Shown piece after piece: positions 1 to 64,000 of a DNA stretch of 64,000 nt. The translations under genes were made by a program, and so were the position numbers. The stretch is taken from NCBI RefSeq assembly GCF_003697845.1, contig NZ_RDQE01000009.1, positions 1 through 64,000 on the forward strand, read 5' to 3'. Origin of the DNA: Halobellus captivus (lineage in GTDB: Archaea; Halobacteriota; Halobacteria; Halobacteriales; Haloferacaceae). The notes below the pieces were generated by a model. The model saw only the letters and a list, made by a program, of their open reading frames with translations. It had not been told where the DNA came from and did no database searches. How positions within the stretch are numbered: the stretch's first letter is position 1; every line of letters begins with the position of its first letter.

Positions 1-102
1 GGAGTCCGGTCTCCCCGGCGACCCGGATGACACCGAACGTCCACGGCTCACATCAGATCTCCTCTTACGCCGGAGCGCAGGGGGCGAAATCCTCATGGCG
101 TC

Positions 103-151
103 GAGTCGGGATGTCCCGACTCAGCGAAACCGGGCCGAGTTGAACGGCCCG
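103..151. other. Two adjacent stem-loops
   Basis: Positions 103-111 (gagtcggga) and 114-122 (tcccgactc) are perfect complements with a 2-base loop. Positions 131-136 (cgggcc) and 146-151 (ggcccg) form a second stem with a 9-base loop. They could end a transcript entering from the left or act in the tbp upstream region; no T-tract follows, so a terminator role is only a guess. Confidence 0.4.
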
Positions 152-193
152 AGTTCGCGATGCGTTCTTCGCGTTTCGTCCGAACCGGGGTAG

Positions 194-306
194 ACATTTA
201 ACCCCGTCGGAACGCGTCGACCGGCCACGTGGGCGGCCGGCCGCTGCCCCCACGCCGGGGGCGCTTCGCATTCCATTCGAATCGCGGTGTACACTTAACC
301 CCGTCG
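194..306. repeat. Repeated 16-base motif upstream of tbp
   Basis: acatttaaccccgtcg at 194-209 recurs as acacttaaccccgtcg at 291-306, one mismatch and 97 bases apart, each followed about 20 bases later by a 'gccacgt' sequence (positions about 223-230 and 317-323). Both sit 5' of tbp. They may be duplicated promoter or regulator sites; the core 'ttta/ctta' resembles a weak TATA box. Confidence 0.4.
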
Positions 307-540
307 AACCGAACCCGCCACGTCATGCGGTTTCATGGGACGGATAACCGAGGAGATGGCAAACCGACGACGGATCACCGGAGCGTTCGAGCCCGTATCG
401 AGTCCGTCGCCGGTCCCGATCACGAACACGGTCCGATCCGATCGTCAGCCGTCGTGTACGGGACCGCGTCGTGGTGTGCATACCGGCCCGTAGCGTGTCA
501 CCTCACGCTTCGGCTCCCGGGGGTACCGCGCACCGGGCCG

Positions 541-584
541 TTTATACCACGGGCGTTTATAAGGGAGGGGGCCACATATAAAAG
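541..584 (+). promoter_or_regulatory. tbp promoter with three TATA-like elements
   Basis: tttatacc at 541-548, tttataag at 556-563 and catataaaag at 575-584 are stacked within 45 bases before the tbp ATG at 591. The middle one is about 31 bases before the start codon and would give a leaderless or nearly leaderless transcript. The third is too close to the ATG to be the TATA box of that start and may bind TBP competitively. Confidence 0.6.
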
Positions 585-590
585 CGAACG

Positions 591-1151
591 ATGACGAACC
601 CTGCAGACTCGATCGAGATCCAGAACGTAGTTGCATCGACGGGGATCGGCCAGGAGCTCGACCTGGAGGCCCTTGCGGAGGACCTCCCGGGGGCTGACTT
701 CAACCCCGACAACTTCCCCGGACTCGTCTACCGGACCCAGGAGCCGAAGGCGGCGGCACTCATCTTCCGGTCGGGCAAGATCGTCTGTACGGGCGCGAAG
801 AGCATCGACGACGTTCACGAGGCGCTCGGGATCATCTTCGAGAAGCTTCGCGGGCTCCAGATCCCCGTCGAGGAGGATCCCGACATCACGGTCCAGAACA
901 TCGTCTCGAGCGCGGACCTCGGCCACAACCTCAACCTCAACGCCCTCGCGATCGGGCTCGGGTTGGAGGACGTCGAGTACGAACCCGAGCAGTTCCCCGG
1001 CCTCGTCTACCGGATGGACGAGCCGGAGGTGGTGATCCTGTTGTTCGGCAGCGGGAAGATCGTCATCACCGGCGGGAAACGGACCGACGACGCGGAGGGA
1101 GCGGTCGAGGAGATCGTCGAACGGATCGAAGGGCTCGGCCTGCTGGGTTGA
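591..1151 (+). CDS. tbp: TATA-box-binding protein TBP
   Basis: General transcription factor that binds TATA boxes and recruits TFB and RNA polymerase. The 186-residue product has the two direct repeats of the TBP saddle, visible as 'FPGLVYR' at about residues 43-49 and again in the second half, each followed by 'SGKIV'. The first repeat begins near 'IEIQNVVAS' and the second near 'ITVQNIVSS'. Length matches archaeal TBPs and the C-terminus has the usual short tail. The ATG at 591 follows a TATA box by about 31 bases. It converges on orc1 with a 20-base gap. Haloarchaea often carry several tbp paralogues; this one next to orc1 is probably chromosomal, but which paralogue it is cannot be told from this window. 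Confidence 0.97.
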   Translation: MTNPADSIEIQNVVASTGIGQELDLEALAEDLPGADFNPDNFPGLVYRTQEPKAAALIFRSGKIVCTGAKSIDDVHEALGIIFEKLRGLQIPVEEDPDITVQNIVSSADLGHNLNLNALAIGLGLEDVEYEPEQFPGLVYRMDEPEVVILLFGSGKIVITGGKRTDDAEGAVEEIVERIEGLGLLG

Positions 1152-1171
1152 ATCGGTTCGCGGGACGTCCG

Positions 1172-2377
1172 TCAGCTGCTCGTGGAGTCCTCGACGAGTA
1201 CCTCCTTGACGACGCCGGGGTCCTCGAGGAGTTGGTGTTTGGTGTAGCTTCCTTCAGCGCTGCCGCCGCTGTGTTTCGACTGTTCGATGATGTCGAGAAA
1301 GGCGTGTTCCTTGAGTAGGTCGCGAACGCGGCGCAACGAGAGACTATCGGACCCCTCCTGTCGACAGATGTTCTCGTATATCTCGTACACCCGGCTGGTT
1401 CGAAACCCGTCGTTTCGCTCGTGTGAAAGCGAGAGCAACGCGAGAGCCTGGAGGACGTATCGCGAGTGGGGCGTCGATCCGCGGATGAGTTCCCGGAATC
1501 GATCCGTTTCGGCGCGCTCGCGCGCCTGCGTGACGAACTCCTCTCTGACCGTTGGCTCGCCGTTGGCCTGAGCGATCTCGCCGGCGTACCGGAGGATGTC
1601 GATCGCCTTTCGGGCGTCCCCGTGCTCGCGGGCGGCGAGCGCGGCCGCCCGTGGGATCGTCGATGCCTCGAGGACGTCGTCGTGGAACGCGTCGGACCGG
1701 GCCTGCATGATCGCTCGAAGCTGGTTCGCGTCGTAGGGCGGAAAGACGAACTCGCGTTCACAGAGGCTCGATTTGACCCGCTCGTCCATCCGGTCTTTGT
1801 ACTGTATCTTGTTGCTGATCCCGACGACGCCGAGCTTACAGTCGGTGATCTTCCCGGCCTCTCCGGCACGGGACAGTTGCATGAGGATGGCGTCGTCGTC
1901 GAGCTTGTCGATCTCGTCGAGGATGATCAACACCACGTCGTAGCGCTGGTCAAGGATCCGCCAGAGCCGTTTGTAGTACGTCGACGTCGAGAGTCCCTTG
2001 TCCGGGACGTTGATCCCGGTCGTCTCGGGGTCGTTCACGCCTTCGGCGATGGTCTGGACGGCCTGCGTCTCGGTCGTGTCCTGTGCGCAGTCGACGTAGG
2101 CGAACGTCGCGTTGACGCCCTCCTCCCCCGCCGTCGACACCAGACGCTTGGAGACGTACTTCGCACAGAGCGACTTCCCCGTCCCGGTCTTTCCGTAGAG
2201 GAGAACGTTACTCGGACTCTGTCCGAATATCGCGGGGTTGACCGCGGTGGCCAGATCGGAGATCTCGTCGTCGCGGCCGACGATCCGGCCTTCGCCCGGG
2301 AGATGGCTTATCTCGAGGAGTTCCTTGTTGGCGAAGATCGGGTCCTCCCTCGTGAAGAGATCGTCCGCTGCGTCCAT
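1172..2377 (-). CDS. orc1: Orc1/Cdc6 replication initiator
   Basis: Origin-binding AAA+ ATPase that recognises ORB elements and loads the MCM helicase. The 401-residue product has Walker A GKTGTGKS at residues 62-69, Walker B 'LDEID' near 153-157, the AAA+ lid, and a C-terminal winged helix ('SLRRVRDLLKEHAFLDII'), in the usual order and length. The ATG at 2377 is preceded within a few bases by an ORB sequence, which suggests autoregulation of the initiator as well as origin activity. It converges with tbp; upstream is a large histidine kinase gene and then the main ORB pair. Haloarchaea carry many orc/cdc6 paralogues; association with an inverted ORB pair points to an oriC1-type chromosomal initiator. 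Confidence 0.96.
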   Translation of the reverse strand: MDAADDLFTREDPIFANKELLEISHLPGEGRIVGRDDEISDLATAVNPAIFGQSPSNVLLYGKTGTGKSLCAKYVSKRLVSTAGEEGVNATFAYVDCAQDTTETQAVQTIAEGVNDPETTGINVPDKGLSTSTYYKRLWRILDQRYDVVLIILDEIDKLDDDAILMQLSRAGEAGKITDCKLGVVGISNKIQYKDRMDERVKSSLCEREFVFPPYDANQLRAIMQARSDAFHDDVLEASTIPRAAALAAREHGDARKAIDILRYAGEIAQANGEPTVREEFVTQARERAETDRFRELIRGSTPHSRYVLQALALLSLSHERNDGFRTSRVYEIYENICRQEGSDSLSLRRVRDLLKEHAFLDIIEQSKHSGGSAEGSYTKHQLLEDPGVVKEVLVEDSTSS

Positions 2378-2379
2378 AG

Positions 2380-2405
2380 GAGAGACACCGCGTTTCCGGT
2401 GAAAT
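2380..2405 (+). promoter_or_regulatory. ORB element at the orc1 start
   Basis: Core tttccggtgaaat at 2393-2405, preceded by gagacacc, matches the two ORBs bordering the AT-rich gap at 5411-6193. It lies directly before the orc1 ATG, so binding there would cover the likely transcription start. ORB function is established for archaeal Orc1/Cdc6; autoregulation here is inference. Confidence 0.8.
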
Positions 2406-2554
2406 ACGTTCTGTTTCTCCGCCCCGACGTTCCGGGGATGAGAGAACGGAGACGAGGATGGAGCGGCCGTGATCGCGGCTTCGTCGTGACCTCCGTTCGG
2501 TCGGTACAGGAACGGTATCCGTACGAGTATTCGATCTATACACTACGTTCGAGA

Positions 2555-5410
2555 TCAGTCGTCACCACGTGCGATATCAGTGAACTCGAAGCGGGCCCCG
2601 CCGGCCTCGCTCTCGGTTACCCGGACCTCCCAGCCGTGTGCGTCGACGATCTCCTGGACGATCACGAGGCCGAATCCGGTTCCGTCCTCGCGCGTCGAGT
2701 AGCCGGACTCGAAGACCCGCTCCCGCTCGTCTTCCGGGATCCCGGGACCGTCGTCCGCAACGTAGAAACCGTCATCCAAGTCGCCGACGGTGATCGACAC
2801 CTCGCCGCCGCCGTGTTCGACGGCGTCGCCGGGCTCCGCCCGGCTGCCAGTGGAACCGTGTTCCACACTGTCGCCGGACTGCGTCCGGCTGCTCGTCGAG
2901 CCGTGCTCGACGCTGTTCCGGAACAGGTTCTCCAACAGCCGTGCGAGCCGGTTCCGGTCGGCCCGAACCGTGCGATCGACGAGGACTTCGAGCGTCGCCG
3001 CGGCGGTGTCCACGTTCGCCCAACACTCTTCGATGAGCCCGGCCAGGTCGACCGGCGCCGAATCGGTCACGTGGACTCCTTCGCGTGCTACCTGCAACAG
3101 GTCGTCGATCAACACCCCGATCCTGTCGTGTGCCTTCGCCACCGCGTCGAGATGTTCGCTGTCACACTCCGTTCGGGACAGGTCGAGATATCCCTCAGCC
3201 ACGTTCAACGGGTTCCGCAGGTCGTGGGAGACGATGCTTGCGAACTCCGCTAACTGTTCGTTCTGTCGTTCGAGCTCCCGCTGGTGCTCGATCCGACCGA
3301 GCGCGGTCGTCGTGTGTGCGGCGACGGTCTCCGCGAGCGAGACGTCGACATCGTCGAACGCGTCGGGGGCGGTCGATCCGATGAGGAGCACGCCGTGATC
3401 GTCGAGCGGGAGGACGATCTCGCTCCGGATGGACGTCTCCGGGTTGAACCGTTCGGAGATCGTCGAGATGTCGTCGTAGATCAGGGGTTGGCCCGTCTCG
3501 AACGCCTTCCAGGCGAGCCCTTCGCCGGGCGAGAACGCCGGCGGTTCACCGACGAGCTCCTCGGTCAGATCCGTCCACGCGACCGGCACCAGTTCCTCGT
3601 CGTCCTCGTCGTGGAGGTGAATGGCACTCGCCGGCATATCGAGGACGTCGTGAACGGTCTCGACGGCTATCTCGGCCGCTTTCTCGGCCGTTTCGGCTCG
3701 TACGACCGACTGTGCGGTCTCGTGTAGCGTGTTGATGACTCGCTTGTGCTGTTCCCGCCTGGTAACGTCCGTAATGAAGCCCTCCAGTTCCTCTACGTGG
3801 CCGTCGTCGTAGATCCCCTGACCGCGCTCCCACACCCACTTGACGTCCCCGTCCTTGGTGCGGATCCGGTAGGTGATCTCGAACGGTTCGCGTCCGTCGA
3901 GTGCGTCCTGTATCGAACTCCAGACCGCCGCTCGGTCGTCGGGATGGATGATCCGTTCGCCGTAGATTCCGGCCCTCTCCACCAGTTCGGAGGGCTGATA
4001 TCCCGTCAGATCCGTCACCTCACCTCGAACGTCCTCCATCGGCCACCCGGGTTTGTTGCCACACCGGTAGACCATTCCCGGGAGGTTATCCACGAGCCGT
4101 TTGAGCTGTCGTTCGCGTCGCTTGCGCTCGGTGAGGTCCCGGCCGATCCCGATGAGTCCGATCAGATCGCCGTCGAGGTCGGTCAAGCGGGATCCGGTGA
4201 ACTCGTAGGGAACGCGTTCGTCGTCCGCCGTCAGGAGCGCGGATTCGACGGTCGTCTCTCCGGTGACGAGGGCCTCCTCGATCGCGTCGGCGATCCGCTC
4301 CCGGTCGTCCTCGGGGAAGAGATCGGTCGCTCGCATCCGTCCGAGCGCTTCGTCCGTATAGCCGGTGACCGCGGCGAGGTGGTCGTTCCACCGGCGGAAC
4401 GTCCCGTCGGCGTTGATGACGTAGAAGACGTCATTGAGCGAATCGAGGGCCTGCTCGACGAAGTCGCGTTCCTCACGAAGGCTCGCTCGCACCTCGAAGG
4501 AATGGAGGACGTGAGCGATGTCGCTCCCGAGTTCGTCGAGGAGATCGCGCTCGTTCGCGTCGAAGGCGTTCGGACGATCGGCGTAGACTACCAGCACGCC
4601 GTACAGCGTGTCCCGATATTCGAGCGGGAGGGCGGCAACCGCGCGGAATCCGCGTTCGATCGCTTCCGCTTTCCACGGTTCGAATCGGGGATCCTCGGCG
4701 ATGTTCTGTGAGACGGCGATCCGCCGTTCACGGATCGCCGTCCCTGCGGGTCCCTGCCCGGTGGGGCTCTCGTCGGTGGTGATGGTGATCCCGTCGAGGT
4801 ACCCGCGTTCCATGCCCGCGGACGTTTGCGGTTCGACGCGGTTCGTTTCGGGGTCGATCTCCCCGATCCACGCGAACAGGTAGGGGTCCGATTCGCTGAA
4901 GATCTCACAGACGCGGGTTTCCACCGCCGCCCGCGAGTCCGCACGCACGATCGCCTGGTTGATGTCGCTGGCGAGTGTACGGATCCGGTCGAGTTCGGCG
5001 GCCCGCTGGCTCGTCCGATACTGCTCGACCGCGTTGGTGACGCGGTTCGCGAGGACCGTGTACTGACTCGTTCCGCTCTCCTTCTGGAGGTAGTCCGTGA
5101 CGCCGGAGGCGATCGCGTCGCTTGCGACCTCCTCGCTGCCCTTGCCCGTATAGAGAACGAAAGGGAGGCCCGGGTTCTCCTCGCGGACGGCCTCGAGGAA
5201 CTCGATACCGTTCCGACCGGGCATGTCGTAGTCGGAGACCACACAGTCGACGTCGCCGTCGGCGACGCGATCCAGTCCCTTGCTCGCGTTCGACGCGATC
5301 TCGACGTCGATCCGGTCGTCCTCGCGTTCGAGAAAGGTCGCAGCCATCTCCGCGAGCTCCGGCTCGTCATCGACGTGGAGGACACGGATGGCGTCTGGAG
5401 ATGAGCTCAT
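2555..5410 (-). CDS. Hybrid sensor histidine kinase with N-terminal receiver domain
   Basis: Cytoplasmic signalling protein of 951 residues. Order: response-regulator receiver 1-125 (LHVDDEPE; acceptor Asp about residue 60 in 'VVSDYDMPG'), GAF about 150-300, PAS about 310-420, PAS about 430-545, GAF about 560-700, HisKA (IVSHDLRNPLNV) about 715-780, HATPase 820-945 (DDGPGIP, GTGFGLVIV). No membrane segment. I chose ATG 5410: the frame stays open to 5572 but that extension runs through the ORB at 5516-5551 and is not protein-like. The N-box region carries two extra 15-residue copies of 'SVEHGST.SR...GD' (DNA 2808-2927), so 'VEHG' occurs three times. The gene sits between orc1 and the inverted ORB pair. 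Signal and partners are unknown. Confidence 0.93.
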   Translation of the reverse strand: MSSSPDAIRVLHVDDEPELAEMAATFLEREDDRIDVEIASNASKGLDRVADGDVDCVVSDYDMPGRNGIEFLEAVREENPGLPFVLYTGKGSEEVASDAIASGVTDYLQKESGTSQYTVLANRVTNAVEQYRTSQRAAELDRIRTLASDINQAIVRADSRAAVETRVCEIFSESDPYLFAWIGEIDPETNRVEPQTSAGMERGYLDGITITTDESPTGQGPAGTAIRERRIAVSQNIAEDPRFEPWKAEAIERGFRAVAALPLEYRDTLYGVLVVYADRPNAFDANERDLLDELGSDIAHVLHSFEVRASLREERDFVEQALDSLNDVFYVINADGTFRRWNDHLAAVTGYTDEALGRMRATDLFPEDDRERIADAIEEALVTGETTVESALLTADDERVPYEFTGSRLTDLDGDLIGLIGIGRDLTERKRRERQLKRLVDNLPGMVYRCGNKPGWPMEDVRGEVTDLTGYQPSELVERAGIYGERIIHPDDRAAVWSSIQDALDGREPFEITYRIRTKDGDVKWVWERGQGIYDDGHVEELEGFITDVTRREQHKRVINTLHETAQSVVRAETAEKAAEIAVETVHDVLDMPASAIHLHDEDDEELVPVAWTDLTEELVGEPPAFSPGEGLAWKAFETGQPLIYDDISTISERFNPETSIRSEIVLPLDDHGVLLIGSTAPDAFDDVDVSLAETVAAHTTTALGRIEHQRELERQNEQLAEFASIVSHDLRNPLNVAEGYLDLSRTECDSEHLDAVAKAHDRIGVLIDDLLQVAREGVHVTDSAPVDLAGLIEECWANVDTAAATLEVLVDRTVRADRNRLARLLENLFRNSVEHGSTSSRTQSGDSVEHGSTGSRAEPGDAVEHGGGEVSITVGDLDDGFYVADDGPGIPEDERERVFESGYSTREDGTGFGLVIVQEIVDAHGWEVRVTESEAGGARFEFTDIARGDD
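2808..2927 (-). repeat. 45-base tandem repeat inside the kinase N box
   Basis: The coding strand repeats a 45-base unit encoding SVEHGSTSSRTQSGD, then SVEHGSTGSRAEPGD, then a partial copy AVEHGGG. It falls exactly at the ATP-binding N box. The units are similar but not identical, so the expansion is not very recent. Confidence 0.85.
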
Positions 5411-5515
5411 GGGCCGCGTGCTTTCGGGAGATTGGGAGCCAAAACAAATAATATATGCGGCCGATCGGTCGAGTTCGCGTGCTACGGGATTCGTGTTGTG
5501 TATTTGATAGATATT

Positions 5516-5551
5516 GGGGACACACACCGGGTTTCCGGTGAAATGGGTCGG
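5516..5551 (+). promoter_or_regulatory. ORB element, left side of origin
   Basis: Core tttccggtgaaat at 5532-5544, preceded by ggggacacacaccgg and followed by gggtcg and a G/GT-rich string to about 5566. Nearly identical to the reverse complement of 6053-6086. Confidence 0.85.
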
Positions 5552-5799
5552 GCGGTGGTGGTGGGGATTCATCGGAAACGAGGTGTGGCCCCAAACGAAG
5601 GCACGAAGAGAGTCGAGTCAGACGAGACGTATCAAATCGAACGAATCAAACGGGACGGATCAAACGGAAGGAACGGAGACAGCCCGATACCGAACTACAA
5701 ACGGCAACGAAACACGAACTCGTCGTCGATCGTGAAACCGTAGAAAACGAATCGTGAGAGAAGAAACGCCAGCATCACGCTGTCAACGGCATGTCATTT

Positions 5800-5840
5800 A
5801 CACCGTACCGCTCACACCGTACCGCTCACACCGTACCGTT
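5800..5840. repeat. 14-base tandem repeat in the origin core
   Basis: acaccgtaccgctc at 5800-5813 and 5814-5827, then acaccgtaccgtt at 5828-5840. Two perfect copies and one shortened copy, inside the AT-rich gap between the inverted ORBs. Confidence 0.9.
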
Positions 5841-5953
5841 ACACCATCGACGTGAACAGATCGGGCCTTCCGCTGTATCTCACAGTATGACTACACGACG
5901 TTCGTCTAATGACTACAATTGACTCGACGAACTTTTCTCAAGTAGTATATTTA

Positions 5954-5997
5954 GTAGTACGGGTTTTCATTCGAAGTAGTACGGGTTTTCATTCGAG
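5954..5997. repeat. Perfect 22-base tandem duplication in the origin core
   Basis: Two identical adjacent 22-base units, 5954-5975 and 5976-5997, each beginning agtagtacgg and ending cattcga. It lies 56 bases left of the right ORB, in the most A+T-rich part of the gap. It could be an initiator-protein iteron or an unwinding aid. Confidence 0.9.
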
Positions 5998-6052
5998 ATA
6001 GAACCGTATATTCCAACGCTGGAAGGGAACCCACTCAAAACGACAGAGCAAA

Positions 6053-6086
6053 CGACCCCATTTCACCGGAAACACGGTGTGTCCCT
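6053..6086 (-). promoter_or_regulatory. ORB element, right side of origin
   Basis: Core atttcaccggaaa at 6060-6072 is the exact reverse complement of the left ORB core, and the flanks (cgacccc on one side, acacggtgtgtccc on the other) also match. About 515 bases separate the two cores. Confidence 0.85.
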
Positions 6087-6134
6087 CACCAACATCAGAA
6101 CGGATCCGGGTCGTCGTGTCGATTCGGTATTCGA

Positions 6135-6193
6135 TCGGAGAAGAGCGGGAGGAAAGGAAGGAAAGCGAAGAGAGAACAAAAGAGAACAGCGGA
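6135..6193 (-). terminator. Pyrimidine-rich tract after the winged-helix gene
   Basis: Read on the minus strand, the bases just past the stop of the gene at 6194-7045 are a long C/T run with several TTTT/TTTC groups (plus strand is an A/G run with aaaaga and ggaaagga). Archaeal termination is favoured by U-rich runs, so this could keep transcription out of the origin. It may equally add to strand asymmetry of the origin. Confidence 0.35.
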
Positions 6194-7045
6194 TCAGGGC
6201 TGATCTCCGACGGGGTCGTGGACCTCGTATCGAACGCCGCTTTCCCGGAGTTGCGTCGTGTGACGCGAGAGTTCGTCGGTGGACACGAGAAGTAACACGT
6301 CCAGGCCGCGAAGCGCGGCCTGCGGGACGGCATCGACCGTCCCGAAGCGGATCTCGGGATGGATCCCGGCCCGCATCGCCAGCGCGTACGCCTCTGTACC
6401 GGCTATCGCGACGAATCCCTCGTCGTTCACACGCTCGGTCACGACTTCGACGGACGGCGGTTTTTCCTCGGTCACGACCGGAACGGGGATCACGGTTACG
6501 ACGCCGGGATCGTACTCGACGACACCCTCAAACTCGGTGACACCGATCGCCTCTCCGGCCACTCCACCTGTGACGGCGACCGCAGTCGCGGACGTCTCCT
6601 CGTCAGACGATGCCTCTCCACCAGTCGACGTCTCGGCGGCCTGCTCAGCGGTCGCATGAAGGACCCCATCACGCATGGTCAGCCCGACTTCATCATCTTC
6701 AGAAACCGGATCGATGGCGATCGCGGCGTCGACGTCGACGCTTCCGAGGACGTCCTCGGACACCCGGGAGACGAACTCCGAGAGCGCGTCGGTCCGCGTG
6801 ATGAGCCAGTCGACGCCCTCCTTCGTCACCTCGTATCTCCCCCGTCCGCCTTTCTCCACGTACCCTCGCTCGACGAGCTCGCGAACGTAATCGCTCACGG
6901 CCTGCGAGGTGACTCCGAGAACCTCGGCGATCTCACCCTGGCTCACCGCCGGCTGACGGGCCGCGATCTCGACGAGCACTCGATACTTGCTGGCGTCACG
7001 CTTGTTATCGAGCACTCGCGGGGCGACGGCTCCTTCGTCGTCCAT
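6194..7045 (-). CDS. Winged-helix protein beside the origin
   Basis: A 283-residue DNA-binding protein. Residues about 18-78 form a MarR/IclR-like winged helix ('GEIAEVLGVTSQAVSDYVRE', then 'LVERGYVEKGGRGRYEVT'). The middle is a variable acidic/Ala-Thr linker (about 120-150); the C-terminal half ('VAIAGTEAYALAMRAGI', 'GLDVLLLVS') looks like an alpha/beta fold I do not recognise. Transcription runs toward the origin and stops 108 bases right of the right ORB. In Haloferax, origin-associated genes (oap) lie next to oriC1; this may be the counterpart, but I cannot confirm that. It could regulate origin-proximal genes or bind the origin itself. The ATG at 7045 is the only sensible start. Confidence 0.85.
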   Translation of the reverse strand: MDDEGAVAPRVLDNKRDASKYRVLVEIAARQPAVSQGEIAEVLGVTSQAVSDYVRELVERGYVEKGGRGRYEVTKEGVDWLITRTDALSEFVSRVSEDVLGSVDVDAAIAIDPVSEDDEVGLTMRDGVLHATAEQAAETSTGGEASSDEETSATAVAVTGGVAGEAIGVTEFEGVVEYDPGVVTVIPVPVVTEEKPPSVEVVTERVNDEGFVAIAGTEAYALAMRAGIHPEIRFGTVDAVPQAALRGLDVLLLVSTDELSRHTTQLRESGVRYEVHDPVGDQP

Positions 7046-7107
7046 AGCAACAGTCGTGGTGTTGAAAACAAGTATGTTTGGTGTTTCGGCGTTCCCGATG
7101 GCGATAC

Positions 7108-7167
7108 CACGCCGACGAAACCATCGTCACGCCGACGAAACCATCGTCACGCCGACGAAACCATCGT
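7108..7167. repeat. Three perfect 20-base tandem repeats
   Basis: cacgccgacgaaaccatcgt occurs at 7108-7127, 7128-7147 and 7148-7167 without a mismatch, then cac begins a fourth copy. It sits between the malic enzyme stop (7181) and the winged-helix start (7045), both on the minus strand, so it is in a 3' untranslated or promoter region. Confidence 0.95.
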
Positions 7168-7180
7168 CACGTCGAGAGGC

Positions 7181-9433
7181 TCACTCCTGTGCGTCGACGA
7201 CCGCGACGCCGGCCAGGTTGACGATGTCCTTCACCTCGTCGCCGCGCTGGAGGACGTGAACCGGCTCGTCCATTCCGACCAGCATGGGTCCGATCGCCTC
7301 CGCACCGCCGAGCCGCTGAAGCAGTTTGTATCCGATGTTGCCGGCTTCGAGGTTCGGGAACACGAGCACGTTCGCGGCCTCGTCGAGTTCGGAGAACTCG
7401 TAGGTTCCGTTGAGTATCTCGTCGACGACCGCGGTGTCCGCCTGCATCTCCCCGTCGACCGGGAAGTCGACCTCGGGGTCCTCGTGGAGGAGGTCGACCG
7501 CCTCACGCGGCTTTCGCGTGCCCTCGTTGTCGACGCTCCCGAAGTTCGAGTACGAGAGGACCGCCGCGCGCGGCTCGACGTTGAACCGCCGAGCGAGATC
7601 GGCGGTGTGCCGAGTGATCTCCGCGAGCGTCTCCCGGTCCGGGTCCTGGTTGACGGTCGTGTCCGCACAGAACACCACCCGGTTCTTGAACGTCAGCATG
7701 TACACGCCGGCGACGGTGTCGGTGTCGGCCGCCGAGCCGATCACCTGAAGCGGCGGCCGCAACGCCGAGGGATAGTGATGGGTGAGTCCGGTCAACAGCG
7801 CGTCGGCGTCGCCGGCCTTCACCATGACGCTCCCGAGGTAGTTGGTGTCCCGCTCAACGAGCTCGTTGGCCTCGCGTCGAGTGATCCCCTTCCGTTTCCG
7901 AAGCTCGTACAGCCGGTCCCCGTAGGCGGTGACGTCCCGTTCGTCGGGGTCCACGATCTCCGGACGGAACGAGAGCCCGAGATCGGCCGCCGTGCGAGCG
8001 ATCTCGTCGGCGTCGCCGAGCAACACCGGCTCGGCGATCCCCTGCTCGGAGAGCTGGTAGGCCGCTCGGATCATCTTCTCGTCGGTCCCCTCGGCGAGCG
8101 CGATCCGTTTCGGATCGCTTTTCGCCTTGTTCAACACGACTCGCATCATCTCGCGGGACTTCCCGAGCCGCGCCTCGAGCCGCTCGCGGTACTGCTCGAG
8201 GTCGATCTCGGTCCGTGCGGATCCGGACTCCATGGCCGCCCGTGCGACCGCGGGAGCGACCTCGAAGAGCACGCGGGGATCGAGCGGCTTCGGGATGACG
8301 TAGTCGGGACCGAACTGGAGCGGGTCGTCGCCGTACGCCTTCACGACCGCGTCAGGGACGTCCTTGCGCGCCAGCTCCGCGAGCGCCGTCGCCGCCGCCC
8401 GCTTCATCTCCTCGTTGATCTCGGTCGCGCGCACGTCGAGCGCCCCACGGAACAGGAACGGGAACCCGAGGACGTTGTTCACCATGTTGGGGTAGTCGGA
8501 CCGACCGGTCGCCATGATCACGGTGTCATCGCGAGCCGACTTCGCGTCCTCGTAGGTGATCTCCGGGTCGGGGTTCGCCATCGCGAACAGGATCGGGTCC
8601 GACGCCATCGATCGGACCATCTCCTGTGAGACGATGCCGCCGACGGAGAGACCGACGAACGCGTCCGCGCCCTCCATCGCGTCCGAGAGATCGCCGCCGT
8701 CGACGTCGCTCGCGAACTCCCGTTTGTACTCGTTGACGTCGCCCGCCTCGGCCCGCTCCTCCGTGATGATCCCGGAGGAGTCACACATCGTGATGTTCTC
8801 GCGTTTCGCACCGAGCGAGACGTAAAAGCGAGCGCTCGCGATCGCGGACGCGCCCGCCCCCGAGAAGACGATGTCGAGCTCGGAAAGGTCCTTGTCGACG
8901 ATGTCCGTGGCGTTCAGAAGCGCCGCCCCAGAGATGATCGCGGTCCCGTGTTGGTCGTCGTGGAAGACGGGGACGTCCATCTCCTCGCGGAGGCGCTCCT
9001 CGATCTCGAAGCACTCGGGCGCCTTGATGTCCTCGAGATTGATCCCGCCGAAGGTGGGCTCCATCGCGGAGACCGCGGTACAGAACGGGTCGACCTCCTC
9101 GATGTCGAGTTCGATGTCGAAGACGTCGATGTCGGCGAAGCGCTTGAACAGAACTCCCTTCCCCTCCATCACGGGCTTCGACGCGGCCGCGCCGATGTCG
9201 CCGAGCCCGAGCACGGCCGACCCGTTCGAGACGACCGCCACCATGTTCCCCTTCGCCGTGTACTCGAAGACCGACTCCGGGTCGGCCGCGATGTCCCGGC
9301 ACGGCGCGGCGACTCCCGGAGAGTACGCCAGCGAGAGGTCTCGCTGGGTGTTCGTGGGCTTCGTCGTCGAGATCTCGATCTTCCCCGGCGGCTCCTGCCG
9401 GTGGTACTCGCGTGCGTCGTCGTCCAATCCCAT
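7181..9433 (-). CDS. maeB: Malic enzyme with C-terminal phosphotransacetylase-like domain
   Basis: Oxidative decarboxylation of malate to pyruvate with NAD(P), feeding gluconeogenesis and NADPH supply. The 750 residues split into a malic enzyme part (about 1-425: 'YSPGVAAPC' near 36-44, '[14 protein letters not shown]', '[11 protein letters not shown]', Rossmann '[10 protein letters not shown]', 'MANPDPEI') and a phosphate acetyltransferase-like part (about 430-750: '[18 protein letters not shown]', '[18 protein letters not shown]'), the usual MaeB architecture. In MaeB proteins the second domain is generally regulatory, binding acetyl-CoA, rather than catalytic. ATG 9433 follows a T/A-rich promoter at about 9460-9470. 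The gene is likely monocistronic. Confidence 0.95.
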
Positions 9434-9537
9434 GGTTACCCCTTTCGGGAACGGAGTAAAAATCTATCCGTACCCGTCGAGAGTTCGGTTCGACAGACGT
9501 CTAACCCAAACATCACCAAGCGGCCGACTCCTCGTGG

Positions 9538-9591
9538 TCGATCCCTCGTGGCCGATCCCCGTGATCGATCCCTCGTGGTCGATCCCCGTGA
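9538..9591. repeat. 27-base tandem duplication upstream of maeB
   Basis: Two adjacent 27-base units (9538-9564 and 9565-9591) differ by one base, and part of a third flanks each end. The repeats are rich in gatc and lie in the 215-base gap between the membrane protein stop (9649) and the maeB start (9433). Confidence 0.85.
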
Positions 9592-9648
9592 TCGATCAGA
9601 GCCGATCCCAACGACGGCGACCGTCTCCGCCGATCCGTTCGTCACCCC

Positions 9649-11022
9649 TCACCGATCGTTTCCGAATAGGTCGTCGGACCGGTCTCGAGACCCATCTCGG
9701 GACTGGGCGTCGGACGGGTCTTCCGGGTCGTCCCCCTCGCCCGCGGAACCCCACCGATCCGAGTCGGTCGTGTCCACGCTTCCGTCGGCTTCGCCGGCAC
9801 CACCGACTTCTCCCCCTCCGCTCGAGGCTCCTCCTCCGTCATTCCCATCGGAACCGCCAGACGTATCTCCCCCACCGGGCCCGCCAGACGTATCTCCCCC
9901 ACCGGGCCCGCCAGACGTATCTCCCCCACCGGGCCCGCCGGACGCGTTCGGATCGATCCCCGGATCCAGGAGCGCGAGTTCCGGATCGATGCCGCCGAGC
10001 GTCGAGACCTCGTAGGCGATCAGATACGTCCGCGTGAGGATCCGGACCGGAAGCAGCAGGATCAAGAGCGCGAGCACCGCGATGACGACGACGACCGCAA
10101 GCACCGCGAGTCCGGCGGTCGTTCCGGTCACCGCCGGTAACCCGCCCAGCAGCCCTCCGGCGATCAACACGGCGACGCCGGCGAACACCGCGACGAGACC
10201 GCCGACGAAGAGGAAGACGAAGCTCTCGGCCACGGAGATGCCGACGCCCAGGAAGAAGTGAACGACGAGATAGAGAAGGAACTCGACCCACGACTCGCGG
10301 AGCGTCGGTCGGAACCGCCTCCAGCCCGCGAGGACGCCCACGTCGCGGAGGACCATCACCGGAACGACGAACTCGTAGGTGAACCGGAGCACGAAGAGCA
10401 CGACGACCGCGAGCAGGACCGCGAGCGCGACGAGCACCCCGATCCCCCAGGTCGGAAGACCAGCCACGGCGGAGCCGAGCGTGTCGGCGGGTCCCCACCC
10501 GACGTCCACCTCCGCCAGCACGGCGACGACGACGGGGACCGCCATCACCAGACTGACCAGCGTCGAGAAGACGAACAGCCCGAGCGCCTGGCGCAACCGG
10601 CCGACGAACGGTCTCCAGAGTCGGACCTCGTTCGTACGGAGCGCGTCGTAAAACACCAGGCGAAGCGAGATCGACGCGATCGAGAAAGCGATCGCGACGG
10701 CGACGATGACCGCCACGAGCGCGATGACGAGACTCATGTCGACCGCCTCGAACCCGACGTCTCCTTGGAGTCCGTTCGGTCCGAACAACGGATCTCCGCT
10801 CGAGCCTTCCGTCGACCCTCCCTCCGGTCCTCCCGGCCCACCCGGACCGGTCGTGAACTCGGGGTTCGGGAAGAACGGGACCGAGACGTTCGTGCGTACG
10901 CCACCTCCCATCAGGAGGACGAGGAGGGCGAGCTTCGCCCAGCGAACGAGGCTGAACGGGAACAGGAACCTACGGGTGGCCTCGACCGCGTCGTCCACGG
11001 CGTCGACGGCACTCCAACTCAT
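9649..11022 (-). CDS. Multi-pass membrane protein with Gly-rich repeat tail
   Basis: A 457-residue integral membrane protein. After a short N-terminus ('[18 protein letters not shown]') there is one hydrophobic segment (about 20-45), a Gly/Pro-rich extracytoplasmic loop, then five or more long hydrophobic helices to about residue 360. The C-terminal 90 residues are disordered, with three copies of the 9-residue unit SGGPGGGDT (27-base repeats, 9859-9937), a DNA-level expansion. The start ATG 11022 has a tatatat promoter 25-30 bases upstream; the open frame runs to 12066 only as a shadow of the divergent zinc-ribbon gene. The layout resembles haloarchaeal proteins of unknown function related to glycerophosphoryl diester phosphodiesterase membrane domains. 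No enzymatic motif is visible. Confidence 0.88.
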
Positions 11023-11160
11023 GTCCGGCCGTTTCACGGGCCTCCCATATATATCATCTTCACACGGATGTGAGTCTCTCCACGCCGACATCGCGTCCCT
11101 ATGCCGCCGGCCTCCAACCCGACCCGCAGACTTTACCGCGAAGGCGACGAACGCCCGACG

Positions 11161-12012
11161 ATGAACATCCGCGGCGAACGAGAGTGTCGCGACTGTGGGA
11201 GCCGCTGGTCGTACTACGAGACCGGAAGCGTCGAGTGTCCCGACTGCGGGAGCCTCAAGAGCGTCGGAACCGCGGAGCGAGCGCTTCACACCGACGCACC
11301 CGCCACCCTCGAGTTGAGCCGTCATCGTGCCCGGTTCGGCGAGGCACGCTCGACGCTCCCCGCCGAAGGCGTCGACGAGTTGAAACGCGATCTCCGCGAG
11401 TACGTCCGCAAGCGAGGATTCGTCCGGGGCGGAGAGCTCCGTTGGCTGGACTCCACGTATCTCGCGGCGCGCGAGTTGCTCGAGGCGGTCGACGTCTACG
11501 ATCGCCTGCGCGACCCGACCGACGCGGACCGGGAGTACCTCCTCGCGCTGCTCGCCGGCGCCGACGACGGTGAACGACCGGAATCGAGCGCCGTTCCGGA
11601 GAGCATGCGCGAGGCGAGGGGAATGGCCGCCGCTCGCGCCGTCGACGAGTACCGCGAGGACCTCACGGCGTTTCTGGACGAACTGGAGCGCCGCGGATCC
11701 GAAAACGCCGAATCGGAACGTGCCGAACCGAAACGCGACGAGGATGCGGTCGGGGATACGGTGACGGTCGACGCCGGTCCGACCGCCACCGACTCGGTCG
11801 TCAACCCCGTCGACCGCGTCGCACCGGCGCGCGCGGTCCTCGAACGCCTCCGCGACCGAACGAAACGGGTCGACGCGCTCAACGGCGAGGTCGATCCGGG
11901 AACCGCCGACGCCCTGATCGAGGCGGCCGACGCCCTCGGCGACTACGTCCGGACCGGGAACGTCGCGTCCCTCGATCGCGCCCGCGATCGGATCGACGAA
12001 AGCGAATCGTAG
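11161..12012 (+). CDS. Zinc-ribbon protein, haloarchaeal, function unknown
   Basis: A 283-residue soluble protein. N-terminal zinc ribbon with two Cys pairs, CRDCG (residues 9-13) and CPDCG (about 25-29). The rest is mainly charged helices ('REYVRKRGFVRGGELR', 'YLAARELLEAVDVYDRLRD'), an acidic low-complexity linker about 180-215, and a helical C-terminus. I start it at ATG 11161, where the conserved-looking 'MNIRGERECRDCG' begins, rather than ATG 11101, whose extension is compositionally poor. It is divergent from the membrane protein at 9649-11022, with 138 bases for two promoters. Similar zinc-ribbon proteins occur across haloarchaea; no function is known to me. Confidence 0.85.
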   Translation: MNIRGERECRDCGSRWSYYETGSVECPDCGSLKSVGTAERALHTDAPATLELSRHRARFGEARSTLPAEGVDELKRDLREYVRKRGFVRGGELRWLDSTYLAARELLEAVDVYDRLRDPTDADREYLLALLAGADDGERPESSAVPESMREARGMAAARAVDEYREDLTAFLDELERRGSENAESERAEPKRDEDAVGDTVTVDAGPTATDSVVNPVDRVAPARAVLERLRDRTKRVDALNGEVDPGTADALIEAADALGDYVRTGNVASLDRARDRIDESES

Positions 12013-12067
12013 TGCGCCGACGGACGCTTCCGAGGAGTCGTTCTCCGTCCGATATCGCCCTCTCACG

Positions 12068-12133
12068 TCTCACGGTTGGCGTCCCCTCACGGCTGACGTC
12101 CCCTCACGGCTGACGTCCCCTCACGTCTCAGGG
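12068..12133. repeat. 17-base tandem repeats between two genes
   Basis: cccctcacggctgacgt is perfect at 12083-12099 and 12100-12116, flanked by degenerate copies on both sides (12068-12082 and 12117-12133). It follows the stop of the zinc-ribbon gene and precedes the small gene at 12183. Confidence 0.85.
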
Positions 12134-12182
12134 CTGATACTCACGTGCACACGTTCAAGCGAGAGCGCTCGAATCAGCGGAC

Positions 12183-12410
12183 ATGCCCGGTTTCGACGTC
12201 CACGAGCATCGGCACGCCTTGAAACAGCTCCGGGACGCCGGCGACACGAGTCTCTGGGAGAATCGGAAAGGAATACCGTGTCCCGTCTGTGAGGAGCCCT
12301 TCGACCGTCTGTTCACGACCGCCAGGCCGGCGACGCGGTTTCCCGAGAACGACGGGGCACGCTTCTGTCTCGTGCGCGAGGACGACGCGATACACGTGTT
12401 CCGACACTAA
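12183..12410 (+). CDS. Small Cys-pair protein ('flagella cluster protein' type)
   Basis: A 75-residue protein with a single CPVC pair (residues 33-36), a conserved-looking C-terminal half with one further Cys ('ARFCLVREDDAIHVFRH') and several His, so a metal site is possible. The pattern 'DVHEHRHALKQLRDAG' then 'CPVCEEPFDRLF' matches small proteins that haloarchaeal genomes often label flagella cluster protein, from memory. No archaellum genes are in this window, so that label may be misleading. The start at 12183 is the first ATG; it follows the 17-base repeats. Confidence 0.75.
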   Translation: MPGFDVHEHRHALKQLRDAGDTSLWENRKGIPCPVCEEPFDRLFTTARPATRFPENDGARFCLVREDDAIHVFRH

Positions 12411-12479
12411 GGCACGTGGATCCACCCGATTCCGACGCTGAAGGACGTGATGTGCGCGCGTTCCCACGCCGACCCCCGA

Positions 12480-14120
12480 TCAGTCCTCGGCGACCGGATC
12501 GATGTCGGGCGTAGGCTCCTCGATGTAGCGGTTCGACCACGTTCCGCGGGAGAACCACGCGATACCGACGATCGCGCCGAGGACGTTTCCGAGCGCCATG
12601 CCGACCCAGATCCCGGTCTCGCCCCATCCCGCGACGAACACGAGATACCCCACGCTCGCGACCCGTCCGACCCAGAGGGTGAGAATGGAGATCACCATCG
12701 CGGTCTTGGTGTTTCCTGCCCCTCGGAAGGCCCCGAGGATCACCTGTGAGACGCCGATGAAGGCGAACTCCACCGACCGGATCCGGACGTACTCCACGGC
12801 GTACGAGACGGTCTCGGGCGCGTCCGGAACGTCGCCGAGGAAGACGGAGACGATCGGCTCCGTGAACGCCACCGCGACCACGGCGACGAGGAACATCACG
12901 CCCGCTCCGGTCGTCGCGGCGACCCGCACGGCTCGGCTCGCTCGGTCCGCGCGGTTCGCGCCGAGGTTCTGTCCGACCATGGTGTCGATAGCGCGACCGA
13001 GCCCCATCGCCGGGAGGAACACCAGCGAGATGAGTCGATTCCCGAGCCCGTAGGCGGCGACGACGGGCGGCGAGAACGTGACCACCATCGCGGTCAGCGT
13101 GATCATCGCCATCGCGCTCGTCGTCTGCTCGACGCTGGATGGCAGCCCCAGCCGGAAGACGTCCTCGATGAACCCGAGGTCCGGCCGCAGGTCCGCGAGT
13201 CCCACGTCGGGACCGAGATCGGTCGCGAACAGCGCCCAGACCCCGATCCCGGTGGCGACTCCCCGAGCGAGGATCGTCGCCAGCGCGGCACCCTCGATCC
13301 CGTATCCGGTGAAGCCGGTCGCCGCGAACAACGCCCCTTCGATCGCGCCCGGATCGAGCGTGGCGATCCCGGGGATCCCCGCGAGCCAGCCGAAGAGCGG
13401 GTTGTCGGCGAACCCGAAGATGAGGAACGGGTCGAGGACGACGTTCAACAGCACGGAGACGAACATCACCGCCATCGGGGTTCGGGTGTCGCCGTAGCCG
13501 CGCATCAGCGCCGAGAACACGAAGAACCCGAACATCAGCGGGATCCCGAGGAAGATGATCTCCATGTAGTCGGCGGCGAGCGGGATCACCGTCGCCGCCG
13601 TCTCGGCGTCGCTCGGCAGCAGCTCCAGCGCCGGACGGGTGTAGAAGTAGCCGCCGATCCCGATGAACACCGAGAGGACGGCCACGGTAACGATCGTCTG
13701 GCCGGCGACGAGCCCGGCCGACTCGTCGCCTTTCGCCCCCGTGTACTGCGCCACGAGGATCGCGCCCGCGGTGGTGAACCCGCCGGCGACCGCGATGAGG
13801 AGGAATATCAGCGGGAACGCGAGGCTGATCGCGCCGACGGCCTCCGCCGAGAGCCGGCCGAGATACAGCGTGTCGACGACGTTGTAGGTGACTTGGAGCA
13901 GTTGGATGACGACGATGGGCCACGCGAGCCCGAACAGCGGCCGGAGGAGGCTCCCCGACGTGATCGAGTCGGGAGACGGGTCACCACCGTCATCGTCCGG
14001 TCCACCGTCGTGCAGCGCATCGTCGTCCGGTCCGTCGGTGGCTCCGCTCCCTGCGTCGCTACCGGGGACCCTCTCGTCGTCAGGGGAGTCACTGGGCGGG
14101 CTGGAGGGCTCGTCGCTCAC
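12480..14120 (-). CDS. MATE family efflux transporter
   Basis: Cation-coupled multidrug or metabolite exporter in the cell membrane. The 546 residues start with a roughly 55-residue acidic tail ('DDDALHDGGPDDDGGD') and then have 12 hydrophobic segments in two MATE halves: 'LFGLAWPIVVIQLLQVTYNVVDT' region near residue 65 and the second half near 'LGLPSSVEQTTSAMA'. The start is GTG 14120; a TATA-like tttataag at 14124-14131 is too close to serve this start, while gatacgc near 14145 is better placed, so the exact N-terminus is uncertain. Substrate cannot be told. It is transcribed in the same direction as the MscS gene upstream, separated by three 18-base repeats. Confidence 0.92.
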   Translation of the reverse strand: MSDEPSSPPSDSPDDERVPGSDAGSGATDGPDDDALHDGGPDDDGGDPSPDSITSGSLLRPLFGLAWPIVVIQLLQVTYNVVDTLYLGRLSAEAVGAISLAFPLIFLLIAVAGGFTTAGAILVAQYTGAKGDESAGLVAGQTIVTVAVLSVFIGIGGYFYTRPALELLPSDAETAATVIPLAADYMEIIFLGIPLMFGFFVFSALMRGYGDTRTPMAVMFVSVLLNVVLDPFLIFGFADNPLFGWLAGIPGIATLDPGAIEGALFAATGFTGYGIEGAALATILARGVATGIGVWALFATDLGPDVGLADLRPDLGFIEDVFRLGLPSSVEQTTSAMAMITLTAMVVTFSPPVVAAYGLGNRLISLVFLPAMGLGRAIDTMVGQNLGANRADRASRAVRVAATTGAGVMFLVAVVAVAFTEPIVSVFLGDVPDAPETVSYAVEYVRIRSVEFAFIGVSQVILGAFRGAGNTKTAMVISILTLWVGRVASVGYLVFVAGWGETGIWVGMALGNVLGAIVGIAWFSRGTWSNRYIEEPTPDIDPVAED

Positions 14121-14160
14121 TAGCTTATAAACGCCCAGTCGGCGTATCAGGCTTCCGATC

Positions 14161-14214
14161 CCGAAGTCTGGAGGGTTTCCGAAGTCTGGAGGGTTTCCGA
14201 AGTCTGGAGGGTTT
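14161..14214. repeat. Three perfect 18-base tandem repeats
   Basis: ccgaagtctggagggttt occurs at 14161-14178, 14179-14196 and 14197-14214 with no mismatch. It fills the gap between the MscS stop (14223) and the MATE promoter. Identical copies imply recent expansion or strong conservation. Confidence 0.95.
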
Positions 14215-14222
14215 CGGACGTG

Positions 14223-15326
14223 TCACGGTCGTTCCCGCTCGTCCCGATCCGGACGCTCGTCGAGATCCGACGTCTCGTCCCCGGTGAGACCGCCCCGATC
14301 GACATCGGCGTCGACGTCGCTCCCGGTCGGCTCGTCGACCGGTCCGTCGGTCGGGGCCTCTTCGGTGGCGTCGTCGAACTCGTCGGTCCGGACCATGGGC
14401 CCGGTCGCCACGTCGGGATCGTCGTCGCTCTCCCGGACGCCGACCTCGGCGACGCCGGAGGTGTCGTCGAAGACGAGGTGCCGGTGCGGGTACGCCATCT
14501 CCACGTCGGCGTCGGCGAGCCGCTCGCGGATCCGGATGTTCACGTCGGACTGGACCTTCCCGAGCTTGTACGGTTTCTTCACCCAGTAGCGAAGCCGCAA
14601 CAGGACGCCGTCGTCGCCGAACTCGTGGATCCGGCAGTCCGGGCTCGCGGTGTAGCGGGCCACGCCGATCCGGATGTCCGGCCCGCCGTCGATGACCGCC
14701 TCACAGTCCCGGGCGGCGCGCTCGATCAGTCGGCGGGCCTCCGTCACGTCGCACTCGTAGGTGACGAGTACATCGATGCTCCGACGGGTCCGCTCGTCCT
14801 CGGCGGAGTAGTTCGTCACGTCGCGCTCGCGCATCGCGCCGTTCGGAACGACGCGAAACGTGTTGTCGAGGGTGAATATCTTCGTGTATCGGATGGTGAT
14901 GTCCTCGACGAACCCTTGGGTCCCGTCGTCCAGTTCGACCATGTCGCCGATCTCGAACGGCTGGTCCGCGAGCACGAACACGCCGTTGATGAAGTTCCCG
15001 ACCAGCGGCGCGAGGATTATACCGACCACCGCGGAGAGGACGGCGGTCCCGATCAGGAGGTCGGTGAACTGGAACCCGACCACCCAGAGACCGGTGAGGA
15101 ACGAGGCCACGATCGTGCCGACACGAACGCCGCGGACGACGGTCTGTGCGACGCTCTGTCGCGAGAATCGCCTGGCGACCGGTCGACCGATGACCCGCAC
15201 GATGACCCGCGCGAGCGCCGCGCCGACGACGACGGACAGGACGACGACGAGCAACCGGACCCCCGGGATCGCGGCGAGCCACGAGGACCACTCGACGATC
15301 GGGGCGGTCCCCGCCGATTGTGCCAT
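14223..15326 (-). CDS. MscS family mechanosensitive channel
   Basis: Tension-gated channel that releases solutes on hypo-osmotic shock. The 367-residue product has about three membrane helices (residues 15-110), the pore-lining helix and start of the beta domain ('VVGIILAPLVGNFINGVFVLADQPFEIGD'), then 'VEDITIRYTKIFTLDN' and 'VVPNGAM', all typical of MscS, followed by the cytoplasmic alpha/beta domain and an acidic disordered tail of about 85 residues. ATG 15326 begins 'MAQSAG' just before the first helix; the longer frame to 15449 adds a basic stretch with no membrane helix and is rejected. The acidic tail is longer than in bacterial MscS. Confidence 0.92.
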   Translation of the reverse strand: MAQSAGTAPIVEWSSWLAAIPGVRLLVVVLSVVVGAALARVIVRVIGRPVARRFSRQSVAQTVVRGVRVGTIVASFLTGLWVVGFQFTDLLIGTAVLSAVVGIILAPLVGNFINGVFVLADQPFEIGDMVELDDGTQGFVEDITIRYTKIFTLDNTFRVVPNGAMRERDVTNYSAEDERTRRSIDVLVTYECDVTEARRLIERAARDCEAVIDGGPDIRIGVARYTASPDCRIHEFGDDGVLLRLRYWVKKPYKLGKVQSDVNIRIRERLADADVEMAYPHRHLVFDDTSGVAEVGVRESDDDPDVATGPMVRTDEFDDATEEAPTDGPVDEPTGSDVDADVDRGGLTGDETSDLDERPDRDERERP

Positions 15327-15470
15327 ACCTCCACCGCGTCGTCCATCCGAAAAAGCGTTTCCTCCGCGGAGACGGAAACCGTATGGCATCGCAAGCGACC
15401 GTGGTACCGACTTCCGGACGACCGAAATCGATGTGGGAAATCCTAACACCGGTCCCGTCGAAGTCCCGGT

Positions 15471-16343
15471 ATGCGTGACGCCAGCGATCCACCCGCCCGA
15501 CCCGACGATACGCCCGACCGAACCGGGGACACGCCCGCCCGACCCGATGACACATCCGGCCGAACCGGGAACATCGACGATCCTCGCGGTTCTCCTGCCC
15601 CTCTACGTGGGTCGACCGATCGCCTCCCGACGTTCAGCGTCACCCACGATTCGTCACCGAGCGAGACGCTCATCGCGGGATTCTCGGCGTACGGCCTCGC
15701 CGGGCTCACGGCCGTCGACTACCTGATCGAACACCTCGAGCTGGAGGTCCGCGGGCACGTCATCGCGGAGGGCCTCCCCTCCATCACACCCTTCGAGAAG
15801 GGTCGACCGCGTCACCCGACCCGACTGTACTCCGCGGACGACGTCGACGTGACTCTCCTCGTCGCCGAGCAGTTCGTTCCTCCGGTCCTCGGCGAGTCGA
15901 TCGCGAGATCGATCCTCGACTGGACGGCCACGAACGACGTCGACGAGATCGCCGTCCTCTCCGGGGTTCCGATCCCGCACGGCCCCGACGCCCACCGGAC
16001 GTTCTACATCGCTACCGACGACTACCGGGAGACCCGGCTCGTGGACGCGGACGTCCCGCCGATGGAGTCGGGGTTCCTCGACGGTGTGAACGCCGCGCTG
16101 CTCGACCGCGGCATGGACTCGCCGCTCGGCGTCGGGCTGTTCGTCACGCCGGTCCACGCCCAGGCTCCCGACGTCGAGGCGGCGGTCAGGCTCGTCGAGA
16201 CGGTGACCGACCTCTACGAACTCGACGTGGATGCCGGCCCTCTCGAGGCGTTCGCGGCCGAGATCCGTCGTCACTACGAGGACCTCGCGGAACGGATCGA
16301 GGAGCGCGAACCGGAGGGAAGCTACGACCGGATGTACATGTGA
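15471..16343 (+). CDS. PAC2 family protein (proteasome assembly chaperone-like)
   Basis: Residues about 60-290 form a PAC2 domain ('LIAGFSAYGLAGLTAVDYLI', 'PSITPFEKGRPRHPTRLY', 'EIAVLSGVPIPHG'), a fold shared with archaeal proteasome assembly chaperones. The N-terminal 55 residues are Pro/Asp/Arg-rich and built of two copies of a roughly 33-base unit ('ARPDDTPDRTGDTP', 'ARPDDTSGRTG'), which looks like a DNA-level expansion and is probably disordered. There is no internal ATG or GTG before the domain, so ATG 15471 is kept. 290 residues; typical PAC2 archaeal proteins are about 240-250, the excess being the repeat. It is divergent from the MscS gene. Confidence 0.85.
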   Translation: MRDASDPPARPDDTPDRTGDTPARPDDTSGRTGNIDDPRGSPAPLRGSTDRLPTFSVTHDSSPSETLIAGFSAYGLAGLTAVDYLIEHLELEVRGHVIAEGLPSITPFEKGRPRHPTRLYSADDVDVTLLVAEQFVPPVLGESIARSILDWTATNDVDEIAVLSGVPIPHGPDAHRTFYIATDDYRETRLVDADVPPMESGFLDGVNAALLDRGMDSPLGVGLFVTPVHAQAPDVEAAVRLVETVTDLYELDVDAGPLEAFAAEIRRHYEDLAERIEEREPEGSYDRMYM

Positions 16344-16441
16344 TCCGTCGTTCACGCCGTCGCGGACGGACTCATCTCCGGAATCGCGTACAACTCATCT
16401 CATAGTAAAAAGCTATACCGGATGGGACCGTCGAGCCGACC

Positions 16442-17494
16442 ATGGCAGACGATCTCCGGGCGACGCTCGATCACGTCGGGGACCGATTCAACCTGGGAGA
16501 GTACGAGATCGACGCGTACCTCGCGGTGTTGGAACACGGCGAGTTGACCGCGAGCGAGATCGCCGACCGGACCGAGATCCCACAGCCGCGGGTGTACGAC
16601 ACGGTGCGGAGCCTCGCGGACCGCGGGCTCGTCGAGCTTCGCGAGTCACGCCCGATGAAGATCGTGGCCGTCGATCCGGACGACGCGTTCGACGAACTCC
16701 GTTCGTCCTTCACGGAGATGGTCGACGAGCTCGAGGCACGATACACCGCGCCGACCCGCGAGACCGAGGCGGTGTCGCTCGTGAAGTCCCGATCGACGAT
16801 CCTCCGCTACCTCGAGGAGGTGATTACCGGCGCGGAGTACGAGCTCGCCGTCTCGCTCACGCCCGACCTCCTCCGGCGGTTCCGCGAGGAGCTGAAACGG
16901 AAGGTCGAAAACGGCGTCAGCGTCGAACTCCTCGTGACCCCGACCTCCCGCGCGCCCGACCCCGAGGAGTTCGACTACCTCGACGTCGCGACCATCGCGC
17001 GCGCACGTCGAGGAATAACCACCCCGGTCCTCGCGGTGGGCGACGGGGAGTACTCCGTCTACGCGACGCAGGACGCCCTCCGTGACGACCGCGAGCGGTA
17101 CGGCGTCATCTTCAACCGCTCCGCGCTCGGGTTCCTCGTCTCCGGGTTCTTCGGGACCGTCCTCTGGACCACAGCGGAGACGCTTGCCTCGAACGGAAAG
17201 GCCCGACCGTTCCCGCGCCGGTACGCCTCGATCCGGCGGGCGGTCAAGGACGTCCGCGAGTTCGACGGCGACCGGTTCTACGCGACGGTCGAGGGCCGCG
17301 ACATCGAAACGGGACGGTCCGTCACGGTCCGGGGTCGAGTGGTCGACGTCGCGTTCGAGGACACGGAGGAGGTCGCCTCGCTCGTCGTCGAGACCGACGA
17401 CGGCCCGGTCGAGATCGGCGGTCGCGTCGCCGCGTTGGAGGACGTCGAGGGCCAGGTGATCGTCATCGGCCGCGACGAGCCTCCCGAGATCTGA
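16442..17494 (+). CDS. TrmB family transcriptional regulator
   Basis: A 350-residue sugar-sensing type regulator. N-terminal winged helix about residues 10-75 ('[40 protein letters not shown]' region), a phospholipase-D-like middle ('[27 protein letters not shown]'), and a C-terminal TrmB sugar-binding beta domain ('[21 protein letters not shown]'). The full-length architecture matches haloarchaeal TrmB proteins that control central carbon genes. ATG 16442 lies about 25 bases after a ctatacc TATA-like box. No sugar transporter or glycolytic gene is adjacent, so the target is not local unless it acts at a distance. Confidence 0.93.
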
Positions 17495-17542
17495 TCGGGA
17501 TCGTCCAGAGATCGGGTCGGATCGGGTTGGATCGGATCGTTC

Positions 17543-18646
17543 TCAGAGGAAGTCGGCAACGACGTACACGGCCGCGTATCCGACTAACGCGGCCGTGACT
17601 CCGGCGAGCGCGGTGAACGTAAGCGCGAGCGCCGACGGCGGGACGGTGATCCGTCGGCGTAACTCGTCTCTGCCCGGAAGCGAGAATCCGGAGATGACTC
17701 CCCGTGAATTCGGTATCCCGGGCGTCCACCTTCGCCGCCCCGCCATCCGGCTCCGCCACCCGACCGCCCACCTCCGCCATCCGGTCGAACCGGGCGTCAG
17801 GGATAATCCGCCGCAGACGACGCCGACGGCGAGGATCGAGAACACGAAGTGATACGAGACCTCGAGCGTGGGCGGCGTCATGAGGACGGCGGCGACGCCG
17901 TAGGCCAGACCGGCCGCGGCGCGCGGATCGATCGCCTTCCGCCACGAGCGGCCCGTGACGGTGGCGACCGCGACCGCCGCGAGCCAGATGGCGGCCAGCT
18001 CGAGCGCGAACGCACCGAGCAGGTGTACCGTCGGGTCGCCGTGGAGCAGCACCCGCCCGTCGAGGAGGCGGACGGCGAAGGGGTAGAACAGCTTCGGCGG
18101 CTCGCCGGTGACGAGATCGCCCCACGGATGCGAGAGCAGCCCGAAGACGGCCGCGGCCGCGACGGCCCGCCCGGAGAGGTCGGTCCGTAGTCGAGCGAGC
18201 GTCGCGATCGCGAGTCCGCCGATGACGAACGTCCCGAGAACCACCAGCCCGAGCATGCCGTTCTGCGCGGAAGCGACCGCGACGAGCGCGGCCAGCACGG
18301 CGACGGAGAGGACCGATCCGATCGCCCGAACCGACCGTCTGCGGTCCCACGCGATCGCCCAGAGGCCGAACGCGCCGCCGGCAAGGACGGACACGACGAG
18401 CGAGTGGGTCAGCGCGCGATGGACCTCGCGGGTGGCGTCCCAGAGCGTGCTCGGCCGGGCCAGCGACTCCGCGGAGAGGCTCCCGAGATCGATCGCGACC
18501 GCCGCGTACGCCATGTCGACGTCGGGGAGGGCGGCGAACGCGCCGGCGACCGCACCGATCGCCAGCGCGCGGTCGGCGGACCAGCCCAGTCGGTCCGCGA
18601 GGAGGGCCGCGAGGGCGAACGCGAGCAGCGCGTGGCCGATGAACAC
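17543..18646 (-). CDS. Membrane-bound metal-dependent hydrolase family protein (DUF457/YdjM-like)
   Basis: A 367-residue membrane protein with about 9-10 helices. Metal-ligand type motifs of the YdjM family are visible: 'FIGHALLA' at the N-terminus, 'ALPDVDM' about residue 45, '[10 protein letters not shown]' about 75, and '[12 protein letters not shown]' about 170. Its exact reaction is unknown. I start it at GTG 18646 because helix 1 begins there and a gcttatct TATA-like box lies about 30 bases upstream; the frame stays open to 18793, but that part overlaps the aroA promoter. It has a hydrophilic loop (about 290-325, '[17 protein letters not shown]'). Confidence 0.8.
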
Positions 18647-18791
18647 GCCGGCACGTACGGCCGGGAGAGAGATAAGCGGCTCGCAGGCTCCGTGCGACCG
18701 TGTTACGAACGAACTCTTATCGGGACACGTGTTCTCGTGGTTACGAATCGCATTCGGTACCCACTTACCGACGCGCGCGACAGGGGACGAC

Positions 18792-20129
18792 ATGGACGTT
18801 CACGTCAGCAGATCCGCGGTCGAAGGGACGGCTCGTGCGCCGCCCTCGAAGAGCTACACGCACCGCGCGCTGCTCGCGGCAGGGTACAGCGACGGCGCGA
18901 CGGTGGCCTCTCCGCTCGTCTCGGCCGACACGCGAGCGACCGCCCGCGCCGTGACCGCCTACGGCGGCTCCGTCGATCCCGCTCCCGAGGACTGGGTTCC
19001 CGATCAGGACGCCCTCGCCGTCGACGGCTTCGACGGCCGACCGGCGGTCCCCGACGACGTCATCGACTGCGGGAACTCGGGGACCACGACCCGCCTCGTG
19101 ACCGGAACCGCCGCGCTCGGCGACGGCGGCACCGTCCTCACCGGCGACTCGTCGCTTCGCTCGCGTCCGCAGGGACCGCTGCTCGAGGCCCTCTCCGACC
19201 TCGGCGTCCGCGCCGAATCGACCCGCGGCAACGGGCAGGCCCCCCTCGTCGTCTTCGGGCCGCTCTCGGGCGGGGAGGTGGCGATCCCCGGCGACGTCTC
19301 CTCGCAGTACGTCACCGCCCTGTTGATGGCCGGAGCGGTCACCGACGACGGGATCGAGGTGTCGCTGACGACGGAGCTCAAGTCCGCGCCTTACGTCGAC
19401 ATCACGCTCGAACTCCTCGCCGACTTCGGGATCACCGCCGAGCCGGTCGGCAGCGAGACCGCCGACGGCGCGGAGGGGTTCGTCGTCCCCGGCGGCCAGA
19501 CGTATTCTCCGGAAAGCGGGCGATACGAGGTCCCCGGCGACTTCTCGTCGATCTCCTATCTCGTCGCCGCGGGCGCGGTCGCCGCCGCCCCCGACGGCGC
19601 GGTCCGGATCGAGGGAGCCCGACCGAGCGCACAGGGTGACGCCGCCATCGTCGACGTCGCGGAGCGGATGGGCGCGGCCATCGACTGGGACCGCGAGGCG
19701 GGCGTCATCACGGTCGAGCGCTCGGCGCTCTCCGGCGTCGAGGTCGACGTGGGCGATACGCCCGACCTGCTCCCCACGATCGCAGCGCTCGGCGCGGTCG
19801 CCGACGGCGACACCCGGATCGTGAACTGCGAGCACGTCCGCTACAAGGAGACCGACCGGGTCTCGGCGATGGCCGAGGAGCTCGAGCGGCTCGGCGCGGC
19901 GACGACCGAGGAGCCGGACGTCCTGATCGTCCACGGCTCGGAGAGCGACCTCCGCGGCGCGACCGTCGACGGCCGGGCCGACCACCGGATCGTGATGGCG
20001 CTCGCGGTGGCGGGGCTCGCGGCGGAGGGAACGACCACGATCCGCGGCGGCGAACACGTCGACGTCTCGTTCCCGACGTTCTTCGAGACGATGGCGGAGC
20101 TGGGGGCGACGGTCGAACACGGGGAGTGA
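18792..20129 (+). CDS. aroA: 5-enolpyruvylshikimate-3-phosphate synthase
   Basis: Shikimate pathway step joining PEP to shikimate-3-phosphate, needed for aromatic amino acids. 445 residues, the usual EPSPS length. Signatures: '[15 protein letters not shown]' (residues 16-30; phosphate-binding Lys and Arg), '[11 protein letters not shown]' (near 94-104), '[10 protein letters not shown]', and '[19 protein letters not shown]'. ATG 18792 fits the family N-terminus. The frame remains open far upstream, but that is shadow sequence of the minus-strand membrane protein. It converges on a histidine kinase across a purine-rich gap. Confidence 0.97.
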
Positions 20130-20378
20130 ACGAAGAGGAACGAGGGGGAGCGAAGGAACCAGAGGAAGCGAACGAAGGGGAACGGGAGGGAGCAAACGAA
20201 GAGGAACCGCGGGACGGGAGACGGGGAACGAACGACGGGACGGGAGACGAAGACCCCGAAGCAGACCGTTGGCGGATCGCAGGTGGCTCGTCGACTGACC
20301 TGCTGTCGCGTTCCTCCGGGTCGGTCGATACGGGACGACCGCGGACGGAAGAACGGACGAACAGCCGTCCGATCCGGC
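20130..20378. other. Gap with a long purine-rich run
   Basis: Between the convergent aroA and histidine kinase stops. Positions 20130-20260 are almost all A and G on the plus strand, with repeated gaacgaa and gggacgggagac units. A GTG-started open frame overlaps the aroA stop, but its Glu/Asn/Gly-rich product looks like a translation of the simple sequence. No gene is called. Confidence 0.6.
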
Positions 20379-21482
20379 CTAGGCCGCGGGCAATCGGACC
20401 GTGACGACCCCGCCGTCGGCGTCGCCCCGCCGTCCGAGTGACAGGCTCCCGTCGTAGTGTTCGATCACCCACTTGGCGAGCCACAGCCCGAGCCCGCTGC
20501 TGTGTTGAAGCTGCGTCTCCGTGCGGTCCTCGTTGATGAGCGCCATCTCGTCGTCGGGGAAACCGTCCCCGTTGTCGAGCACGTCGATGCGGACGGTCCC
20601 GTCGGTTCGCTCCCCGCGAACGGTCACCGCGGGCGGGTCGCCGCCGTGCTCGAACGCGTTGTCGATGAGCTCCGCGAGCGCCGTGTCCACGTGGTCGCTG
20701 GCCGAGACGGAACACTCCCCGTCGAAGTCGGTCTCGAGGGTTCCGTCGGGATGCTCCTCCGCCCAGCCGTCGCGTCCATCCTCGAGTACCTCCGGGACGT
20801 CGACCGCCGTTCGCTCGTCGTCCCGCTCGAGGACGTCGTCGAAGACGCGGATCTTCGACTGCGTGTCGCCGAGGTCCGAACCGATCTCCGCGATCCGTCG
20901 GCCGAGGTCGTGGGCCGACTCCCTCTCGCCGTCGGCTCCGTCGCCTCCGTTCCCGGTTCCGCCCGCGTCGCTCCCGGCGTCCGCGGAGAGCTGTTCGCCG
21001 TACCCGATCAGCAGTTGGGCGGCGTGTCGCAGGTCGTGTCGAACGAACCGGTTCATCACCGCCGCCTTCTGTTGTTGTTTCACGAGCCGCCGCGCGCGGA
21101 TCCGCCGCACGTCGTTGAACCCGATCAGGACGTGGGCGAACGCGCTCACGCCGACGATTATCGCGCCCGAGACGAGCGGTTCGGCCACGCTCGCGCCGGC
21201 GTCGACTTGGAAGGAGTACACCAACACCAGGACGGCACTCGTGGCCACCACTCCCAGGACGTTCCAGCCCGCGATCCGGAGGAGGTGTCCCGACTCGACA
21301 TCGGTCCGGTACGCCAACGGTCCCGTGACCGTGAACGCGACGCCGAACAGTAGCGTCACGCCGGTGACGACCGCGTCGACGACTCCGGTGGTCCCGGTCG
21401 CGAACCCGCGAACCGCGATCGCCGCCAATCCCACCCCGGTCAGGCTGATGACGAGCGCGCCGACGAGACGTCTGGGATCCAT
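20379..21482 (-). CDS. Membrane sensor histidine kinase
   Basis: A 367-residue kinase: four N-terminal membrane helices (about residues 5-25, 35-55, 65-90, 105-130), a short linker, HisKA-type box 'RFVRHDLRHAAQLLIGYGEQ', an acidic low-complexity insert, and HATPase with N box 'ELIDNAFEHGG', D/G1 box 'LDNGDGFP' and G2 'SSGLGLWLAKWVIE'. No separate sensing domain, so the membrane bundle itself or a partner would sense. ATG 21482 is preferred; GTG 21506 would add eight residues. No response regulator gene is adjacent, as is common for haloarchaeal orphan kinases. Confidence 0.9.
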   Translation of the reverse strand: MDPRRLVGALVISLTGVGLAAIAVRGFATGTTGVVDAVVTGVTLLFGVAFTVTGPLAYRTDVESGHLLRIAGWNVLGVVATSAVLVLVYSFQVDAGASVAEPLVSGAIIVGVSAFAHVLIGFNDVRRIRARRLVKQQQKAAVMNRFVRHDLRHAAQLLIGYGEQLSADAGSDAGGTGNGGDGADGERESAHDLGRRIAEIGSDLGDTQSKIRVFDDVLERDDERTAVDVPEVLEDGRDGWAEEHPDGTLETDFDGECSVSASDHVDTALAELIDNAFEHGGDPPAVTVRGERTDGTVRIDVLDNGDGFPDDEMALINEDRTETQLQHSSGLGLWLAKWVIEHYDGSLSLGRRGDADGGVVTVRLPAA

Positions 21483-21572
21483 GGATGCGATCTCCGAGAC
21501 TGACACATAATCGTGGTGGATCGGATCGTTTCACGCTCCGGAAACGACGGTCGAGCGGTACCGAAAGGACCC

Positions 21573-22478
21573 TCAGATCACGCGCTTGCCGAACGCGCTG
21601 GCGGCCAGTTCCGTCGCCAGCTCCGCCGTCTCGTTGTGCTGGTCGAGCGTCGGGTTCACCTCGACGAGCTCCATCGATCGGAGGCAGTCGGCGTCGTCGA
21701 CGATCTCCATCGCGCTGTGGGCCTCCCGGTAGGTGACCCCGCCGCGGACCGGCGTCCCGACGCCCGGTGCCTCCTTGGGGTCGAGCCAATCGAGGTCGAG
21801 GCTGACGTGGACGCCGTCGACGCCCGACGAGGCGGCCTCGAGCGCGTCTTCCGTCACGTCCGTGATCCCCTGCTCGTCGATGTCGGACATCGTGTAGGCG
21901 GTGAAACCGTGCTCGCGCAGGAGTTCGACCTCCGCGCCGTCGACCGATCGGAGCCCGACGAGCGCGACGTTCTCCGGGTCGAGCCCGGACGCGTTCGCCC
22001 ACGGGGTGTCCGCGAACTCGCCTATCCCGAGCGCGGCCGCGAGCGGCATCCCGTGGACGTTGCCCGAGGGCGTCGTCGACGGGGTGTTGAGATCGGCGTG
22101 GGCGTCGAACCACACCGCGCCGATGTCGGCGTCGCGGGCGGCCCCGACGAGGGATCCGATCGCGATCGAGTGGTCGCCGCCGAGCGCCAGCGGGACCGTC
22201 CCCTCGGCGAGCGTCCCCTCCACCTCGTCGGCGAGGCGCCTGCAGACGTCGGCGACCTCGTGGAGGAACTTCGCGTCGCCCTCCGACGGGGCGTCCGTGT
22301 CCGGGTCCCGCTCCTCGGCACGGGGCACCGAGAGGTCGCCCGCGTCGACGACGTCGACGCCCGCGCCCGCCAGCTCGTCCGCGAGCCCGCCGTAGCGGAT
22401 CGCGGACGGTCCCATGTCGACCCCGCGTCGGTTGGCTCCGTAGTCGGTCGGCGCGCCGATGATCTCGACTCTCGTCAT
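21573..22478 (-). CDS. rocF: Arginase (ureohydrolase family)
   Basis: Hydrolyses arginine to ornithine and urea using two Mn ions. 301 residues, matching arginases. Metal-binding motifs: '[12 protein letters not shown]' (near residue 110), '[11 protein letters not shown]' (near 132), '[18 protein letters not shown]' (near 230). The '[17 protein letters not shown]' loop is arginase-like rather than agmatinase-like. '[10 protein letters not shown]' starts at ATG 22478; the upstream extension is rejected. Nearby genes give no operon partner. Agmatinase or formiminoglutamase is the alternative but less likely. Confidence 0.9.
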
Positions 22479-22684
22479 ATCGGTAGGGGAACCCCCCACC
22501 GCTTGAAAGGAACGGATCCGCGGAGAACGGGAGCCACGGGAAACCGTGTCTCGAGGACCCGAACTCGCAAGAGACGAATCCGCGACACGTCGGACTCACG
22601 AACGAAACGCCACTGACGAACGAACGGCCGTCCACGAACGTCCGGATCCGTCACGGTTTCCTCGTCGCCGCCGAACGAACCCGT

Positions 22685-22921
22685 ATGGGCGGGAAGGACA
22701 CGGACGGAAGCGACCGCGAGCCGGGACCCGTCGATCCGGAGGACATCGGTCCGGCCGGGGCGGTGATCGCCGTCGCGTTCACCGGGTCCGTGATCGCGTT
22801 CGTCGGCTTCGCGCTGCTCGTCCTCCTCGGCGACGTCGGGTTCGTTCTCGTCGCGATCGGTCTCCTCGTCGTGTTCGCGAGCCCCGCGGCGTACTTCCGA
22901 TACCGGCAGCTCTACGGCTGA
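22685..22921 (+). CDS. Small two-helix membrane protein
   Basis: 78 residues: an acidic 25-residue N-terminus, two membrane helices separated by a short turn ('AGAVIAVAFTGSVIAFVGFA', 'VGFVLVAIGLLVVFASPAAY') and a basic/aromatic end 'FRYRQLYG'. Composition and codon use fit a real haloarchaeal gene. It precedes the winged-helix regulator with its own TATA box, so they are probably separate units. Function unknown. Confidence 0.7.
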   Translation: MGGKDTDGSDREPGPVDPEDIGPAGAVIAVAFTGSVIAFVGFALLVLLGDVGFVLVAIGLLVVFASPAAYFRYRQLYG

Positions 22922-22964
22922 ACGCCCGTAGGGCGAACGAAGCGCCCCGCCGATCTCGACCACG

Positions 22965-22972
22965 TTTATAAG
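22965..22972 (+). promoter_or_regulatory. TATA box of the winged-helix regulator gene
   Basis: tttataag lies 45 bases before the ATG at 23017 and 18 bases before another in-frame ATG at 22990. Transcription would start near 22992, giving a short leader before 23017. Confidence 0.6.
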
Positions 22973-23016
22973 TGACTTCCATCGCCTTTATGCGGGGTCG
23001 CCATCTACTCGGATCC

Positions 23017-23550
23017 ATGTCATCGATCGAACTCACGTCGAGCCAGAAAAGCATCCTCTCGGCGCTCATCAACCTCTACGGGGAGGAGGAGGACGCCGTC
23101 AAGGGGGAAGCGATCGCCGAGGAGGTCGACCGCAACCCGGGGACCATCCGGAACCAGATGCAGAGCCTGAAGGCACTCCAGCTCGTCGAGGGCGTCCCGG
23201 GCCCGAAGGGCGGCTACAAACCGACGTCGAACGCCTACGAGGCGCTCGACATCCAGCGGATGGACGAGCCCGCACACGTCCCGATCAAACACGAGGGCGA
23301 GACCGTCGACGGCGTGAACGTCGACGGGATCGACCTCTCGAGCGTTCACCACCCCGAACTCTGTCGGGCGGAGATCCACGTCCAGGGCTCGGTACGTGGC
23401 TTCCACGAGGGCGACTCGGTGACGGTCGGGCCCACGCCGCTCTCGAAGCTGCTCATCGAGGGGACCGTCGACGGCAAGGACGACACCGCGAACGTCCTCA
23501 TCCTCCGGATCGACGACATGCACGCACCCGCCGGCGAAGCGGCACACTGA
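23017..23550 (+). CDS. Winged-helix regulator with C-terminal ligand-type domain
   Basis: 177 residues. Residues 5-75 form a winged helix ('LTSSQKSILSALINLY', 'IAEEVDRNPGTIRNQMQSL', 'PKGGYKPTSNAYEAL'). The C-terminal part ('DLSSVHHPELCRAEIHVQG', 'GPTPLSKLLIEGTVDG') is a small beta domain. Highly similar proteins are widespread in haloarchaea, from memory, but no regulon is known to me. I chose ATG 23017, where 'MSSIELTSSQK' begins; ATG 22990 would add nine residues and GTG 22972 fifteen. Confidence 0.85.
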   Translation: MSSIELTSSQKSILSALINLYGEEEDAVKGEAIAEEVDRNPGTIRNQMQSLKALQLVEGVPGPKGGYKPTSNAYEALDIQRMDEPAHVPIKHEGETVDGVNVDGIDLSSVHHPELCRAEIHVQGSVRGFHEGDSVTVGPTPLSKLLIEGTVDGKDDTANVLILRIDDMHAPAGEAAH

Positions 23551-23941
23551 ACCTGCGTTCGCTTCGGGAACCATTCCTCGAAAATCCTGGAGGGTAAAAG
23601 CCGCCGGCTCGGCTGTCGCCTTGCCGACGGTAAACGTTCCGCCGTGCTCGGCGTATGCTGGCATCGTCTCCGATCGATCCGTGAATGCTCTCGTCGAACC
23701 GTCCCCGCAACCGTACCTCACACCTCCCCAGCCTCGCGGACTGCTCGCGCTCTTTCGAGCGCTCGCAGGCACACCACCGCGATCGCTCGTTGCTCACCTG
23801 TATTGAGCGATCCTCGAGGAGCAATACAAGTATGCTAACCGTTCGATGACACTCTATTCCCGTTTATCCGATGGTTCGTTTGTGTACCTTCGCTATCGAA
23901 CGGGGTCCGAGAATTCCTGCTCTACTAGTTCATGAACGGGA
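23551..23941. other. Gap without a gene between convergent genes
   Basis: Open frames here are short and not protein-like. A/T content rises compared with the left flank. Near 23800-23830 two similar blocks (gtattgagcgatcctcgagg and its surroundings) repeat 'aatacaagt/aatacaggt'-type words on opposite strands, but no clear hairpin with a T-tract was found. Confidence 0.5.
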
Positions 23942-25342
23942 TCATTTCCACTTCGAGGGTGTCGTCGGTAGATCGATCGTAATGACGTTTCCCCGTTCGT
24001 CCCGCTCATCGATCGTCAAGGTGCCTCCGGATTCCGTGACCGCGATATAGACCGACCAAAGGCTGAGTTTCGAGGGGTGAGCGGTCGATTTGAGAGCGGT
24101 CGGATCATCCATGAACGCATACTCTATTTCCGGAATCGGTGGGCCGATCGTGGTGATCGTAATTCGGACAGACGTCTCCGTCTCCTCGAGTTCGATCTCG
24201 AGAGTCTGCGTATCCGTCTCCGCGTGCTCGATGACGGTCCAGAAGAGTCCACGCAGGGCCTGTTCGATGGCGGGTGTCACCTCAACCATCGCCGTGTCAG
24301 GAACGTCTTGGATGACGGTGGCCTCCGGATTCCCGTCACGACACTCCGCGACGAGGGCGTCGAGTATCGCCGCGATGTCAACGTGTTCCGAGGTCGTAAT
24401 CTCCGTTAATTGCGTGATGAGGTGCCGGTGGTGGTCGAAGTTCGAGAGCACCTCGTTGGTCGCGGCATACAACTTTTTGATGTGTTCGTTGGCGGGATCC
24501 GCGAGCTGTTCCTGGAGCAGGCTTACCCGGCCTTGGATGACGTTCATCTGGTTCCGCAGCTGGTGTTGGAGAAGCAGATCCACGGCTTGGAGGTGTTGTT
24601 CTCGTGTTCGTCGATGCGAAATATCGCGTCCGATGCCCACGATCCCGATGACGGTGTCGTCGATGCTCAGGCGCTGCTTGCGGAACTCGAAGGGTATCTT
24701 CGTCCCGCGCTTGGTACGAACTGTTGCCTCGAGCATGGCGGAGCCTTCAGCGAACGTTCGTGAGATCGACGTCGAGACGCGCTCGACATCGTCGGCGACG
24801 AAGAACTCCTCGACGTCCATCTCGCGCACCTCCTCCTCGCTGTAGCCGGAGACTTCGGTGAGCGCATCGTTCCACCGTTCAAGAGCTCCCGCGGTGTCGA
24901 CGACGTAGAACACGTCATCGAGTCCGTTCAGGGCCTTCTCGATGAAGGTCCGCTCGCGCTTGAGTTCCTCTTGGATCCGGTTGAGCTCCGTCACATCGAT
25001 GACGACGGCCTGCCCGATATCGCGCCCGGCATAGCGACCCGGGGCTGTCGCCACCCGAATCTTCCGTATCTCGCCGTCGTCCCGTTCGAGTTTCAGCGTC
25101 GTCGGGCCGGTCGAGATCTTCTCTTCGACGACCGCCGTCAACTCCTCCTCGGCGGTATATCGATCATCAGGGTGAATGAACTCGAAGATCGACCGGCCGA
25201 CGAGTTCCTCTCTGGATTCGAGATCGAGGAGCGTTACAACGGCATCGTTCCCCCAGATCACCTCTCCCGAGGCGTCAAACAGATTGATCGGAGCGGGCGA
25301 CGTCCGAATCAACTGCTGATACCGGTGTTCGCTCTCAGTCAT
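23942..25342 (-). CDS. PAS-PAS histidine kinase with degenerate ATPase domain
   Basis: 466 residues, cytoplasmic. PAS about 5-120 ('YQQLIRTSPAPINLFDASG', 'FEFIHPDDR'), PAS about 130-250 ('FIEKALNGLDDVFYVVD'), HisKA-like helix with an intact His ('LLLQHQLRNQMNVIQG'), then an ATPase-like domain lacking key residues: the N-box Asn is absent ('GLFWTVIEHAE'), the D-box Asp is replaced ('ITTIGPPIPEIEYAF'), and the G2 glycines are lost ('HPSKLSLWSVYIAV'). It probably cannot bind ATP in the normal way, so it may be a phospho-acceptor or a sensor scaffold. ATG 25342 is about 30 bases after a gtattatg TATA-like box. Base composition is lower in G+C than its neighbours, so transfer is possible. Confidence 0.88.
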   Translation of the reverse strand: MTESEHRYQQLIRTSPAPINLFDASGEVIWGNDAVVTLLDLESREELVGRSIFEFIHPDDRYTAEEELTAVVEEKISTGPTTLKLERDDGEIRKIRVATAPGRYAGRDIGQAVVIDVTELNRIQEELKRERTFIEKALNGLDDVFYVVDTAGALERWNDALTEVSGYSEEEVREMDVEEFFVADDVERVSTSISRTFAEGSAMLEATVRTKRGTKIPFEFRKQRLSIDDTVIGIVGIGRDISHRRTREQHLQAVDLLLQHQLRNQMNVIQGRVSLLQEQLADPANEHIKKLYAATNEVLSNFDHHRHLITQLTEITTSEHVDIAAILDALVAECRDGNPEATVIQDVPDTAMVEVTPAIEQALRGLFWTVIEHAETDTQTLEIELEETETSVRITITTIGPPIPEIEYAFMDDPTALKSTAHPSKLSLWSVYIAVTESGGTLTIDERDERGNVITIDLPTTPSKWK

Positions 25343-25655
25343 CGATCCCGTACAAAACGTTGTGCTCCACACATAATACCACCAGATAATTCCTACATCA
25401 CGATCTCACCGGGATGAGAGTGGCTTCACAGTTCATCTAGATCGGTACGAGCATCCGCGAGCGAAGTCGTTCGAAAGACCGGAGCTCTTTCGTGACGTTG
25501 ACAGAATACCACGGCCGCTAGCCGGAAGTTTCCGACTTCCGGCAATGTCGTCAGAACACTCTGCGTTCTGACTGCTAACCGGAACGCAAGCGTCCCGGTG
25601 ATGACGAAAGTGTCAGATTTCTGAGAGCGGAAAAGTGGAAGTGAAAGGCGGCCGG
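25343..25655. other. Gap with three consecutive hairpins
   Basis: Stem 1: gccggaagt 25521-25529 pairs with acttccggc 25535-25543. Stem 2: gtcagaac 25550-25557 pairs with gttctgac 25565-25572. Stem 3: ccggaacgc 25579-25587 pairs with gcgtcccgg 25590-25598, one mismatch. The rest is promoter for the kinase and 3' region of the NADH dehydrogenase. The hairpin trio could be a decayed mobile-element end, a terminator set or a structured RNA. No intact transposase is present. Confidence 0.6.
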
Positions 25656-26837
25656 TTACATATCGCCGAACGCGCCGATGCCGCGTCCGGTCGAGGAGAC
25701 CTTCGCGATCCAGCGCGAGGCGATCGCCTTCTTCAGCAGCTTCGCCGGGGTCCCGCCGAACGTCTTGATCGGCATCCCGACCACGTCGTGGGCGACCGCC
25801 TCCTCGCCCACGGAGATCACGGTTCCCTTGTCCTCGTGTTGCCACGACTGGAGCGGCGCGCCGCGGGCCGCTCGCGCGAGGTTGTCGCCGGCGACCTCCG
25901 CGGCCTGCCAGGCGGCCTGGGCGGTCGGCGGGGCGACGTCGTCACCGCCCTGGTCGACCAGGGCGGTGTCGCCGATGGCGAACACGCGGTCGTCGCTCGT
26001 GGTGAAGTCGGACTCCGCGAACACGCGGTTCGATCGGTCGTCCTTCTCGACGTCGACCGCGTCGAGCTCCGCCTGGCCGGTGATCCCGCCGGTCCAGATC
26101 AACACGTCGTAGGCCAGTTCCTCCGGCTCCTCGTCCTCGCCGCCGCCGAGGTACACCGCGTCCTCGTCGGCCTTCGAGATGAAGTCGCCGGTGAGGATCT
26201 CCACGTCCGCGTCCTCGAGTCGCTGGCGGAGCGCGCCCTGGATCTGCGGGTCGTTGCCGGGGAACACCTCGTCCAACCCCTCGACGAGTTTGATGTCGAG
26301 GGGAGCCCGGTGTTTGTCGCGGTACTCCGCGATCTCGCCGGCGGTCTGGATCCCCGAGAGCCCCGCGCCGCCGACGATGACGGTGGCGGGCTCGGAGCGG
26401 GTCGCGTTCCCCGCCGCCTCGCGGACGTCCTCGTGGATCGCCCGCGCGTCGGCCAGGCTCTTGAGCTGGTGGGCGTGCTCCTTCAGGCCGTCGATGCCGA
26501 AGAAGGCGGTGGTGGAGCCGATCGCTAAGAGCAGGTAGTCGTACTCGACGGCCTCGCCGTCGTCGGTCTCGACGACCCGGTCCTCCGTGTCGACGTCGAC
26601 GACGCGGCCCTGAACGAACTCGCCGTCCTCGGACATGATCTCGCCGACGGGGATGGTGATGCTGTCCTCGACGGCGGGGTTCCGGATCGCGCGGTGGACC
26701 TCGTGTAAGACGAGGTGGTAGTCGTGTTCCGAGACCCAGGTGAGTTCCGCCTCACCTTCGCCGACCTCGTCTTCGAACGCCTTCACTGCCCCGGCACCGG
26801 CGTATCCGGAGCCGACGACGACGACCTGAGTTGTCAT
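25656..26837 (-). CDS. Type II NADH dehydrogenase-like FAD oxidoreductase
   Basis: Pyridine nucleotide-disulphide oxidoreductase family, 393 residues, membrane-associated electron transfer from NADH to quinone is the likely role. N-terminal FAD motif 'VVVVGSGYAGAGAVKAFE', NAD-binding motif 'TVIVGGAGLSGIQTAGE' near residue 150, and FAD-contacting 'VFAIGDTAL' near 290. The C-terminus ('LLKKAIASRWIAKVSSTGRG') is amphipathic and may bind the membrane. ATG 26837 directly starts the FAD strand. It lies 89 bases past the phosphorylase stop and in the same direction, but with its own probable promoter. Other family members (sulphide:quinone reductase) cannot be fully excluded. Confidence 0.88.
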   Translation of the reverse strand: MTTQVVVVGSGYAGAGAVKAFEDEVGEGEAELTWVSEHDYHLVLHEVHRAIRNPAVEDSITIPVGEIMSEDGEFVQGRVVDVDTEDRVVETDDGEAVEYDYLLLAIGSTTAFFGIDGLKEHAHQLKSLADARAIHEDVREAAGNATRSEPATVIVGGAGLSGIQTAGEIAEYRDKHRAPLDIKLVEGLDEVFPGNDPQIQGALRQRLEDADVEILTGDFISKADEDAVYLGGGEDEEPEELAYDVLIWTGGITGQAELDAVDVEKDDRSNRVFAESDFTTSDDRVFAIGDTALVDQGGDDVAPPTAQAAWQAAEVAGDNLARAARGAPLQSWQHEDKGTVISVGEEAVAHDVVGMPIKTFGGTPAKLLKKAIASRWIAKVSSTGRGIGAFGDM

Positions 26838-26926
26838 GGATGCCGATCCGCGGTCCGCGGGTAAAGACGCTTTGGAACCGCTCTCACGTGGAGCCGCGGG
26901 GAGATCCCGGCGCCCTTCCCGCTCGC

Positions 26927-27778
26927 TCAGAGCGAGAGCCCGGCGTGCCAGCGGTCGGCACCGGCCTCGCGTTTGATCTCGTCCATGCGCGCGAGGAGCT
27001 TCACCGCGAGGCTCGCGGTTTCGGCCGCCCGCGACTCGCCCTCGGTTCGGAACTCGCCGGTGACCCGGTTGGCGTACACCGAACAGACGGCGCCCGCGCG
27101 CAGGCCGTACACGTTCGCGATCGTGAGGATCGCCGACGCCTCCATCTCGATGTTCTTCACGTTCGCGTCCCGAAGCGCCGCGACCAGCTCGTCGGAGCCG
27201 GCCGCCTCGAACCCCTCGAACCCCGGACGACCCTGTCCGGCGTAAAAGGAGTCGGCGCTCATCGTGATCCCGGTGTGGTAGTCGTAGCCGAGCCGCTCGG
27301 CGGCGGCGACGAGCGCGGAGACGACCTCCCCGTCGGCGGTCGCCGGATAGTCCTCGCGAACGTACTCGTCGCTCGTCCCCTCCTGGCGGACCGCGCCGGT
27401 CGTGATCACCAGATCGCCGACCTCCATGCCGGGCTGGATGGCACCGCAGGAACCGACCCGAACGAACGTGCCGACGCCGACCCTGGCGAGTTCCTCGACG
27501 GCGATCGCCGCCGACGGCGACCCGATCCCCGTGGAGGTCACCGAGACGGGGGCACCCTCGTACGTCCCGGTCGCGGTGCGGTACTCGCGGTGGGAGGCGA
27601 CCTCCTCGTGGTCGTCCCACAGCGCGGTGATCTTGTCGACTCGCTCCGGGTTCCCGGGGAGAAGCACGGCGTCGGCGACGTCGCCCGTGCCGACCTCGAC
27701 GTGATACTGGACCTCGTCGTTCGGATCCTCGCTGTCGCCGACGGCGTCGCCCGCCGAGCGCTCGATGTCGTCAGTCAT
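26927..27778 (-). CDS. udp: Uridine phosphorylase / nucleoside phosphorylase
   Basis: Phosphorolysis of uridine (or related nucleosides) to base and ribose-1-phosphate. 283 residues with an acidic N-terminal extension of about 20, then the PNP/UDP family core: 'AVLLPGNPERVDKI', 'VSVTSTGIGSPSAAIAVEEL', 'FVRVGSCGAIQPG', and 'NIEMEASAILTIANVYG' (the ribose-contacting Met-Glu). The length and the 'GIGSPSAAIAVEEL' form favour uridine phosphorylase over purine enzyme. It has its own TATA-like ttttaaac near 27804. Downstream of cdd in the same direction and near the nucleoside transporter, it belongs to a pyrimidine salvage group; haloarchaea may feed ribose-1-phosphate to a pentose bisphosphate pathway. 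Confidence 0.92.
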   Translation of the reverse strand: MTDDIERSAGDAVGDSEDPNDEVQYHVEVGTGDVADAVLLPGNPERVDKITALWDDHEEVASHREYRTATGTYEGAPVSVTSTGIGSPSAAIAVEELARVGVGTFVRVGSCGAIQPGMEVGDLVITTGAVRQEGTSDEYVREDYPATADGEVVSALVAAAERLGYDYHTGITMSADSFYAGQGRPGFEGFEAAGSDELVAALRDANVKNIEMEASAILTIANVYGLRAGAVCSVYANRVTGEFRTEGESRAAETASLAVKLLARMDEIKREAGADRWHAGLSL

Positions 27779-27837
27779 GTCCTCGACCTTCGGCGAGGCG
27801 TTTAAAAGTAGTTCCGCATCGAGGGACGGACCCGTTT

Positions 27838-28254
27838 TCAGGGACTCCGTGCGTCATCGAGCGTCCCTTCGGAGATCGTGTTCGGGAGCAGTTCGCCGAG
27901 CGTGTACTCGCTCGTCTCGCCGTCGCCCTCGTCACAGACCACCGGGAGGTCGTCGTCCGCGAACTCGGCGAGGCTCTGTCGGCACATCCCGCAGGGCGTG
28001 ACGCCGTCCCGTACGCCCGAGGCGACGGCCAGTCGGTCGAACTCCCGGTGGCCGTTCTTCACCGCCTCGGCGAGCGCCACCTCCTCGGCGTGGAGGGTGT
28101 TGGAGTAGTTGGCGTTCTCGATGTTACAGCCGGTGTAGACGGTCCCGTCGGCGGTCCGGAGCGCGGCACCGACGCGGTACTCGGAGTACGGGACGTGCGC
28201 GTCCGCGAGCGCGTCGCGGGCGGCCTCGATCAGGTCCGTGTCGCTCACTGCCAT
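27838..28254 (-). CDS. cdd: Cytidine deaminase
   Basis: Deaminates cytidine and deoxycytidine to (deoxy)uridine. 138 residues, the usual homotetrameric CDA size. Zinc and catalytic motifs 'HAEEVALAEAV' (His and catalytic Glu) and 'PCGMCRQSLAEF' (two Cys); substrate loop 'TGCNIENANYSNTLHAEE'. ATG 28254 begins 'MAVSDTDLIEAA'; the longer frame to 28329 adds a non-conserved leader. It lies upstream of udp (59 bases between), so the enzymes act in sequence: cytidine to uridine to uracil. Confidence 0.94.
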   Translation of the reverse strand: MAVSDTDLIEAARDALADAHVPYSEYRVGAALRTADGTVYTGCNIENANYSNTLHAEEVALAEAVKNGHREFDRLAVASGVRDGVTPCGMCRQSLAEFADDDLPVVCDEGDGETSEYTLGELLPNTISEGTLDDARSP

Positions 28255-28325
28255 GTCGGTCACTCGACCGGCGGGCCGATAAGCGGTCGGGTCACCGGCC
28301 GGCATCGGTTCCCGGCCGGTACCGT

Positions 28326-28934
28326 TCACCGACCGGTGTCGTACTTGTAGGTCGCGGATTCCGGGTCGATCCCGAAGTCCTCGGCGGATTCGGCGGGCTC
28401 CCCGGTATCGCCTTCGTCCCCGTCGGCGTCACTGGTCTCGCCGGCGTCGGCGTTCTTGAACGCGTCCCGGAGCCGACCCGGCATCTCGAAGTCGTCGACG
28501 TCGACGTGGAGCCCGACCACGCCTCCGCCGAGGAACTCGCGCTTCTCGGTCAGTCGGTCCGAGAGCGCCGCCGGAAGGTCGTCGGTGTCGACCGCCTCGA
28601 AGCCGAACTGCGTCAGGTACTCGGGCTGGTCCGTGAGCACGTACACCGTCTCGAACCCCTCGGCGGCCGCGGTGTCGACGAGGCGCTCGACGACGTGTGC
28701 CCCGACGCCCCGCCCCCGCCACTCCGGGAGCACGCCGATCCCGGTGAGCTCGATCCGCTCCACGTCGTCGCCCCGGTGGAGCCGGAGTCGCCCGAATCCG
28801 GCCCTGTCACCCGACTCCTCGTCGACCGCGATCACGTAGTCCCGTGACCGGAAGGCGACGTCGTCGAGCCCCAATCGCTCGATCGCGTCCAGTAACCACG
28901 CCTCGTCACGGTTCTTGGCGTCGCGGACGTACAT
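28326..28934 (-). CDS. GNAT family N-acetyltransferase
   Basis: 202 residues. Acetyl-CoA-dependent acyl transfer; the target is unknown. GNAT fold core: 'LTGIGVLPEWRGRGVGAHVVERLVDTA' region contains the R/Q-x-x-G-x-G/A motif (WRGRGVG), followed by 'TVYVLTDQPEYLTQFGFEAV'. The last 45 residues are an acidic tail. ATG 28934 begins 'MYVRDAKNRDE'; the upstream extension is rejected. It is 71 bases upstream of cdd and divergent from the BMP gene. It could modify a nucleoside-related or unrelated substrate; context alone does not decide. Confidence 0.85.
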   Translation of the reverse strand: MYVRDAKNRDEAWLLDAIERLGLDDVAFRSRDYVIAVDEESGDRAGFGRLRLHRGDDVERIELTGIGVLPEWRGRGVGAHVVERLVDTAAAEGFETVYVLTDQPEYLTQFGFEAVDTDDLPAALSDRLTEKREFLGGGVVGLHVDVDDFEMPGRLRDAFKNADAGETSDADGDEGDTGEPAESAEDFGIDPESATYKYDTGR

Positions 28935-29382
28935 ACGCCGTCCTACGAGGCCGAGGGTAAAAACGGTTCGCCGCTCGGGGAGGTCGGCGGGACGTCTCGG
29001 CTCCACCTCGCTGGGCCGTTCGATCGACGACGGATCGATACTAGAAACGATCCGAGTCTGTCATTTACGGAAAGTGAGTCGAAAAACATCGGTCGAGATG
29101 GAGTTAGATCGACCGTCAGTAAAGAATTCGAGCGTCGACTCGAGGGTCGCCGTTCTGCCGAAACATCGGGAAAATTCATACGTTTTCCGTCATGTCCACT
29201 GACACATTCCAGATCCCGATTCGGTGAGTATCTCCTATAATTACGGAGTACTACTGGTGGTGTAAACGAGTGATGAACGATATCAAATATGTTTTATACC
29301 GAATTCGTTCGACCGGAACGGAGACAGCAACTCACTAATAAGTAAATTTATAATGTGCGATGCGAGATTACAGGATACATCC
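28935..29382. other. Gap with bmp promoter region
   Basis: 448 bases between divergent genes, richer in A+T than the flanks. It has several TATA-like words: ctataatt near 29232, gttttatacc at 29291-29300 and tttataat at 29347-29354. No gene is supported. Confidence 0.6.
29347..29354 (+). promoter_or_regulatory. TATA box of the nucleoside transporter operon
   Basis: tttataat lies 36 bases before the ATG of the BMP lipoprotein at 29383, giving a transcription start near 29375 and a very short leader. A further TATA-like tttatacc at 29293-29300 could be a second promoter. Confidence 0.65.
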
Positions 29383-30495
29383 ATGACAGATAGACAGGCG
29401 GAAGTCGACGGGACGTCCGGGATCGATCGTCGGATGCTGCTCGCGTCCGGCGGCGCGCTCGCGACGGGCACCGTCTTCGCCGGGTGTCTCGGCGGGGGCG
29501 GCGGAAGCGACGACGGCGGCTCGGGCGGCTCCACCACGCAGGTCGCGATCATCTCGAGCCCGGCCGGCTTCGACGACAACGCGTTCAACGACAACGCGGT
29601 CGAAGGACTCGAACAGGCGTCCGAGGAGTTCGATCTCGAGTACACGACGGTCGAGGAGACCCAGGAGGCACAGTACGAGTCCGTTCAGGCCGACACCGCC
29701 GAGAGCGGCTACGACCTCATCATCTGCGTCGGCGACAACCACACCGACCCGCTGTCGACGAACGCCGAGGAGTATCCCGACCAGAACTGGATGCTCATCA
29801 ACAACGTCATCGAGGGCGCCGACAACGTCTCGGGCTGGATCGAGATGAACAACGAGATGTCGTTCCTCGCGGGCGTCGCCGCGGGCGTGATGACCCAGGA
29901 GGACTTCGAGTACGAGGGCAGCTCCACCGACCCCGACGGGTCGACGGTCGGCTTCGTCGGCGGCGAGGACATCCCGCTCATCAACGCGTTCGAGCAGTCC
30001 TACATCGAGGGCGTCGAATGGGTCGACGACGGTATCGAAGTCCTAACCGGCTACGGCGGGAGCTTCTCCGACACGGGCGCGGCCAACGACGTGGCCGAGT
30101 CACAGATCGACGACGGGGCCGACATCGTCTGGCACGCCGCGTCCGCGGCCGGCGGCGGCGTCTTCTCGGCCGCACAGGACAACGGGCGATTCGCGCTCGG
30201 GGTCGACGTCGACCAGTCGGTCGCCGAAGAGCAGTACCAGGACGTCATCCTCGGATCCGCCGTCAAGGCGCTCAACGAGGCGACGTACACCGTCTCCGAG
30301 GCCGTCGTTAACGGGAACTTCTCCGAGTACGTCGGCGAACAGAACCTCTCCGTCGCACAGGGCAGCATCGACTTCGTCGTCGGCCAGGCCTTCGAGGGCG
30401 AACTCCCCGACGCGCTGAACGAGAACATCCAGGACGCGAAGGAAGGGTTCGAGAACGACGAGATCGAGCTGACCTGCGGCCCGACCAGCTGCTGA
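29383..30495 (+). CDS. BMP family substrate-binding lipoprotein (nucleoside binding)
   Basis: Extracytoplasmic binding protein of the basic membrane protein / PnrA family, which binds nucleosides. 370 residues. N-terminal Tat-type signal with twin Arg 'DRRMLLASGG', hydrophobic core and lipobox 'VFAGC', then a Gly-rich tether 'GGGGGSDDGGSGGS'. Two alpha/beta lobes begin near 'VAIISSPAGFDDNAFNDNA' with the PnrA-like 'GYDLIICVGDNHTDPL'. ATG 29383 is chosen because the signal begins there. It leads an ATPase and two permeases, 52 bases ahead of the ATPase, so all four form one operon with the ATP/permease genes overlapping. Confidence 0.93.
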   Translation: MTDRQAEVDGTSGIDRRMLLASGGALATGTVFAGCLGGGGGSDDGGSGGSTTQVAIISSPAGFDDNAFNDNAVEGLEQASEEFDLEYTTVEETQEAQYESVQADTAESGYDLIICVGDNHTDPLSTNAEEYPDQNWMLINNVIEGADNVSGWIEMNNEMSFLAGVAAGVMTQEDFEYEGSSTDPDGSTVGFVGGEDIPLINAFEQSYIEGVEWVDDGIEVLTGYGGSFSDTGAANDVAESQIDDGADIVWHAASAAGGGVFSAAQDNGRFALGVDVDQSVAEEQYQDVILGSAVKALNEATYTVSEAVVNGNFSEYVGEQNLSVAQGSIDFVVGQAFEGELPDALNENIQDAKEGFENDEIELTCGPTSC

Positions 30496-30547
30496 ACGAC
30501 TCCCCACGGTTCCGTCCCGATTTATAAAAATCCACCATGAGAACACG

Positions 30548-32128
30548 ATGACGCGTAACGCACCTGCGGTCCGTCTCGAGGGGATCACGAAGCGGTTCGG
30601 CGACGTGGTCGCCAACGACGCGGTCGACTTCACGCTCGAGCAGGGGTCGATCCACGCCCTCCTCGGGGAGAACGGTTCGGGTAAGACGACGCTGATGAGC
30701 GTCCTGTACGGCCTCTACGACCAGAACGACGGAACGATCCACGTCGACGGCGAGGAGCGGACGTTCGAGTCGCCACGTGACGCGATGGACGCCGGGATCG
30801 GCATGATCCACCAGCACTTCCAGCTGGTGAAGCCGATGACGGTCCTCCAGAACGTCATTCTGGGCCACGAGCCGACCGAGGGCGGAACCGTCGACGAGGC
30901 GAGCGCACGCGCCGAGATCGAGGCGATCTGCGACCGGTACGGGTTCGACATCGACCGGGAGCTCGACACCCCGATCGAGGAACTCGACCTCGGCGCGCAA
31001 CAGCGCGTTGAGATCGTCAAGAGCCTCTATCGGGGCGCGGAGGTCCTCATCCTCGACGAGCCGACCGCGGTGCTCACTCCCCAGGAGGTCGACGGCCTGA
31101 TGGAGGTCATGAACGACCTCCGCGAGGACGGCCGCTCGCTGATCTTCATCTCGCACAAGCTGGACGAGGCGCTCGAGATAGCCGACGACATCACCGTTCT
31201 CCGGGACGGGAAGGCGATGGGAACGGTTCCCGCCGCGGAGACGACCGAAAGCGATCTCGCCCGCATGATGGTCGGCCGGGAGGTCCTCTTCGATCGACTG
31301 GAGCGTGACCCCGGCACGGGCGCTCCCGTTCTCGAGGTCGAGGAACTCCGGGTGGTCGGCGACCGCGGCCGCGAACGGGTCGAGGGCGTCGATCTCACCG
31401 TTCACGAGGGCGAGATCCTCGGCATCGCGGGCGTTCAGGGGAACGGACAGAGCGAGCTCATCGAGGGCATCACTGGCCTGCGTCGGCCGGACGACGGCGT
31501 CGTCCGACTGGGCGGGACCGACATCGCGGACCGGAGCCGCCGCGACCGGATCGAGGACGGGATCGCCTACATTCCCGAGGACCGTCAGACCGAGGGGCTC
31601 GTCCAGGAGTACAGCCTCCAGCGAAACGCCCTCCTCGGCAATCAGACGATCGAACCGTACGCCGAGAACGGGATCCTGAACTGGGAGGCGATCGAGGAAC
31701 ACGCCGCGGACGTCATCGAGGAGTACGACGTTCAGCCGCCGAACCCGGAGACGGACGCCGATTCGCTCTCCGGCGGGAACCAGCAGAAGTTCATCGTCGG
31801 CCGCGAGATCGGCCACGACCCGGACGTCCTCGTCGCGTCGCATCCGACGCGCGGCGTCGACATCGGATCGATCGAGTTCATCCACGAGCGGCTGATGGAG
31901 CTCCGTGATCAGGGCGTCGGAATCTTGATGGTCTCCTCGAAGCTCGAGGAGATACAGAAGCTCTCCGACCGCATCGCGGTGATGTACGAGGGCGAGTTCG
32001 TCGACGTCGTCGACCCCGAGGAGGTCACGGAGTCCGACCTCGGTCTCCTGATGGCCGGAGGGACGCTGGCCGAGGGATCGGACGACGAGTCGGGGTCCGC
32101 CGACGTCGACGGGGGTGTCTCGTCGTGA
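30548..32128 (+). CDS. ABC transporter ATP-binding protein, nucleoside type (two ATPase domains)
   Basis: 526 residues with two ABC domains in tandem. First domain: Walker A 'GENGSGKTT' (about 40-48), signature 'LDLGAQQRVEI', Walker B 'VLILDEPTAVL'. Second domain: degenerate Walker A 'GVQGNGQSEL' (about 297), signature 'SLSGGNQQKFIVGREI', and Walker B replaced by 'LVASHPTRGVD' where the catalytic Glu would be. This asymmetry (one working site) is the rule in the YufO/nucleoside group and in sugar RbsA-type proteins. The stop overlaps the next gene's GTG by 4 bases, so translation is coupled. Confidence 0.95.
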   Translation: MTRNAPAVRLEGITKRFGDVVANDAVDFTLEQGSIHALLGENGSGKTTLMSVLYGLYDQNDGTIHVDGEERTFESPRDAMDAGIGMIHQHFQLVKPMTVLQNVILGHEPTEGGTVDEASARAEIEAICDRYGFDIDRELDTPIEELDLGAQQRVEIVKSLYRGAEVLILDEPTAVLTPQEVDGLMEVMNDLREDGRSLIFISHKLDEALEIADDITVLRDGKAMGTVPAAETTESDLARMMVGREVLFDRLERDPGTGAPVLEVEELRVVGDRGRERVEGVDLTVHEGEILGIAGVQGNGQSELIEGITGLRRPDDGVVRLGGTDIADRSRRDRIEDGIAYIPEDRQTEGLVQEYSLQRNALLGNQTIEPYAENGILNWEAIEEHAADVIEEYDVQPPNPETDADSLSGGNQQKFIVGREIGHDPDVLVASHPTRGVDIGSIEFIHERLMELRDQGVGILMVSSKLEEIQKLSDRIAVMYEGEFVDVVDPEEVTESDLGLLMAGGTLAEGSDDESGSADVDGGVSS

Positions 32129-33261
32129 GCGACTCCGAGGCCGCCTCGAACGGCGGCGGGGTGCTCGACGCGGTCGCGGCCCGCTTGCTGGATGCGTCGG
32201 TACTCGAGCGGATCGGGATCGCGGTCGCGTCGACGACGCTCGCGATCCTCATCGGGCTCGTCGTCGCCGCGGCCACCGGATACGACCCGGTTCGGTTCGC
32301 CAGCCAGCTTCTCGTCGGCGCCTTCGGGAGCGAGCGGGCGATCGCCCGCACCCTTCGGAGCACGACGCTCTTCGTGTTGACCGGCGTCGCGGTCGCGATC
32401 GCGTTCCGCGCCGGCGTGTTCAACATCGGGGTCCAGGGCCAGTTCGTCGTCGGCGGGTTCTCCACCGTCGTCTCGATCATTTGGCTGGCCGCGTTCGTGC
32501 CCTCCGGCACGGTCGGCGGGGTCGTCCTGCTGCTGTTCGGGACGGCGGTCGGCGTCGTTGCCGGCGGACTGTACGGCGCGCTCCCCGGCGTGATGAAGGC
32601 GTACGGCGACGCGAACGAGATCATCACGACGATCATGTTGAACTTCATCGCCACCGGCTTCGTCGGCTGGCTCGTCGCGGGTCCGTTCGGCGACCCCGAG
32701 GCGACGGCGACTCGGACCCGTCGACTCCCCGATAACGTCGAGCTCCCCCAGGCCGTCTTCGGCGACCCCAACCTGTCGATCGTGGGTATCGTACTCATGC
32801 TCGGCGTGGTCGCGCTCGTCGCGGTGATCATGACGCGGACCCGGTTCGGATACGACATGGTGACGAGCGGATACCAGGACACGGCGGCGACGTACTCCGG
32901 CGTCGACGCGAAACGGATGGTCATCTCGACGATGGCGTTCTCCGGGATGATCGCCGGGCTGACGGGCGCGCTCTTCGTGATCATGATCCAAGGATACTAC
33001 ACCGATCCATCGGGCATCGGCAACTACGGGTTCGACGCGATCGCCGTGAGTCTGCTCGCCGCCAACAACCCGCTCGGCGTGCTCCCGGCCGGGCTGCTCT
33101 TCGGCGGCCTCGAATCGGCGGGCTCCCACGTCCAGATCAACAGCGACGTCCCCGTCCAACTGATCGACGGGATCGTGGGGCTCGTGGTCCTCTTCGTCGC
33201 GGCACCGGAGCTGTTCCGGATGATCGCGGCGCGCACGGGACTCGGAGGTGACGTCGAATGA
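32125..33261 (+). CDS. ABC transporter permease, nucleoside type (first permease)
   Basis: 378 residues, about 9-10 membrane helices. The conserved permease loop 'FNIGVQGQFVVGGFSTV' and 'GLYGALPGVMKAYGDANEIITTIMLN' match BMP-associated nucleoside permeases (YufP type). Start is GTG 32125 inside the ATPase stop. An acidic, Ser/Gly-rich N-terminus of about 15 residues precedes the first helix. It overlaps the second permease's ATG by 4 bases, the second link in a coupled operon. Confidence 0.94.
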   Translation: MSDSEAASNGGGVLDAVAARLLDASVLERIGIAVASTTLAILIGLVVAAATGYDPVRFASQLLVGAFGSERAIARTLRSTTLFVLTGVAVAIAFRAGVFNIGVQGQFVVGGFSTVVSIIWLAAFVPSGTVGGVVLLLFGTAVGVVAGGLYGALPGVMKAYGDANEIITTIMLNFIATGFVGWLVAGPFGDPEATATRTRRLPDNVELPQAVFGDPNLSIVGIVLMLGVVALVAVIMTRTRFGYDMVTSGYQDTAATYSGVDAKRMVISTMAFSGMIAGLTGALFVIMIQGYYTDPSGIGNYGFDAIAVSLLAANNPLGVLPAGLLFGGLESAGSHVQINSDVPVQLIDGIVGLVVLFVAAPELFRMIAARTGLGGDVE

Positions 33262-34271
33262 GCGTCACCGACGTCCTGACCGTCGCTCGACTCCGGCTCG
33301 TCGGGATCACGATCGGCGTCCTGGCAGTTCTCGGTGCGGTCCTCTCCGGGATATTCGACGTGGACCTCTCGCGACTCATCACCAGGGGGTTCGTGACCCG
33401 GTCGCTGGAGATGGCGACGCCGATCACGCTCGCGGCCGTCGGCGGGCTGTACGCCGAGAAGAGCGGCGTGTTCAACATCGGTCTCGAGGGCTTCATGATC
33501 GTCGGCGCGTTCACCACGGCCGGCACGATGTTCGCGCTCGGCGGCACCTCGCCGACGCAGGGAGACGTCTGGGTCGCGATCCTCGTCGCGGTCGTCGTCT
33601 CGACGCTTCTGACGGCGGCTTTCGCCGTCCTGTTGATCCGATACAAGGCCGACCAGATCGTCGCCGGACTGGCGGTCTGGTTCGTCGGCCTCGGGTTCGC
33701 CCCGTTCGCGGCCGCGCTCGTCTGGGGGAGCCGGTCGAGTCCGGGACTCACCAGCATCGACAGGCTGGCGTTCGGTCAGTCGCCGCTGGTGTTCCTCACG
33801 GTCGTCCTCGTCGGCGTCGCCTGGGTGGTCCTCTTCCGTACCCGATACGGGTACTGGGTACAGGCCGCCGGGGAGAACCCGGAGGCGCTCGACACCGCCG
33901 GCGTCGACGTCGATCGAGTCCGCTACGCGACGGTGATCTTCTCCGGCGCGATGGCCGGATTCGGCGGGGCCGTGCTGCTCGCCCACGCCGGGAACTTCGT
34001 GGGAACCGGCTCGACGATGGTGGACGGCCGTGGCTGGATCGCCATCGTGGCGTACCTGTTCGGCAACTACAACCCGGTCGGAGCGGCTGCGGCCGCGCTG
34101 CTCTTCGGCGCGTTGGACATGCTGAACGTCCAGTTCCAGACGGTCGGGATCGAGATATCCGCTCGGCTCGTCAACCTGCTGCCGTACGTCGCGGTGCTCG
34201 TGGTGCTCACGGTCTACGGGAAGACCCGGATCCCGGCGGTCGTCGGCGAGCCCTACGAGACCGAGGAGTAA
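33258..34271 (+). CDS. ABC transporter permease, nucleoside type (second permease)
   Basis: 337 residues, about 8-10 membrane helices. Motif 'EKSGVFNIGLEGFMIVGAFTTAG' is typical of the YufQ-type partner; 'ADQIVAGLAVWFVGLGFAPF' and 'GNYNPVGAAAAALLFGALDM' follow. ATG 33258 overlaps the first permease stop. The two permeases form the membrane heterodimer energised by the upstream ATPase. No gene for a cognate regulator is adjacent downstream. Confidence 0.94.
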   Translation: MSVTDVLTVARLRLVGITIGVLAVLGAVLSGIFDVDLSRLITRGFVTRSLEMATPITLAAVGGLYAEKSGVFNIGLEGFMIVGAFTTAGTMFALGGTSPTQGDVWVAILVAVVVSTLLTAAFAVLLIRYKADQIVAGLAVWFVGLGFAPFAAALVWGSRSSPGLTSIDRLAFGQSPLVFLTVVLVGVAWVVLFRTRYGYWVQAAGENPEALDTAGVDVDRVRYATVIFSGAMAGFGGAVLLAHAGNFVGTGSTMVDGRGWIAIVAYLFGNYNPVGAAAAALLFGALDMLNVQFQTVGIEISARLVNLLPYVAVLVVLTVYGKTRIPAVVGEPYETEE

Positions 34272-34300
34272 GTCTCCCGACCGCCTTCAGCTTTCATTCG

Positions 34301-35035
34301 TCACCCGTCGATCGAGCGCTCGTCGAGCGCGACCGGGATCGACCGGGACGCGACGTCGCCGGCGAACGCCTCCCCGTCCGCCTCCAGGTCGTCGAAGGTG
34401 TCGTAGTGGATCGGGACGACCAGTCCGGGCTCCATGCGTTCGGCGAGGTCGGCTGCGGCGTGACGGTTCGAGACGATCCCGCCGCCGCCGACGTTCGCGA
34501 GGAGGACGCCGACGTCGAGCTCGGCGAGCCCCTCGAGCGCGTCGCCGTCGCCCGGCCAGAGCACGGTCCGGCCGCCGATCGAGAACAGGAACCCGCAGCC
34601 GAACCCCTCCGGGTGCGGGACCGTCCCGTCGTCGTTCGCGCAGGGACCGTCCGGCTCGTTGTGCGCGGCGACCGTCCAGACGGTGACGGTCCCGTCGTCG
34701 GTCTCGACGTCGACGCGGGCCTCGTCGTCGACACGGATCACGTCGTAGTCGGCCGAGAGCGCCTCGACCGGCTCCACGTCGCGGTCGATCCGATCGGAGT
34801 CGACGGCGTCGTAGATCACGAGCGTCGCGTCCGCGTCGGCGACGGAGCGGATCCCCGCGGGGTCGTAGTGGTGGTCGTGAGTCACCACGACGACGTCGCC
34901 GTCGCGGGCCCAGTAGTCGTCGAGGACCCCGTATCGACCCGGATCCGTGTACACCACGGGACCGCCGTCGGCGTCGACGCGGGCGGTCGCGTATCCGAGC
35001 CACTCCACGGAGAGATCGTCGTATTTGACGGCCAT
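34301..35035 (-). CDS. MBL-fold metal-dependent hydrolase
   Basis: 244 residues, metallo-beta-lactamase fold (UPF0173-like). Motif 'THDHHYDP' (HxHxxD) near residue 63, then 'FLFSIGGRTVLWPGDGDALEG' with the Asp metal ligand, and 'VPIHYDTF' with a late His. The usual size and order for YtkL/UlaG-type proteins whose substrates are mostly unknown. ATG 35035 begins 'MAVKYDDL'. It converges on the permease genes with a 29-base gap; function in nucleoside use is possible but not shown. Confidence 0.88.
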   Translation of the reverse strand: MAVKYDDLSVEWLGYATARVDADGGPVVYTDPGRYGVLDDYWARDGDVVVVTHDHHYDPAGIRSVADADATLVIYDAVDSDRIDRDVEPVEALSADYDVIRVDDEARVDVETDDGTVTVWTVAAHNEPDGPCANDDGTVPHPEGFGCGFLFSIGGRTVLWPGDGDALEGLAELDVGVLLANVGGGGIVSNRHAAADLAERMEPGLVVPIHYDTFDDLEADGEAFAGDVASRSIPVALDERSIDG

Positions 35036-35070
35036 GTTTCCTCCTCCGCCCCGGCGACCCATGAGCGTGG

Positions 35071-35964
35071 CTATCTCCTCGCTTCGTCGTGATCGCTACC
35101 GGGGTCCGTTCCCTCGACGGGACCCCGGTCTGCACCCTCGACGACGAGGTCCCACTCGCCCTCGACGTCCGGACCGAGGACGTGTTCGGGAACGAGCGGC
35201 ATCGGAACCGGCACGAACCCGGCGGCACGCATCGCGGCGAAACCGCTCACCGTCTCGACGACGGTCCCGTCGTCGCCGCGACGCACGCGGAACCGCTTGT
35301 CCGCCGGATCGCGGCGATAGACGTACGGGAACGCCGGGGCGGGCGGCGTTCGAAGGCTCCCCGTCCCCGCGAGCACGGCGACGACCCGGTCGTCGGCCTC
35401 ACAGACGAGTCGCGGAACGATCGGACGACCGTCCGGTTCGCTCGCGGCCGCATCGACCCCGTCCACGGACGGAACCGGACCGGACGGCGTGTCCGTCTCC
35501 CGCCAGCGGAACGTCGGATCCGCGTCGGACCCCGTTCCCCGACCGATGGAACCGTCGACGCGAACGCAGGCGTAGCCGCCGGTGGATCCCGGAATCTCTC
35601 CGGTGTCGACGGGGATCCGGTCGGGTCCCGAGTGGAACGTCCGGTGGCCGTCCGACTCGTCGACGACGAGCGGCGGGTCGGTGAGGACCGATCGAACCGC
35701 GGACGCGACCTCGACGTCGGCGACGACGAACAGGGCCCGTCGGTCCCGATCGATCGCGTGACCGAGCCGGGAGACGACCGTCGTCGGCGTCGCGTCCGAC
35801 TCGGTGAGCGGCTCGATCCCGAGCGTCTCCCCGCCTCGTGTGACGAGCGCCGGCGGCTCCGCTCGAGTTCCCGGCCGGGAGACGTCGTATCCCTGCGCCG
35901 CGAGCCGGCTCGTCGCCGCCTCCGTCAGCCGCCGCCGCGCAGCGTCGCCGAGGGGGTCGGACAT
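35071..35964 (-). CDS. Haloarchaeal protein of unknown function
   Basis: 297 residues, soluble, rich in Arg/Asp/Pro. 'AARRRLTEAATSRLAAQGYDV' starts with a helix; 'RRALFVVADVEVASAVRSVL' could be an alpha/beta strand-helix pair; the C-terminus ('EGEWDLVVEGADR') is acidic. I see no enzymatic or binding motif. It starts at ATG 35964; the longer frame overlaps the ligase gene's C-terminus on the same strand but in another frame and is rejected. It lies 49 bases past the ligase stop, in the same direction, so co-transcription is likely. Confidence 0.75.
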   Translation of the reverse strand: MSDPLGDAARRRLTEAATSRLAAQGYDVSRPGTRAEPPALVTRGGETLGIEPLTESDATPTTVVSRLGHAIDRDRRALFVVADVEVASAVRSVLTDPPLVVDESDGHRTFHSGPDRIPVDTGEIPGSTGGYACVRVDGSIGRGTGSDADPTFRWRETDTPSGPVPSVDGVDAAASEPDGRPIVPRLVCEADDRVVAVLAGTGSLRTPPAPAFPYVYRRDPADKRFRVRRGDDGTVVETVSGFAAMRAAGFVPVPMPLVPEHVLGPDVEGEWDLVVEGADRGPVEGTDPGSDHDEARR

Positions 35965-36013
35965 GGTACTCGGTACGGGTCCGATCCGGAAGCGACTTTC
36001 GCGTCCGCCGCGC

Positions 36014-37957
36014 TCAACTCGGGTTGCCGGCGTCCGTCTCGTCGTTCGCCTCGTCTCCGGTCCCGTCGTTCGCCTCGTCTCCGGTCCCGTCGTTCGCCTC
36101 GTCGTCGCCCGCCCGACCGCGGCCGTCGGCGAGTCCCGAGACCCGTTCGAGGGTGTCGACGTCCTCGACGGACTTGTCCTCGCGGACGCCGACGAACCGG
36201 GGGAACCGAAGGGCGTACCCGGATCCGTACGTCGGGGACGTCTGGATCTCCTCGTAGCCGACCTCGAGGACGACCTCGGGACGGATCCGTAGCTCCGTCC
36301 CCGATTCGGCGACGACGTGCGGCTCCAGCCGCTCCGTGAGTTCCTCGAGTTCCTCGTCCGAGAGGCCCGTCGCGACCTTTCCGATGGGTTCGTACTCGTC
36401 GCCGTCCGCGACGGCGAGCAGGAACGTCCCGAACAGCTCCGCACGACGCCCCTCGCCCCACTCCGCGCCGACCACGACCGCGTCGAGGGTCTCCACGTCC
36501 GGCTTCCGTTTCAGCCAGTCGCGGCCGCGGTTTCCCGGCGTGTACGCCGACGTCGGGTCCTTCAGCATGACGCCTTCATGGCCGGCCTCGAGGGCCGCGG
36601 ACTCGATCCCGGCGATCGCCTCCGTGTCGTCGACGACCCGCAGCTCCGCGGCCGCGTCGGGGAGGACGTCGACGAGGCGGTCGTGGCGGACGCGAAGGGG
36701 TTCCTCGAGGAGGTCGCCGGGGGCGTCCTCGTCGCCGTCACCGTCGCTGTCGCGGTCGCTCTCGGCGTCGCCGTCGCCAGCGAGCAGGCAGTCGAACGCG
36801 TGGAGCCGGCAGGTCACCGTCTCGCGCATCCGGTCCACGTCGTGTTTTCGGCGGAACCGGCGGAGCATCTCCTGGAACGGCAGCGGCGAGCCGTCGTCGT
36901 CGACGGCGACGATCTCCCCGTCGAGGACGACGGGTACCTCGATTCGGTCGGCGACGTACTCGACGATCTCCGGCAGCGCGTCGGTCACGTCGTCCATGTT
37001 CCGCGAGTAGAGCCGCGGCCCGAACCCGTCGGGTCCCGGGGCGTAGTGGACCTGGACGCGGGCCCCGTCGAACTTCGTCTCGACCGCGACCTCGCCGAAC
37101 GAGTCGACGGCGTCGGCGGCGGTCCCCGCCTGTGCCAGCATCGCCTGGACCGGCCTGCCGACCCGGATCCGCTCGGCGTTCAGTCCCTCGATCCCTGCCT
37201 CCCGAGCCAGGCGCGCGACCCGCCCGTAATCGTTCGTCACTTGGAGGGCGCGCTCGACGGCCGCGTAGGCCTCGTCGGTCGCCCGATTCTCGGCGTCATC
37301 TCCGCCGTCCCCGTCGGATCCGTCAGTTCCGTCGTCGGTCTGGGTCGTCGCGTCTCGTTCCCCGTTGCCGGCCTCGGTCCCGGATCCGGGACCGTCCTCC
37401 GCGAGGAACGCCTCGGCGACCGCGTCCCGGACGGTCCCCTCGCCGACGCCGATCCGCATCTCGCCGAGCACCAGGCGAGCGAGCGTCTTCGCCTCCGCCG
37501 GGTCACATCGATTGAACAACCCGAACAGCGCGTCGACCTTCCGGGACTCGCTCCCCTCACCCGTGGCGGCCGCGAGCTCCCGGAGCGTTCCGTCTACTTC
37601 GGCGACCGAGAGCGGGTCGCTCCCGTCGCCGAACGCCGATAGTCCCCGCTGTCCGCCGAAGTCGAATCCGGCGGCGACCGCGCCGATCTCCCCGCGGCTC
37701 GCGAGTCGGTCCTCCACGTCGGCGGCGGCGACGTTCGGCCCGGCGGCGCGGGCGATCGCCTCGCGACACGACGCGGGACCGACGTCGAGGGTCCGGTCGT
37801 CGTGTGCGGGATACGTCCGCCCGAGCAGGAGGCGAGTCACCGTCCCGAGGTCGTCTCCGGCGTCGGCGAGCAGGTCCGCGACGATCGCCGTCGTCTCGAG
37901 GTCGGCCGGCTCGGCCTCCAGTCGCTCCACCCGCTCGGCGAACGCGGCGAACTCCAT
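36014..37957 (-). CDS. ligA: ATP-dependent DNA ligase
   Basis: Seals nicks in replication and repair. 647 residues: N-terminal DNA-binding domain 1-185, catalytic core with adenylated Lys at 295 in 'ETKFDGARVQVHY', 'VVLDGEIVAVDDDG', 'VMLKDPTSAY' and 'WLKRKPDVET' motifs, and an OB domain to about 620. Three haloarchaea-style acidic inserts are visible: residues 187-227, about 395-425, and a C-terminal tail with three copies of a 9-residue GDEANDGT unit. ATP (not NAD) use follows from the archaeal class I type. ATG 37957. Confidence 0.95.
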   Translation of the reverse strand: MEFAAFAERVERLEAEPADLETTAIVADLLADAGDDLGTVTRLLLGRTYPAHDDRTLDVGPASCREAIARAAGPNVAAADVEDRLASRGEIGAVAAGFDFGGQRGLSAFGDGSDPLSVAEVDGTLRELAAATGEGSESRKVDALFGLFNRCDPAEAKTLARLVLGEMRIGVGEGTVRDAVAEAFLAEDGPGSGTEAGNGERDATTQTDDGTDGSDGDGGDDAENRATDEAYAAVERALQVTNDYGRVARLAREAGIEGLNAERIRVGRPVQAMLAQAGTAADAVDSFGEVAVETKFDGARVQVHYAPGPDGFGPRLYSRNMDDVTDALPEIVEYVADRIEVPVVLDGEIVAVDDDGSPLPFQEMLRRFRRKHDVDRMRETVTCRLHAFDCLLAGDGDAESDRDSDGDGDEDAPGDLLEEPLRVRHDRLVDVLPDAAAELRVVDDTEAIAGIESAALEAGHEGVMLKDPTSAYTPGNRGRDWLKRKPDVETLDAVVVGAEWGEGRRAELFGTFLLAVADGDEYEPIGKVATGLSDEELEELTERLEPHVVAESGTELRIRPEVVLEVGYEEIQTSPTYGSGYALRFPRFVGVREDKSVEDVDTLERVSGLADGRGRAGDDEANDGTGDEANDGTGDEANDETDAGNPS

Positions 37958-38072
37958 GCCCCGGATCGGCGATCGGCGCTCAAAAGCGCGCCGATGCGGA
38001 ACGGACCGTTCTCGATCCTCGTTTCGATCCGGGTCGGGGCCCTTTTATCGTCGGAGTCCGTCCGGCCATCGC

Positions 38073-39614
38073 ATGAGCACCGAGTCGGCCCTCGCCGACG
38101 GCGTCCGTGAGGCGCTCGCCGTCGACGCGGACGAGTTCGCCGCGCGCGCCGAGGAGGAGGCGGAGGTCGTCAAACAGGGGCTACACGACGGGGCGTTCGA
38201 CAACCACCAGTCGATCGTCGGCTTCGAGTACGAGTTCTACGCGGTCGCCGACGGCCGCTGGAGCGAGGAGTCCCGCGCCGGCGAGTACGCGCTGATGCGC
38301 GTGCCGCGACGCCTCCTGGAGCTGATGGGGTTCGAGAAGGAGCTCGGGCTCCACAACGCGGAGATGTCGACGAGCCCGCAGCCCCTCTCCGACCACGGCC
38401 TACGCGCCCAGCTCGCGGAGGTCCGCGCCCGGCTGGAGGCCGCCGAGAACACGGCCGGCGTCGAGGGAATGCGGCTCGTCTCCGACGGCGTCTGGACGAT
38501 TCCGCCGGCGGGCGAGACGGCACGCGGATACCTCACCGACAGCGTCGACCTCGACGGCGTGACCGTCGCGGCCAACATGAGCGACGCCGTCCGCTACCAC
38601 GCGATGGCGAACGCCGGCGGCGACGCGCCCGTCGCCCTGGAGGCACCCGGCGTCACGCTGCGAGCGGACACCGTGATGCCGGAGAGCCTCATCACCTCCA
38701 TCCAGCCGCACTACCAGGTCGCACAGGCCGACACGCTACCGGTCCACTTCCGGTACGCGCTCCGGATCGCGGGACCGCTCCTGGCGCTCGGCGTGAACTC
38801 GCCGTTCCTCCCGCCCGACCTCTACGACGACGACTGGGACGCGGAACAGGTCCTCGAGGAGGGGGCGACGGAGAACCGGGTCCACGTGTTCGAGTCCGTG
38901 CTCAACGCCCGGACCGACGCCGAGAAGGTTCGATTCCCACACGACTTCCACGACGTCGAGACCGCCGTCGACCGGATCGCGGGCGACGAGACGATGGTTC
39001 CCATGCCCGAGTCGGACGGTACCGACCGCTTCGACGACGATTTCGCCACGTTCCGGACGAAACACGGCACCTACTGGCGGTGGGTCCGCCCGGTGTTCGA
39101 GGGCGCGAGCCGGTCGAGCGCGAACGCCCGGATCGAGTTCCGTCCGGTCCCCGCACAACCGACCGTCCGGGACTCGATCGCGTTCCAGGCCGCGTTCGCG
39201 GGACTGATGGGCGCGCTCCCGCGACACGAACACCCCGTCATCGGCCTGGAGTGGGAGACCGCGCGCGCCAACTTCTACGCCGCGGTCGCGGACGGACTCG
39301 ACGCCGAGATGGAGTGGATCGGCTACGACGGCGAACACACCACGGACGCGACGGAGATGTACGAGGACCTCCTCGACCACGCGGCCGCCGGCCTCCGGAC
39401 GGCCGGCTGCTCGGAGGCCGAGGCGGAGTCGTGGCTCGCCCCGCTCAGGTACCGGATCGACGGCGGGATCACCCCGGCCGGCTGGAAGCGGGCCGGCGTC
39501 CGGTCCCGGCTGTCGGACGGCGAGTCGTTCGACGACGCGGTCCACAATACTCAGCGGGCGTACATCGAACGACAGGCCGAGACCCTCATCGACGGCGGGT
39601 TCTCCGAGTGGTGA
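38073..39614 (+). CDS. Glutamate-cysteine ligase-like (GCS2 superfamily) protein
   Basis: 513 residues. Possible ATP-dependent ligation of glutamate to an amine. Motifs of the GCS2/YbdK superfamily: 'IVGFEYEFYAVADGRW', 'LGLHNAEMSTSPQPL', 'ALGVNSPFL' and 'NARIEFRPVPAQP'. It differs in length and order from the experimentally studied haloarchaeal GshA (about 360 residues as I recall it), so I do not assign gshA; a paralogue acting on another acceptor is equally possible. ATG 38073 follows ccttttatcg about 25 bases upstream. It is divergent from ligA. Confidence 0.75.
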   Translation: MSTESALADGVREALAVDADEFAARAEEEAEVVKQGLHDGAFDNHQSIVGFEYEFYAVADGRWSEESRAGEYALMRVPRRLLELMGFEKELGLHNAEMSTSPQPLSDHGLRAQLAEVRARLEAAENTAGVEGMRLVSDGVWTIPPAGETARGYLTDSVDLDGVTVAANMSDAVRYHAMANAGGDAPVALEAPGVTLRADTVMPESLITSIQPHYQVAQADTLPVHFRYALRIAGPLLALGVNSPFLPPDLYDDDWDAEQVLEEGATENRVHVFESVLNARTDAEKVRFPHDFHDVETAVDRIAGDETMVPMPESDGTDRFDDDFATFRTKHGTYWRWVRPVFEGASRSSANARIEFRPVPAQPTVRDSIAFQAAFAGLMGALPRHEHPVIGLEWETARANFYAAVADGLDAEMEWIGYDGEHTTDATEMYEDLLDHAAAGLRTAGCSEAEAESWLAPLRYRIDGGITPAGWKRAGVRSRLSDGESFDDAVHNTQRAYIERQAETLIDGGFSEW

Positions 39615-39731
39615 CACGGACGGGTCCGGATCGGTGACGCGGACTAGATCGACCTTCCGGATCGGCCGCGATCGGCGTGTGGTCGGCCCATTTAAGTGAT
39701 ACTCGCCGTATCGTTGGATAGATCCGAGTAC

Positions 39732-41468
39732 ATGCCCTGGCAGTCGACCCCGTACGTGCTTCTGCTCTTTCTGTCGGCGCTGGTGGCGTCGCTGTGGGCG
39801 GGGTACGGCATCGTGTCGGTCCCGGCGGAGAGGCGGAACCACACGGTCACCGCGTTCGTCGTCCTCTGTCTCTCGGCGGCGGTATGGGCCGCGACGTACG
39901 GCGTCCAGCTCGCGAGCACCGGTCTCGAGGCGAAGCTGCTCGCCCACCGGTTGCTACACGTCGGCGCAGCCGCGACCCCGTCGGCCTGGCTGGCGTTCGC
40001 CTTGGCCTACACCGGTCGAGGGGACCGGCTCACGCCGACGGTCGTCGCGGCACTCGCGGCGCTCCCCGCCGCGCTGGTCGCACTGCTGGCCACGAACCCG
40101 TACTCGCTGGTGCTGGTCGACGCCGAACTGGTCACGACCGGATCGTTGACGCGGCTCGAGACGACGCTCGGCCCGGTCTATCACCTCCATCTCGCCTTCT
40201 CGTACGTCGCAGTCGTCGGGGGCGCGTGGCTCGTCGTCGATCACGCTCTCGGCTCCGGTGAGCAGGTCAGACGGCAGGCGGCGCTTCTGATCGTCGGGGC
40301 GCTAGTTCCCCTCGCGTTGAACGTGTTCGAGGTCCTCTCGGTGCCGCCGTTCGGGACGGCGACCGTGAACCTGACTCCCGTCTCGCTGTCGCTCTCGACG
40401 GCGTGTTTCGGGGTGGCCGTGTTCCGGTACCGGCTCTTCGATCTGACGCCCATCGCCTCGCGGGTCGTCCTCTCGGAGATGGACGACGGCGTGGTCGTCC
40501 TCGACGCCGCCGGGACGATAGTCGACGTCAACCCGGCCGCGGAGGGCGTCGTCGGGGACCGGGAGACGGCGGTCGGCGCACCGGTCTCGACGCGGCTCCC
40601 GGAGTACGACGCCCTCGAGACCGGAGCGGACGACGAGGTGCTCGCGACCCGCGAAGGGCCAGAGGGGAGGCGGTTCCTCCGGTTGAGCCGGTCGCCGCTG
40701 CGGCGGGGCGGCGAGACGTACGGCTGGGTGGTCCTGATCGGGGACGTGACCACGATCGAGGAGCAGCGTCGGGCCCTGGCGGAACGGAACGAGCGGTTGG
40801 ACGCCTTCGCGGGGATCGTCTCACACGACCTCCGAAACCCGCTCTCGGTCATCTCGGGCTACGCGGAGATCGCGAGAGAGACGGGCGATCCGGAGCACTT
40901 CGAACGGATCGACGACACCGTCGACCGCATGACCGAGTTCCTCGAGGACCTGTTGCAACTCTCGAGACAGGGCGAGACCGTGACCGAGTTCGAGCCGGTC
41001 CCGCTACGGGAGGTCCTCGAGGCGGTCGAGACCGGGATCGCGGACGACGACCTGACCGTGGTCGTCGAGGACGGAGTCGACGACGCGGTCGTACTCGCCG
41101 ATCGGGCCCGACTGGGACAGGTTCTCGACAACCTCCTGCGGAACGCACGCGATCACGCCGACGAGCCCGTGACGGTTGCCGTCGGCCGCCCGTCGGACGG
41201 CTTCTACCTCGCGGACGACGGGCCCGGGATCCCCGAATCCGAGCGCGAGAACGTCTTCGACGTCGGCTTCACGACCCGCGAGTCGGGGACGGGACTCGGC
41301 CTGACGATCGTCCGCGACGTCGTCGAGGCCCACGGCTGGTCGATCGAGGTGACCGAGAGCGAGGAGGGCGGCACCCGGTTCGAGATCACCGGCGTCGAGT
41401 TCGACGAGCCCGGAAGGGGTGACGAACCGATCGAGGATCCGATCGGATCGCCTCCGGAAGCCCGGTGA
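39732..41468 (+). CDS. Membrane histidine kinase with 7TM-type sensor and PAS
   Basis: 578 residues. N-terminal seven helices (about 1-225) of the 7TMR-HISK type ('LLAHRLLHVGAAATPSAWLAF'), a PAS domain about 250-350 ('VLSEMDDGVVVLDAAGTIVDVNPAA'), HisKA about 360-425 with 'IVSHDLRNPLSVISGYA', and HATPase about 465-565 with 'NLLRNARDHADE', 'LADDGPGIPESE' and 'GTGLGLTIV'. All catalytic boxes are present. ATG 39732 follows an atttaag TATA-like box; GTG 39696 is the alternative. No receiver gene adjacent. Ligand unknown. Confidence 0.93.
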   Translation: MPWQSTPYVLLLFLSALVASLWAGYGIVSVPAERRNHTVTAFVVLCLSAAVWAATYGVQLASTGLEAKLLAHRLLHVGAAATPSAWLAFALAYTGRGDRLTPTVVAALAALPAALVALLATNPYSLVLVDAELVTTGSLTRLETTLGPVYHLHLAFSYVAVVGGAWLVVDHALGSGEQVRRQAALLIVGALVPLALNVFEVLSVPPFGTATVNLTPVSLSLSTACFGVAVFRYRLFDLTPIASRVVLSEMDDGVVVLDAAGTIVDVNPAAEGVVGDRETAVGAPVSTRLPEYDALETGADDEVLATREGPEGRRFLRLSRSPLRRGGETYGWVVLIGDVTTIEEQRRALAERNERLDAFAGIVSHDLRNPLSVISGYAEIARETGDPEHFERIDDTVDRMTEFLEDLLQLSRQGETVTEFEPVPLREVLEAVETGIADDDLTVVVEDGVDDAVVLADRARLGQVLDNLLRNARDHADEPVTVAVGRPSDGFYLADDGPGIPESERENVFDVGFTTRESGTGLGLTIVRDVVEAHGWSIEVTESEEGGTRFEITGVEFDEPGRGDEPIEDPIGSPPEAR

Positions 41469-41500
41469 GGGATCGGCCGATCGGGAAGGGGGTCGGCCTC

Positions 41501-42673
41501 CTACGTCTCGCGGAACGTCAGCCCGTCGCGAAGCTCCCGGGCCCGCGACAACAGCGCGGCGCGAGCGGTCGCCTCGGCATCGACGGTTTCGTCGGTCAGC
41601 GTCAGATGCCCCATCTTCCGGAGCGGGCGCGCGTCCTCCTTGCCGTACCAGTGGAGATCGGCCTCCGGCGCGTCGAGGACCGCCTCGACCCCCCGGAGGG
41701 TCGCGGGACGGGTCTCCTCGGTGTCCCCGAGTACGTTCGCGGTGACCGCGGGCGCGACGAGGTCGGTCGGGCCGAGCGGCCACCCGAGGACGGCGCGGAC
41801 GTGGTTCTCGAACTGCGAGGTCCGCGTTCCCTCGATGGTCCAGTGCCCGGAGTTGTGCGGGCGCGGCGCGATCTCGTTGACGAGGACGTCGCCCTCGTGG
41901 GTCTCGAAGAGTTCGATCCCGTAGACGCCGCGTCCGTCGAGGAACTCGAGGACGTCCTCCGCGACCGCCTCGGCGCGGGCGATGGCCTCGTCGCTCGCGC
42001 GGGCGGGAGCCACGCTCTCGCGGAGGATCTCCTCGCGGTGGATCGTCTCCGTCACGGGATAGGTCCGCGTCGCGCCGTCGGCGCCCTTCAGCCCCATCAC
42101 GGCGATCTCGCGCTCGAAGTCGACGAACCGCTCGGCCATCGCGTCGCCGCCGACCGCCGCGAGCGCGTCGGCCGCCTCGCTCGGCTCGTGGACCGGGACG
42201 TTCCCGCGGCCGTCGTACCCGCCGCGGCGGGCCTTGAGCATGACGCCGTCGAACTCCTCGACGACGCGCTCGAGCCCCTCGGCGGTCGCGACCGCGGCGA
42301 ACTCGGGGACGGGGATCCCGGCGTCCGACAGCGCCTCCGTCTGTACCAGCTTGTCCTGGATCGTCTCGAGGGTTCCCGGGTCCGGGTGGACCGGCACGTC
42401 GTGTTCCTCGCTCGCCGCCGCCAACACCTCGGGATCCGCGAGCTCGATCTCGAAGGTGAGCGCGTCGACGCGTTCGGCGAGCGCGTGGATCCCGTCGGGA
42501 TCGTCGAAGCCGGCGACGATCTGGTCGCGGGCGACCCCCGACGCGGGACACGCCGGCGTGGGGTCCAGGACGACCACGTCGACGCCGAGGGGCGAGGCCG
42601 CCTCCGCGAGCATCCGTCCGAGCTGTCCGCCGCCGACGACGCCCAGGGTCGGGCCGGGAAGCGTGATCGACAT
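41501..42673 (-). CDS. purK: N5-carboxyaminoimidazole ribonucleotide synthase
   Basis: Purine synthesis step that carboxylates AIR with ATP and bicarbonate. 390 residues with ATP-grasp fold: N-terminal 'TLGVVGGGQLGRMLAEAA', 'VMLKARRGGYDGRGNVPV' glycine-rich ATP loop, 'ELFETHEGDVLVNEIAPRPHNSGHWTIE'. The family length is 350-390. It is transcribed alone; purE, its usual partner, is not visible nearby in this window. ATG 42673 follows a tttattcg TATA-like box about 30 bases upstream. Confidence 0.96.
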   Translation of the reverse strand: MSITLPGPTLGVVGGGQLGRMLAEAASPLGVDVVVLDPTPACPASGVARDQIVAGFDDPDGIHALAERVDALTFEIELADPEVLAAASEEHDVPVHPDPGTLETIQDKLVQTEALSDAGIPVPEFAAVATAEGLERVVEEFDGVMLKARRGGYDGRGNVPVHEPSEAADALAAVGGDAMAERFVDFEREIAVMGLKGADGATRTYPVTETIHREEILRESVAPARASDEAIARAEAVAEDVLEFLDGRGVYGIELFETHEGDVLVNEIAPRPHNSGHWTIEGTRTSQFENHVRAVLGWPLGPTDLVAPAVTANVLGDTEETRPATLRGVEAVLDAPEADLHWYGKEDARPLRKMGHLTLTDETVDAEATARAALLSRARELRDGLTFRET

Positions 42674-42757
42674 CTACGCCGGGATATCGCACGTCGACGA
42701 ATAAACGTTGCTGAATTCGCCGATCCATGTGCACGAACGTGGATCTTCAGGGGACGG

Positions 42758-43675
42758 TCAGTCGGCTCCGTCGATCCGCGCCTCCTCGCCCGCAAGCATC
42801 TCGAGGACCTGCATCACGCCCGAGTTGTCGTCTCGGCCCATGTCGTTCTGGACCATCGACTTGTACAGTTCGTGGGCGAGTTCGGTCTGGGGCATCGGCG
42901 AGCCGAACGTCTCGCCGGCGTCCGTCGCGATCCGGAGGTCCTTGTACTGGTACTCCGCGAAGAAGCCCGGGTCGAAGTCGCCGCGGATCATCGACGGGGC
43001 GCGGTTGTCGAGCGTCCAACAGCCGGCCGCGCCGCCGCTTATCGCGTCCACGACGGCCTCGAGGTTCGCGCCCGCGTTGTGTGCGAACACCAGCGCCTCG
43101 CTCACCCCGACCATCTGGGCGGCGACGACGATCTGGTTACACGCCTTCGTCGTCTGGCCGGCCCCGCTCGGCCCGCAGTGCGTCACCGTCTCGCCCATGA
43201 CCTCGAGGGCGTCCGCGTGCTCCGCGAGGACGTCCTCGTCGCCGCCGACCATGATCGAGAGCGTCCCCTCGATCGCGCCCGACTCGCCGCCCGAGATCGG
43301 CGCGTCGAGGGCGTCGACCCCCTCCTCCGCGAGGCGTTCGGCGACCGCTTCCGCGACCGTCGGCGAGATCGTCGAGTGATCGACGACCGTCATCCCCGCG
43401 CTCACGCCGTCGATCACCGGGTCGGGCTCGCCGTCCTCGCCGAGCACGACGTCCGCCACGGCCGGCGAGTCGGGAAGACACAGGAAGACGACGTCGCTCC
43501 GCTCGGCGACGCCCGCGGGCGATCCGCCGTCCTCGCCGCCGTGTTCCACGAGCTCGTCGACCGGCTCGTCCGAGCGGTTGTGCCCGACGACGTCGTACCC
43601 CGCGTCGAGAAGGTTCTTCGCCATCGGCAGGCCCATGATCCCGAGTCCGACGAATCCGGCTGTTGCTGTCGGCAT
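42758..43675 (-). CDS. 3-hydroxyisobutyrate dehydrogenase family oxidoreductase
   Basis: 305 residues. NAD(P)-dependent oxidation of a beta-hydroxyacid (3-hydroxyisobutyrate or tartronate semialdehyde). Rossmann motif 'GFVGLGIMGLPMAKNLL', substrate motif 'DAPISGGESGAIEGTLSIMVGG' and catalytic Lys in 'AGQTTKACNQIVVA' with the typical 'YKDLRIATDAG' C-terminal segment. MmsB-type and GarR-type enzymes share these; context does not decide. ATG 43675 is the natural start; the longer frame is a shadow. It lies 50 bases after the unknown repeat protein stop, on the same strand. Confidence 0.9.
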   Translation of the reverse strand: MPTATAGFVGLGIMGLPMAKNLLDAGYDVVGHNRSDEPVDELVEHGGEDGGSPAGVAERSDVVFLCLPDSPAVADVVLGEDGEPDPVIDGVSAGMTVVDHSTISPTVAEAVAERLAEEGVDALDAPISGGESGAIEGTLSIMVGGDEDVLAEHADALEVMGETVTHCGPSGAGQTTKACNQIVVAAQMVGVSEALVFAHNAGANLEAVVDAISGGAAGCWTLDNRAPSMIRGDFDPGFFAEYQYKDLRIATDAGETFGSPMPQTELAHELYKSMVQNDMGRDDNSGVMQVLEMLAGEEARIDGAD

Positions 43676-43725
43676 ACTCCCAGTGTCGAGGAACACGGCA
43701 TAAAGCTGACCCCGATGACCCGCGT

Positions 43726-44469
43726 CTACATCGAGACCGTCGCGAGGTCGCTTTCGAGCCCCTCCACGAACTCGTTGTACGCCTCGACGAAGCCCGCGAA
43801 CGGCTCGGCGTACTCGCGGACGTCGGCCGCCGAGGGGGCCCCGTACTGCGAGAGGAGATAGAGGCCGCCGGACCCGCCGACGCGGAGGTACGAGACCGTC
43901 CCCTCCTCCCACTTGAGCTCCCAGCGGTCGCCGTCGACGCGGGCGGTGAACGTCCCGTAGTCGTCGCCCTCGTACCGGTACACCTCGCCGGCGATGACGC
44001 CGCAGGTCTCGCGGATCGAGTCGAGCACCCGGTCACGCTCGGCGACGACGCCGTCGGTCGAGGCGGGCTCCGGGAACTCCGCGGAGACGCCGTCGAGCAC
44101 GCCCGAAAGCGAGCCGACGTACGCGTTCCAGGCGGACACCATGTTCGGGTAGTCCGCCAGCGCGGTCGCCAACCCCGAGGGATCGGGCGGCTGTTTCGTC
44201 GAGACGACGTAGGTGTCGGAGCCGCTCTTCGGCGAGAAGCGGAGGAACTCCAGCTCGCCGGCCTCGTGTTTGACGGTCCACTCGCCGCCCGCCGTCGACA
44301 GCGCCGTTCGGCCGTAGTCGCCGCCCTGGAGCTTCGCGAGCCGGTAGGCGATCCCGCCGGCGTGGTCGCGGACGGCCGCGACCAGCTCGTCGCGTCGGTC
44401 GGCCACCGCCTCGACGTCGGACACGTCGAGGTCGATGCCGAGCCCGGAAGTCTCGGAAGGGGAACTCAC
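43726..44469 (-). CDS. Unknown protein built of two internal repeats
   Basis: 247 residues, not recognised. Two copies of one unit of about 100 residues: repeat 1 at 25-128 and repeat 2 at 145-242. Matching blocks are GGDYG (49) with GDDYG (168), EWTVKHEAGELEFLR (63) with RWELKWEEGTVSYLR (182), and WNAYVGSL (114) with YNEFVEGL (231). Each unit starts with a helix, has antiparallel strands and ends in a helix, so a pseudo-dimeric fold is likely. I start it at GTG 44469, with gttaacg about 30 bases upstream. Neighbours are a FtsZ-like gene (104 bases upstream) and a dehydrogenase (50 bases downstream). No signal or membrane segment. Confidence 0.75.
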   Translation of the reverse strand: MSSPSETSGLGIDLDVSDVEAVADRRDELVAAVRDHAGGIAYRLAKLQGGDYGRTALSTAGGEWTVKHEAGELEFLRFSPKSGSDTYVVSTKQPPDPSGLATALADYPNMVSAWNAYVGSLSGVLDGVSAEFPEPASTDGVVAERDRVLDSIRETCGVIAGEVYRYEGDDYGTFTARVDGDRWELKWEEGTVSYLRVGGSGGLYLLSQYGAPSAADVREYAEPFAGFVEAYNEFVEGLESDLATVSM

Positions 44470-44572
44470 GTCCGGAACCGGGCGACGAACGACGTTAACC
44501 GGTTCGGTCGGGGACGGTCGGGAGCGACCGGTTCGGTCGCGGGCTACCGGAACCGATCGATTCGGCCGGAAG

Positions 44573-45736
44573 TCATTCGCCCCCACCGGGGATCGACTCG
44601 CGGATCTCGCGTATCCGTCTCGGCTCGTCGATCCCCGACCGGAGCACGAGCGCGAACACCTCCTCGCCGTCGGGGACGGGCGCGTCCCCGCTCAGGATCG
44701 CCCCCGAGCCGGTCTCCTCGGCGAGCCACCGCCGACCGTCGGCGATCGCCTCGCGATTGAGCCAGGCGGGCGGACCGCCGACGACGAGCAGGGTTCGGTC
44801 GGCACGTCCCTCGGGCACCTCGACCGTGTTCTTTCCGCGGGTCGCCTTCCGGATCACCGTCTCGACGGCCGACACCGCGGCGCTCGCGTCCACCTTCTCC
44901 GGCTCCGAGGAACCGAACAGACCCAGACCGAACCGCGACTCGGTTTCCGGGGGTTCGACCGCCTGCGTCGCGTACCCCAGCGCCGCGACGTCGCCCTCGT
45001 CGCCGACCGCCCGAGCGATATCGCTCGCGTCGAGCACCTGCTGAGGCGTGACGGCGTCGGCGTCGCTCTCGCCCGCCCCGAAAAGCGCCGCGATCCGATC
45101 GGCGACGATCCCGTTCAGTCGGTCGCGGGCGTCCGCGATCGTCTCGCCCGGGCGCAGCCACGCGTCGGTGTCGAAGGGGATGACCGCGGCCGTCCGCTCC
45201 GAGAGCGCCCCGAGCGTTCGAGCCGCGTTCCGCTCCGCGAGCGGTCGTCGCGGGCTCGATCCGTCGTTCGGTCGCGACCCGCCGTCGCCGCCGTCCTTCG
45301 AGCTCGACTCGGCGTCGCTCTCGGCGGGCGTCGGAAGGATCGCGACCGAGTACACCGGCGCGTCGTACAGCGTTTCGATCTCCGCGGCGAGCGCGGGGGC
45401 GACCCCGCCGCCGGCGGCGCCGCCGACGCCGACGACGAGAACGAACGCCTCCGCGAGCGACGGGCGCTGGTCGTCGAGGGCGCGGCCGAGCTCGCTCGCG
45501 TGGACCTCCCCGAGCTCCCGGCCCGCGTGGAGGTCGCCGTCGAGCCCGTCACCGCCCGCGGCGTCTCCGAACCGATATCGCCGGTCCTCGCCGATCGACT
45601 CGAGGCGGTCGAGCGCCTCCATGTCCGTGTCGAACGCGGAGACGCCGTGGAGGAATCGGTCTCCGTCGCGTTCGGCCGTGAGCCGGTCGACGATCCGCCC
45701 GCCCGCCCCGCCGAGGCCGATGACGTGTACGCGCAT
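44573..45736 (-). CDS. Noncanonical FtsZ/tubulin family protein
   Basis: 387 residues. N-terminal 'MRVHVIGLGGAGGRIVDRL' is the first GTP-binding strand-loop of FtsZ/CetZ. The tubulin signature, normally GGGTGTG, appears as 'VGGAAGGGVAP' (about residues 104-114), lacking the usual Thr. 'ALPTP'-like 'VAILPTPAE' follows, but an acidic insert occurs near 145-165. The C-terminal region ('LLVVGGPPAWLNREAI') still looks like the FtsZ second domain. It cannot be judged whether GTP is hydrolysed. Haloarchaea have FtsZ1, FtsZ2, several CetZ and at least one divergent member, to which this may belong. ATG 45736. Downstream, about 104 bases away, is the repeat protein. Confidence 0.85.
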   Translation of the reverse strand: MRVHVIGLGGAGGRIVDRLTAERDGDRFLHGVSAFDTDMEALDRLESIGEDRRYRFGDAAGGDGLDGDLHAGRELGEVHASELGRALDDQRPSLAEAFVLVVGVGGAAGGGVAPALAAEIETLYDAPVYSVAILPTPAESDAESSSKDGGDGGSRPNDGSSPRRPLAERNAARTLGALSERTAAVIPFDTDAWLRPGETIADARDRLNGIVADRIAALFGAGESDADAVTPQQVLDASDIARAVGDEGDVAALGYATQAVEPPETESRFGLGLFGSSEPEKVDASAAVSAVETVIRKATRGKNTVEVPEGRADRTLLVVGGPPAWLNREAIADGRRWLAEETGSGAILSGDAPVPDGEEVFALVLRSGIDEPRRIREIRESIPGGGE

Positions 45737-45763
45737 ACGTTCTCCCGGTCGGCGAACGGGGAT

Positions 45764-46972
45764 TTATCGTCTTCGGCCGGTCGCGGAGCGGTCGCCCGGG
45801 ACGCCGGGCCAGTTGTCGTCGTCATCGGGACCCGACGTGCCGCCCCCGTCGTCGCCGGGGACCGTCCACTCGAACTCGTCGAGGCGGCACTGTCCGTCGG
45901 GGAGCCGTTCGGCGGGATCCGGCTCCACGCCGAGCAGGCGGGGCAACGCGGTGTCCGCGAACGTCAGGACGAGCACCAACACGATCGGCGCGAGGAACAG
46001 TCCGTGAAAGCCGAACACGACCGGGCCGAAGATGTACGCGAGCATCAACAGCCCGACGTGCGTCGTCTTCCCGCTGAAGTACGGCCGCAACACGATGTCG
46101 GGGATCGTGTCGACGACGACGACCGCCACGAGGAGGAACCCGACGACGTACACCAACAGTCCGGTGTCGTTTCCCATGACCGCCGGAACGGCGGTCGCCG
46201 CGGCCAAAGGGAGGTAGACGACCTTCATTCCGATGACCGGTATCAGGCTCGCGACACCCGTGAGCGCGCCCGCGAGCGTCGGGTACGGAACCGCGACGGC
46301 GTCGGGTGCGACCACGTTGTAGCCGGTGTACGTCGCGATCGCGATGATCGATATCGCGATGACGTTGAGGAGGTTTCCGTACAGCACCGCCTCGAGCTCC
46401 GCGTCGGCCGCCTCGAAGTACTCGCGGACGATCGCGTCGTCGTCGAACCGGAGCACCCACTCGTGGAACTTCGAGCCGTCGAGGAGCAGGTAGTAGGTGA
46501 CCACGACGGTGATGAGCAGGTTGAGGAGCAGCCCGGACACCGTGTTCGTCAACAGCGCGGCGTTGTCGACGAGGAAGTCGATCAACGGGTCGAACTGCCC
46601 CGACTGATACGCCTCGATGACGTTCCCGACGGAGAGGTTCGAAAGCTCCGTCAGGCGCTGTAGCCACTGGTTTCCCGATCCGAGCGTCTCGGCGAGCGGG
46701 AACTCCTCGATGAATCGCCGCATCTCGACCACCAACAGCACCACGGCCGAACTCAAGAGCAGTATGAGCGGGACGGCGATCACCGAGAGGGCCGTCACCG
46801 CCCGGACTCGCGCGGGGAGCCGCAGCCGTTCGAGGTCGTGGTAGAACCGCCGAGTGGAGTAATAGAGGAAGACGGAGACGGTGAGGGCGGCGACGAACCG
46901 ATAGGCGATGTAGCCGGCGATCAGCGAGACCGTGAGACCGAAGAGGGCGACGACGAAGCGCTTCTCGTCCAT
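45764..46972 (-). CDS. AI-2E family transporter
   Basis: 402 residues, about eight membrane helices in the typical order ('LFGLTVSLIAGYIAYRFVAAL' first, 'LLLNLLITVVVTYYLLLDG' region, 'GALTGVASLIPVIGMKVVYLP', 'IFGPVVFGFHGLFLAPIVLVLV'), ending in an acidic cytoplasmic tail. Family proteins export or import small solutes or Na+; the AI-2 role of E. coli TqsA need not apply. ATG 46972. It lies 27 bases upstream of the FtsZ-like ATG region in the same direction, so the two may be co-transcribed. Confidence 0.93.
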   Translation of the reverse strand: MDEKRFVVALFGLTVSLIAGYIAYRFVAALTVSVFLYYSTRRFYHDLERLRLPARVRAVTALSVIAVPLILLLSSAVVLLVVEMRRFIEEFPLAETLGSGNQWLQRLTELSNLSVGNVIEAYQSGQFDPLIDFLVDNAALLTNTVSGLLLNLLITVVVTYYLLLDGSKFHEWVLRFDDDAIVREYFEAADAELEAVLYGNLLNVIAISIIAIATYTGYNVVAPDAVAVPYPTLAGALTGVASLIPVIGMKVVYLPLAAATAVPAVMGNDTGLLVYVVGFLLVAVVVVDTIPDIVLRPYFSGKTTHVGLLMLAYIFGPVVFGFHGLFLAPIVLVLVLTFADTALPRLLGVEPDPAERLPDGQCRLDEFEWTVPGDDGGGTSGPDDDDNWPGVPGDRSATGRRR

Positions 46973-47026
46973 GCGCGGACGTGTTCGACCCGGAACATAA
47001 ATGATGTGGAAGGTTCGAGGTCCGGT

Positions 47027-48118
47027 TCAGTTTCCCGCCGAGCCCGTGGTGAAACCGTCGTTCGCCTCCTCGGTCCGGTCTCTCGTCTCCTCAGCTCGAT
47101 CGCCCGTCCCGTCGGATCGATCGTCGTTCCCCGATCGAGGAGACCCGTTTACCTCGTCTCGATGCCCGCCAGCGTCGTCGCGGACGGACGACCCCAACCG
47201 CTCCGCGACGACGCGGTCCTGCCGGTCCAGTTGCTCGCGGTGTAACGAGAGGATCATGTCGGCGAGGACGCCGAACACGAGCAGTTGCATGCCGAGGATG
47301 ATCGCGCCGGTCGCGGCCACCGCGACTATCTCGTGGCCGACGTCGAAGACGATCCACCGGTAGAGGACGAACGCGGCCATGACCGCCCCGGCGACCGTCG
47401 AGATCGTGCCGACGCTCCCGAAGTAAAAGAGCGGGTTGTTGGTCTTCGCCTTCCGGTACAGCTCCAGGAAGATCACGCCGCCGTCGCGGACCGGGTGGAG
47501 GTTCGTCGAGGAGCCGTCGGGGCGCGGCCGGTACGTGACCGGGACGACCGTCACGGTCACCCGCTGTTTCACGCACTCGACGGCCATCTCGGTCTCGACG
47601 CCGAACCCGTCGGCGGTGAGGGTGAGCCGGCGGAACGACTCGCGGGTAAACGCCCGATAGCCGGAGAGGATGTCGCCGTAGTCCTCGCCGTGGATCGCGC
47701 GAAACGCCCCGTTGATGAGGCGGTTACCGACGCGGTTCAGCCGCGTCATCGCGCCCGGACGCATGTCCGCGAAGCGGTCCCCGATCACGTGTTCGGCCTC
47801 GCCCTCGAGAAGCGGGGTCAACATCGCCTCCGCGTCCCCGGCGTCGTAGGTGGCGTCCGCGTCGGCCATCAGGACGTACGGGGCGTCGACGTGCTCGCGG
47901 ACGCCCTCGCGGATCGCCTGACCCTTTCCCTCGCCGGACTGTTCGACGACGCGTGCGCCGGCCTCGCGGGCGATCTCGCGGGTGTCGTCGGTCGACCCCC
48001 CGTCGACGACGAGGACGTTCGCGAGGCCCTCCTCCCGGAACGAGGAGACGACGGTCCCGACGGTCTCGGCCTCCTCGTAGGCCGGCAACAGGACGCAGAC
48101 GTCGTCGAAGTCGCTCAT
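47027..48118 (-). CDS. aglJ: Dolichol-phosphate glycosyltransferase AglJ-type
   Basis: Adds the first sugar to dolichol phosphate in S-layer N-glycosylation. 363 residues: GT2 GT-A domain with 'VCVLLPAYEEAETVGTVV', DxD 'MADADATYD', 'GDRFADMRPGAMTRLNRVGNRLING' and 'ILSGYRAFTRESFRRLTLTADGFGVE', then two C-terminal membrane helices ('ISTVAGAVMAAFVLYRWIVF', 'AIILGMQLLVFGVLADMIL') and an acidic tail. That combination is characteristic of AglJ in Haloferax. ATG 48118; the extended frame is rejected. Other agl genes are not in the window. Confidence 0.88.
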   Translation of the reverse strand: MSDFDDVCVLLPAYEEAETVGTVVSSFREEGLANVLVVDGGSTDDTREIAREAGARVVEQSGEGKGQAIREGVREHVDAPYVLMADADATYDAGDAEAMLTPLLEGEAEHVIGDRFADMRPGAMTRLNRVGNRLINGAFRAIHGEDYGDILSGYRAFTRESFRRLTLTADGFGVETEMAVECVKQRVTVTVVPVTYRPRPDGSSTNLHPVRDGGVIFLELYRKAKTNNPLFYFGSVGTISTVAGAVMAAFVLYRWIVFDVGHEIVAVAATGAIILGMQLLVFGVLADMILSLHREQLDRQDRVVAERLGSSVRDDAGGHRDEVNGSPRSGNDDRSDGTGDRAEETRDRTEEANDGFTTGSAGN

Positions 48119-48218
48119 CGTCCGGGCGATATCGGCCGAGTCGCTAAACTCTGTCCCTCCGGTCGCAAAACGACGGGAGACCCACACGCTCATGTATCCC
48201 ACCGACGTATGTGGTGGC

Positions 48219-48614
48219 ATGTCACAGGCACTCGAAGAACACGCCGAGGCGCTACTCAGCGCGGCGCGGACCGCAACGGGGGACGAGCTGCGGAGCCTCA
48301 CGTACTTCACCGAAGAGGAGGTCGAACAGCTCTACCTGCGGAGCGATCTGAGCCGGACCGCCGACCTCGTCGGGTTCGCCGAGAGCGAACGACACGGGTT
48401 CCACGCGCAGTCGCTGTACGCCAACACGCAGCTCGGGAACTACTTCTTCACCGTCCGGGTGTTCGAGAACGGCTACCTCACCCGGGTGATCGCCAACGGC
48501 CACGGCGTCTGGGTGACGACCGATTCGATGGAGATCGATCGCTTCGAGGAGCTCGCCAGCGCGCTCGCGGAGATCCTCCGCTCGTTCGATCCCGCCGCGA
48601 TCGACGAGGAGTGA
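48219..48614 (+). CDS. Small conserved haloarchaeal protein
   Basis: 131 residues, soluble. Starts 'MSQALEEHAEALLSAARTA', then 'LRSLTYFTEEEVEQLYLRSDL' and beta strands 'NYFFTVRVFENGYLTRVIANG'. The pattern matches a haloarchaeal family of unknown function, from memory, often found in multiple copies. The frame is open from ATG 48192, but the family begins at ATG 48219 as far as I recall. The divergent aglJ shares the upstream region. Confidence 0.78.
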   Translation: MSQALEEHAEALLSAARTATGDELRSLTYFTEEEVEQLYLRSDLSRTADLVGFAESERHGFHAQSLYANTQLGNYFFTVRVFENGYLTRVIANGHGVWVTTDSMEIDRFEELASALAEILRSFDPAAIDEE

Positions 48615-48827
48615 CCTCGGAGAGTTCCTCTCAGTCTAGCTCGGTCTTCCGTTTCGAGACCAGCCGGTCGGCGTGGGCCGGCTTCGTCACGTCAGCGTTC
48701 GTGCCGCCTTGAACCGGCTCCATCGGCTTCTTCCTGCTGTCGATGCCCTTCCGTCGTCGCTTTGGTCGCGGTCGGGTTCTCACGGATCGATACCCAACCG
48801 CACACTGCTATGACCGATCACCTTGTA

Positions 48828-48845
48828 TATTCGCTCGAGCGTATA
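48828..48845. promoter_or_regulatory. Palindromic site upstream of the PhoU-AbrB gene
   Basis: The core cgctcgagcg (48832-48841) is a perfect palindrome and the flanks tat/ata extend the symmetry with one mismatch. It lies 48-65 bases before the ATG at 48893, upstream of a ttaaggt TATA-like word, and could be an operator. Confidence 0.4.
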
Positions 48846-48892
48846 ATGAACATAGGAACAAGGTTAAGGTATCTCACGCGATACCAACGGAT

Positions 48893-49924
48893 ATGGAAAC
48901 GCGGAAGGTCCAGCGGCTGGGACCGTCGACGCTGGCGATGACGCTCCCCGCCGAGTGGGCACAGGAACACGGCGTGAACAAGGGTGACGAGGTCTCCCTG
49001 CGGATGGGAGGAAAGGGGACGCTGACGGTGCTGCCCGAGTCGGTGAGCTCGGAGGAATCGGAGGCGGTGATCAACGCGGACGGACTCGATGCACGGGCGC
49101 TCGAGCGGGCCGTCGTCGCCCAGTACGTGCTCGGCCGGCGCGTGATCCACGTCCGGAGCGAGGGGACCCTCGACAGCGAACACATCAACGCGGTGTACAA
49201 GGCCGAGACCCAGCTCATGGGACTCGGCGTGATAGAGGAGACGCCGGAGGACATCTCGATCCGCTGTTCCGTCGACCCCGAGGACTTCACGCTGGACAAC
49301 CTCCTCGAACGGTTGGAGAACACCGGCTCGACGATGCGCGGCGAGGCCGTCAAGGCGCTCGCCCACGGCAACGCCGACCTCGCTCAGCGCGCGCTCAACC
49401 GCGAGCGGCAGGCGAACAAGATCTTCGTGCTCCTGTTGCGGCTGATCTTCACGGCCTACCAGAACCCGAACCTCGCCCGGGCGGTCGGACTGGAGGAGGG
49501 GTTCCCCCTCATCGGGTACCGCTCGGTCGCGAAGAACCTCGAGCTCACCGCCGACAACGCCGAGGACATCGCCGACATCGTGATGGAAGCCGACGGCCAC
49601 ACGCTCGACGTCGACAACGCCACGATGCGGCAGATCCGCGAGTTCACGGACCAGGTGGACGAGCTCACCGCGCTGGCGGTCCGGGCCGTCGTCGAGCGCG
49701 ACTACGACCTCACCGTCGAGTGCCGCGACCTCTTCGCGCGACTCGAGGACCGCGAACAGGAGATCCTCGGCGAACTGCCCGACGACCTCGACAACGACGT
49801 GCTGTTGATGACCCGGGAGGTGCTCGTCAGCCTCCAGCACACCGCGGAGTACGCCATGCGGAACGCCGAGATCGCCGCGAACCTCGCGCTCAACGAGGCG
49901 TCCGACCACGTCGACATCGTCTAG
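48893..49924 (+). CDS. Phosphate uptake regulator (AbrB-PhoU fusion)
   Basis: 343 residues. An N-terminal AbrB/SpoVT-type swapped-hairpin DNA-binding domain (1-45; 'RKVQRLGPSTLAMTLPAEW') joined to a PhoU domain with two helical bundles (about 115-340; 'RQANKIFVLLLRLIFTAYQ', 'EYAMRNAEIAANLAL'). This haloarchaeal fusion is common and is thought to control phosphate transport. The ATG at 48893 starts the AbrB hairpin; the upstream frame extension is non-conserved. No pst transporter is adjacent, so it may act in trans. A palindrome at 48828-48845 could be its own operator. Confidence 0.93.
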   Translation: METRKVQRLGPSTLAMTLPAEWAQEHGVNKGDEVSLRMGGKGTLTVLPESVSSEESEAVINADGLDARALERAVVAQYVLGRRVIHVRSEGTLDSEHINAVYKAETQLMGLGVIEETPEDISIRCSVDPEDFTLDNLLERLENTGSTMRGEAVKALAHGNADLAQRALNRERQANKIFVLLLRLIFTAYQNPNLARAVGLEEGFPLIGYRSVAKNLELTADNAEDIADIVMEADGHTLDVDNATMRQIREFTDQVDELTALAVRAVVERDYDLTVECRDLFARLEDREQEILGELPDDLDNDVLLMTREVLVSLQHTAEYAMRNAEIAANLALNEASDHVDIV

Positions 49925-50040
49925 CCGTCGGGGCCACGTCTCCGACGCGTCCTCGCCACGTCTCCGCTTTCTCGCCTTCCCGCTCGCGCGCGGATCGCCA
50001 GGTTCGCATGAACTAAGTGTCCACCCGCGAAGCGACTCGT

Positions 50041-50223
50041 ATGACCGAGGGATCCATCGCGTCCGACAAGGGGATCGGCGTGACGCTCGCACTGTCGGCC
50101 GTCGCGGCCGTCGGCGCAGTCGTGATGTACGGCCACCCGACCCAGTACGGCAAGGCCTGGGGGTTCGCGGCGGCGTTCGTCTTCGCTCTGTTGGCGGTCG
50201 TCGCCGTCCAGGCGTTCGAGTGA
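50041..50223 (+). CDS. Small two-helix membrane protein
   Basis: 60 residues, two hydrophobic segments ('GVTLALSAVAAVGAVVMYG', 'AFVFALLAVVAVQAF') around a short polar loop 'HPTQYGKAWG'. The ATG at 50041 follows aactaagt by about 25 bases; GTG-like start 50017 is the only alternative. Similar small proteins are common in haloarchaea. Function unknown. Confidence 0.75.
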   Translation: MTEGSIASDKGIGVTLALSAVAAVGAVVMYGHPTQYGKAWGFAAAFVFALLAVVAVQAFE

Positions 50224-50291
50224 GGCGTCGCGACGGTAACCGGACGCCCCGACGAGAAACCGTTAAGCGTGTCTGACACCAACCTCCAACG

Positions 50292-50516
50292 ATGACCGAG
50301 TACACCGAGGAGGAGCGGCGGATCCTCGCGTACCTCACGGACAGCGTCACCCGTGGCGAGCGGTACGTCCGCTCGAAGACGATCGCCGACGCGATCGATC
50401 TCACCGCCAAGCAGGTCGGCTCCAGGCTCCCGCGGCTCGCCGAGAAGGCCGACGACGTCGAGATCGAGAAGTGGGGCCGCGCCCGATCGACCACGTGGCG
50501 CGTGACGCGGGGGTGA
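50292..50516 (+). CDS. Small winged-helix protein
   Basis: 74 residues, a single helix-turn-helix with wing: 'EERRILAYLTDSVTRGERYVRSKTIADAIDLTAKQVGSRLPRLAEKAD' covers the entire fold, and 'KWGRARSTTWRV' ends it. Likely DNA binding, target unknown. ATG 50292. About 113 bases ahead of the SRPBCC gene. Confidence 0.85.
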   Translation: MTEYTEEERRILAYLTDSVTRGERYVRSKTIADAIDLTAKQVGSRLPRLAEKADDVEIEKWGRARSTTWRVTRG

Positions 50517-50628
50517 CGGGTCACGCGGGGAGCGATCCGACCGCGAGGCTTCGAACGGACGCGTCCGGAGCCGGCGGCCGGATCCGCGACTCCACCCTTT
50601 TATTCACCCCCCGTTCGTATCCGGGTCC

Positions 50629-51057
50629 ATGACCGTCCGAGTCTCCCGGACGTTCGAGTTCGATGCCCCCGTCGAGGACGTGTGGGCGTTCATCTCGGAC
50701 GCGGAGAAGCGTGCAGGAGCGATCAGCGTGGTCGACACCTTCGAGGTCCACGGGGACGGGACGGCGACGTGGCACGTCGCGCTCCCGATCCCGATGATCC
50801 GGTCGACGATCACGGTCGACACCGAGGAGGTCGAACGCGACCCGCCGAACCGAGTGAAGTTCGTCGGCAGATCGAGCGCGTTCCGGGTGACCGGCGAACA
50901 CGTCATCACGGAGACCGAGAGGGGTTGTCGGCTCGCGAACGAGTTCGTCGTCGAGGGGAAACTTCCCGGCGTCGAGTCCTTCTTCAAGCGAAACTTCGAC
51001 GCGGAGCTCGACAACTTGGAGGAGGCGCTCCGCGAGTCGCTGACGCTCGACGCCTGA
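50629..51057 (+). CDS. SRPBCC family (CoxG-like) protein
   Basis: 142 residues of a START-like lipid/ligand-binding fold: 'SRTFEFDAPVEDVWAFISDAEKRAGAI', 'TWHVALPIPMIRSTITVDT', C-terminal helix 'RNFDAELDNLEEALRES'. Named CoxG-like because the carbon-monoxide-dehydrogenase G subunit has this shape, yet no cox genes are here. Probably a ligand-binding or membrane-associated protein. ATG 50629 is preceded by a ttttattc TATA-like box about 30 bases upstream. Confidence 0.88.
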   Translation: MTVRVSRTFEFDAPVEDVWAFISDAEKRAGAISVVDTFEVHGDGTATWHVALPIPMIRSTITVDTEEVERDPPNRVKFVGRSSAFRVTGEHVITETERGCRLANEFVVEGKLPGVESFFKRNFDAELDNLEEALRESLTLDA

Positions 51058-51653
51058 GCCGGATCGACGTTCGAACGCTCTCGGGTCGGAGGCGATCCGT
51101 CTCCATCCGGTCTCCGTGGATTTATACGCGAGGGAACCGTACCTGGCGTTGCCGGAGTTCGACGCTTTTCTCGTCGAAGTTCGGCGACAACGACCCGCGC
51201 CCGTCCCACCTCGGGCGACGGCCCGATACAGCCTGGGGGTCCGCTGTTCGGTGCCGTCTCCCGTCCACCCGCCTCCCGTCTTTCACGGCTTCCCGCCTTT
51301 CGCCATCCTTGGCCGTTCGTCGCCCTCACGTCGCGTCGACGTGCCCATCCATCCGCGCTGGGAGTATCAACGAGGATAATTCGGTCGACACGTTCTTCAA
51401 CCGTTTCGCCATGGATCCGAACGCCGCGGACGAACTCGGTCGACCACCCGTTTCGGGCATGGTCGGCCCACCACTCGCTTCCACCGTCCGTCGTCCGTCG
51501 GCGTGGGTTCGGGCCACCCGCTCCCACCACCACCCGGACCCGTTCGAGGCGTGGAAGCACGGATCCCCCTCTTCGAGTCGACACGAACCGCGAGTCACGG
51601 CCTCGTCGTCGAAACGCAAGGACGATAGGCCTCTGTGGAGAACGTGCGTTCGA
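51058..51653. other. Long gap without a supported gene
   Basis: 596 bases. The open frames here have the composition of noncoding GC-rich DNA and no family-like motif. There are TATA-like words at 51121 (tttatacg) and about 51373 (gataatt), so a small RNA or an unrecognised small gene is possible. An upstream in-frame ATG for the presenilin gene lies at 51412 but gives an unlikely 80-residue extension. Confidence 0.5.
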
Positions 51654-52679
51654 ATGTTCCCCCGCGAGTACCGCGGCGTCGTCTTCGCGGTCGGCCTCTT
51701 CCTCGTCGTCCAGCTGGGCGCGCTGGCGTTGGTCCCCGAGTTCACGGAGAGCGGCTATCAACCCGTCGAGGACCCGCAGGACCCGACGAACAGTCTCGTG
51801 TACATCGTCGCCATCGTCGCCATGACGGGACTGATGCTCGCGGCGTTCCGCTACGAGTTCGACTGGGCCATCCGGCTCCTCATCGTCGGCGTCTCCGCGT
51901 GGCTCTCGTGGTACGTGTTCGCCGCGTTCGCCCCGCCGCTTCTCGCCGCCGTCCCCGCGATCGCGGTGGCCGTCGGCCTCCTCGTCCACCCCGAGTGGTA
52001 CGTGATCGACGCCGCGGGGGTGTTGATGGGCGCGGGGGCGGCCGGCCTCTTCGGGATCTCCTTCGGAATCCTGCCCGCGCTCGTCCTCCTGACGTTCCTC
52101 GCCGTCTACGACGCGATCTCGGTGTACGGAACCGAACACATGCTCTCGCTCGCGGAGGGCGTGATGGACCTGAACATCCCGGTCGTCCTCGTGATCCCGC
52201 TCTCGCTCTCCTACTCGCTCCTCGAGGAGGACGATCCCGCCGACGGAAACGATCCCGCCGACGGCAACGATCCCGCTGACGGTGACGGGGTCGACGGCGG
52301 CGAGATCGACGACGAGACCGACGGGGTTGCCGGCGACGAGGCCGACCACGCAGCGGACGTCCCCGACATCGAGGAACGCGACGCCTTCTTCATCGGACTC
52401 GGCGACGCCGTCATCCCGGCGGTGATGGTCGCCAGCGCCGCGACCTTCTCGTCGGCCCCGGCGCTCTCGGTCCCGTTCATCGGGCTCAACCTCCCGGCGC
52501 TCCTCGCGATGGGCGGCACGCTCGCCGGCCTGCTCGTCCTGTTGCGCTGGGTGATGAAGGGGCGGCCCCACGCCGGCTTGCCCCTGCTCAACGGCGGGGC
52601 GATCGGCGGCTACCTGCTCGGAGCGCTCGTCGCCGGCGTCCCGCTCGTCGAGGCGCTCGGGCTCGGCGTCGTGTTCTAG
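51654..52679 (+). CDS. Presenilin/SPP-like intramembrane aspartyl protease
   Basis: 341 residues, nine predicted membrane helices. Catalytic pair: YD with Asp 153 in 'FLAVYDAISVYG' and GxGD with Asp 251 in 'FIGLGDAVIPA'; the third element is P310-L-L in 'AGLPLLNGG' (normally PAL). Between the two Asp a loop of about 50 residues carries three NDPADG repeats (192-211) and many acidic residues. These features match archaeal presenilin homologues (PSH). It probably cleaves membrane helices within the cytoplasmic membrane. ATG 51654 begins immediately before helix 1. Substrate unknown. Confidence 0.9.
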   Translation: MFPREYRGVVFAVGLFLVVQLGALALVPEFTESGYQPVEDPQDPTNSLVYIVAIVAMTGLMLAAFRYEFDWAIRLLIVGVSAWLSWYVFAAFAPPLLAAVPAIAVAVGLLVHPEWYVIDAAGVLMGAGAAGLFGISFGILPALVLLTFLAVYDAISVYGTEHMLSLAEGVMDLNIPVVLVIPLSLSYSLLEEDDPADGNDPADGNDPADGDGVDGGEIDDETDGVAGDEADHAADVPDIEERDAFFIGLGDAVIPAVMVASAATFSSAPALSVPFIGLNLPALLAMGGTLAGLLVLLRWVMKGRPHAGLPLLNGGAIGGYLLGALVAGVPLVEALGLGVVF

Positions 52680-52744
52680 CTAGTCATCGAGACCCGACTC
52701 CGGCGGCCACAAAGAACTTGTCGGCGGCGTCGGACGCCACGCGT

Positions 52745-52957
52745 ATGCGCGTCGGAACCCTCCCCCGACGGTATCCGGTCGCGAGCCTCGCGACGGTCGC
52801 GTTCCTCCTCGCGTTCGTCTCGACCGCGGCGTACTACGCCGGTCTGGTTCCCCTGGTCCCGAAGACGCTCCCGACGTTCGTCGACCTGCTGGTCGTCACG
52901 GGACTCCTCCTCGCGGTCGCGCTGGCGGCGTGGGTCGTCTCGCTTTCCCGGTCGTGA
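52745..52957 (+). CDS. Small two-helix membrane protein
   Basis: 70 residues with two hydrophobic segments ('VASLATVAFLLAFVSTAAYYA', 'LLVVTGLLLAVALAAWVVSL') and a basic start 'MRVGTLPRRYP'. ATG 52745 preferred over 52718. It is about 7 bases from the convergent PUA gene stop. Function unknown. Confidence 0.72.
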   Translation: MRVGTLPRRYPVASLATVAFLLAFVSTAAYYAGLVPLVPKTLPTFVDLLVVTGLLLAVALAAWVVSLSRS

Positions 52958-52964
52958 CCGTCGC

Positions 52965-53474
52965 TCACTCCCCGCCGTCCGCGATCCCGTGACGGACCTT
53001 CACCGCGACGCCGCTGTCGAACGCGAGCGCCTCCGCGCCCGAGAGTTCCGCGCGCCCGGCCGCGAACAGGGCGTCGTCGCCGTCGACGACGAGGACCTCG
53101 TCGCCCGGGCGGATCCCGTCGTCCGCCGCCGTCACGAACTTCGCGAAGGCGTTCCGCCCGTCGCGGACGAACGGCTCGCTCTCCTCGCCGACGACGACCC
53201 GGTGGGCGGGGTCGGCGAAGGCCTCCCGTATCCGTCTCGCGCCGAGTTCGCCGAGCGTGACCCGCCCGTCGGTCCCGTAGGTGACGATCCGGTCGCCCTC
53301 GCTGCTCCCGGGGGTGTCGTCCACGTCGCCGGCGATCACCTGCCGGGGTCGTCCGCCACTGGAACGGCGGATCGTGACCGGCTCGTCGGGGGGAAAGAGC
53401 GCCCTCCCGGCCCCCGACCCGAACTGGTAGTTCGCGCCGGTCCGCAGGTCGGCGAGGTCCTCGCTGTCGCTCAT
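52965..53474 (-). CDS. PUA domain protein
   Basis: 169 residues. C-terminal PUA domain (about 70-160; 'RVTLGELGARRIREAF', 'GDEVLVVDGDDALFAAGRAELSG') binds RNA in many modifying enzymes. The N-terminal half ('LADLRTGANYQFGSGAGRALFP') is compatible with the alpha/beta domain before the PUA in tRNA-guanine transglycosylase-related proteins, but no catalytic motif is visible. ATG 53474. Next to the MFS gene, with 88 bases between them. Confidence 0.83.
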   Translation of the reverse strand: MSDSEDLADLRTGANYQFGSGAGRALFPPDEPVTIRRSSGGRPRQVIAGDVDDTPGSSEGDRIVTYGTDGRVTLGELGARRIREAFADPAHRVVVGEESEPFVRDGRNAFAKFVTAADDGIRPGDEVLVVDGDDALFAAGRAELSGAEALAFDSGVAVKVRHGIADGGE

Positions 53475-53562
53475 GGCCGCGGTACCGCCGCCGCGCGCAA
53501 ATCGGTTCCGGTACGGATGTCGCTCAGGCCGCCGCTCCACGCGTCCGCAACACACTCGGTCG

Positions 53563-54849
53563 TCACGCTCCGCCGCCGTCCGGACGCTTCGCCGCCGCCC
53601 GCCGCGCCTGGACGGCAAAGAGCGTCGTGGCGAACCCGATGAACCCGGCGGCGAGCAGAAACCCCGTCTCGGTCGTGGTGAAGTCCATCGTCGTGCCGAC
53701 GATCACCGGCCCGACGACCTGTCCGACCTTCCAGGAGATGGAACGAAGCGACATCGCGCTGGCGACGGAGTCGTGTCGCTCCCCCTCGTCGACGAAGAGA
53801 GACATGCTGGCGGGCAGCCGGATCGAGTCGGCTATCCCGAGCAGCGAGTAGGCGGCGAAGAGCGCGAAGAAGGCCCCGCCGAGCGTCTGTGAGTCGCCGA
53901 GATACGAGACGGTGACCGGATCGACGGTTCCCTCGAAGTAGGTCGCCAGCGGGATCGCGGCGGTGCCGACCCCGTACAGCAGGGCGCCGATCGCGACGAA
54001 GGCGTGTCGCCTCCCGTACCGGTCGGTCAGGTCGCCGACGAACCCCTGCGTGACCGCCTTCGTCGCCTTCCCGCCGGCCATGATCCACCCGATCGCGAAC
54101 GCGGAGATGCCGAACGTCGTCCGGGCGTAGATCGGGAGGAAGATGATGACGGCCATCTTGCCGACGCTGAAGGTGAACCGGAAGACGACGAGCGAGCGAA
54201 GCATCGGCAGCGCCAGAAGCGACCGGAACGTCTCGATCCCGTCGACCGCCTCGGCGTCGGTCCTCCCGCCGGGATCGTCCCGGAGGAACCGGTAGACGAG
54301 GAGGAAGCTCACGAGCGTGATCAGAGAGAGGACCGCGTACGTCTCGGTGAACCCGTACGCGTACAGGAGGTAGCCGCCGAGCAGGTCCCCCATGAGCGAG
54401 GACACCGACGCGAACTGGTTGTACGACCCGAGCCAGAGGCCCTGTTCGTCGTCGGGGCTGATCTCGCCGATTATCGTCGCGCCCGTGATCCAGAGAACGC
54501 TCGCGCCGAGGCCCTGGGCCATCCGCACGAGGATCACGTGGACCGGGCTCGAGACGAACGCGAACCCGACGAAGACCCCGACGTTGATCAGGAAGCCGAC
54601 GAGCAGGTAGCGCTTGGCGTTGCCCGTGTCGACCGCCCGGCCGAGCGGGAGGACGACGAGCAGTTGGACGGCCGCGAAGGCGGTGCCGAACAGCCCCTCG
54701 ACGAAGCCGGTGGTGCCGAACAGGTCGGCGTACAGCGCGATCGCGATGAGGATCGTCGAGTACGCCTGGCTCCGCGCGAAGGCGGTCCCCGCGAGGGACG
54801 CGAACTCCGCGTTTCCGAGGAGCCGTACCGAGTTGCCGAAGCGGGCCAC
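53563..54849 (-). CDS. MFS transporter
   Basis: 428 residues, 12 membrane segments ('LIAIALYADLFGTTGFVEG', 'PLGRAVDTGNAKRYLLVGF'), with the classic A-type motif 'GRAVDTGNAKR' in the loop after helix 2 and 'GDLTDRYGRRHAF' after helix 8. GTG 54849 is about 40 bases after a tttaatac TATA-like box. Substrate unknown, likely a drug or metabolite exporter. It converges on nothing; the HD gene upstream reads in the same direction. Confidence 0.9.
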   Translation of the reverse strand: MARFGNSVRLLGNAEFASLAGTAFARSQAYSTILIAIALYADLFGTTGFVEGLFGTAFAAVQLLVVLPLGRAVDTGNAKRYLLVGFLINVGVFVGFAFVSSPVHVILVRMAQGLGASVLWITGATIIGEISPDDEQGLWLGSYNQFASVSSLMGDLLGGYLLYAYGFTETYAVLSLITLVSFLLVYRFLRDDPGGRTDAEAVDGIETFRSLLALPMLRSLVVFRFTFSVGKMAVIIFLPIYARTTFGISAFAIGWIMAGGKATKAVTQGFVGDLTDRYGRRHAFVAIGALLYGVGTAAIPLATYFEGTVDPVTVSYLGDSQTLGGAFFALFAAYSLLGIADSIRLPASMSLFVDEGERHDSVASAMSLRSISWKVGQVVGPVIVGTTMDFTTTETGFLLAAGFIGFATTLFAVQARRAAAKRPDGGGA

Positions 54850-54984
54850 GACTGGATACCGACTCGGCCGAGGTGGTCCACGTATTAAAGAACGAGCGAC
54901 CCGGCGGTCCCTGCTGGGTTCCGTCGCAGCCCCCGATCACGGAGAGGATCCCGGCGACTGTCGCCGATGTACCCGAAAAGGCGA

Positions 54985-55806
54985 CTACAGTTCGATCCGT
55001 TCGACGAGCGAGCCCCCGCCGTTCTCCTTCGTGTTGATCGCGACGATCCGGACCAGGTCCTCGAGTAGCGACCCCTCGACTTTGGCCTGTAGGAGCGAGT
55101 CGACCTGGTAGACGCCGGCGGCGTTGTTCATTCGGATCTCCACCTGGACGGGGACCTCCTCGTCGGGATGGAGGACCACGGACTCGATCGCCTGCGAGGA
55201 GACGGTGTTGATGCCGCGTCCGCCCTTCTCGTAGGGGACCCGGGAACGACCGCGTTCCATGTCGAGACCGTCGGCGATCCGGATGACGCCCGCCTCCCGC
55301 GTCAGCGGCTCCTCCTCGGTGTGGTGACAGAGGATCGCGTGGAGCACCTCGGCCTTCACGCGGACCTGCTCGGGAACGTCGTAGAAGTCGGGAAGGAGTC
55401 GGTCGAGCACGTCCGCGGCCAGCGGGATCGAGTAGTAGGAGTGGTCGTCGCGGTGGACGACGTGGCCGACGTCGTGAAGCGTCGCCGCGAGCACGAGTAT
55501 CACCGGCTCGTCGGCCTCATCGAGGCCCTGCTGGCGGGCCCCGTTGAACTCGACGTTACATGCCTTGAGCAGCTCGTAGAGCTTGAGGGCGCGGTTGCGG
55601 ACGATCTCGACGTGTTTCGTCCCGTGGTCGTTGTACCCCTTCCGGTCGACCGCGTTGACGTTCTGCGCCTCGAGGTACGTCGTGACTTCCGGGTCGTCCT
55701 TGAGTCGATCGAGCATCTCGTTGAGCCGCTCGTCCGGGAACGGGTGCTCGGCGTCGGGGTCGTACTCCTGTCTCTCGACGTGTCCGTCGTCGGCCGCCTT
55801 CGTCAT
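54985..55806 (-). CDS. HD domain phosphohydrolase-like protein
   Basis: 273 residues. HD metal site: 'NDHGTKHVEIVRNRALKL' (first His), 'ILVLAATLHDVGHVVHRDDHS' (HD at about 125), and 'EVLHAILCHH'. 'VIRIADGLDMERGRSRVPYE' adds another Asp. A hydrolytic role on nucleotides or RNA is common in this fold; here it cannot be specified. The C-terminal 70 residues ('VQVEIRMNNAAGVYQVDSLLQAKVE') look like a beta-rich dimerisation part. ATG 55806. Same direction as the MFS gene, 135 bases apart. Confidence 0.88.
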   Translation of the reverse strand: MTKAADDGHVERQEYDPDAEHPFPDERLNEMLDRLKDDPEVTTYLEAQNVNAVDRKGYNDHGTKHVEIVRNRALKLYELLKACNVEFNGARQQGLDEADEPVILVLAATLHDVGHVVHRDDHSYYSIPLAADVLDRLLPDFYDVPEQVRVKAEVLHAILCHHTEEEPLTREAGVIRIADGLDMERGRSRVPYEKGGRGINTVSSQAIESVVLHPDEEVPVQVEIRMNNAAGVYQVDSLLQAKVEGSLLEDLVRIVAINTKENGGGSLVERIEL

Positions 55807-55959
55807 GGGGTGATCCCGACGCGGCGGGGCGACAAAAGGGTGTGGTCCGGTCGGCCTCACGTAGTCGTCAGGGTGCGAGCGGGTCGTCGGAACACGTCCC
55901 GTCCGTCCGTTCCGGTACGACAACCTATACCATCCTCCCGGCGAGAGGACGGTCCATCG

Positions 55960-57225
55960 ATGGGAGCGCGACGAGTCGTCGGTCGCCGCAAGTACGGGTT
56001 GACCCTCGCCGCGAGCGCGAGCTACACCTGTCTCATGTTCGTCTGGTTCTCGTTGCCGGCGTACCTGCCGACGATCATCGACGACGTCGGGTTGACGAAC
56101 ACGCAGGCCGGCGTCCTGGCGGGAGCGATCCCGCTGACGTACATCCCGGTCGCGCTGTTCTCCGGGCTCGCCGTGGATCGGATCGGCCCGGGGAGGATCA
56201 TCGGCGTGGGCGTCCTGGTCTACGGCGGCGGACAGGTCGGGCGGAGCGTCGCGCCCGGGTTCGCCTCCCTCCTGGCGTTCACGCTGGCGATGGGCGTCGG
56301 CGCGACGGCCATCACGTTCGGGCTCCCGAAGCTCGTTTCGGTGTTGTTTCCCCCCGCGCGGACCGGCCGACCGACGGCGCTCTACCTCGTCGCCGCCTCG
56401 GCGGGATCGGCGGGCGTCTTCGCCGTCGGCCGCCCCGTTCTGGGCCCAGCCCTCGGCGGGTGGCGGCCGCTGTTCCTCTGGAGCGGCGTCGTCGCGGTCG
56501 CCTACGGGGCGATCTGGCTCCTCGTCGCGCTCCGAACCGGCATCGACGACGCGGGAGGCGACCGAAACGCCGACGCGGATACCGACGGAAGAGACGGCAA
56601 GAACGGCGACGGGGAGGCGTTCGATCCGGGATCGCTGACCGCGGACCTCCGGTTCGTGCTCACGCACCGCGAGCTCCGGCTGGTCGTCGTGGTCGGGGCG
56701 ATGTACCTGCTGATCAACCACGGGATACAGGGATGGCTCCCGACGCTCCTGGAGTCGCGCGGGCTCCCGGCGGCCCTCGCCGGACGGGCGACGAGCCTGT
56801 TCGTCGTCGCCTACGTCGTCGGCGTCCTCGGGATCCCGGAGCTGGCGGATCGGTTCGAGGTCAAGCGGCCGGCGCTCACCGCGTCCGGCGGCGTGGCCTT
56901 CCTCGGGATCGCGGCGCTGATCGCGGGCGACACCGGAGGTGCGGCGGTCGTCGGCATCGCGGCCGCCGGACTGGGAACCGGCGGGCTCTCCCCGCTCGTT
57001 CGGACGATCCCGCCGGAGCTCGAGGGGATCGGTGCCAGGCTGACGGGGACTGCGGTGGGGTTCATCTTCGCGGTCGGCGAGATCGGCGGGTTCGCCGGGC
57101 CGGTTCTCGTCGGAACGCTGTACGACGCGACCGGGTCGTACGACCCCGGGTTCGGACTGCTCGCGGCCGGTGCCGTCGTGATCGTGGTCACCGGAGGCGC
57201 GCTGACCGCCCTGGACCGTCGGTGA
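55960..57225 (+). CDS. MFS transporter (NarK/CynX-like)
   Basis: 421 residues, 12 membrane helices with a long hydrophilic acidic loop in the middle ('DAGGDRNADADTDGRDG', about 205-225). First helix 'LTLAASASYTCLMFVWFSLPAYLP' and 'GLAVDRIGPGRIIGVGVL' are typical of anion-type MFS (nitrate, cyanate or carboxylate carriers), but specificity is open. ATG 55960. It reads away from the HD gene with a 153-base shared promoter region. Confidence 0.88.
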   Translation: MGARRVVGRRKYGLTLAASASYTCLMFVWFSLPAYLPTIIDDVGLTNTQAGVLAGAIPLTYIPVALFSGLAVDRIGPGRIIGVGVLVYGGGQVGRSVAPGFASLLAFTLAMGVGATAITFGLPKLVSVLFPPARTGRPTALYLVAASAGSAGVFAVGRPVLGPALGGWRPLFLWSGVVAVAYGAIWLLVALRTGIDDAGGDRNADADTDGRDGKNGDGEAFDPGSLTADLRFVLTHRELRLVVVVGAMYLLINHGIQGWLPTLLESRGLPAALAGRATSLFVVAYVVGVLGIPELADRFEVKRPALTASGGVAFLGIAALIAGDTGGAAVVGIAAAGLGTGGLSPLVRTIPPELEGIGARLTGTAVGFIFAVGEIGGFAGPVLVGTLYDATGSYDPGFGLLAAGAVVIVVTGGALTALDRR

Positions 57226-57312
57226 CCGGTCGACGGGGCCCGAGGATGCCGGCGGGCGTCCGGACCCACGCCCCGACCGAGGAGCCGGTCGGAATCGGTT
57301 CACCCCCGTGAC

Positions 57313-59760
57313 TTACTCGGGGTCGACTCGTCGGGGCTCGTCGACGCCGATCGGCCACGCGTTCTTCATTCGCCACACGGAGAGGTCGACCTCGACGCGG
57401 TTCCGGGATCCGACGCAGTCTCCCGATGAATCGGCGTCGGCCCTGCCGACCTCGTTCTCGTCACTGGCGTCGTCAGTGTCCACCGTCCCGCTCGGAACGG
57501 TCGAAAGCGAGATCCCCGTTGCGTCGTGGCGCGTCGGATAGATCCGGGTCGCGAGCGCTCGACGCCCGTTCACGAACAGTTCGAGGACGGAGGCGTCGAC
57601 GAAGACGCGGACGTCGAGGGGGCGCTCCAGGTCGTCGACGCACACGCCGACCGCCGAGTCCCGCGCGTCGCGGTCGAGGCTGCTCTCCGAGCGGTCGACG
57701 ACGGCGCGGTCGCCGCCGATCCGGACCGTCGTCCGCTCCGTGCCGTCGGGTGACTCGCGGACCCGGAGCGCGACGACTCCGTCGCCCGGGTCGAGGCGAG
57801 CGCGGACCTCGAACGCCTCGCCGGTCGCGTCGAGTCGGTGGGGCGTCGACCCCGCGGTCCGCGTCCCGTCGATCAGCCGGGGCCCGCGGAGGCGGTCGAC
57901 CTCGCGGGCGGGTCGCTGTCGGAGTTCGCCGTCGACGACCTCGATCTCGCGCGGAAGGCTCATCGCGCCCGACCAGCCGGCGTCCCACTGGCTCGCGGCC
58001 GACCGTTCCTCGCGGAGCCAGCCGACGGTTATCGTCCGGCCGTCGGGCGTCGAGAGCGACTGCGGCGCGTAGAACGCGCCGGGATCGAGGACTCCCTCGT
58101 CGTCGACGCGGAACCGACCGTCGTCGGCGTCGAACGCCCCGACGAAGTACCGCACGTCCTCGTAGTCGGAGACGTGGAGCAGGTCGGCCTCGGGAAACCG
58201 CAACAGCTCCGGACACTCCCAGACGACGCCGGAGTCCGCCTCCTCGGTCACGAGGGCGGGTCCCTCGTAGGTCCACTCGCGGAGGTCGCGGCTGGTGTAC
58301 AACACCGCCGCGCCGCCGCGGTCCTGGAGCCCCGCGCCGATCAGCTGGTGCCAGCGGTCGTCCTCGTACCACAGGCAGTGGTCCCGGAAGTGCGCCGGCT
58401 CGCCGGGCGTCGACGACAGGTCCAGTTCGGGCGGCGGCGACCGGACGACCGGGTTCGTCTCGGCGGTCTCGAACCCCGTCAGATCGGCGTCGGTCGCGGT
58501 CGCGAGACACGGGCGCTGCCACCCGTCCCGCCCGCCGGTGTAGAGCGCGTGGACCGCGTCGGCGTCGGCCTCGGCGACGGGGACGTCGGTCGCGGTGACG
58601 GCATCGCCGGCATCGCCGGCATCGTCGACGTCGCCGGCGGGGACGACTCGATCCGTCTCGCCGTCCGACCCCTCGACCACGTCCACGGCGACCGCACACC
58701 CGGACCAGCAGCCGTCGCGGTCGGGTCCGCCCGGTTCGGGGGACATCGCCACCGGACGGTCCTCCCAGTGGACGAGGTCCTCGCTGGCGGCGTGGCCCCA
58801 GTGAACCGAGTGGTGATACGGACCGGCGGGGTTGTACTGATAGAAGAGGTGGTAGGTTCCGTCGTGATGGAGCATTCCGTTCGGGTCGTTGAGCCAGTTG
58901 ACCGGCGCGGTGACGTGGTAGGACGGGCGGTCCCGGTCTCCCGAGAGCGCGTCGCGGTAGCGTTCGAACTCGCGACCGCTCTTGGGGCGGCCGGTCGCGA
59001 GCGCGGTGTCGTACTCGTTGGCACCGGCCAGCCACCGGATCACGTCGGCCGCGAAGCGCTCGCGGGTCGCCTCCGTCGTCTCGTCGTCGTGCTGGGCGAA
59101 CTCCATCCCGACGCCGACGCCGATGGCGGTCCCCGATCCGATCCGCCACTGAAGCACGGTCACCTCCCGGGGAACGTCCTCGACGCCGCGGTACGTCGAC
59201 GCCAGCACGTCCGCGCGCTCCGGGAGCACGTCCTCGTACCGGGCGTACGGTGCGGTCGACCCCGCGGGACGGATGTGGTGGCGGAGCCCGTCGAGACCGT
59301 CGACGGCGGGGTGGCCGTCGTACAGCGGGTGCCACAGCGGGCCGACCGGGTCGGTCACCTCCTCGGTCCCCGTCGCGTCCGGCGGAACGGGGTCGATCCC
59401 GAGCGCGCTCACCTGCGCGAGCGCCCGCGCGGAGCAGAAGATCCCGCCGCCGTCGGCGAGGAACGCCCGGATCGGCTCCGCACAGTCGGCGACGGTCGCG
59501 GGGTCGCTCACGGGATCGTACGCGTGCCACCAGAGCGCGTCGAACCGGTCGAGGTCGACGTCGCCGGCGGCGACCGCTGCGAGCGTCACCGTCTCCACCT
59601 CCCCCACCACGTCGCGGGCGAACGCGAGCGCGGCCGACGCCTCGGTCCCTTCCGGCGGCTCCCCGCTCGCCGCTCCGTGTCCCGATTTCCCCGTATCCGC
59701 CCCTCCCCCGTCCGTCGATCCCTCGATGAGGAACCCGAGCCGGGGCTCGATCGCGGTCAT
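57313..59760 (-). CDS. GH32 beta-fructosidase with N-terminal amidotransferase-like domain
   Basis: 815 residues. GH32 part from about 278: nucleophile Asp 292 in 'VNWLNDPNG', Asp 460 in 'HFRDHCLW' (usual RDP is RDH here), acid/base Glu 515 in 'VVWECPELL'; five-bladed propeller followed by the C-terminal beta sandwich (about 640-795). Residues 1-250 form another domain ('ALWWHAYDP', 'FLADGGGIFCSARALAQ', 'VTVLQWRIGSGTAIGVGVGMEFA') resembling ThuA/class I amidotransferase-type folds without an obvious catalytic triad. No signal peptide, so it acts in the cytoplasm on sucrose or fructosides. An acidic insert (365-400) interrupts the propeller. ATG 59760 sits next to a palindrome at 59771-59783. 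Confidence 0.9.
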   Translation of the reverse strand: MTAIEPRLGFLIEGSTDGGGADTGKSGHGAASGEPPEGTEASAALAFARDVVGEVETVTLAAVAAGDVDLDRFDALWWHAYDPVSDPATVADCAEPIRAFLADGGGIFCSARALAQVSALGIDPVPPDATGTEEVTDPVGPLWHPLYDGHPAVDGLDGLRHHIRPAGSTAPYARYEDVLPERADVLASTYRGVEDVPREVTVLQWRIGSGTAIGVGVGMEFAQHDDETTEATRERFAADVIRWLAGANEYDTALATGRPKSGREFERYRDALSGDRDRPSYHVTAPVNWLNDPNGMLHHDGTYHLFYQYNPAGPYHHSVHWGHAASEDLVHWEDRPVAMSPEPGGPDRDGCWSGCAVAVDVVEGSDGETDRVVPAGDVDDAGDAGDAVTATDVPVAEADADAVHALYTGGRDGWQRPCLATATDADLTGFETAETNPVVRSPPPELDLSSTPGEPAHFRDHCLWYEDDRWHQLIGAGLQDRGGAAVLYTSRDLREWTYEGPALVTEEADSGVVWECPELLRFPEADLLHVSDYEDVRYFVGAFDADDGRFRVDDEGVLDPGAFYAPQSLSTPDGRTITVGWLREERSAASQWDAGWSGAMSLPREIEVVDGELRQRPAREVDRLRGPRLIDGTRTAGSTPHRLDATGEAFEVRARLDPGDGVVALRVRESPDGTERTTVRIGGDRAVVDRSESSLDRDARDSAVGVCVDDLERPLDVRVFVDASVLELFVNGRRALATRIYPTRHDATGISLSTVPSGTVDTDDASDENEVGRADADSSGDCVGSRNRVEVDLSVWRMKNAWPIGVDEPRRVDPE

Positions 59761-60163
59761 GACGCAGGATTACCACGCTGGTAGTAAAAACCGTTCTGCC
59801 GACGTCGCACGATCCTCGTCGTCGCCCGCCCCCGTCGACGAACCCGCGGACCCCGGCGGGGCGGCAGATTCCGTCGGAGACAAAACCTATAAGCGGCTCA
59901 TCGATGTACGAGGGAACGTGACTCGAACCGCGTCGCCGCTCGGCTCGCGATCGCCGGCAGCGACGCGGCCCTTCTCGAAGAAACGCGCGTGACGCGTCCA
60001 CAGGCGGGAGTGGCGACCCCGTCCCGGACGACCCCCGACCCGCGCGCGACCGTTCCGCGACGAACGCGTTCGTTCCGATGAACCGTCCGTAACGACGATC
60101 CGCAACGACCCGTCAGCAAACGACCGTCAGCAACGACGCGACCGACGCCACACCACGACACCG
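59761..60163. other. Divergent promoter region between GH32 and dapA
   Basis: 403 bases. On the minus side, an operator-like palindrome and T-rich bases precede the GH32 ATG. On the plus side, a TATA-like cctataag at 59887-59894 is about 270 bases before dapA. A short frame (GTG 59920 to TGA 59994) could be a leader peptide but looks weak. The segment 60085-60140 repeats acgacc-type words. Confidence 0.5.
59771..59783. promoter_or_regulatory. Inverted-repeat operator at the GH32 start
   Basis: taccacgctggta is a perfect 5-base inverted repeat (tacca / tggta) around a 3-base spacer, only 11-23 bases upstream of the GH32 start codon and just downstream of the T/A-rich promoter. Its position favours repression of sugar use; the regulator (TrmB- or IclR-type) is not identified. 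Confidence 0.5.
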
Positions 60164-61141
60164 ATGACGAACACTACGACGACAACGACGCCCTACACGA
60201 CCGATGACGGCACCGACCGAGTACCGACCGACGAACCGTTCGAGGGGGTCTACCCCGCGATGACGACCCCGTTCACCGACGAGAACGGGATCGACCACGA
60301 CCGGCTCGCCGAGAACGCCCGCCACCTCGAGCGGGCGGGCGTCGACGGGGTGGTCCCCGCCGGCTCCACGGGGGAGTCCGCGACGATGACCCACGACGAG
60401 CACATCGAGGTGGTCGAGACCGTTCGCGACGCCGTCGACGACGTGCCCGTGATCGCGGGCACGGGCTCGAACAACACCGCCGAGGCGCTCTCGCTCTCCC
60501 GCCGGGCCGCGGAGGCGGGCGCGGACGGGCTCCTCCTCATCTCGCCGTACTACAACAAGCCGGAGCCCGAGGGCTTCCTCGAACACTACCGGGCGATCGC
60601 CGACGAAGTGGACCTCCCGCAGATCGTCTACAACGTCCCCTCGCGGACGGGGCAGTCGATCCCCGTCGACGTCGCGGTCGAGCTCGCGAGCCATCCCAAC
60701 GTTCAGGGATACAAGGCCGCCTCGGGCGACCTGAACCGGATCAGCGAGATAATCGAGCGGACCCGCGAGGAGGAGTTCTCCGTGCTCTCGGGCGACGACG
60801 GGCTCACGCTCCCGACGCTCTCGGTCGGCGGGACGGGCACGATAAGCGTCGTCGCGAACGTCGAGCCGGAGCGTGCGTGTGCGATGGTCGGCTCGGCGCT
60901 CTCGGGCGACTACGACCGCGCGCGGGAGCTCCACCACGAGCTCGCGCCGCTGGTCCGCGCGCTGTTCGCCGAGACCAACCCGATCCCGGTGACGGAGGCG
61001 ATGCACGTCCGCGGCCGCGGCGGCCCGCACGTCCGGTCGCCGCTCACCCGACTCTCCGAGGAGCGCCGTGAGGACCTCCGGGAGCTGCTCGCGGAGTACG
61101 AGGAGGGGACGCCGACGGCGACGGAGGGAGGGACCGAATGA
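60164..61141 (+). CDS. dapA: 4-hydroxy-tetrahydrodipicolinate synthase
   Basis: Condenses pyruvate with aspartate semialdehyde, first committed lysine/DAP step. 325 residues: 'EGVYPAMTTPFTDENGI', 'VPAGSTGESATMTHDEH', Tyr in 'VYNVPSRTG' and the Schiff-base Lys in 'VQGYKAASGD' are present. The first 25 residues are Thr-rich and poorly conserved. The ATG at 60164 has no closer alternative. The stop overlaps dapB by 4 bases (ATGA), so the two are translated together. Confidence 0.95.
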   Translation: MTNTTTTTTPYTTDDGTDRVPTDEPFEGVYPAMTTPFTDENGIDHDRLAENARHLERAGVDGVVPAGSTGESATMTHDEHIEVVETVRDAVDDVPVIAGTGSNNTAEALSLSRRAAEAGADGLLLISPYYNKPEPEGFLEHYRAIADEVDLPQIVYNVPSRTGQSIPVDVAVELASHPNVQGYKAASGDLNRISEIIERTREEEFSVLSGDDGLTLPTLSVGGTGTISVVANVEPERACAMVGSALSGDYDRARELHHELAPLVRALFAETNPIPVTEAMHVRGRGGPHVRSPLTRLSEERREDLRELLAEYEEGTPTATEGGTE

Positions 61142-61929
61142 CCGACGCCGACCTCCGGATCGCGGTCACGGGTGCGGGCGGCCGAATGGGCCGGGAGGTC
61201 ATCGAGGCCGCGACGGCCCGGGAGGGCGTGACGGTCGCGGTCGCGGTCAACCGCACCGCCACGGACTCGGTCGCGGGCGTCGACGTCGCGGACGCGACAC
61301 GGCTCGCCGACCTGCTCGCCGAAACCGATCCCGACGTGCTCGTCGACTTCACGGGACCGGCGTCGGCCGCCGACTACGCCGAGACCGCCGCGGACGCCGG
61401 CGTGGCGGTCGTCACCGGGACGACCGGTTTCGACTCCGGGGGGACGGCGCGGCTCCGGGCCGCGAGCGAGACCGTCCCCCTGCTGAAGGCGTCGAACTTC
61501 GCCCGGGGGGTCGCCGCGCTCCGCCGGGCGGTCCGCGAGGCGGTCGCGGCCGTCCCGGGATATGACGTGGAGCTGACCGAGACCCATCACCACGGGAAGC
61601 GGGACGCTCCGTCGGGAACGGCGAAGACGCTCCTCGCCGACGTGGAGGGGGTTCGCGAGGACCTCGACCGTCGAGTTCACGGCCGCGAGGACGACGCGCC
61701 CCGCGAGCCCGACGAGATCGGCGTCCACGCGAGACGCGCCGGCGACGTGACCGGCGAACACGAGGTGTTGCTCGCGGGCAACCGCGAGACGCTCGCGCTC
61801 ACGCACCGCGCCGGCGACCGCGGCGTGTTCGCGGAGGGGGCGCTCGACGCCGCGACGTGGCTGGCCGGTCGCGACCCCGGCTGGTACGACTTCGACGACG
61901 TCCTCGGCGGAAAGGGGGACGGAGCGTGA
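61138..61929 (+). CDS. dapB: 4-hydroxy-tetrahydrodipicolinate reductase
   Basis: Reduces the dapA product with NAD(P)H. 263 residues: Rossmann 'RIAVTGAGGRMGREVIEAA', 'VLVDFTGPASAADYAE', catalytic His/Lys 'TETHHHGKRDAPSGTAKTL' and the C-terminal substrate domain ending 'WYDFDDVLGGKGDGA'. ATG overlaps the dapA stop. Between dapB and dapD is a 130-base gap with its own TATA box, so dapD is probably a second transcript start. Confidence 0.96.
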   Translation: MTDADLRIAVTGAGGRMGREVIEAATAREGVTVAVAVNRTATDSVAGVDVADATRLADLLAETDPDVLVDFTGPASAADYAETAADAGVAVVTGTTGFDSGGTARLRAASETVPLLKASNFARGVAALRRAVREAVAAVPGYDVELTETHHHGKRDAPSGTAKTLLADVEGVREDLDRRVHGREDDAPREPDEIGVHARRAGDVTGEHEVLLAGNRETLALTHRAGDRGVFAEGALDAATWLAGRDPGWYDFDDVLGGKGDGA

Positions 61930-62026
61930 TCGGCCGACTGAGGGGCGGACCGAGCATGAGCGACCGACGGGCTCGATCGGGAGCGAGCGAACGAGCGGGT
62001 GAGTCATCCGTGAACACACATCGACG

Positions 62027-62035
62027 AATAAATAC
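62027..62035 (+). promoter_or_regulatory. TATA box of dapD
   Basis: aataaatac at 62027-62035 is 25-33 bases before the ATG at 62060, giving a leaderless transcript. It lies in the gap after dapB and splits the lysine genes into two promoters. Confidence 0.7.
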
Positions 62036-62059
62036 CGTCGGTCGGCATCAGGGGGAACA

Positions 62060-62899
62060 ATGACGCTCGAATCCGACGTGTCCGACCTCTGGCGACGATA
62101 CGAGGGCGGGCTCTCGGCCGCGGAGACGACCGCCGACGACGTGGCGGTCCTCGACGACTTCCTCGCGGCGCTGGAGGCCGGCGAGGTACGCGCCGCCGAG
62201 AAGACCGGCGACGACGTGACGAGTTGGGAGGCGAACGAGTGGGTCAAACGGGGGATCCTGCTCAACTTCGGGCTGCGAGAGACCGAGCCACGCGAGTACG
62301 GCGGCGTGACCTACTACGACGTGTTGCCGCTGCGGAACACCGACGACCTCGCGGAACGCGGCACCCGGAACACCCCGGACGGGACCGTGCTCCGCCGCGG
62401 GGCCTACCTCGGGAGCGACTGTATCCTGATGAGCCCGTCGTTCCTCAACATGGGCGCGTACGTCGGCGACGGGACGCTCGTCGACTCCTGTGACACGGTC
62501 GGCTCCTGCGCGCAGATCGGCGCGGACGTGAAACTCGGCGCGAACACCCTGATCGGCGGCGTGCTGGAGCCGATCGAGGACGCGCCCGTCGTGATCGAGG
62601 ACGGCGTCTCGCTCGGGGCGGGCTGTCGGGTCACGAGCGGGTTCCGCGTCGGCGAGGGCTCGATCGTCGGCGAGAACACGCTCCTCACGCCGCGGATCCC
62701 CGTCTACGACCTCGTCGAGGAGGAAGTGATATACGGCCACCTCCCCGGTGAGCGGCGGGCGTTCACGCGGATGGTGGAATCGTCCGTCGGCGACCACGAC
62801 CTCTTCGAGGGCGGCGCCTACAAGCCCGCGGTCGTCGCCACCCACGTCGAGGAGGAGACGCTCGAGGCGACCCGGCGCGAGGGGGCGCTCCGGGAATGA
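62060..62899 (+). CDS. dapD: Tetrahydrodipicolinate N-succinyltransferase
   Basis: Transfers succinyl from succinyl-CoA to tetrahydrodipicolinate, so lysine is made by the succinylase route. 279 residues with a left-handed beta-helix built of hexapeptide turns ('GRRGAYLGSDCILM'-type; 'NMGAYVGDGTLVDSCDTVGS', 'IGADVKLGANTLIGGVLE'), and N-terminal helical part. Length is typical for DapD. ATG 62060 follows the TATA box by 25 bases. The stop overlaps lysA by 4 bases. Confidence 0.95.
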   Translation: MTLESDVSDLWRRYEGGLSAAETTADDVAVLDDFLAALEAGEVRAAEKTGDDVTSWEANEWVKRGILLNFGLRETEPREYGGVTYYDVLPLRNTDDLAERGTRNTPDGTVLRRGAYLGSDCILMSPSFLNMGAYVGDGTLVDSCDTVGSCAQIGADVKLGANTLIGGVLEPIEDAPVVIEDGVSLGAGCRVTSGFRVGEGSIVGENTLLTPRIPVYDLVEEEVIYGHLPGERRAFTRMVESSVGDHDLFEGGAYKPAVVATHVEEETLEATRREGALRE

Positions 62900-64000
62900 C
62901 GGCGAGGACGCCGGACGGATCCGACGCGAGCGCCCCCGGTGGCGACGGTTCGAGTGCGGATCCCGTCGTCCGACGCACGGACGACTGGGACGCCGACCGA
63001 CTCCACGAACTCGCCGCCGAGCACGACACGCCGCTGTACGTCCAGGACCTCGATCGGGTTCGCGAGAACTGCGAGCGCCTGCTCGCCGCGTTCCCCGACG
63101 CGGACGTGCGGTACGCGGTCAAGGCACACACCGGCCGCGCGGTGTTGGAGACCGTTCGCGAGGCGGGACTCGACGCCGAATGTGCCTCCGCCGGCGAACT
63201 CGACCGCGCGCTCGCGGCCGGCTTCGGCGGCGATCGGCTCCACTACACCGCGGTCAACCCGCCCGCCCGCGACCTCGACCACGTCGTCGACGTCGCGGAC
63301 CGGGAGCCGGACCTCACGATAACGGCCGGCGCGGTCGACACGCTCGACCGGCTGGCCGAGCGGGGCTACGACGGCCGGCTCTGTCTCCGGGTGAACCCCG
63401 GCGTCGGCGCGGGCCACCACGAGAAGGTCCGGACCGGCGCGGCCCCGAAGTTCGGCGTCCCCTACGACCGGGCCGCGCGAATCGCCCGCGAGGCGGCCGG
63501 GCGGTTCGACGTGGTCGGGATCCACGCGCACGCTGGCTCCGGGATCGACCCCGACCAGCTCGACAGCCACCGGGAGCTCGTCTCGCGGATGGGAGAGCTC
63601 GCGCGGGAGCTGATCGACGCGGAGTCGGACGGCGACGCGAGCGCACGGGAATCGGATCCCCTCGATCTCGAGTACGTCGACGTCGGCGGCGGCTTCGGCG
63701 TCCCGTACCACGAGGACGACGAACCGCTCGACCTGCCCGCCGTCGCGGAGGCGACGCGGGACGCGGTCGGCGACCTCCCGGGGCTCGCGCTCGCGATCGA
63801 GCCCGGCCGGTACGTCGTCGCCGACGCGGGCGTCCTCCTGACGCGGGTGAACACGGTGAAGCCGACGCCGGGAGGGACCGTCGTCGGCGTCGACGCCGGG
63901 ATGACGGACCTCCTCCGTCCCGCGATGTACGACGCCTACCACCCGATCCGGAACCTCGGCGGGGCCGACGGCGAGCCGGCCCCGGCGGATCGGGAGGAGA
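62896..64000 (+). CDS. lysA: Diaminopimelate decarboxylase (3' end missing)
   Basis: Last step to lysine: PLP-dependent decarboxylation of meso-DAP. The visible 368 residues begin 'MTARTPDGSDAS', with the PLP Lys in 'VRYAVKAHTGRAV', then 'NPPARDLDHVVD', 'LRVNPGVGAGHHEKVRTGA' and 'VGIHAHAGSGIDPDQL', 'VDVGGGFGVPY', 'EPGRYVVADAGVLLT'. All are typical alanine-racemase-fold decarboxylase motifs. The gene runs past the window end, so the C-terminus is not seen. ATG 62896 overlaps the dapD stop. dapE/dapF may follow outside. Confidence 0.94.
   Translation, partial: MTARTPDGSDASAPGGDGSSADPVVRRTDDWDADRLHELAAEHDTPLYVQDLDRVRENCERLLAAFPDADVRYAVKAHTGRAVLETVREAGLDAECASAGELDRALAAGFGGDRLHYTAVNPPARDLDHVVDVADREPDLTITAGAVDTLDRLAERGYDGRLCLRVNPGVGAGHHEKVRTGAAPKFGVPYDRAARIAREAAGRFDVVGIHAHAGSGIDPDQLDSHRELVSRMGELARELIDAESDGDASARESDPLDLEYVDVGGGFGVPYHEDDEPLDLPAVAEATRDAVGDLPGLALAIEPGRYVVADAGVLLTRVNTVKPTPGGTVVGVDAGMTDLLRPAMYDAYHPIRNLGGADGEPAPADREE

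Follow-up and report, generated by a model that had tools for sequence, protein, structure and literature searches.

Linkage of the ORBs to the initiator gene is regarded as one of the features that define archaeal replication origins and as long conserved; origin finders rely on it, and the haloarchaeal initiator-replicator pair is held to be tightly linked. In the 64-kb stretch of DNA analysed here (the window; contig C37 of a 37-contig draft genome, Halorubrum by comparison), a histidine kinase gene separates an orc/cdc6 gene from a pair of facing ORBs. This raises the question to which origin type the locus belongs, and whether such an origin may operate at a distance from its initiator gene.

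Initiator gene, ORBs and AT-rich region

The orc/cdc6 initiator gene (1172..2377, minus strand) is of the oriCb (Orc5) type, encodes Cdc6_lid, Cdc6_C and AAA domains and is 93–99 % identical to orc of Halorubrum. Codon differences within the clade (79–101 synonymous versus 5–6 replacement) indicate strong purifying selection. The tbp gene for the TATA-binding protein (591..1151, plus strand; Pfam TBP, 3.7e-61), located between the rRNA operon and orc, neighbours orc in almost every Haloferacaceae locus. Beyond the origin, domain search and synteny identified a conserved neighbour coding for a winged-helix DUF7839 protein (6194..7045, minus strand) and a malic enzyme/phosphotransacetylase fusion gene (7181..9433, minus strand), the usual origin flank in Halorubrum. 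Between these two genes, a sequence of about 22 nt (CACGCCGACGAAACCATCGT...) was noticed by eye to recur in tandem at 7100–7170.

The exact 14-mer GTTTCCGGTGAAAT occurs three times in the window, at 2392–2405 (+), 5531–5544 (+) and 6060–6073 (−), confirming the identical cores at 2393, 5532 and 6060 (reverse) listed in a preceding sequence-only reading; 100 shuffles of the window yielded 0 copies, the expected number being 0. The longer form ACACCNNGTTTCCGGTGAAA has four copies in the 3.59-Mb genome, i.e., the three ORBs of the window and a solitary one, and reversed controls gave 0 matches across 52 genomes. The first 14-mer is the core of the promoter ORB of orc (2385..2405, plus strand), which carries no G-string. 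This ORB had been thought to overlap the start of orc, which is incorrect, as its core precedes the ATG at 2377 by 15–28 nt. All 81 loci compared (the window and 80 homologous loci) have a promoter ORB, positioned at −27 to −43 relative to the orc start; the element and its retention with orc fit the autoregulated initiator proposed earlier.

The remaining two copies constitute the origin pair, 26-nt inverted arms that are 96 % complementary and 509 nt apart. Sequence comparison revealed a long G-string (16 G in 24 nt) at the inner ORB (5522..5566, plus strand) and an eroded one (8 G in 24 nt versus a typical, median count of 14) at the inward-facing outer ORB (6050..6082, minus strand). Both G-strings point inward across the AT-rich stretch. 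Facing the inner ORB is a degenerate ORB with two mismatches (5567..5585, minus strand), recognized as a conserved block in the clade alignment; it represents a fourth ORB of the locus, absent from the earlier list.

The inward orientation of the pair over an AT-rich gap had likewise been read correctly: 250-bp windows at 5701–6200 fall to 45.6 % GC versus a window mean of 67.9 %, making the gap the second lowest in GC of the 64-kb window, after a position at ~29.1 kb. Within the window, AT content is highest at 29001–29450 (42 % GC in 250 bp). GC windows and alignment delimit a putative unwinding region (5701..6000) harbouring tandem repeats of 14 nt (three copies, 5800–5841) and 22 nt (two copies, 5953–5996), neither of which is evident in the alignment of relatives, as well as a conserved core containing TGACTACA...TGACTACA from 5888. 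In an alignment of the six clade members having both ORBs, the ORB pair and an AT-rich core of ~110 bp are kept in displaced and undisplaced members alike. The TGACTACA pair was also considered as a genus-wide origin element and rejected, being convincing in the window clade only. In the GC-skew test suggested with the earlier reading, the origin displays only a weak local inflection (87th–92nd percentile), with a peak of the same sign as at the Orc1 locus and no better than there, which speaks neither for nor against an origin.

The solitary exact ORB, ACACCTCGTTTCCGGTGAAA, lies without a G-string outside the origin (C12:213378-213397 of the window genome, G000) and was found in at least nine genomes (loci L108–L116). 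In the window clade as well as G016, it lies downstream of the gene for nucleoside diphosphate kinase, which in L108 means between convergent genes at their 3' ends; in four other species it occupies a different site about 65 kb from the origin. The word is invariant although its flanks diverge, and it possibly serves as an Orc titration or control site.

Assignment to the oriCb type

The oriCb type has been published as comprising an orc at least 80 % identical and adjoining a syntenic rRNA operon (Wu et al. 2012, PMC3528665); its member in Haloferax volcanii is oriC2 with Orc5 (PMC7776575). The window Orc is 88–99 % identical to those encoded in equally flanked loci of Haloferax and Halorubrum, these loci having been compared rather than the Haloferax volcanii Orc5 record. 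In the colinear relative G001, the position matching base 1 of the window precedes the 16S 5' end by 90 bp; by this alignment, an rRNA operon is judged to be syntenic beside orc, the window genome's own operon lying beyond the contig end. An rRNA operon just past the window end would explain why many contigs end there. Inverted ORBs with G-strings, the outer one weak, surround the AT-rich region; they are not directly adjacent to orc, the inner ORB being located at −3166 with a gene between. Placement of ORBs in the intergenic region adjacent to orc is a prediction criterion of Wu et al. (PMC3528665). Since adjacency is thus a criterion for prediction and not a demonstrated mechanistic need, the locus is termed a derived variant instead of a standard member: judged by its sequence, it is a haloarchaeal oriCb origin, in its Halorubrum version, whose arrangement is derived and unlinked.

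The locus had previously been interpreted as a functional oriC1. A likely chromosomal origin is upheld by the facing ORBs and the conserved AT-rich core, whereas the name is not. No Orc1/Cdc6A gene lies beside the origin; the best Cdc6_C match is on contig C34, and this gene, which we take to be of the Orc1 type from its length, its universal presence and the general features of the family, forms with the window orc the pair of Orc types shared by all eight genomes examined. Because the Orc1-type gene resides on C34 and the window orc is of the rRNA-linked oriCb type, the oriC1/orc1 label was rejected.

The Haloferax oriCb loci resemble the window in an 88–89 % identical Orc, the rRNA operon on the orc side and, among the loci compared, the tbp neighbour, and oriCb loci likewise have an AT-rich region between facing ORBs with G-strings. 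In the standard arrangement, however, the origin is located directly upstream of orc, whereas in the window it lies 3.1 kb away beyond the kinase gene and its outer G-string is eroded. The second chromosomal origin of Haloarcula hispanica, oriC2-cdc6E, likewise lies close to an rRNA operon and has additional ORBs not serving as origin, but by description is not of the tbp/rRNA-linked oriCb type; moreover, its extra ORBs are downstream of the gene and titrate Cdc6E, while the promoter ORB of the window is upstream (PMC3936714). Haloarchaeal oriC1-orc1 (cdc6A) shares the general plan of facing ORBs with G-strings, yet employs a different initiator, encoded on C34 in the window genome.

Separation of orc and origin in a Halorubrum clade

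The distance of 3 kb between initiator gene and ORB pair, already suspected to be unusual, is so indeed: a second same-orientation (inner) ORB is located within 664 bp of orc, i.e., at no more than 0.67 kb, in 77 of the 81 loci, and at −72 to −134 (median −92) in 28 other Halorubrum. Six Haloferax and Halobellus loci only apparently lacked the inner ORB, an effect of the mismatch threshold. The four exceptions are the window, Halorubrum aquaticum, Halorubrum halodurans and strain 48-1-W, which in an orc+tbp tree are interspersed with three unseparated genomes (Halorubrum cibi, Halorubrum rubrum and G001) in one well-supported Halorubrum clade of seven members. The gap between orc and origin is 3.1 kb in the window (to the inner ORB, with the kinase gene between), 7.6 kb in G033 and 11.9 kb in G012, each on a single contig and in the latter two inverted; in G005, orc and origin are on different contigs, at least 22 kb apart if joined, a lower bound set by the draft assembly. 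Junctions also vary: inverted segments carry malic enzyme and arginase-family genes in 48-1-W and aminotransferase and transporter genes in Halorubrum halodurans, and polysaccharide genes lie on the orc side in Halorubrum aquaticum, the origin of which is on another contig. Since the junction differs in each exception, at least three separate unlinking events are implied. From these comparisons, the unlinking of initiator gene and origin is derived and recurrent, with both halves conserved. The linkage of ORBs and initiator, previously inferred to be conserved over long evolution (PMC4441112), is contradicted locally by the genomes of this clade.

The intervening gene (2555..5410, minus strand) encodes, according to domain search, a histidine kinase of receiver-GAF-PAS-PAS-GAF-HisKA-HATPase architecture. 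It is single-copy in the window genome, its sole copy residing in the orc-origin spacer. In G001, G007 and G022 the gene is part of a shared syntenic block, which on C1 of the window genome is present without the kinase gene and with the site differently filled. The single copy and the empty ancestral site demonstrate that the gene moved; no kinase remains were found in the relatives' spacers. The spacer of unseparated clade members already measures 0.5–0.65 kb, and in G001 and Halorubrum cibi it holds a dispersed repeat with GGGACTCAAAGGGGCAG. The repeat has 9 to 75 copies in clade genomes (9 in the window genome; 75 places in G001, e.g., C1:2498707) and 0 to 143 per Halorubrum genome. In 48-1-W, a stretch related to it adjoins the inner ORB, and the repeat is absent from the old site of the kinase gene. 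The copies of L104 and L106 have no Rfam match, and no known RNA family is present in the spacer, only rRNA and one tRNA nearby.

Working of the locus and alternative explanations

The sequence elements are probably best explained by an unlinked oriCb origin on which an autoregulated Orc acts in trans. The protein encoded at 1172–2377 would bind the facing ORBs at 5522–5566 and 6050–6082 and load MCM in trans at the AT-rich unwinding region between them, allowing the origin to fire. It would also bind the ORB without G-string over its own promoter, block TBP there and so repress its own gene. Loss of the cdc6 promoter killed plasmid activity at another origin (PMC4441112); in the window, the promoter stayed with orc despite separation from the origin. 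The short spacer may first have grown to about 0.5 kb in this lineage, partly by dispersed repeat sequence, and the enlarged spacer would then have been a repeated break site, into which the histidine kinase gene relocated in the window. The repeats may have guided the breaks.

The erosion of the outer G-string to 8 G in 24 nt, versus a median of 14, makes a dormant or dying origin conceivable, where unlinking and erosion reflect loss of activity, oriC1 performs most of the work, and a different role maintains orc with its promoter ORB. Mutation of either G-string abolished plasmid replication at oriC1 of Haloarcula hispanica (PMC3936714), and a dormant oriC4 in Haloferax mediterranei (PMC4595724) as well as inactive ORB-bearing origins in Haloarcula (PMC3528665) are known. 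Such decay is nevertheless rather unlikely, given that the inner ORB and its G-string are intact, the AT core is conserved, the displaced relative G033 has an exact ORB pair with good G-strings, the window Orc is under purifying selection and the Orc5 origin is active in Haloferax volcanii (PMC7776575). We therefore rank a working, trans-served origin clearly above a dormant one.

Two further explanations concern the kinase gene. Its position between promoter ORB and origin, on the orc strand and with its start preceded by the inner ORB at a distance of about 115 bp, would suit a functional insertion, by which a sensed signal controls initiation or orc expression and a sensor is joined to replication; this is very improbable, as orc lies within about 1.5 kb of the gene in 0 of 10 other genomes of the genus with a close kinase homologue and no shared kinase-orc link exists elsewhere. 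A wrong join of the kinase gene between orc and origin might be expected from a draft genome of 37 contigs, but is scarcely credible in view of the single kinase copy, flanks unlike the ancestral ones, the ancestral site being empty and differently filled, and two relatives with other same-contig separations.

Recurrent unlinking in Halorubrum was not found to be reported in the open-licence literature. A clade where three species keep the same origin linked and four have it unlinked offers a natural test of the need for linkage, and shows that real origins can escape prediction based on adjacency. The balance leans slightly towards a wider reading, in which initiator and replicator were unlinked at least three times in one clade with both halves under selection. 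If this holds true, an Orc5-type origin can work wholly in trans, and linkage would be dispensable.

Follow-up and report, generated by a model that had tools for sequence, protein, structure and literature searches.

The window analysed here, a stretch of 64,000 nucleotides, carries on its minus strand a gene for a protein made of two related halves, hereafter called the two-unit protein. The first-pass annotation had read this frame as an unrecognised protein with two divergent internal repeats, lying next to a divergent FtsZ-like gene and an AI-2E-family transporter gene on the same strand. The frame is genuine, with intact orthologues across Halobacteriales, and both neighbours are as claimed: one is a CetZ-family tubulin homologue (CetZ_C 2e-37, Tubulin 3.9e-14) and the other an AI-2E-family membrane protein (2.4e-30). 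The features of the locus are the following:

43726..44469, minus strand: gene of the two-unit protein (P0001, 247 aa), with a GTG start at 44469, a stop at 43726 and intact orthologues in Halobacteriales
44080..44418, minus strand: N-terminal unit (residues ~18-130), predicted helix-beta4-helix
43729..44064, minus strand: C-terminal unit (residues 136-247), predicted helix-beta4-helix (AlphaFold model of this unit alone, from an alignment that included both unit types: pLDDT 91.9, pTM 0.84)
44495..44506, minus strand: CGAAC..GTTAA box, probable BRE/TATA of a leaderless transcript, 29 nt before the GTG
44573..45736, minus strand: CetZ-like neighbour gene (tubulin/FtsZ superfamily), adjoining the two-unit gene in Halorubrum only
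45764..46972, minus strand: neighbour gene of an AI-2E-family membrane protein, adjoining only in Halorubrum

The two-unit protein is acidic (pI 4.3, 42 D+E vs 19 K+R), contains no transmembrane segment and no hydrophobic 19-mer, and is, judging from its sequence, soluble. It was rightly called unrecognised, as it matches no model of Pfam, NCBIfam, PHROG or PADLOC, and a well-characterised family looked for in these four libraries gave 0 families. Its 39 orthologues give scattered weak Pfam matches only (best E 0.0011), among them FliD_C in 20 members, MIT1 chromo in 14, DUF7310 in 9 and DinB_2 in 9, all below a useful threshold; a 6xi1 flagellin-hook match (E 0.0027) covers 24 positions and is too short. 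The window also encodes a DUF7522 protein (48192-48614, plus strand, E 1.8e-48), next to a glycosyltransferase and to a protein with a PhoU/MazE-type domain. DUF7522 is likewise a haloarchaeal family, with a model of ~118 positions, and a relation between the two was rejected (hhalign probability 0.5%, 4 columns). No published description of the two-unit protein was found in the open-access literature.

At E<1e-50, the full-length protein has orthologues in 118 of 195 Halobacteriales genomes; the count rises to 120/195 at E<=0.01, G046 and G063 being chance matches among these. A profile of one unit alone matches 154 of 243 Halobacteriales genomes and, in the window's own genome, finds the two-unit gene alone. 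Full-length matches are confined to Halobacteriales in a profile search of 294 genomes of the phylum, and a deeper search of 20 genomes lacking the gene gave nothing better than E 0.57. Several candidate distant relatives, namely G063 (E 0.0026/0.006), G046 (E 0.005), G011 (E 0.025) and a second match in G067 (E 0.001), were dismissed as chance, their in-frame matches being short or out of context; a match in the window's genome (C1:205368, E 0.038) lies within an alpha/beta-hydrolase-like protein and was also taken as chance. No relatives were found in viral and phage collections, and a viral or phage origin was rejected, the viral contigs giving one pattern match without a relative and the phages none. 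Named genera with the gene include Halorubrum, Halorarius, Haladaptatus, Halolamina, Natronomonas, Halosegnis, Halosimplex, Saliphagus and Halohasta, and the gene is usually single-copy and strongly conserved. All 15 Halorubrum genomes of the sample carry it; for one species of this genus, Halorubrum lacusprofundi, PMC10102395 describes an in-frame deletion system. The Halobaculum copies are plasmid-borne: the gene is present in all 7 plasmid records found, each time as a 'hypothetical protein'. These plasmids are large (250-490 kb), and in three of the plasmid loci (L144-L146) a conserved hypothetical gene of 75 residues is located just upstream, the same small gene occurring in 4 loci in all, the fourth being L090. 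The two-unit protein thus represents a genuine, uncatalogued family specific to Halobacteriales, a widely kept and conserved protein of one archaeal order that the profile libraries do not name.

The two divergent internal repeats were confirmed by three comparisons. The N and C halves are 27% identical over 110 columns in BLASTP (45.8 bits, E=2e-12), their Smith-Waterman score of 121 was reached by 0 of 2000 shuffles (28.9+-5.1), and the profiles of the two halves, built from the 39 orthologues, align with an hhalign probability of 99.6% (E=8.6e-25). The unit is somewhat longer than first proposed, ~110 residues instead of ~100, and the blocks common to both units are R, YG, W..K, L, G, Y, S, P, V, V and L. 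Their spacing, which had been described as identical, is not so overall, as the LR and YN blocks are set apart by a 2-residue gap in the half-versus-half alignment. The split between N and C units has a support of 1.0 in a tree built from 23 units of each type, and identity among these units is 46-97% within a type vs 21-42% between types. The N|C split and the higher identity within types imply a single duplication before the radiation of the family. Exactly two matches to the unit profile were found in 151 of the 154 positive genomes, the exceptions being G119 and G143, with three each, and G181, whose four matches correspond to two gene copies. The third match in G119 and G143 is likely caused by an insertion in a loop of the C unit, which is evident in the split match of G143 and in a relative, L098. 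In this last sequence (from G075), the insertion is Gly/Ser-rich and lies between strands 1 and 2 of the C unit; the split or extra matches of G143 and G119 agree with an insertion of this kind. No single-unit relative was found with the unit profile in the Halobacteriales genomes. At the level of sequence, the family is thus shown to go back to one ancient tandem duplication of a ~110-residue unit, the pair having always been kept.

AlphaFold predicts a helix, four strands and a helix for each unit, in which two long helices would flank an antiparallel sheet of four strands. The whole chain is modelled with a pLDDT of 87.4 and a pTM of 0.50, a value at which the model does not fix the mutual arrangement of the two units. 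In strand 2 of both units, hydrophobic residues (W, V/L) on one face alternate with near-invariant polar ones on the other, made up of T65, K67 and E69 in unit N and of R182, E184, K186 and E188 in unit C, where R196 is also near-invariant and polar; we infer which face of the sheet would be open. This polar face mixes acidic and basic residues. The 46 invariant columns comprise 7 K/R, 1 His and 1 acidic position, but this basic bias is weaker once D/E exchange is allowed (7 all-basic vs 4 all-acidic columns). Residues that are strictly invariant and shared by the two units (YG, W, L, G, Y, S) are mostly structural, and the conserved residues include no His/Asp/Cys set that recurs in both units and points to catalysis. 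Foldseek searches of the PDB with the whole-chain and unit models returned no match at E<=0.001, and the VIA fold search gave no Z of 5 or more for either, a Z under 8 being noise level by the tool's own yardstick.

Two lines of evidence bear on the transcription of the gene. The CGAAC..GTTAAC box found 29 nt before the GTG in the window aligns across Halorubrum and is replaced by ..GTTATCC.. outside this genus; we take this box to be the probable BRE/TATA of a leaderless haloarchaeal promoter. More generally, 78 of 95 loci have a TTAN box at 24-32 nt before a possible start, vs 11% in shifted control windows, although these loci, like the set of 59 considered below, include at least one duplicate (L068 and L102 are the same contig) and are related by descent, so that the counts are not independent. 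The conservation of a promoter box of its own argues that the two-unit gene is its own transcription unit, and there may be read-through from the CetZ-like gene.

The first-pass annotation also suggested that the gene may belong, with its two neighbours, to a membrane or cell-shape module. At least for Halorubrum, this proposal draws on a clear same-strand adjacency: the CetZ-like gene is directly upstream of the two-unit gene in 34 of 37 loci of this genus, and it is preceded by the AI-2E gene wherever the sequence extends far enough. Moreover, CetZ proteins have roles in cell shape and motility, according to PMC11621097; the term 'AI-2E' is absent from a CetZ survey (PMC9856176). However, the arrangement already fails in three Halorubrum loci (L036, L062 and L064), and its conservation breaks down beyond the genus, where none of 57 loci has a CetZ-like gene within 5 kb and five have a distant CetZ match 6-8 kb off on the opposite strand. 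The two genes are also present or absent independently: a CetZ-like gene at E<=1e-50 occurs in 47 of 243 genomes, 37 with and 10 without the two-unit gene, and 117 of the 154 genomes carrying the two-unit gene lack it. Outside Halorubrum, 22 genomes have both genes, and in the 11 of these whose positions could be read by eye, the two are far apart or on different contigs. With a promoter of its own and a product lacking any membrane segment, the two-unit gene is very unlikely to act in such a module; the CetZ-like gene is therefore not counted among the parts of the two-unit system, and a CetZ linkage in one genus should not count as a cytoskeletal module. Two further observations concern these loci. 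The CetZ-family gene of the window is indeed divergent, being the weakest of the four CetZ_C matches of the genome (131 bits vs 217-275), and its relatives at E<=1e-50 are mainly found in Halorubrum and one other family. On the other side, a 3-hydroxyisobutyrate-dehydrogenase-like gene (42758-43666, minus strand) follows the two-unit gene in the window and in 5 of the 37 Halorubrum loci; since it is confined to the closest species, it looks like a recent insertion before purK.

Another neighbourhood recurs elsewhere. In 59 loci, i.e. the non-Halorubrum loci and two Halorubrum loci without a CetZ neighbour, the recurrent neighbours encode NUDIX (22), tgtA (17), arcS (17) and trmY (16), all on the same strand as the two-unit gene except one trmY; tgtA, arcS and trmY are tRNA-modification genes. 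The last three names are those that we assign from Pfam domain sets, the matches of the four neighbours being NUDIX, TGT, TGT_C2/PUA and Methyltrn_RNA_2. In 7 of the 59 loci, the opposite strand carries, upstream, a gene that we take to be purO. L088, L100, L104 and others show a same-strand order NUDIX - tgtA - arcS, often preceded by the two-unit gene and with trmY located upstream. Among the matches listed, 86 of the 118 genomes have a NUDIX position; in 38 of these 86, the NUDIX gene follows downstream, less than 5 kb away and on the same strand, and in 6 it directly adjoins the two-unit gene (centre distance under 800 bp); 41 of the 42 pairs lying within 20 kb are co-oriented. The same-strand linkage to tgtA/arcS/NUDIX spans 7 families, which suggests that it is old, and is not present in Halorubrum. 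It may reflect a shared function or just slow erosion of gene order: NUDIX is found in 231 of 243 genomes and is apart from the two-unit gene in many of them, Halorubrum included, so the tgtA/arcS linkage may be inherited synteny.

Our preferred reading, to which we give a probability of about 0.3, is that the two-unit protein is a stand-alone cytosolic binding protein specific to Halobacteriales, whose conserved sheet face would meet a partner, RNA being the best single guess. Its mode of action could be viewed as follows: the gene would be transcribed from its own promoter, outside any CetZ/AI-2E operon module; the paired units of the product would form a pseudo-symmetric dimer within one chain, in which the helices would cover one side of each sheet; the other side, bearing the near-invariant polar residues T65/K67/E69, R182/E184/K186/E188 and R196, would be the putative binding surface; and its partner would most likely, albeit with low confidence, be RNA or an RNA-containing complex. 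RNA is proposed on account of the tRNA-modification genes, the commonest neighbours outside Halorubrum, while searches against RNA-binding families gave no significant fold or sequence match. A protein partner is as likely as an RNA partner.

The equally tentative alternative is accordingly an adaptor or scaffold whose paired units would bind one or two proteins and no nucleic acid, by way of the sheet face or of the long helices. The tandem duplication, the acidic and soluble nature of the protein, its long helices and the mixed charge of its conserved face are all compatible with this role, as is the presence of the Plk4 cryptic polo boxes, which are tandem protein-binding modules, among the top weak VIA rows (Z 4.0-4.1); but such scores are at noise level (Z under 8), and no gene for a protein partner is recurrently adjacent across families. 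A role as an enzyme, or as the regulator of one, linked to the NUDIX/tRNA-modification cluster and directed at a nucleotide or at a by-product of modified bases, seems unlikely. Outside Halorubrum no neighbour is commoner than NUDIX, which directly adjoins the two-unit gene in the 6 of 86 genomes mentioned above among the matches listed, and the invariant K67, E69, S90, H36 and R196 could line a putative site; yet no catalytic pair recurs among the mostly structural invariants common to both units, and NUDIX is present in nearly all genomes regardless of the two-unit gene. Even without an RNA partner, the two-unit protein defines a clean family that can be used for annotation.

Three known systems share the broad plan of the two-unit protein, and the corresponding rows of the fold searches are leads only, which cannot be called homologues. 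PUR/Whirly proteins have tandem helix-swapped repeats, each composed of a four-stranded sheet followed by a helix, and the PUR repeats intertwine into one domain. The PUR domain of PURA resembles the two-unit protein by its two tandem repeats of this kind, whereas the two-unit protein adds a long helix before each sheet. PURA repeat I-II was the top PDB row of Foldseek for the whole chain (E 0.17, prob 0.13, not significant), and VIA aligned 43-69 residues of the whole chain with PURA (Z 2.2-2.8, not significant), both being at noise level; the PUR sequence profile gave no match in Pfam scans of the two-unit protein or its 39 orthologues. The cryptic polo box of Plk4 also consists of two tandem sheet-plus-helix modules in one chain and was among the best VIA rows, with a Z of 4.0-4.1 for the unit and 4.0 for the whole chain, again at noise level (9-10% identity and an rmsd of 4.1-5.5 A with the unit). 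It is, in contrast, a domain of a eukaryotic kinase, and polo boxes have six strands and one helix.

The third system is SRP9/SRP14, the eukaryotic heterodimer that binds Alu RNA and that is likewise built of two related helix-sheet-helix units. Archaea are not known to possess SRP9/SRP14. According to PMC8230904, each unit of the heterodimer is alpha-beta-beta-beta-alpha, with three strands, and the pair, which has four helices, binds RNA through a surface of its sheet. The two-unit protein differs by its four predicted strands per unit and by its single chain, SRP9 and SRP14 being separate chains. No sequence similarity to SRP9/SRP14 was found, and the VIA scores of the unit against SRP Alu/SRP14 chains are at noise level: 1e8o_C (Z 3.1, rmsd 9.9 A, 69 aligned), 2w9j_B (Z 2.3, rmsd 9.2, 68 aligned) and 4ue5_B (Z 2.2, rmsd 9.8 A, 69 aligned). 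The SRP9/SRP14 units pair into a saddle whose concave sheet is basic; the two-unit protein may or may not share this shape, its conserved face being of mixed charge and its chain modelled with a pTM of 0.50. It is quite unlikely that the two-unit protein is a single-chain RNA-binding saddle, in which fused helix-beta4-helix units would do what SRP9/SRP14 or PUR repeats do as dimers, with tRNA or SRP RNA as a possible target. As SRP9/SRP14 is not known in archaea, such a saddle would be a solution that arose independently or diverged very far, and its fold family would be new. The two-unit protein is a clean if ordinary orphan family; there is a modest chance that its partner is RNA and that it represents a new RNA-binding architecture in archaea.
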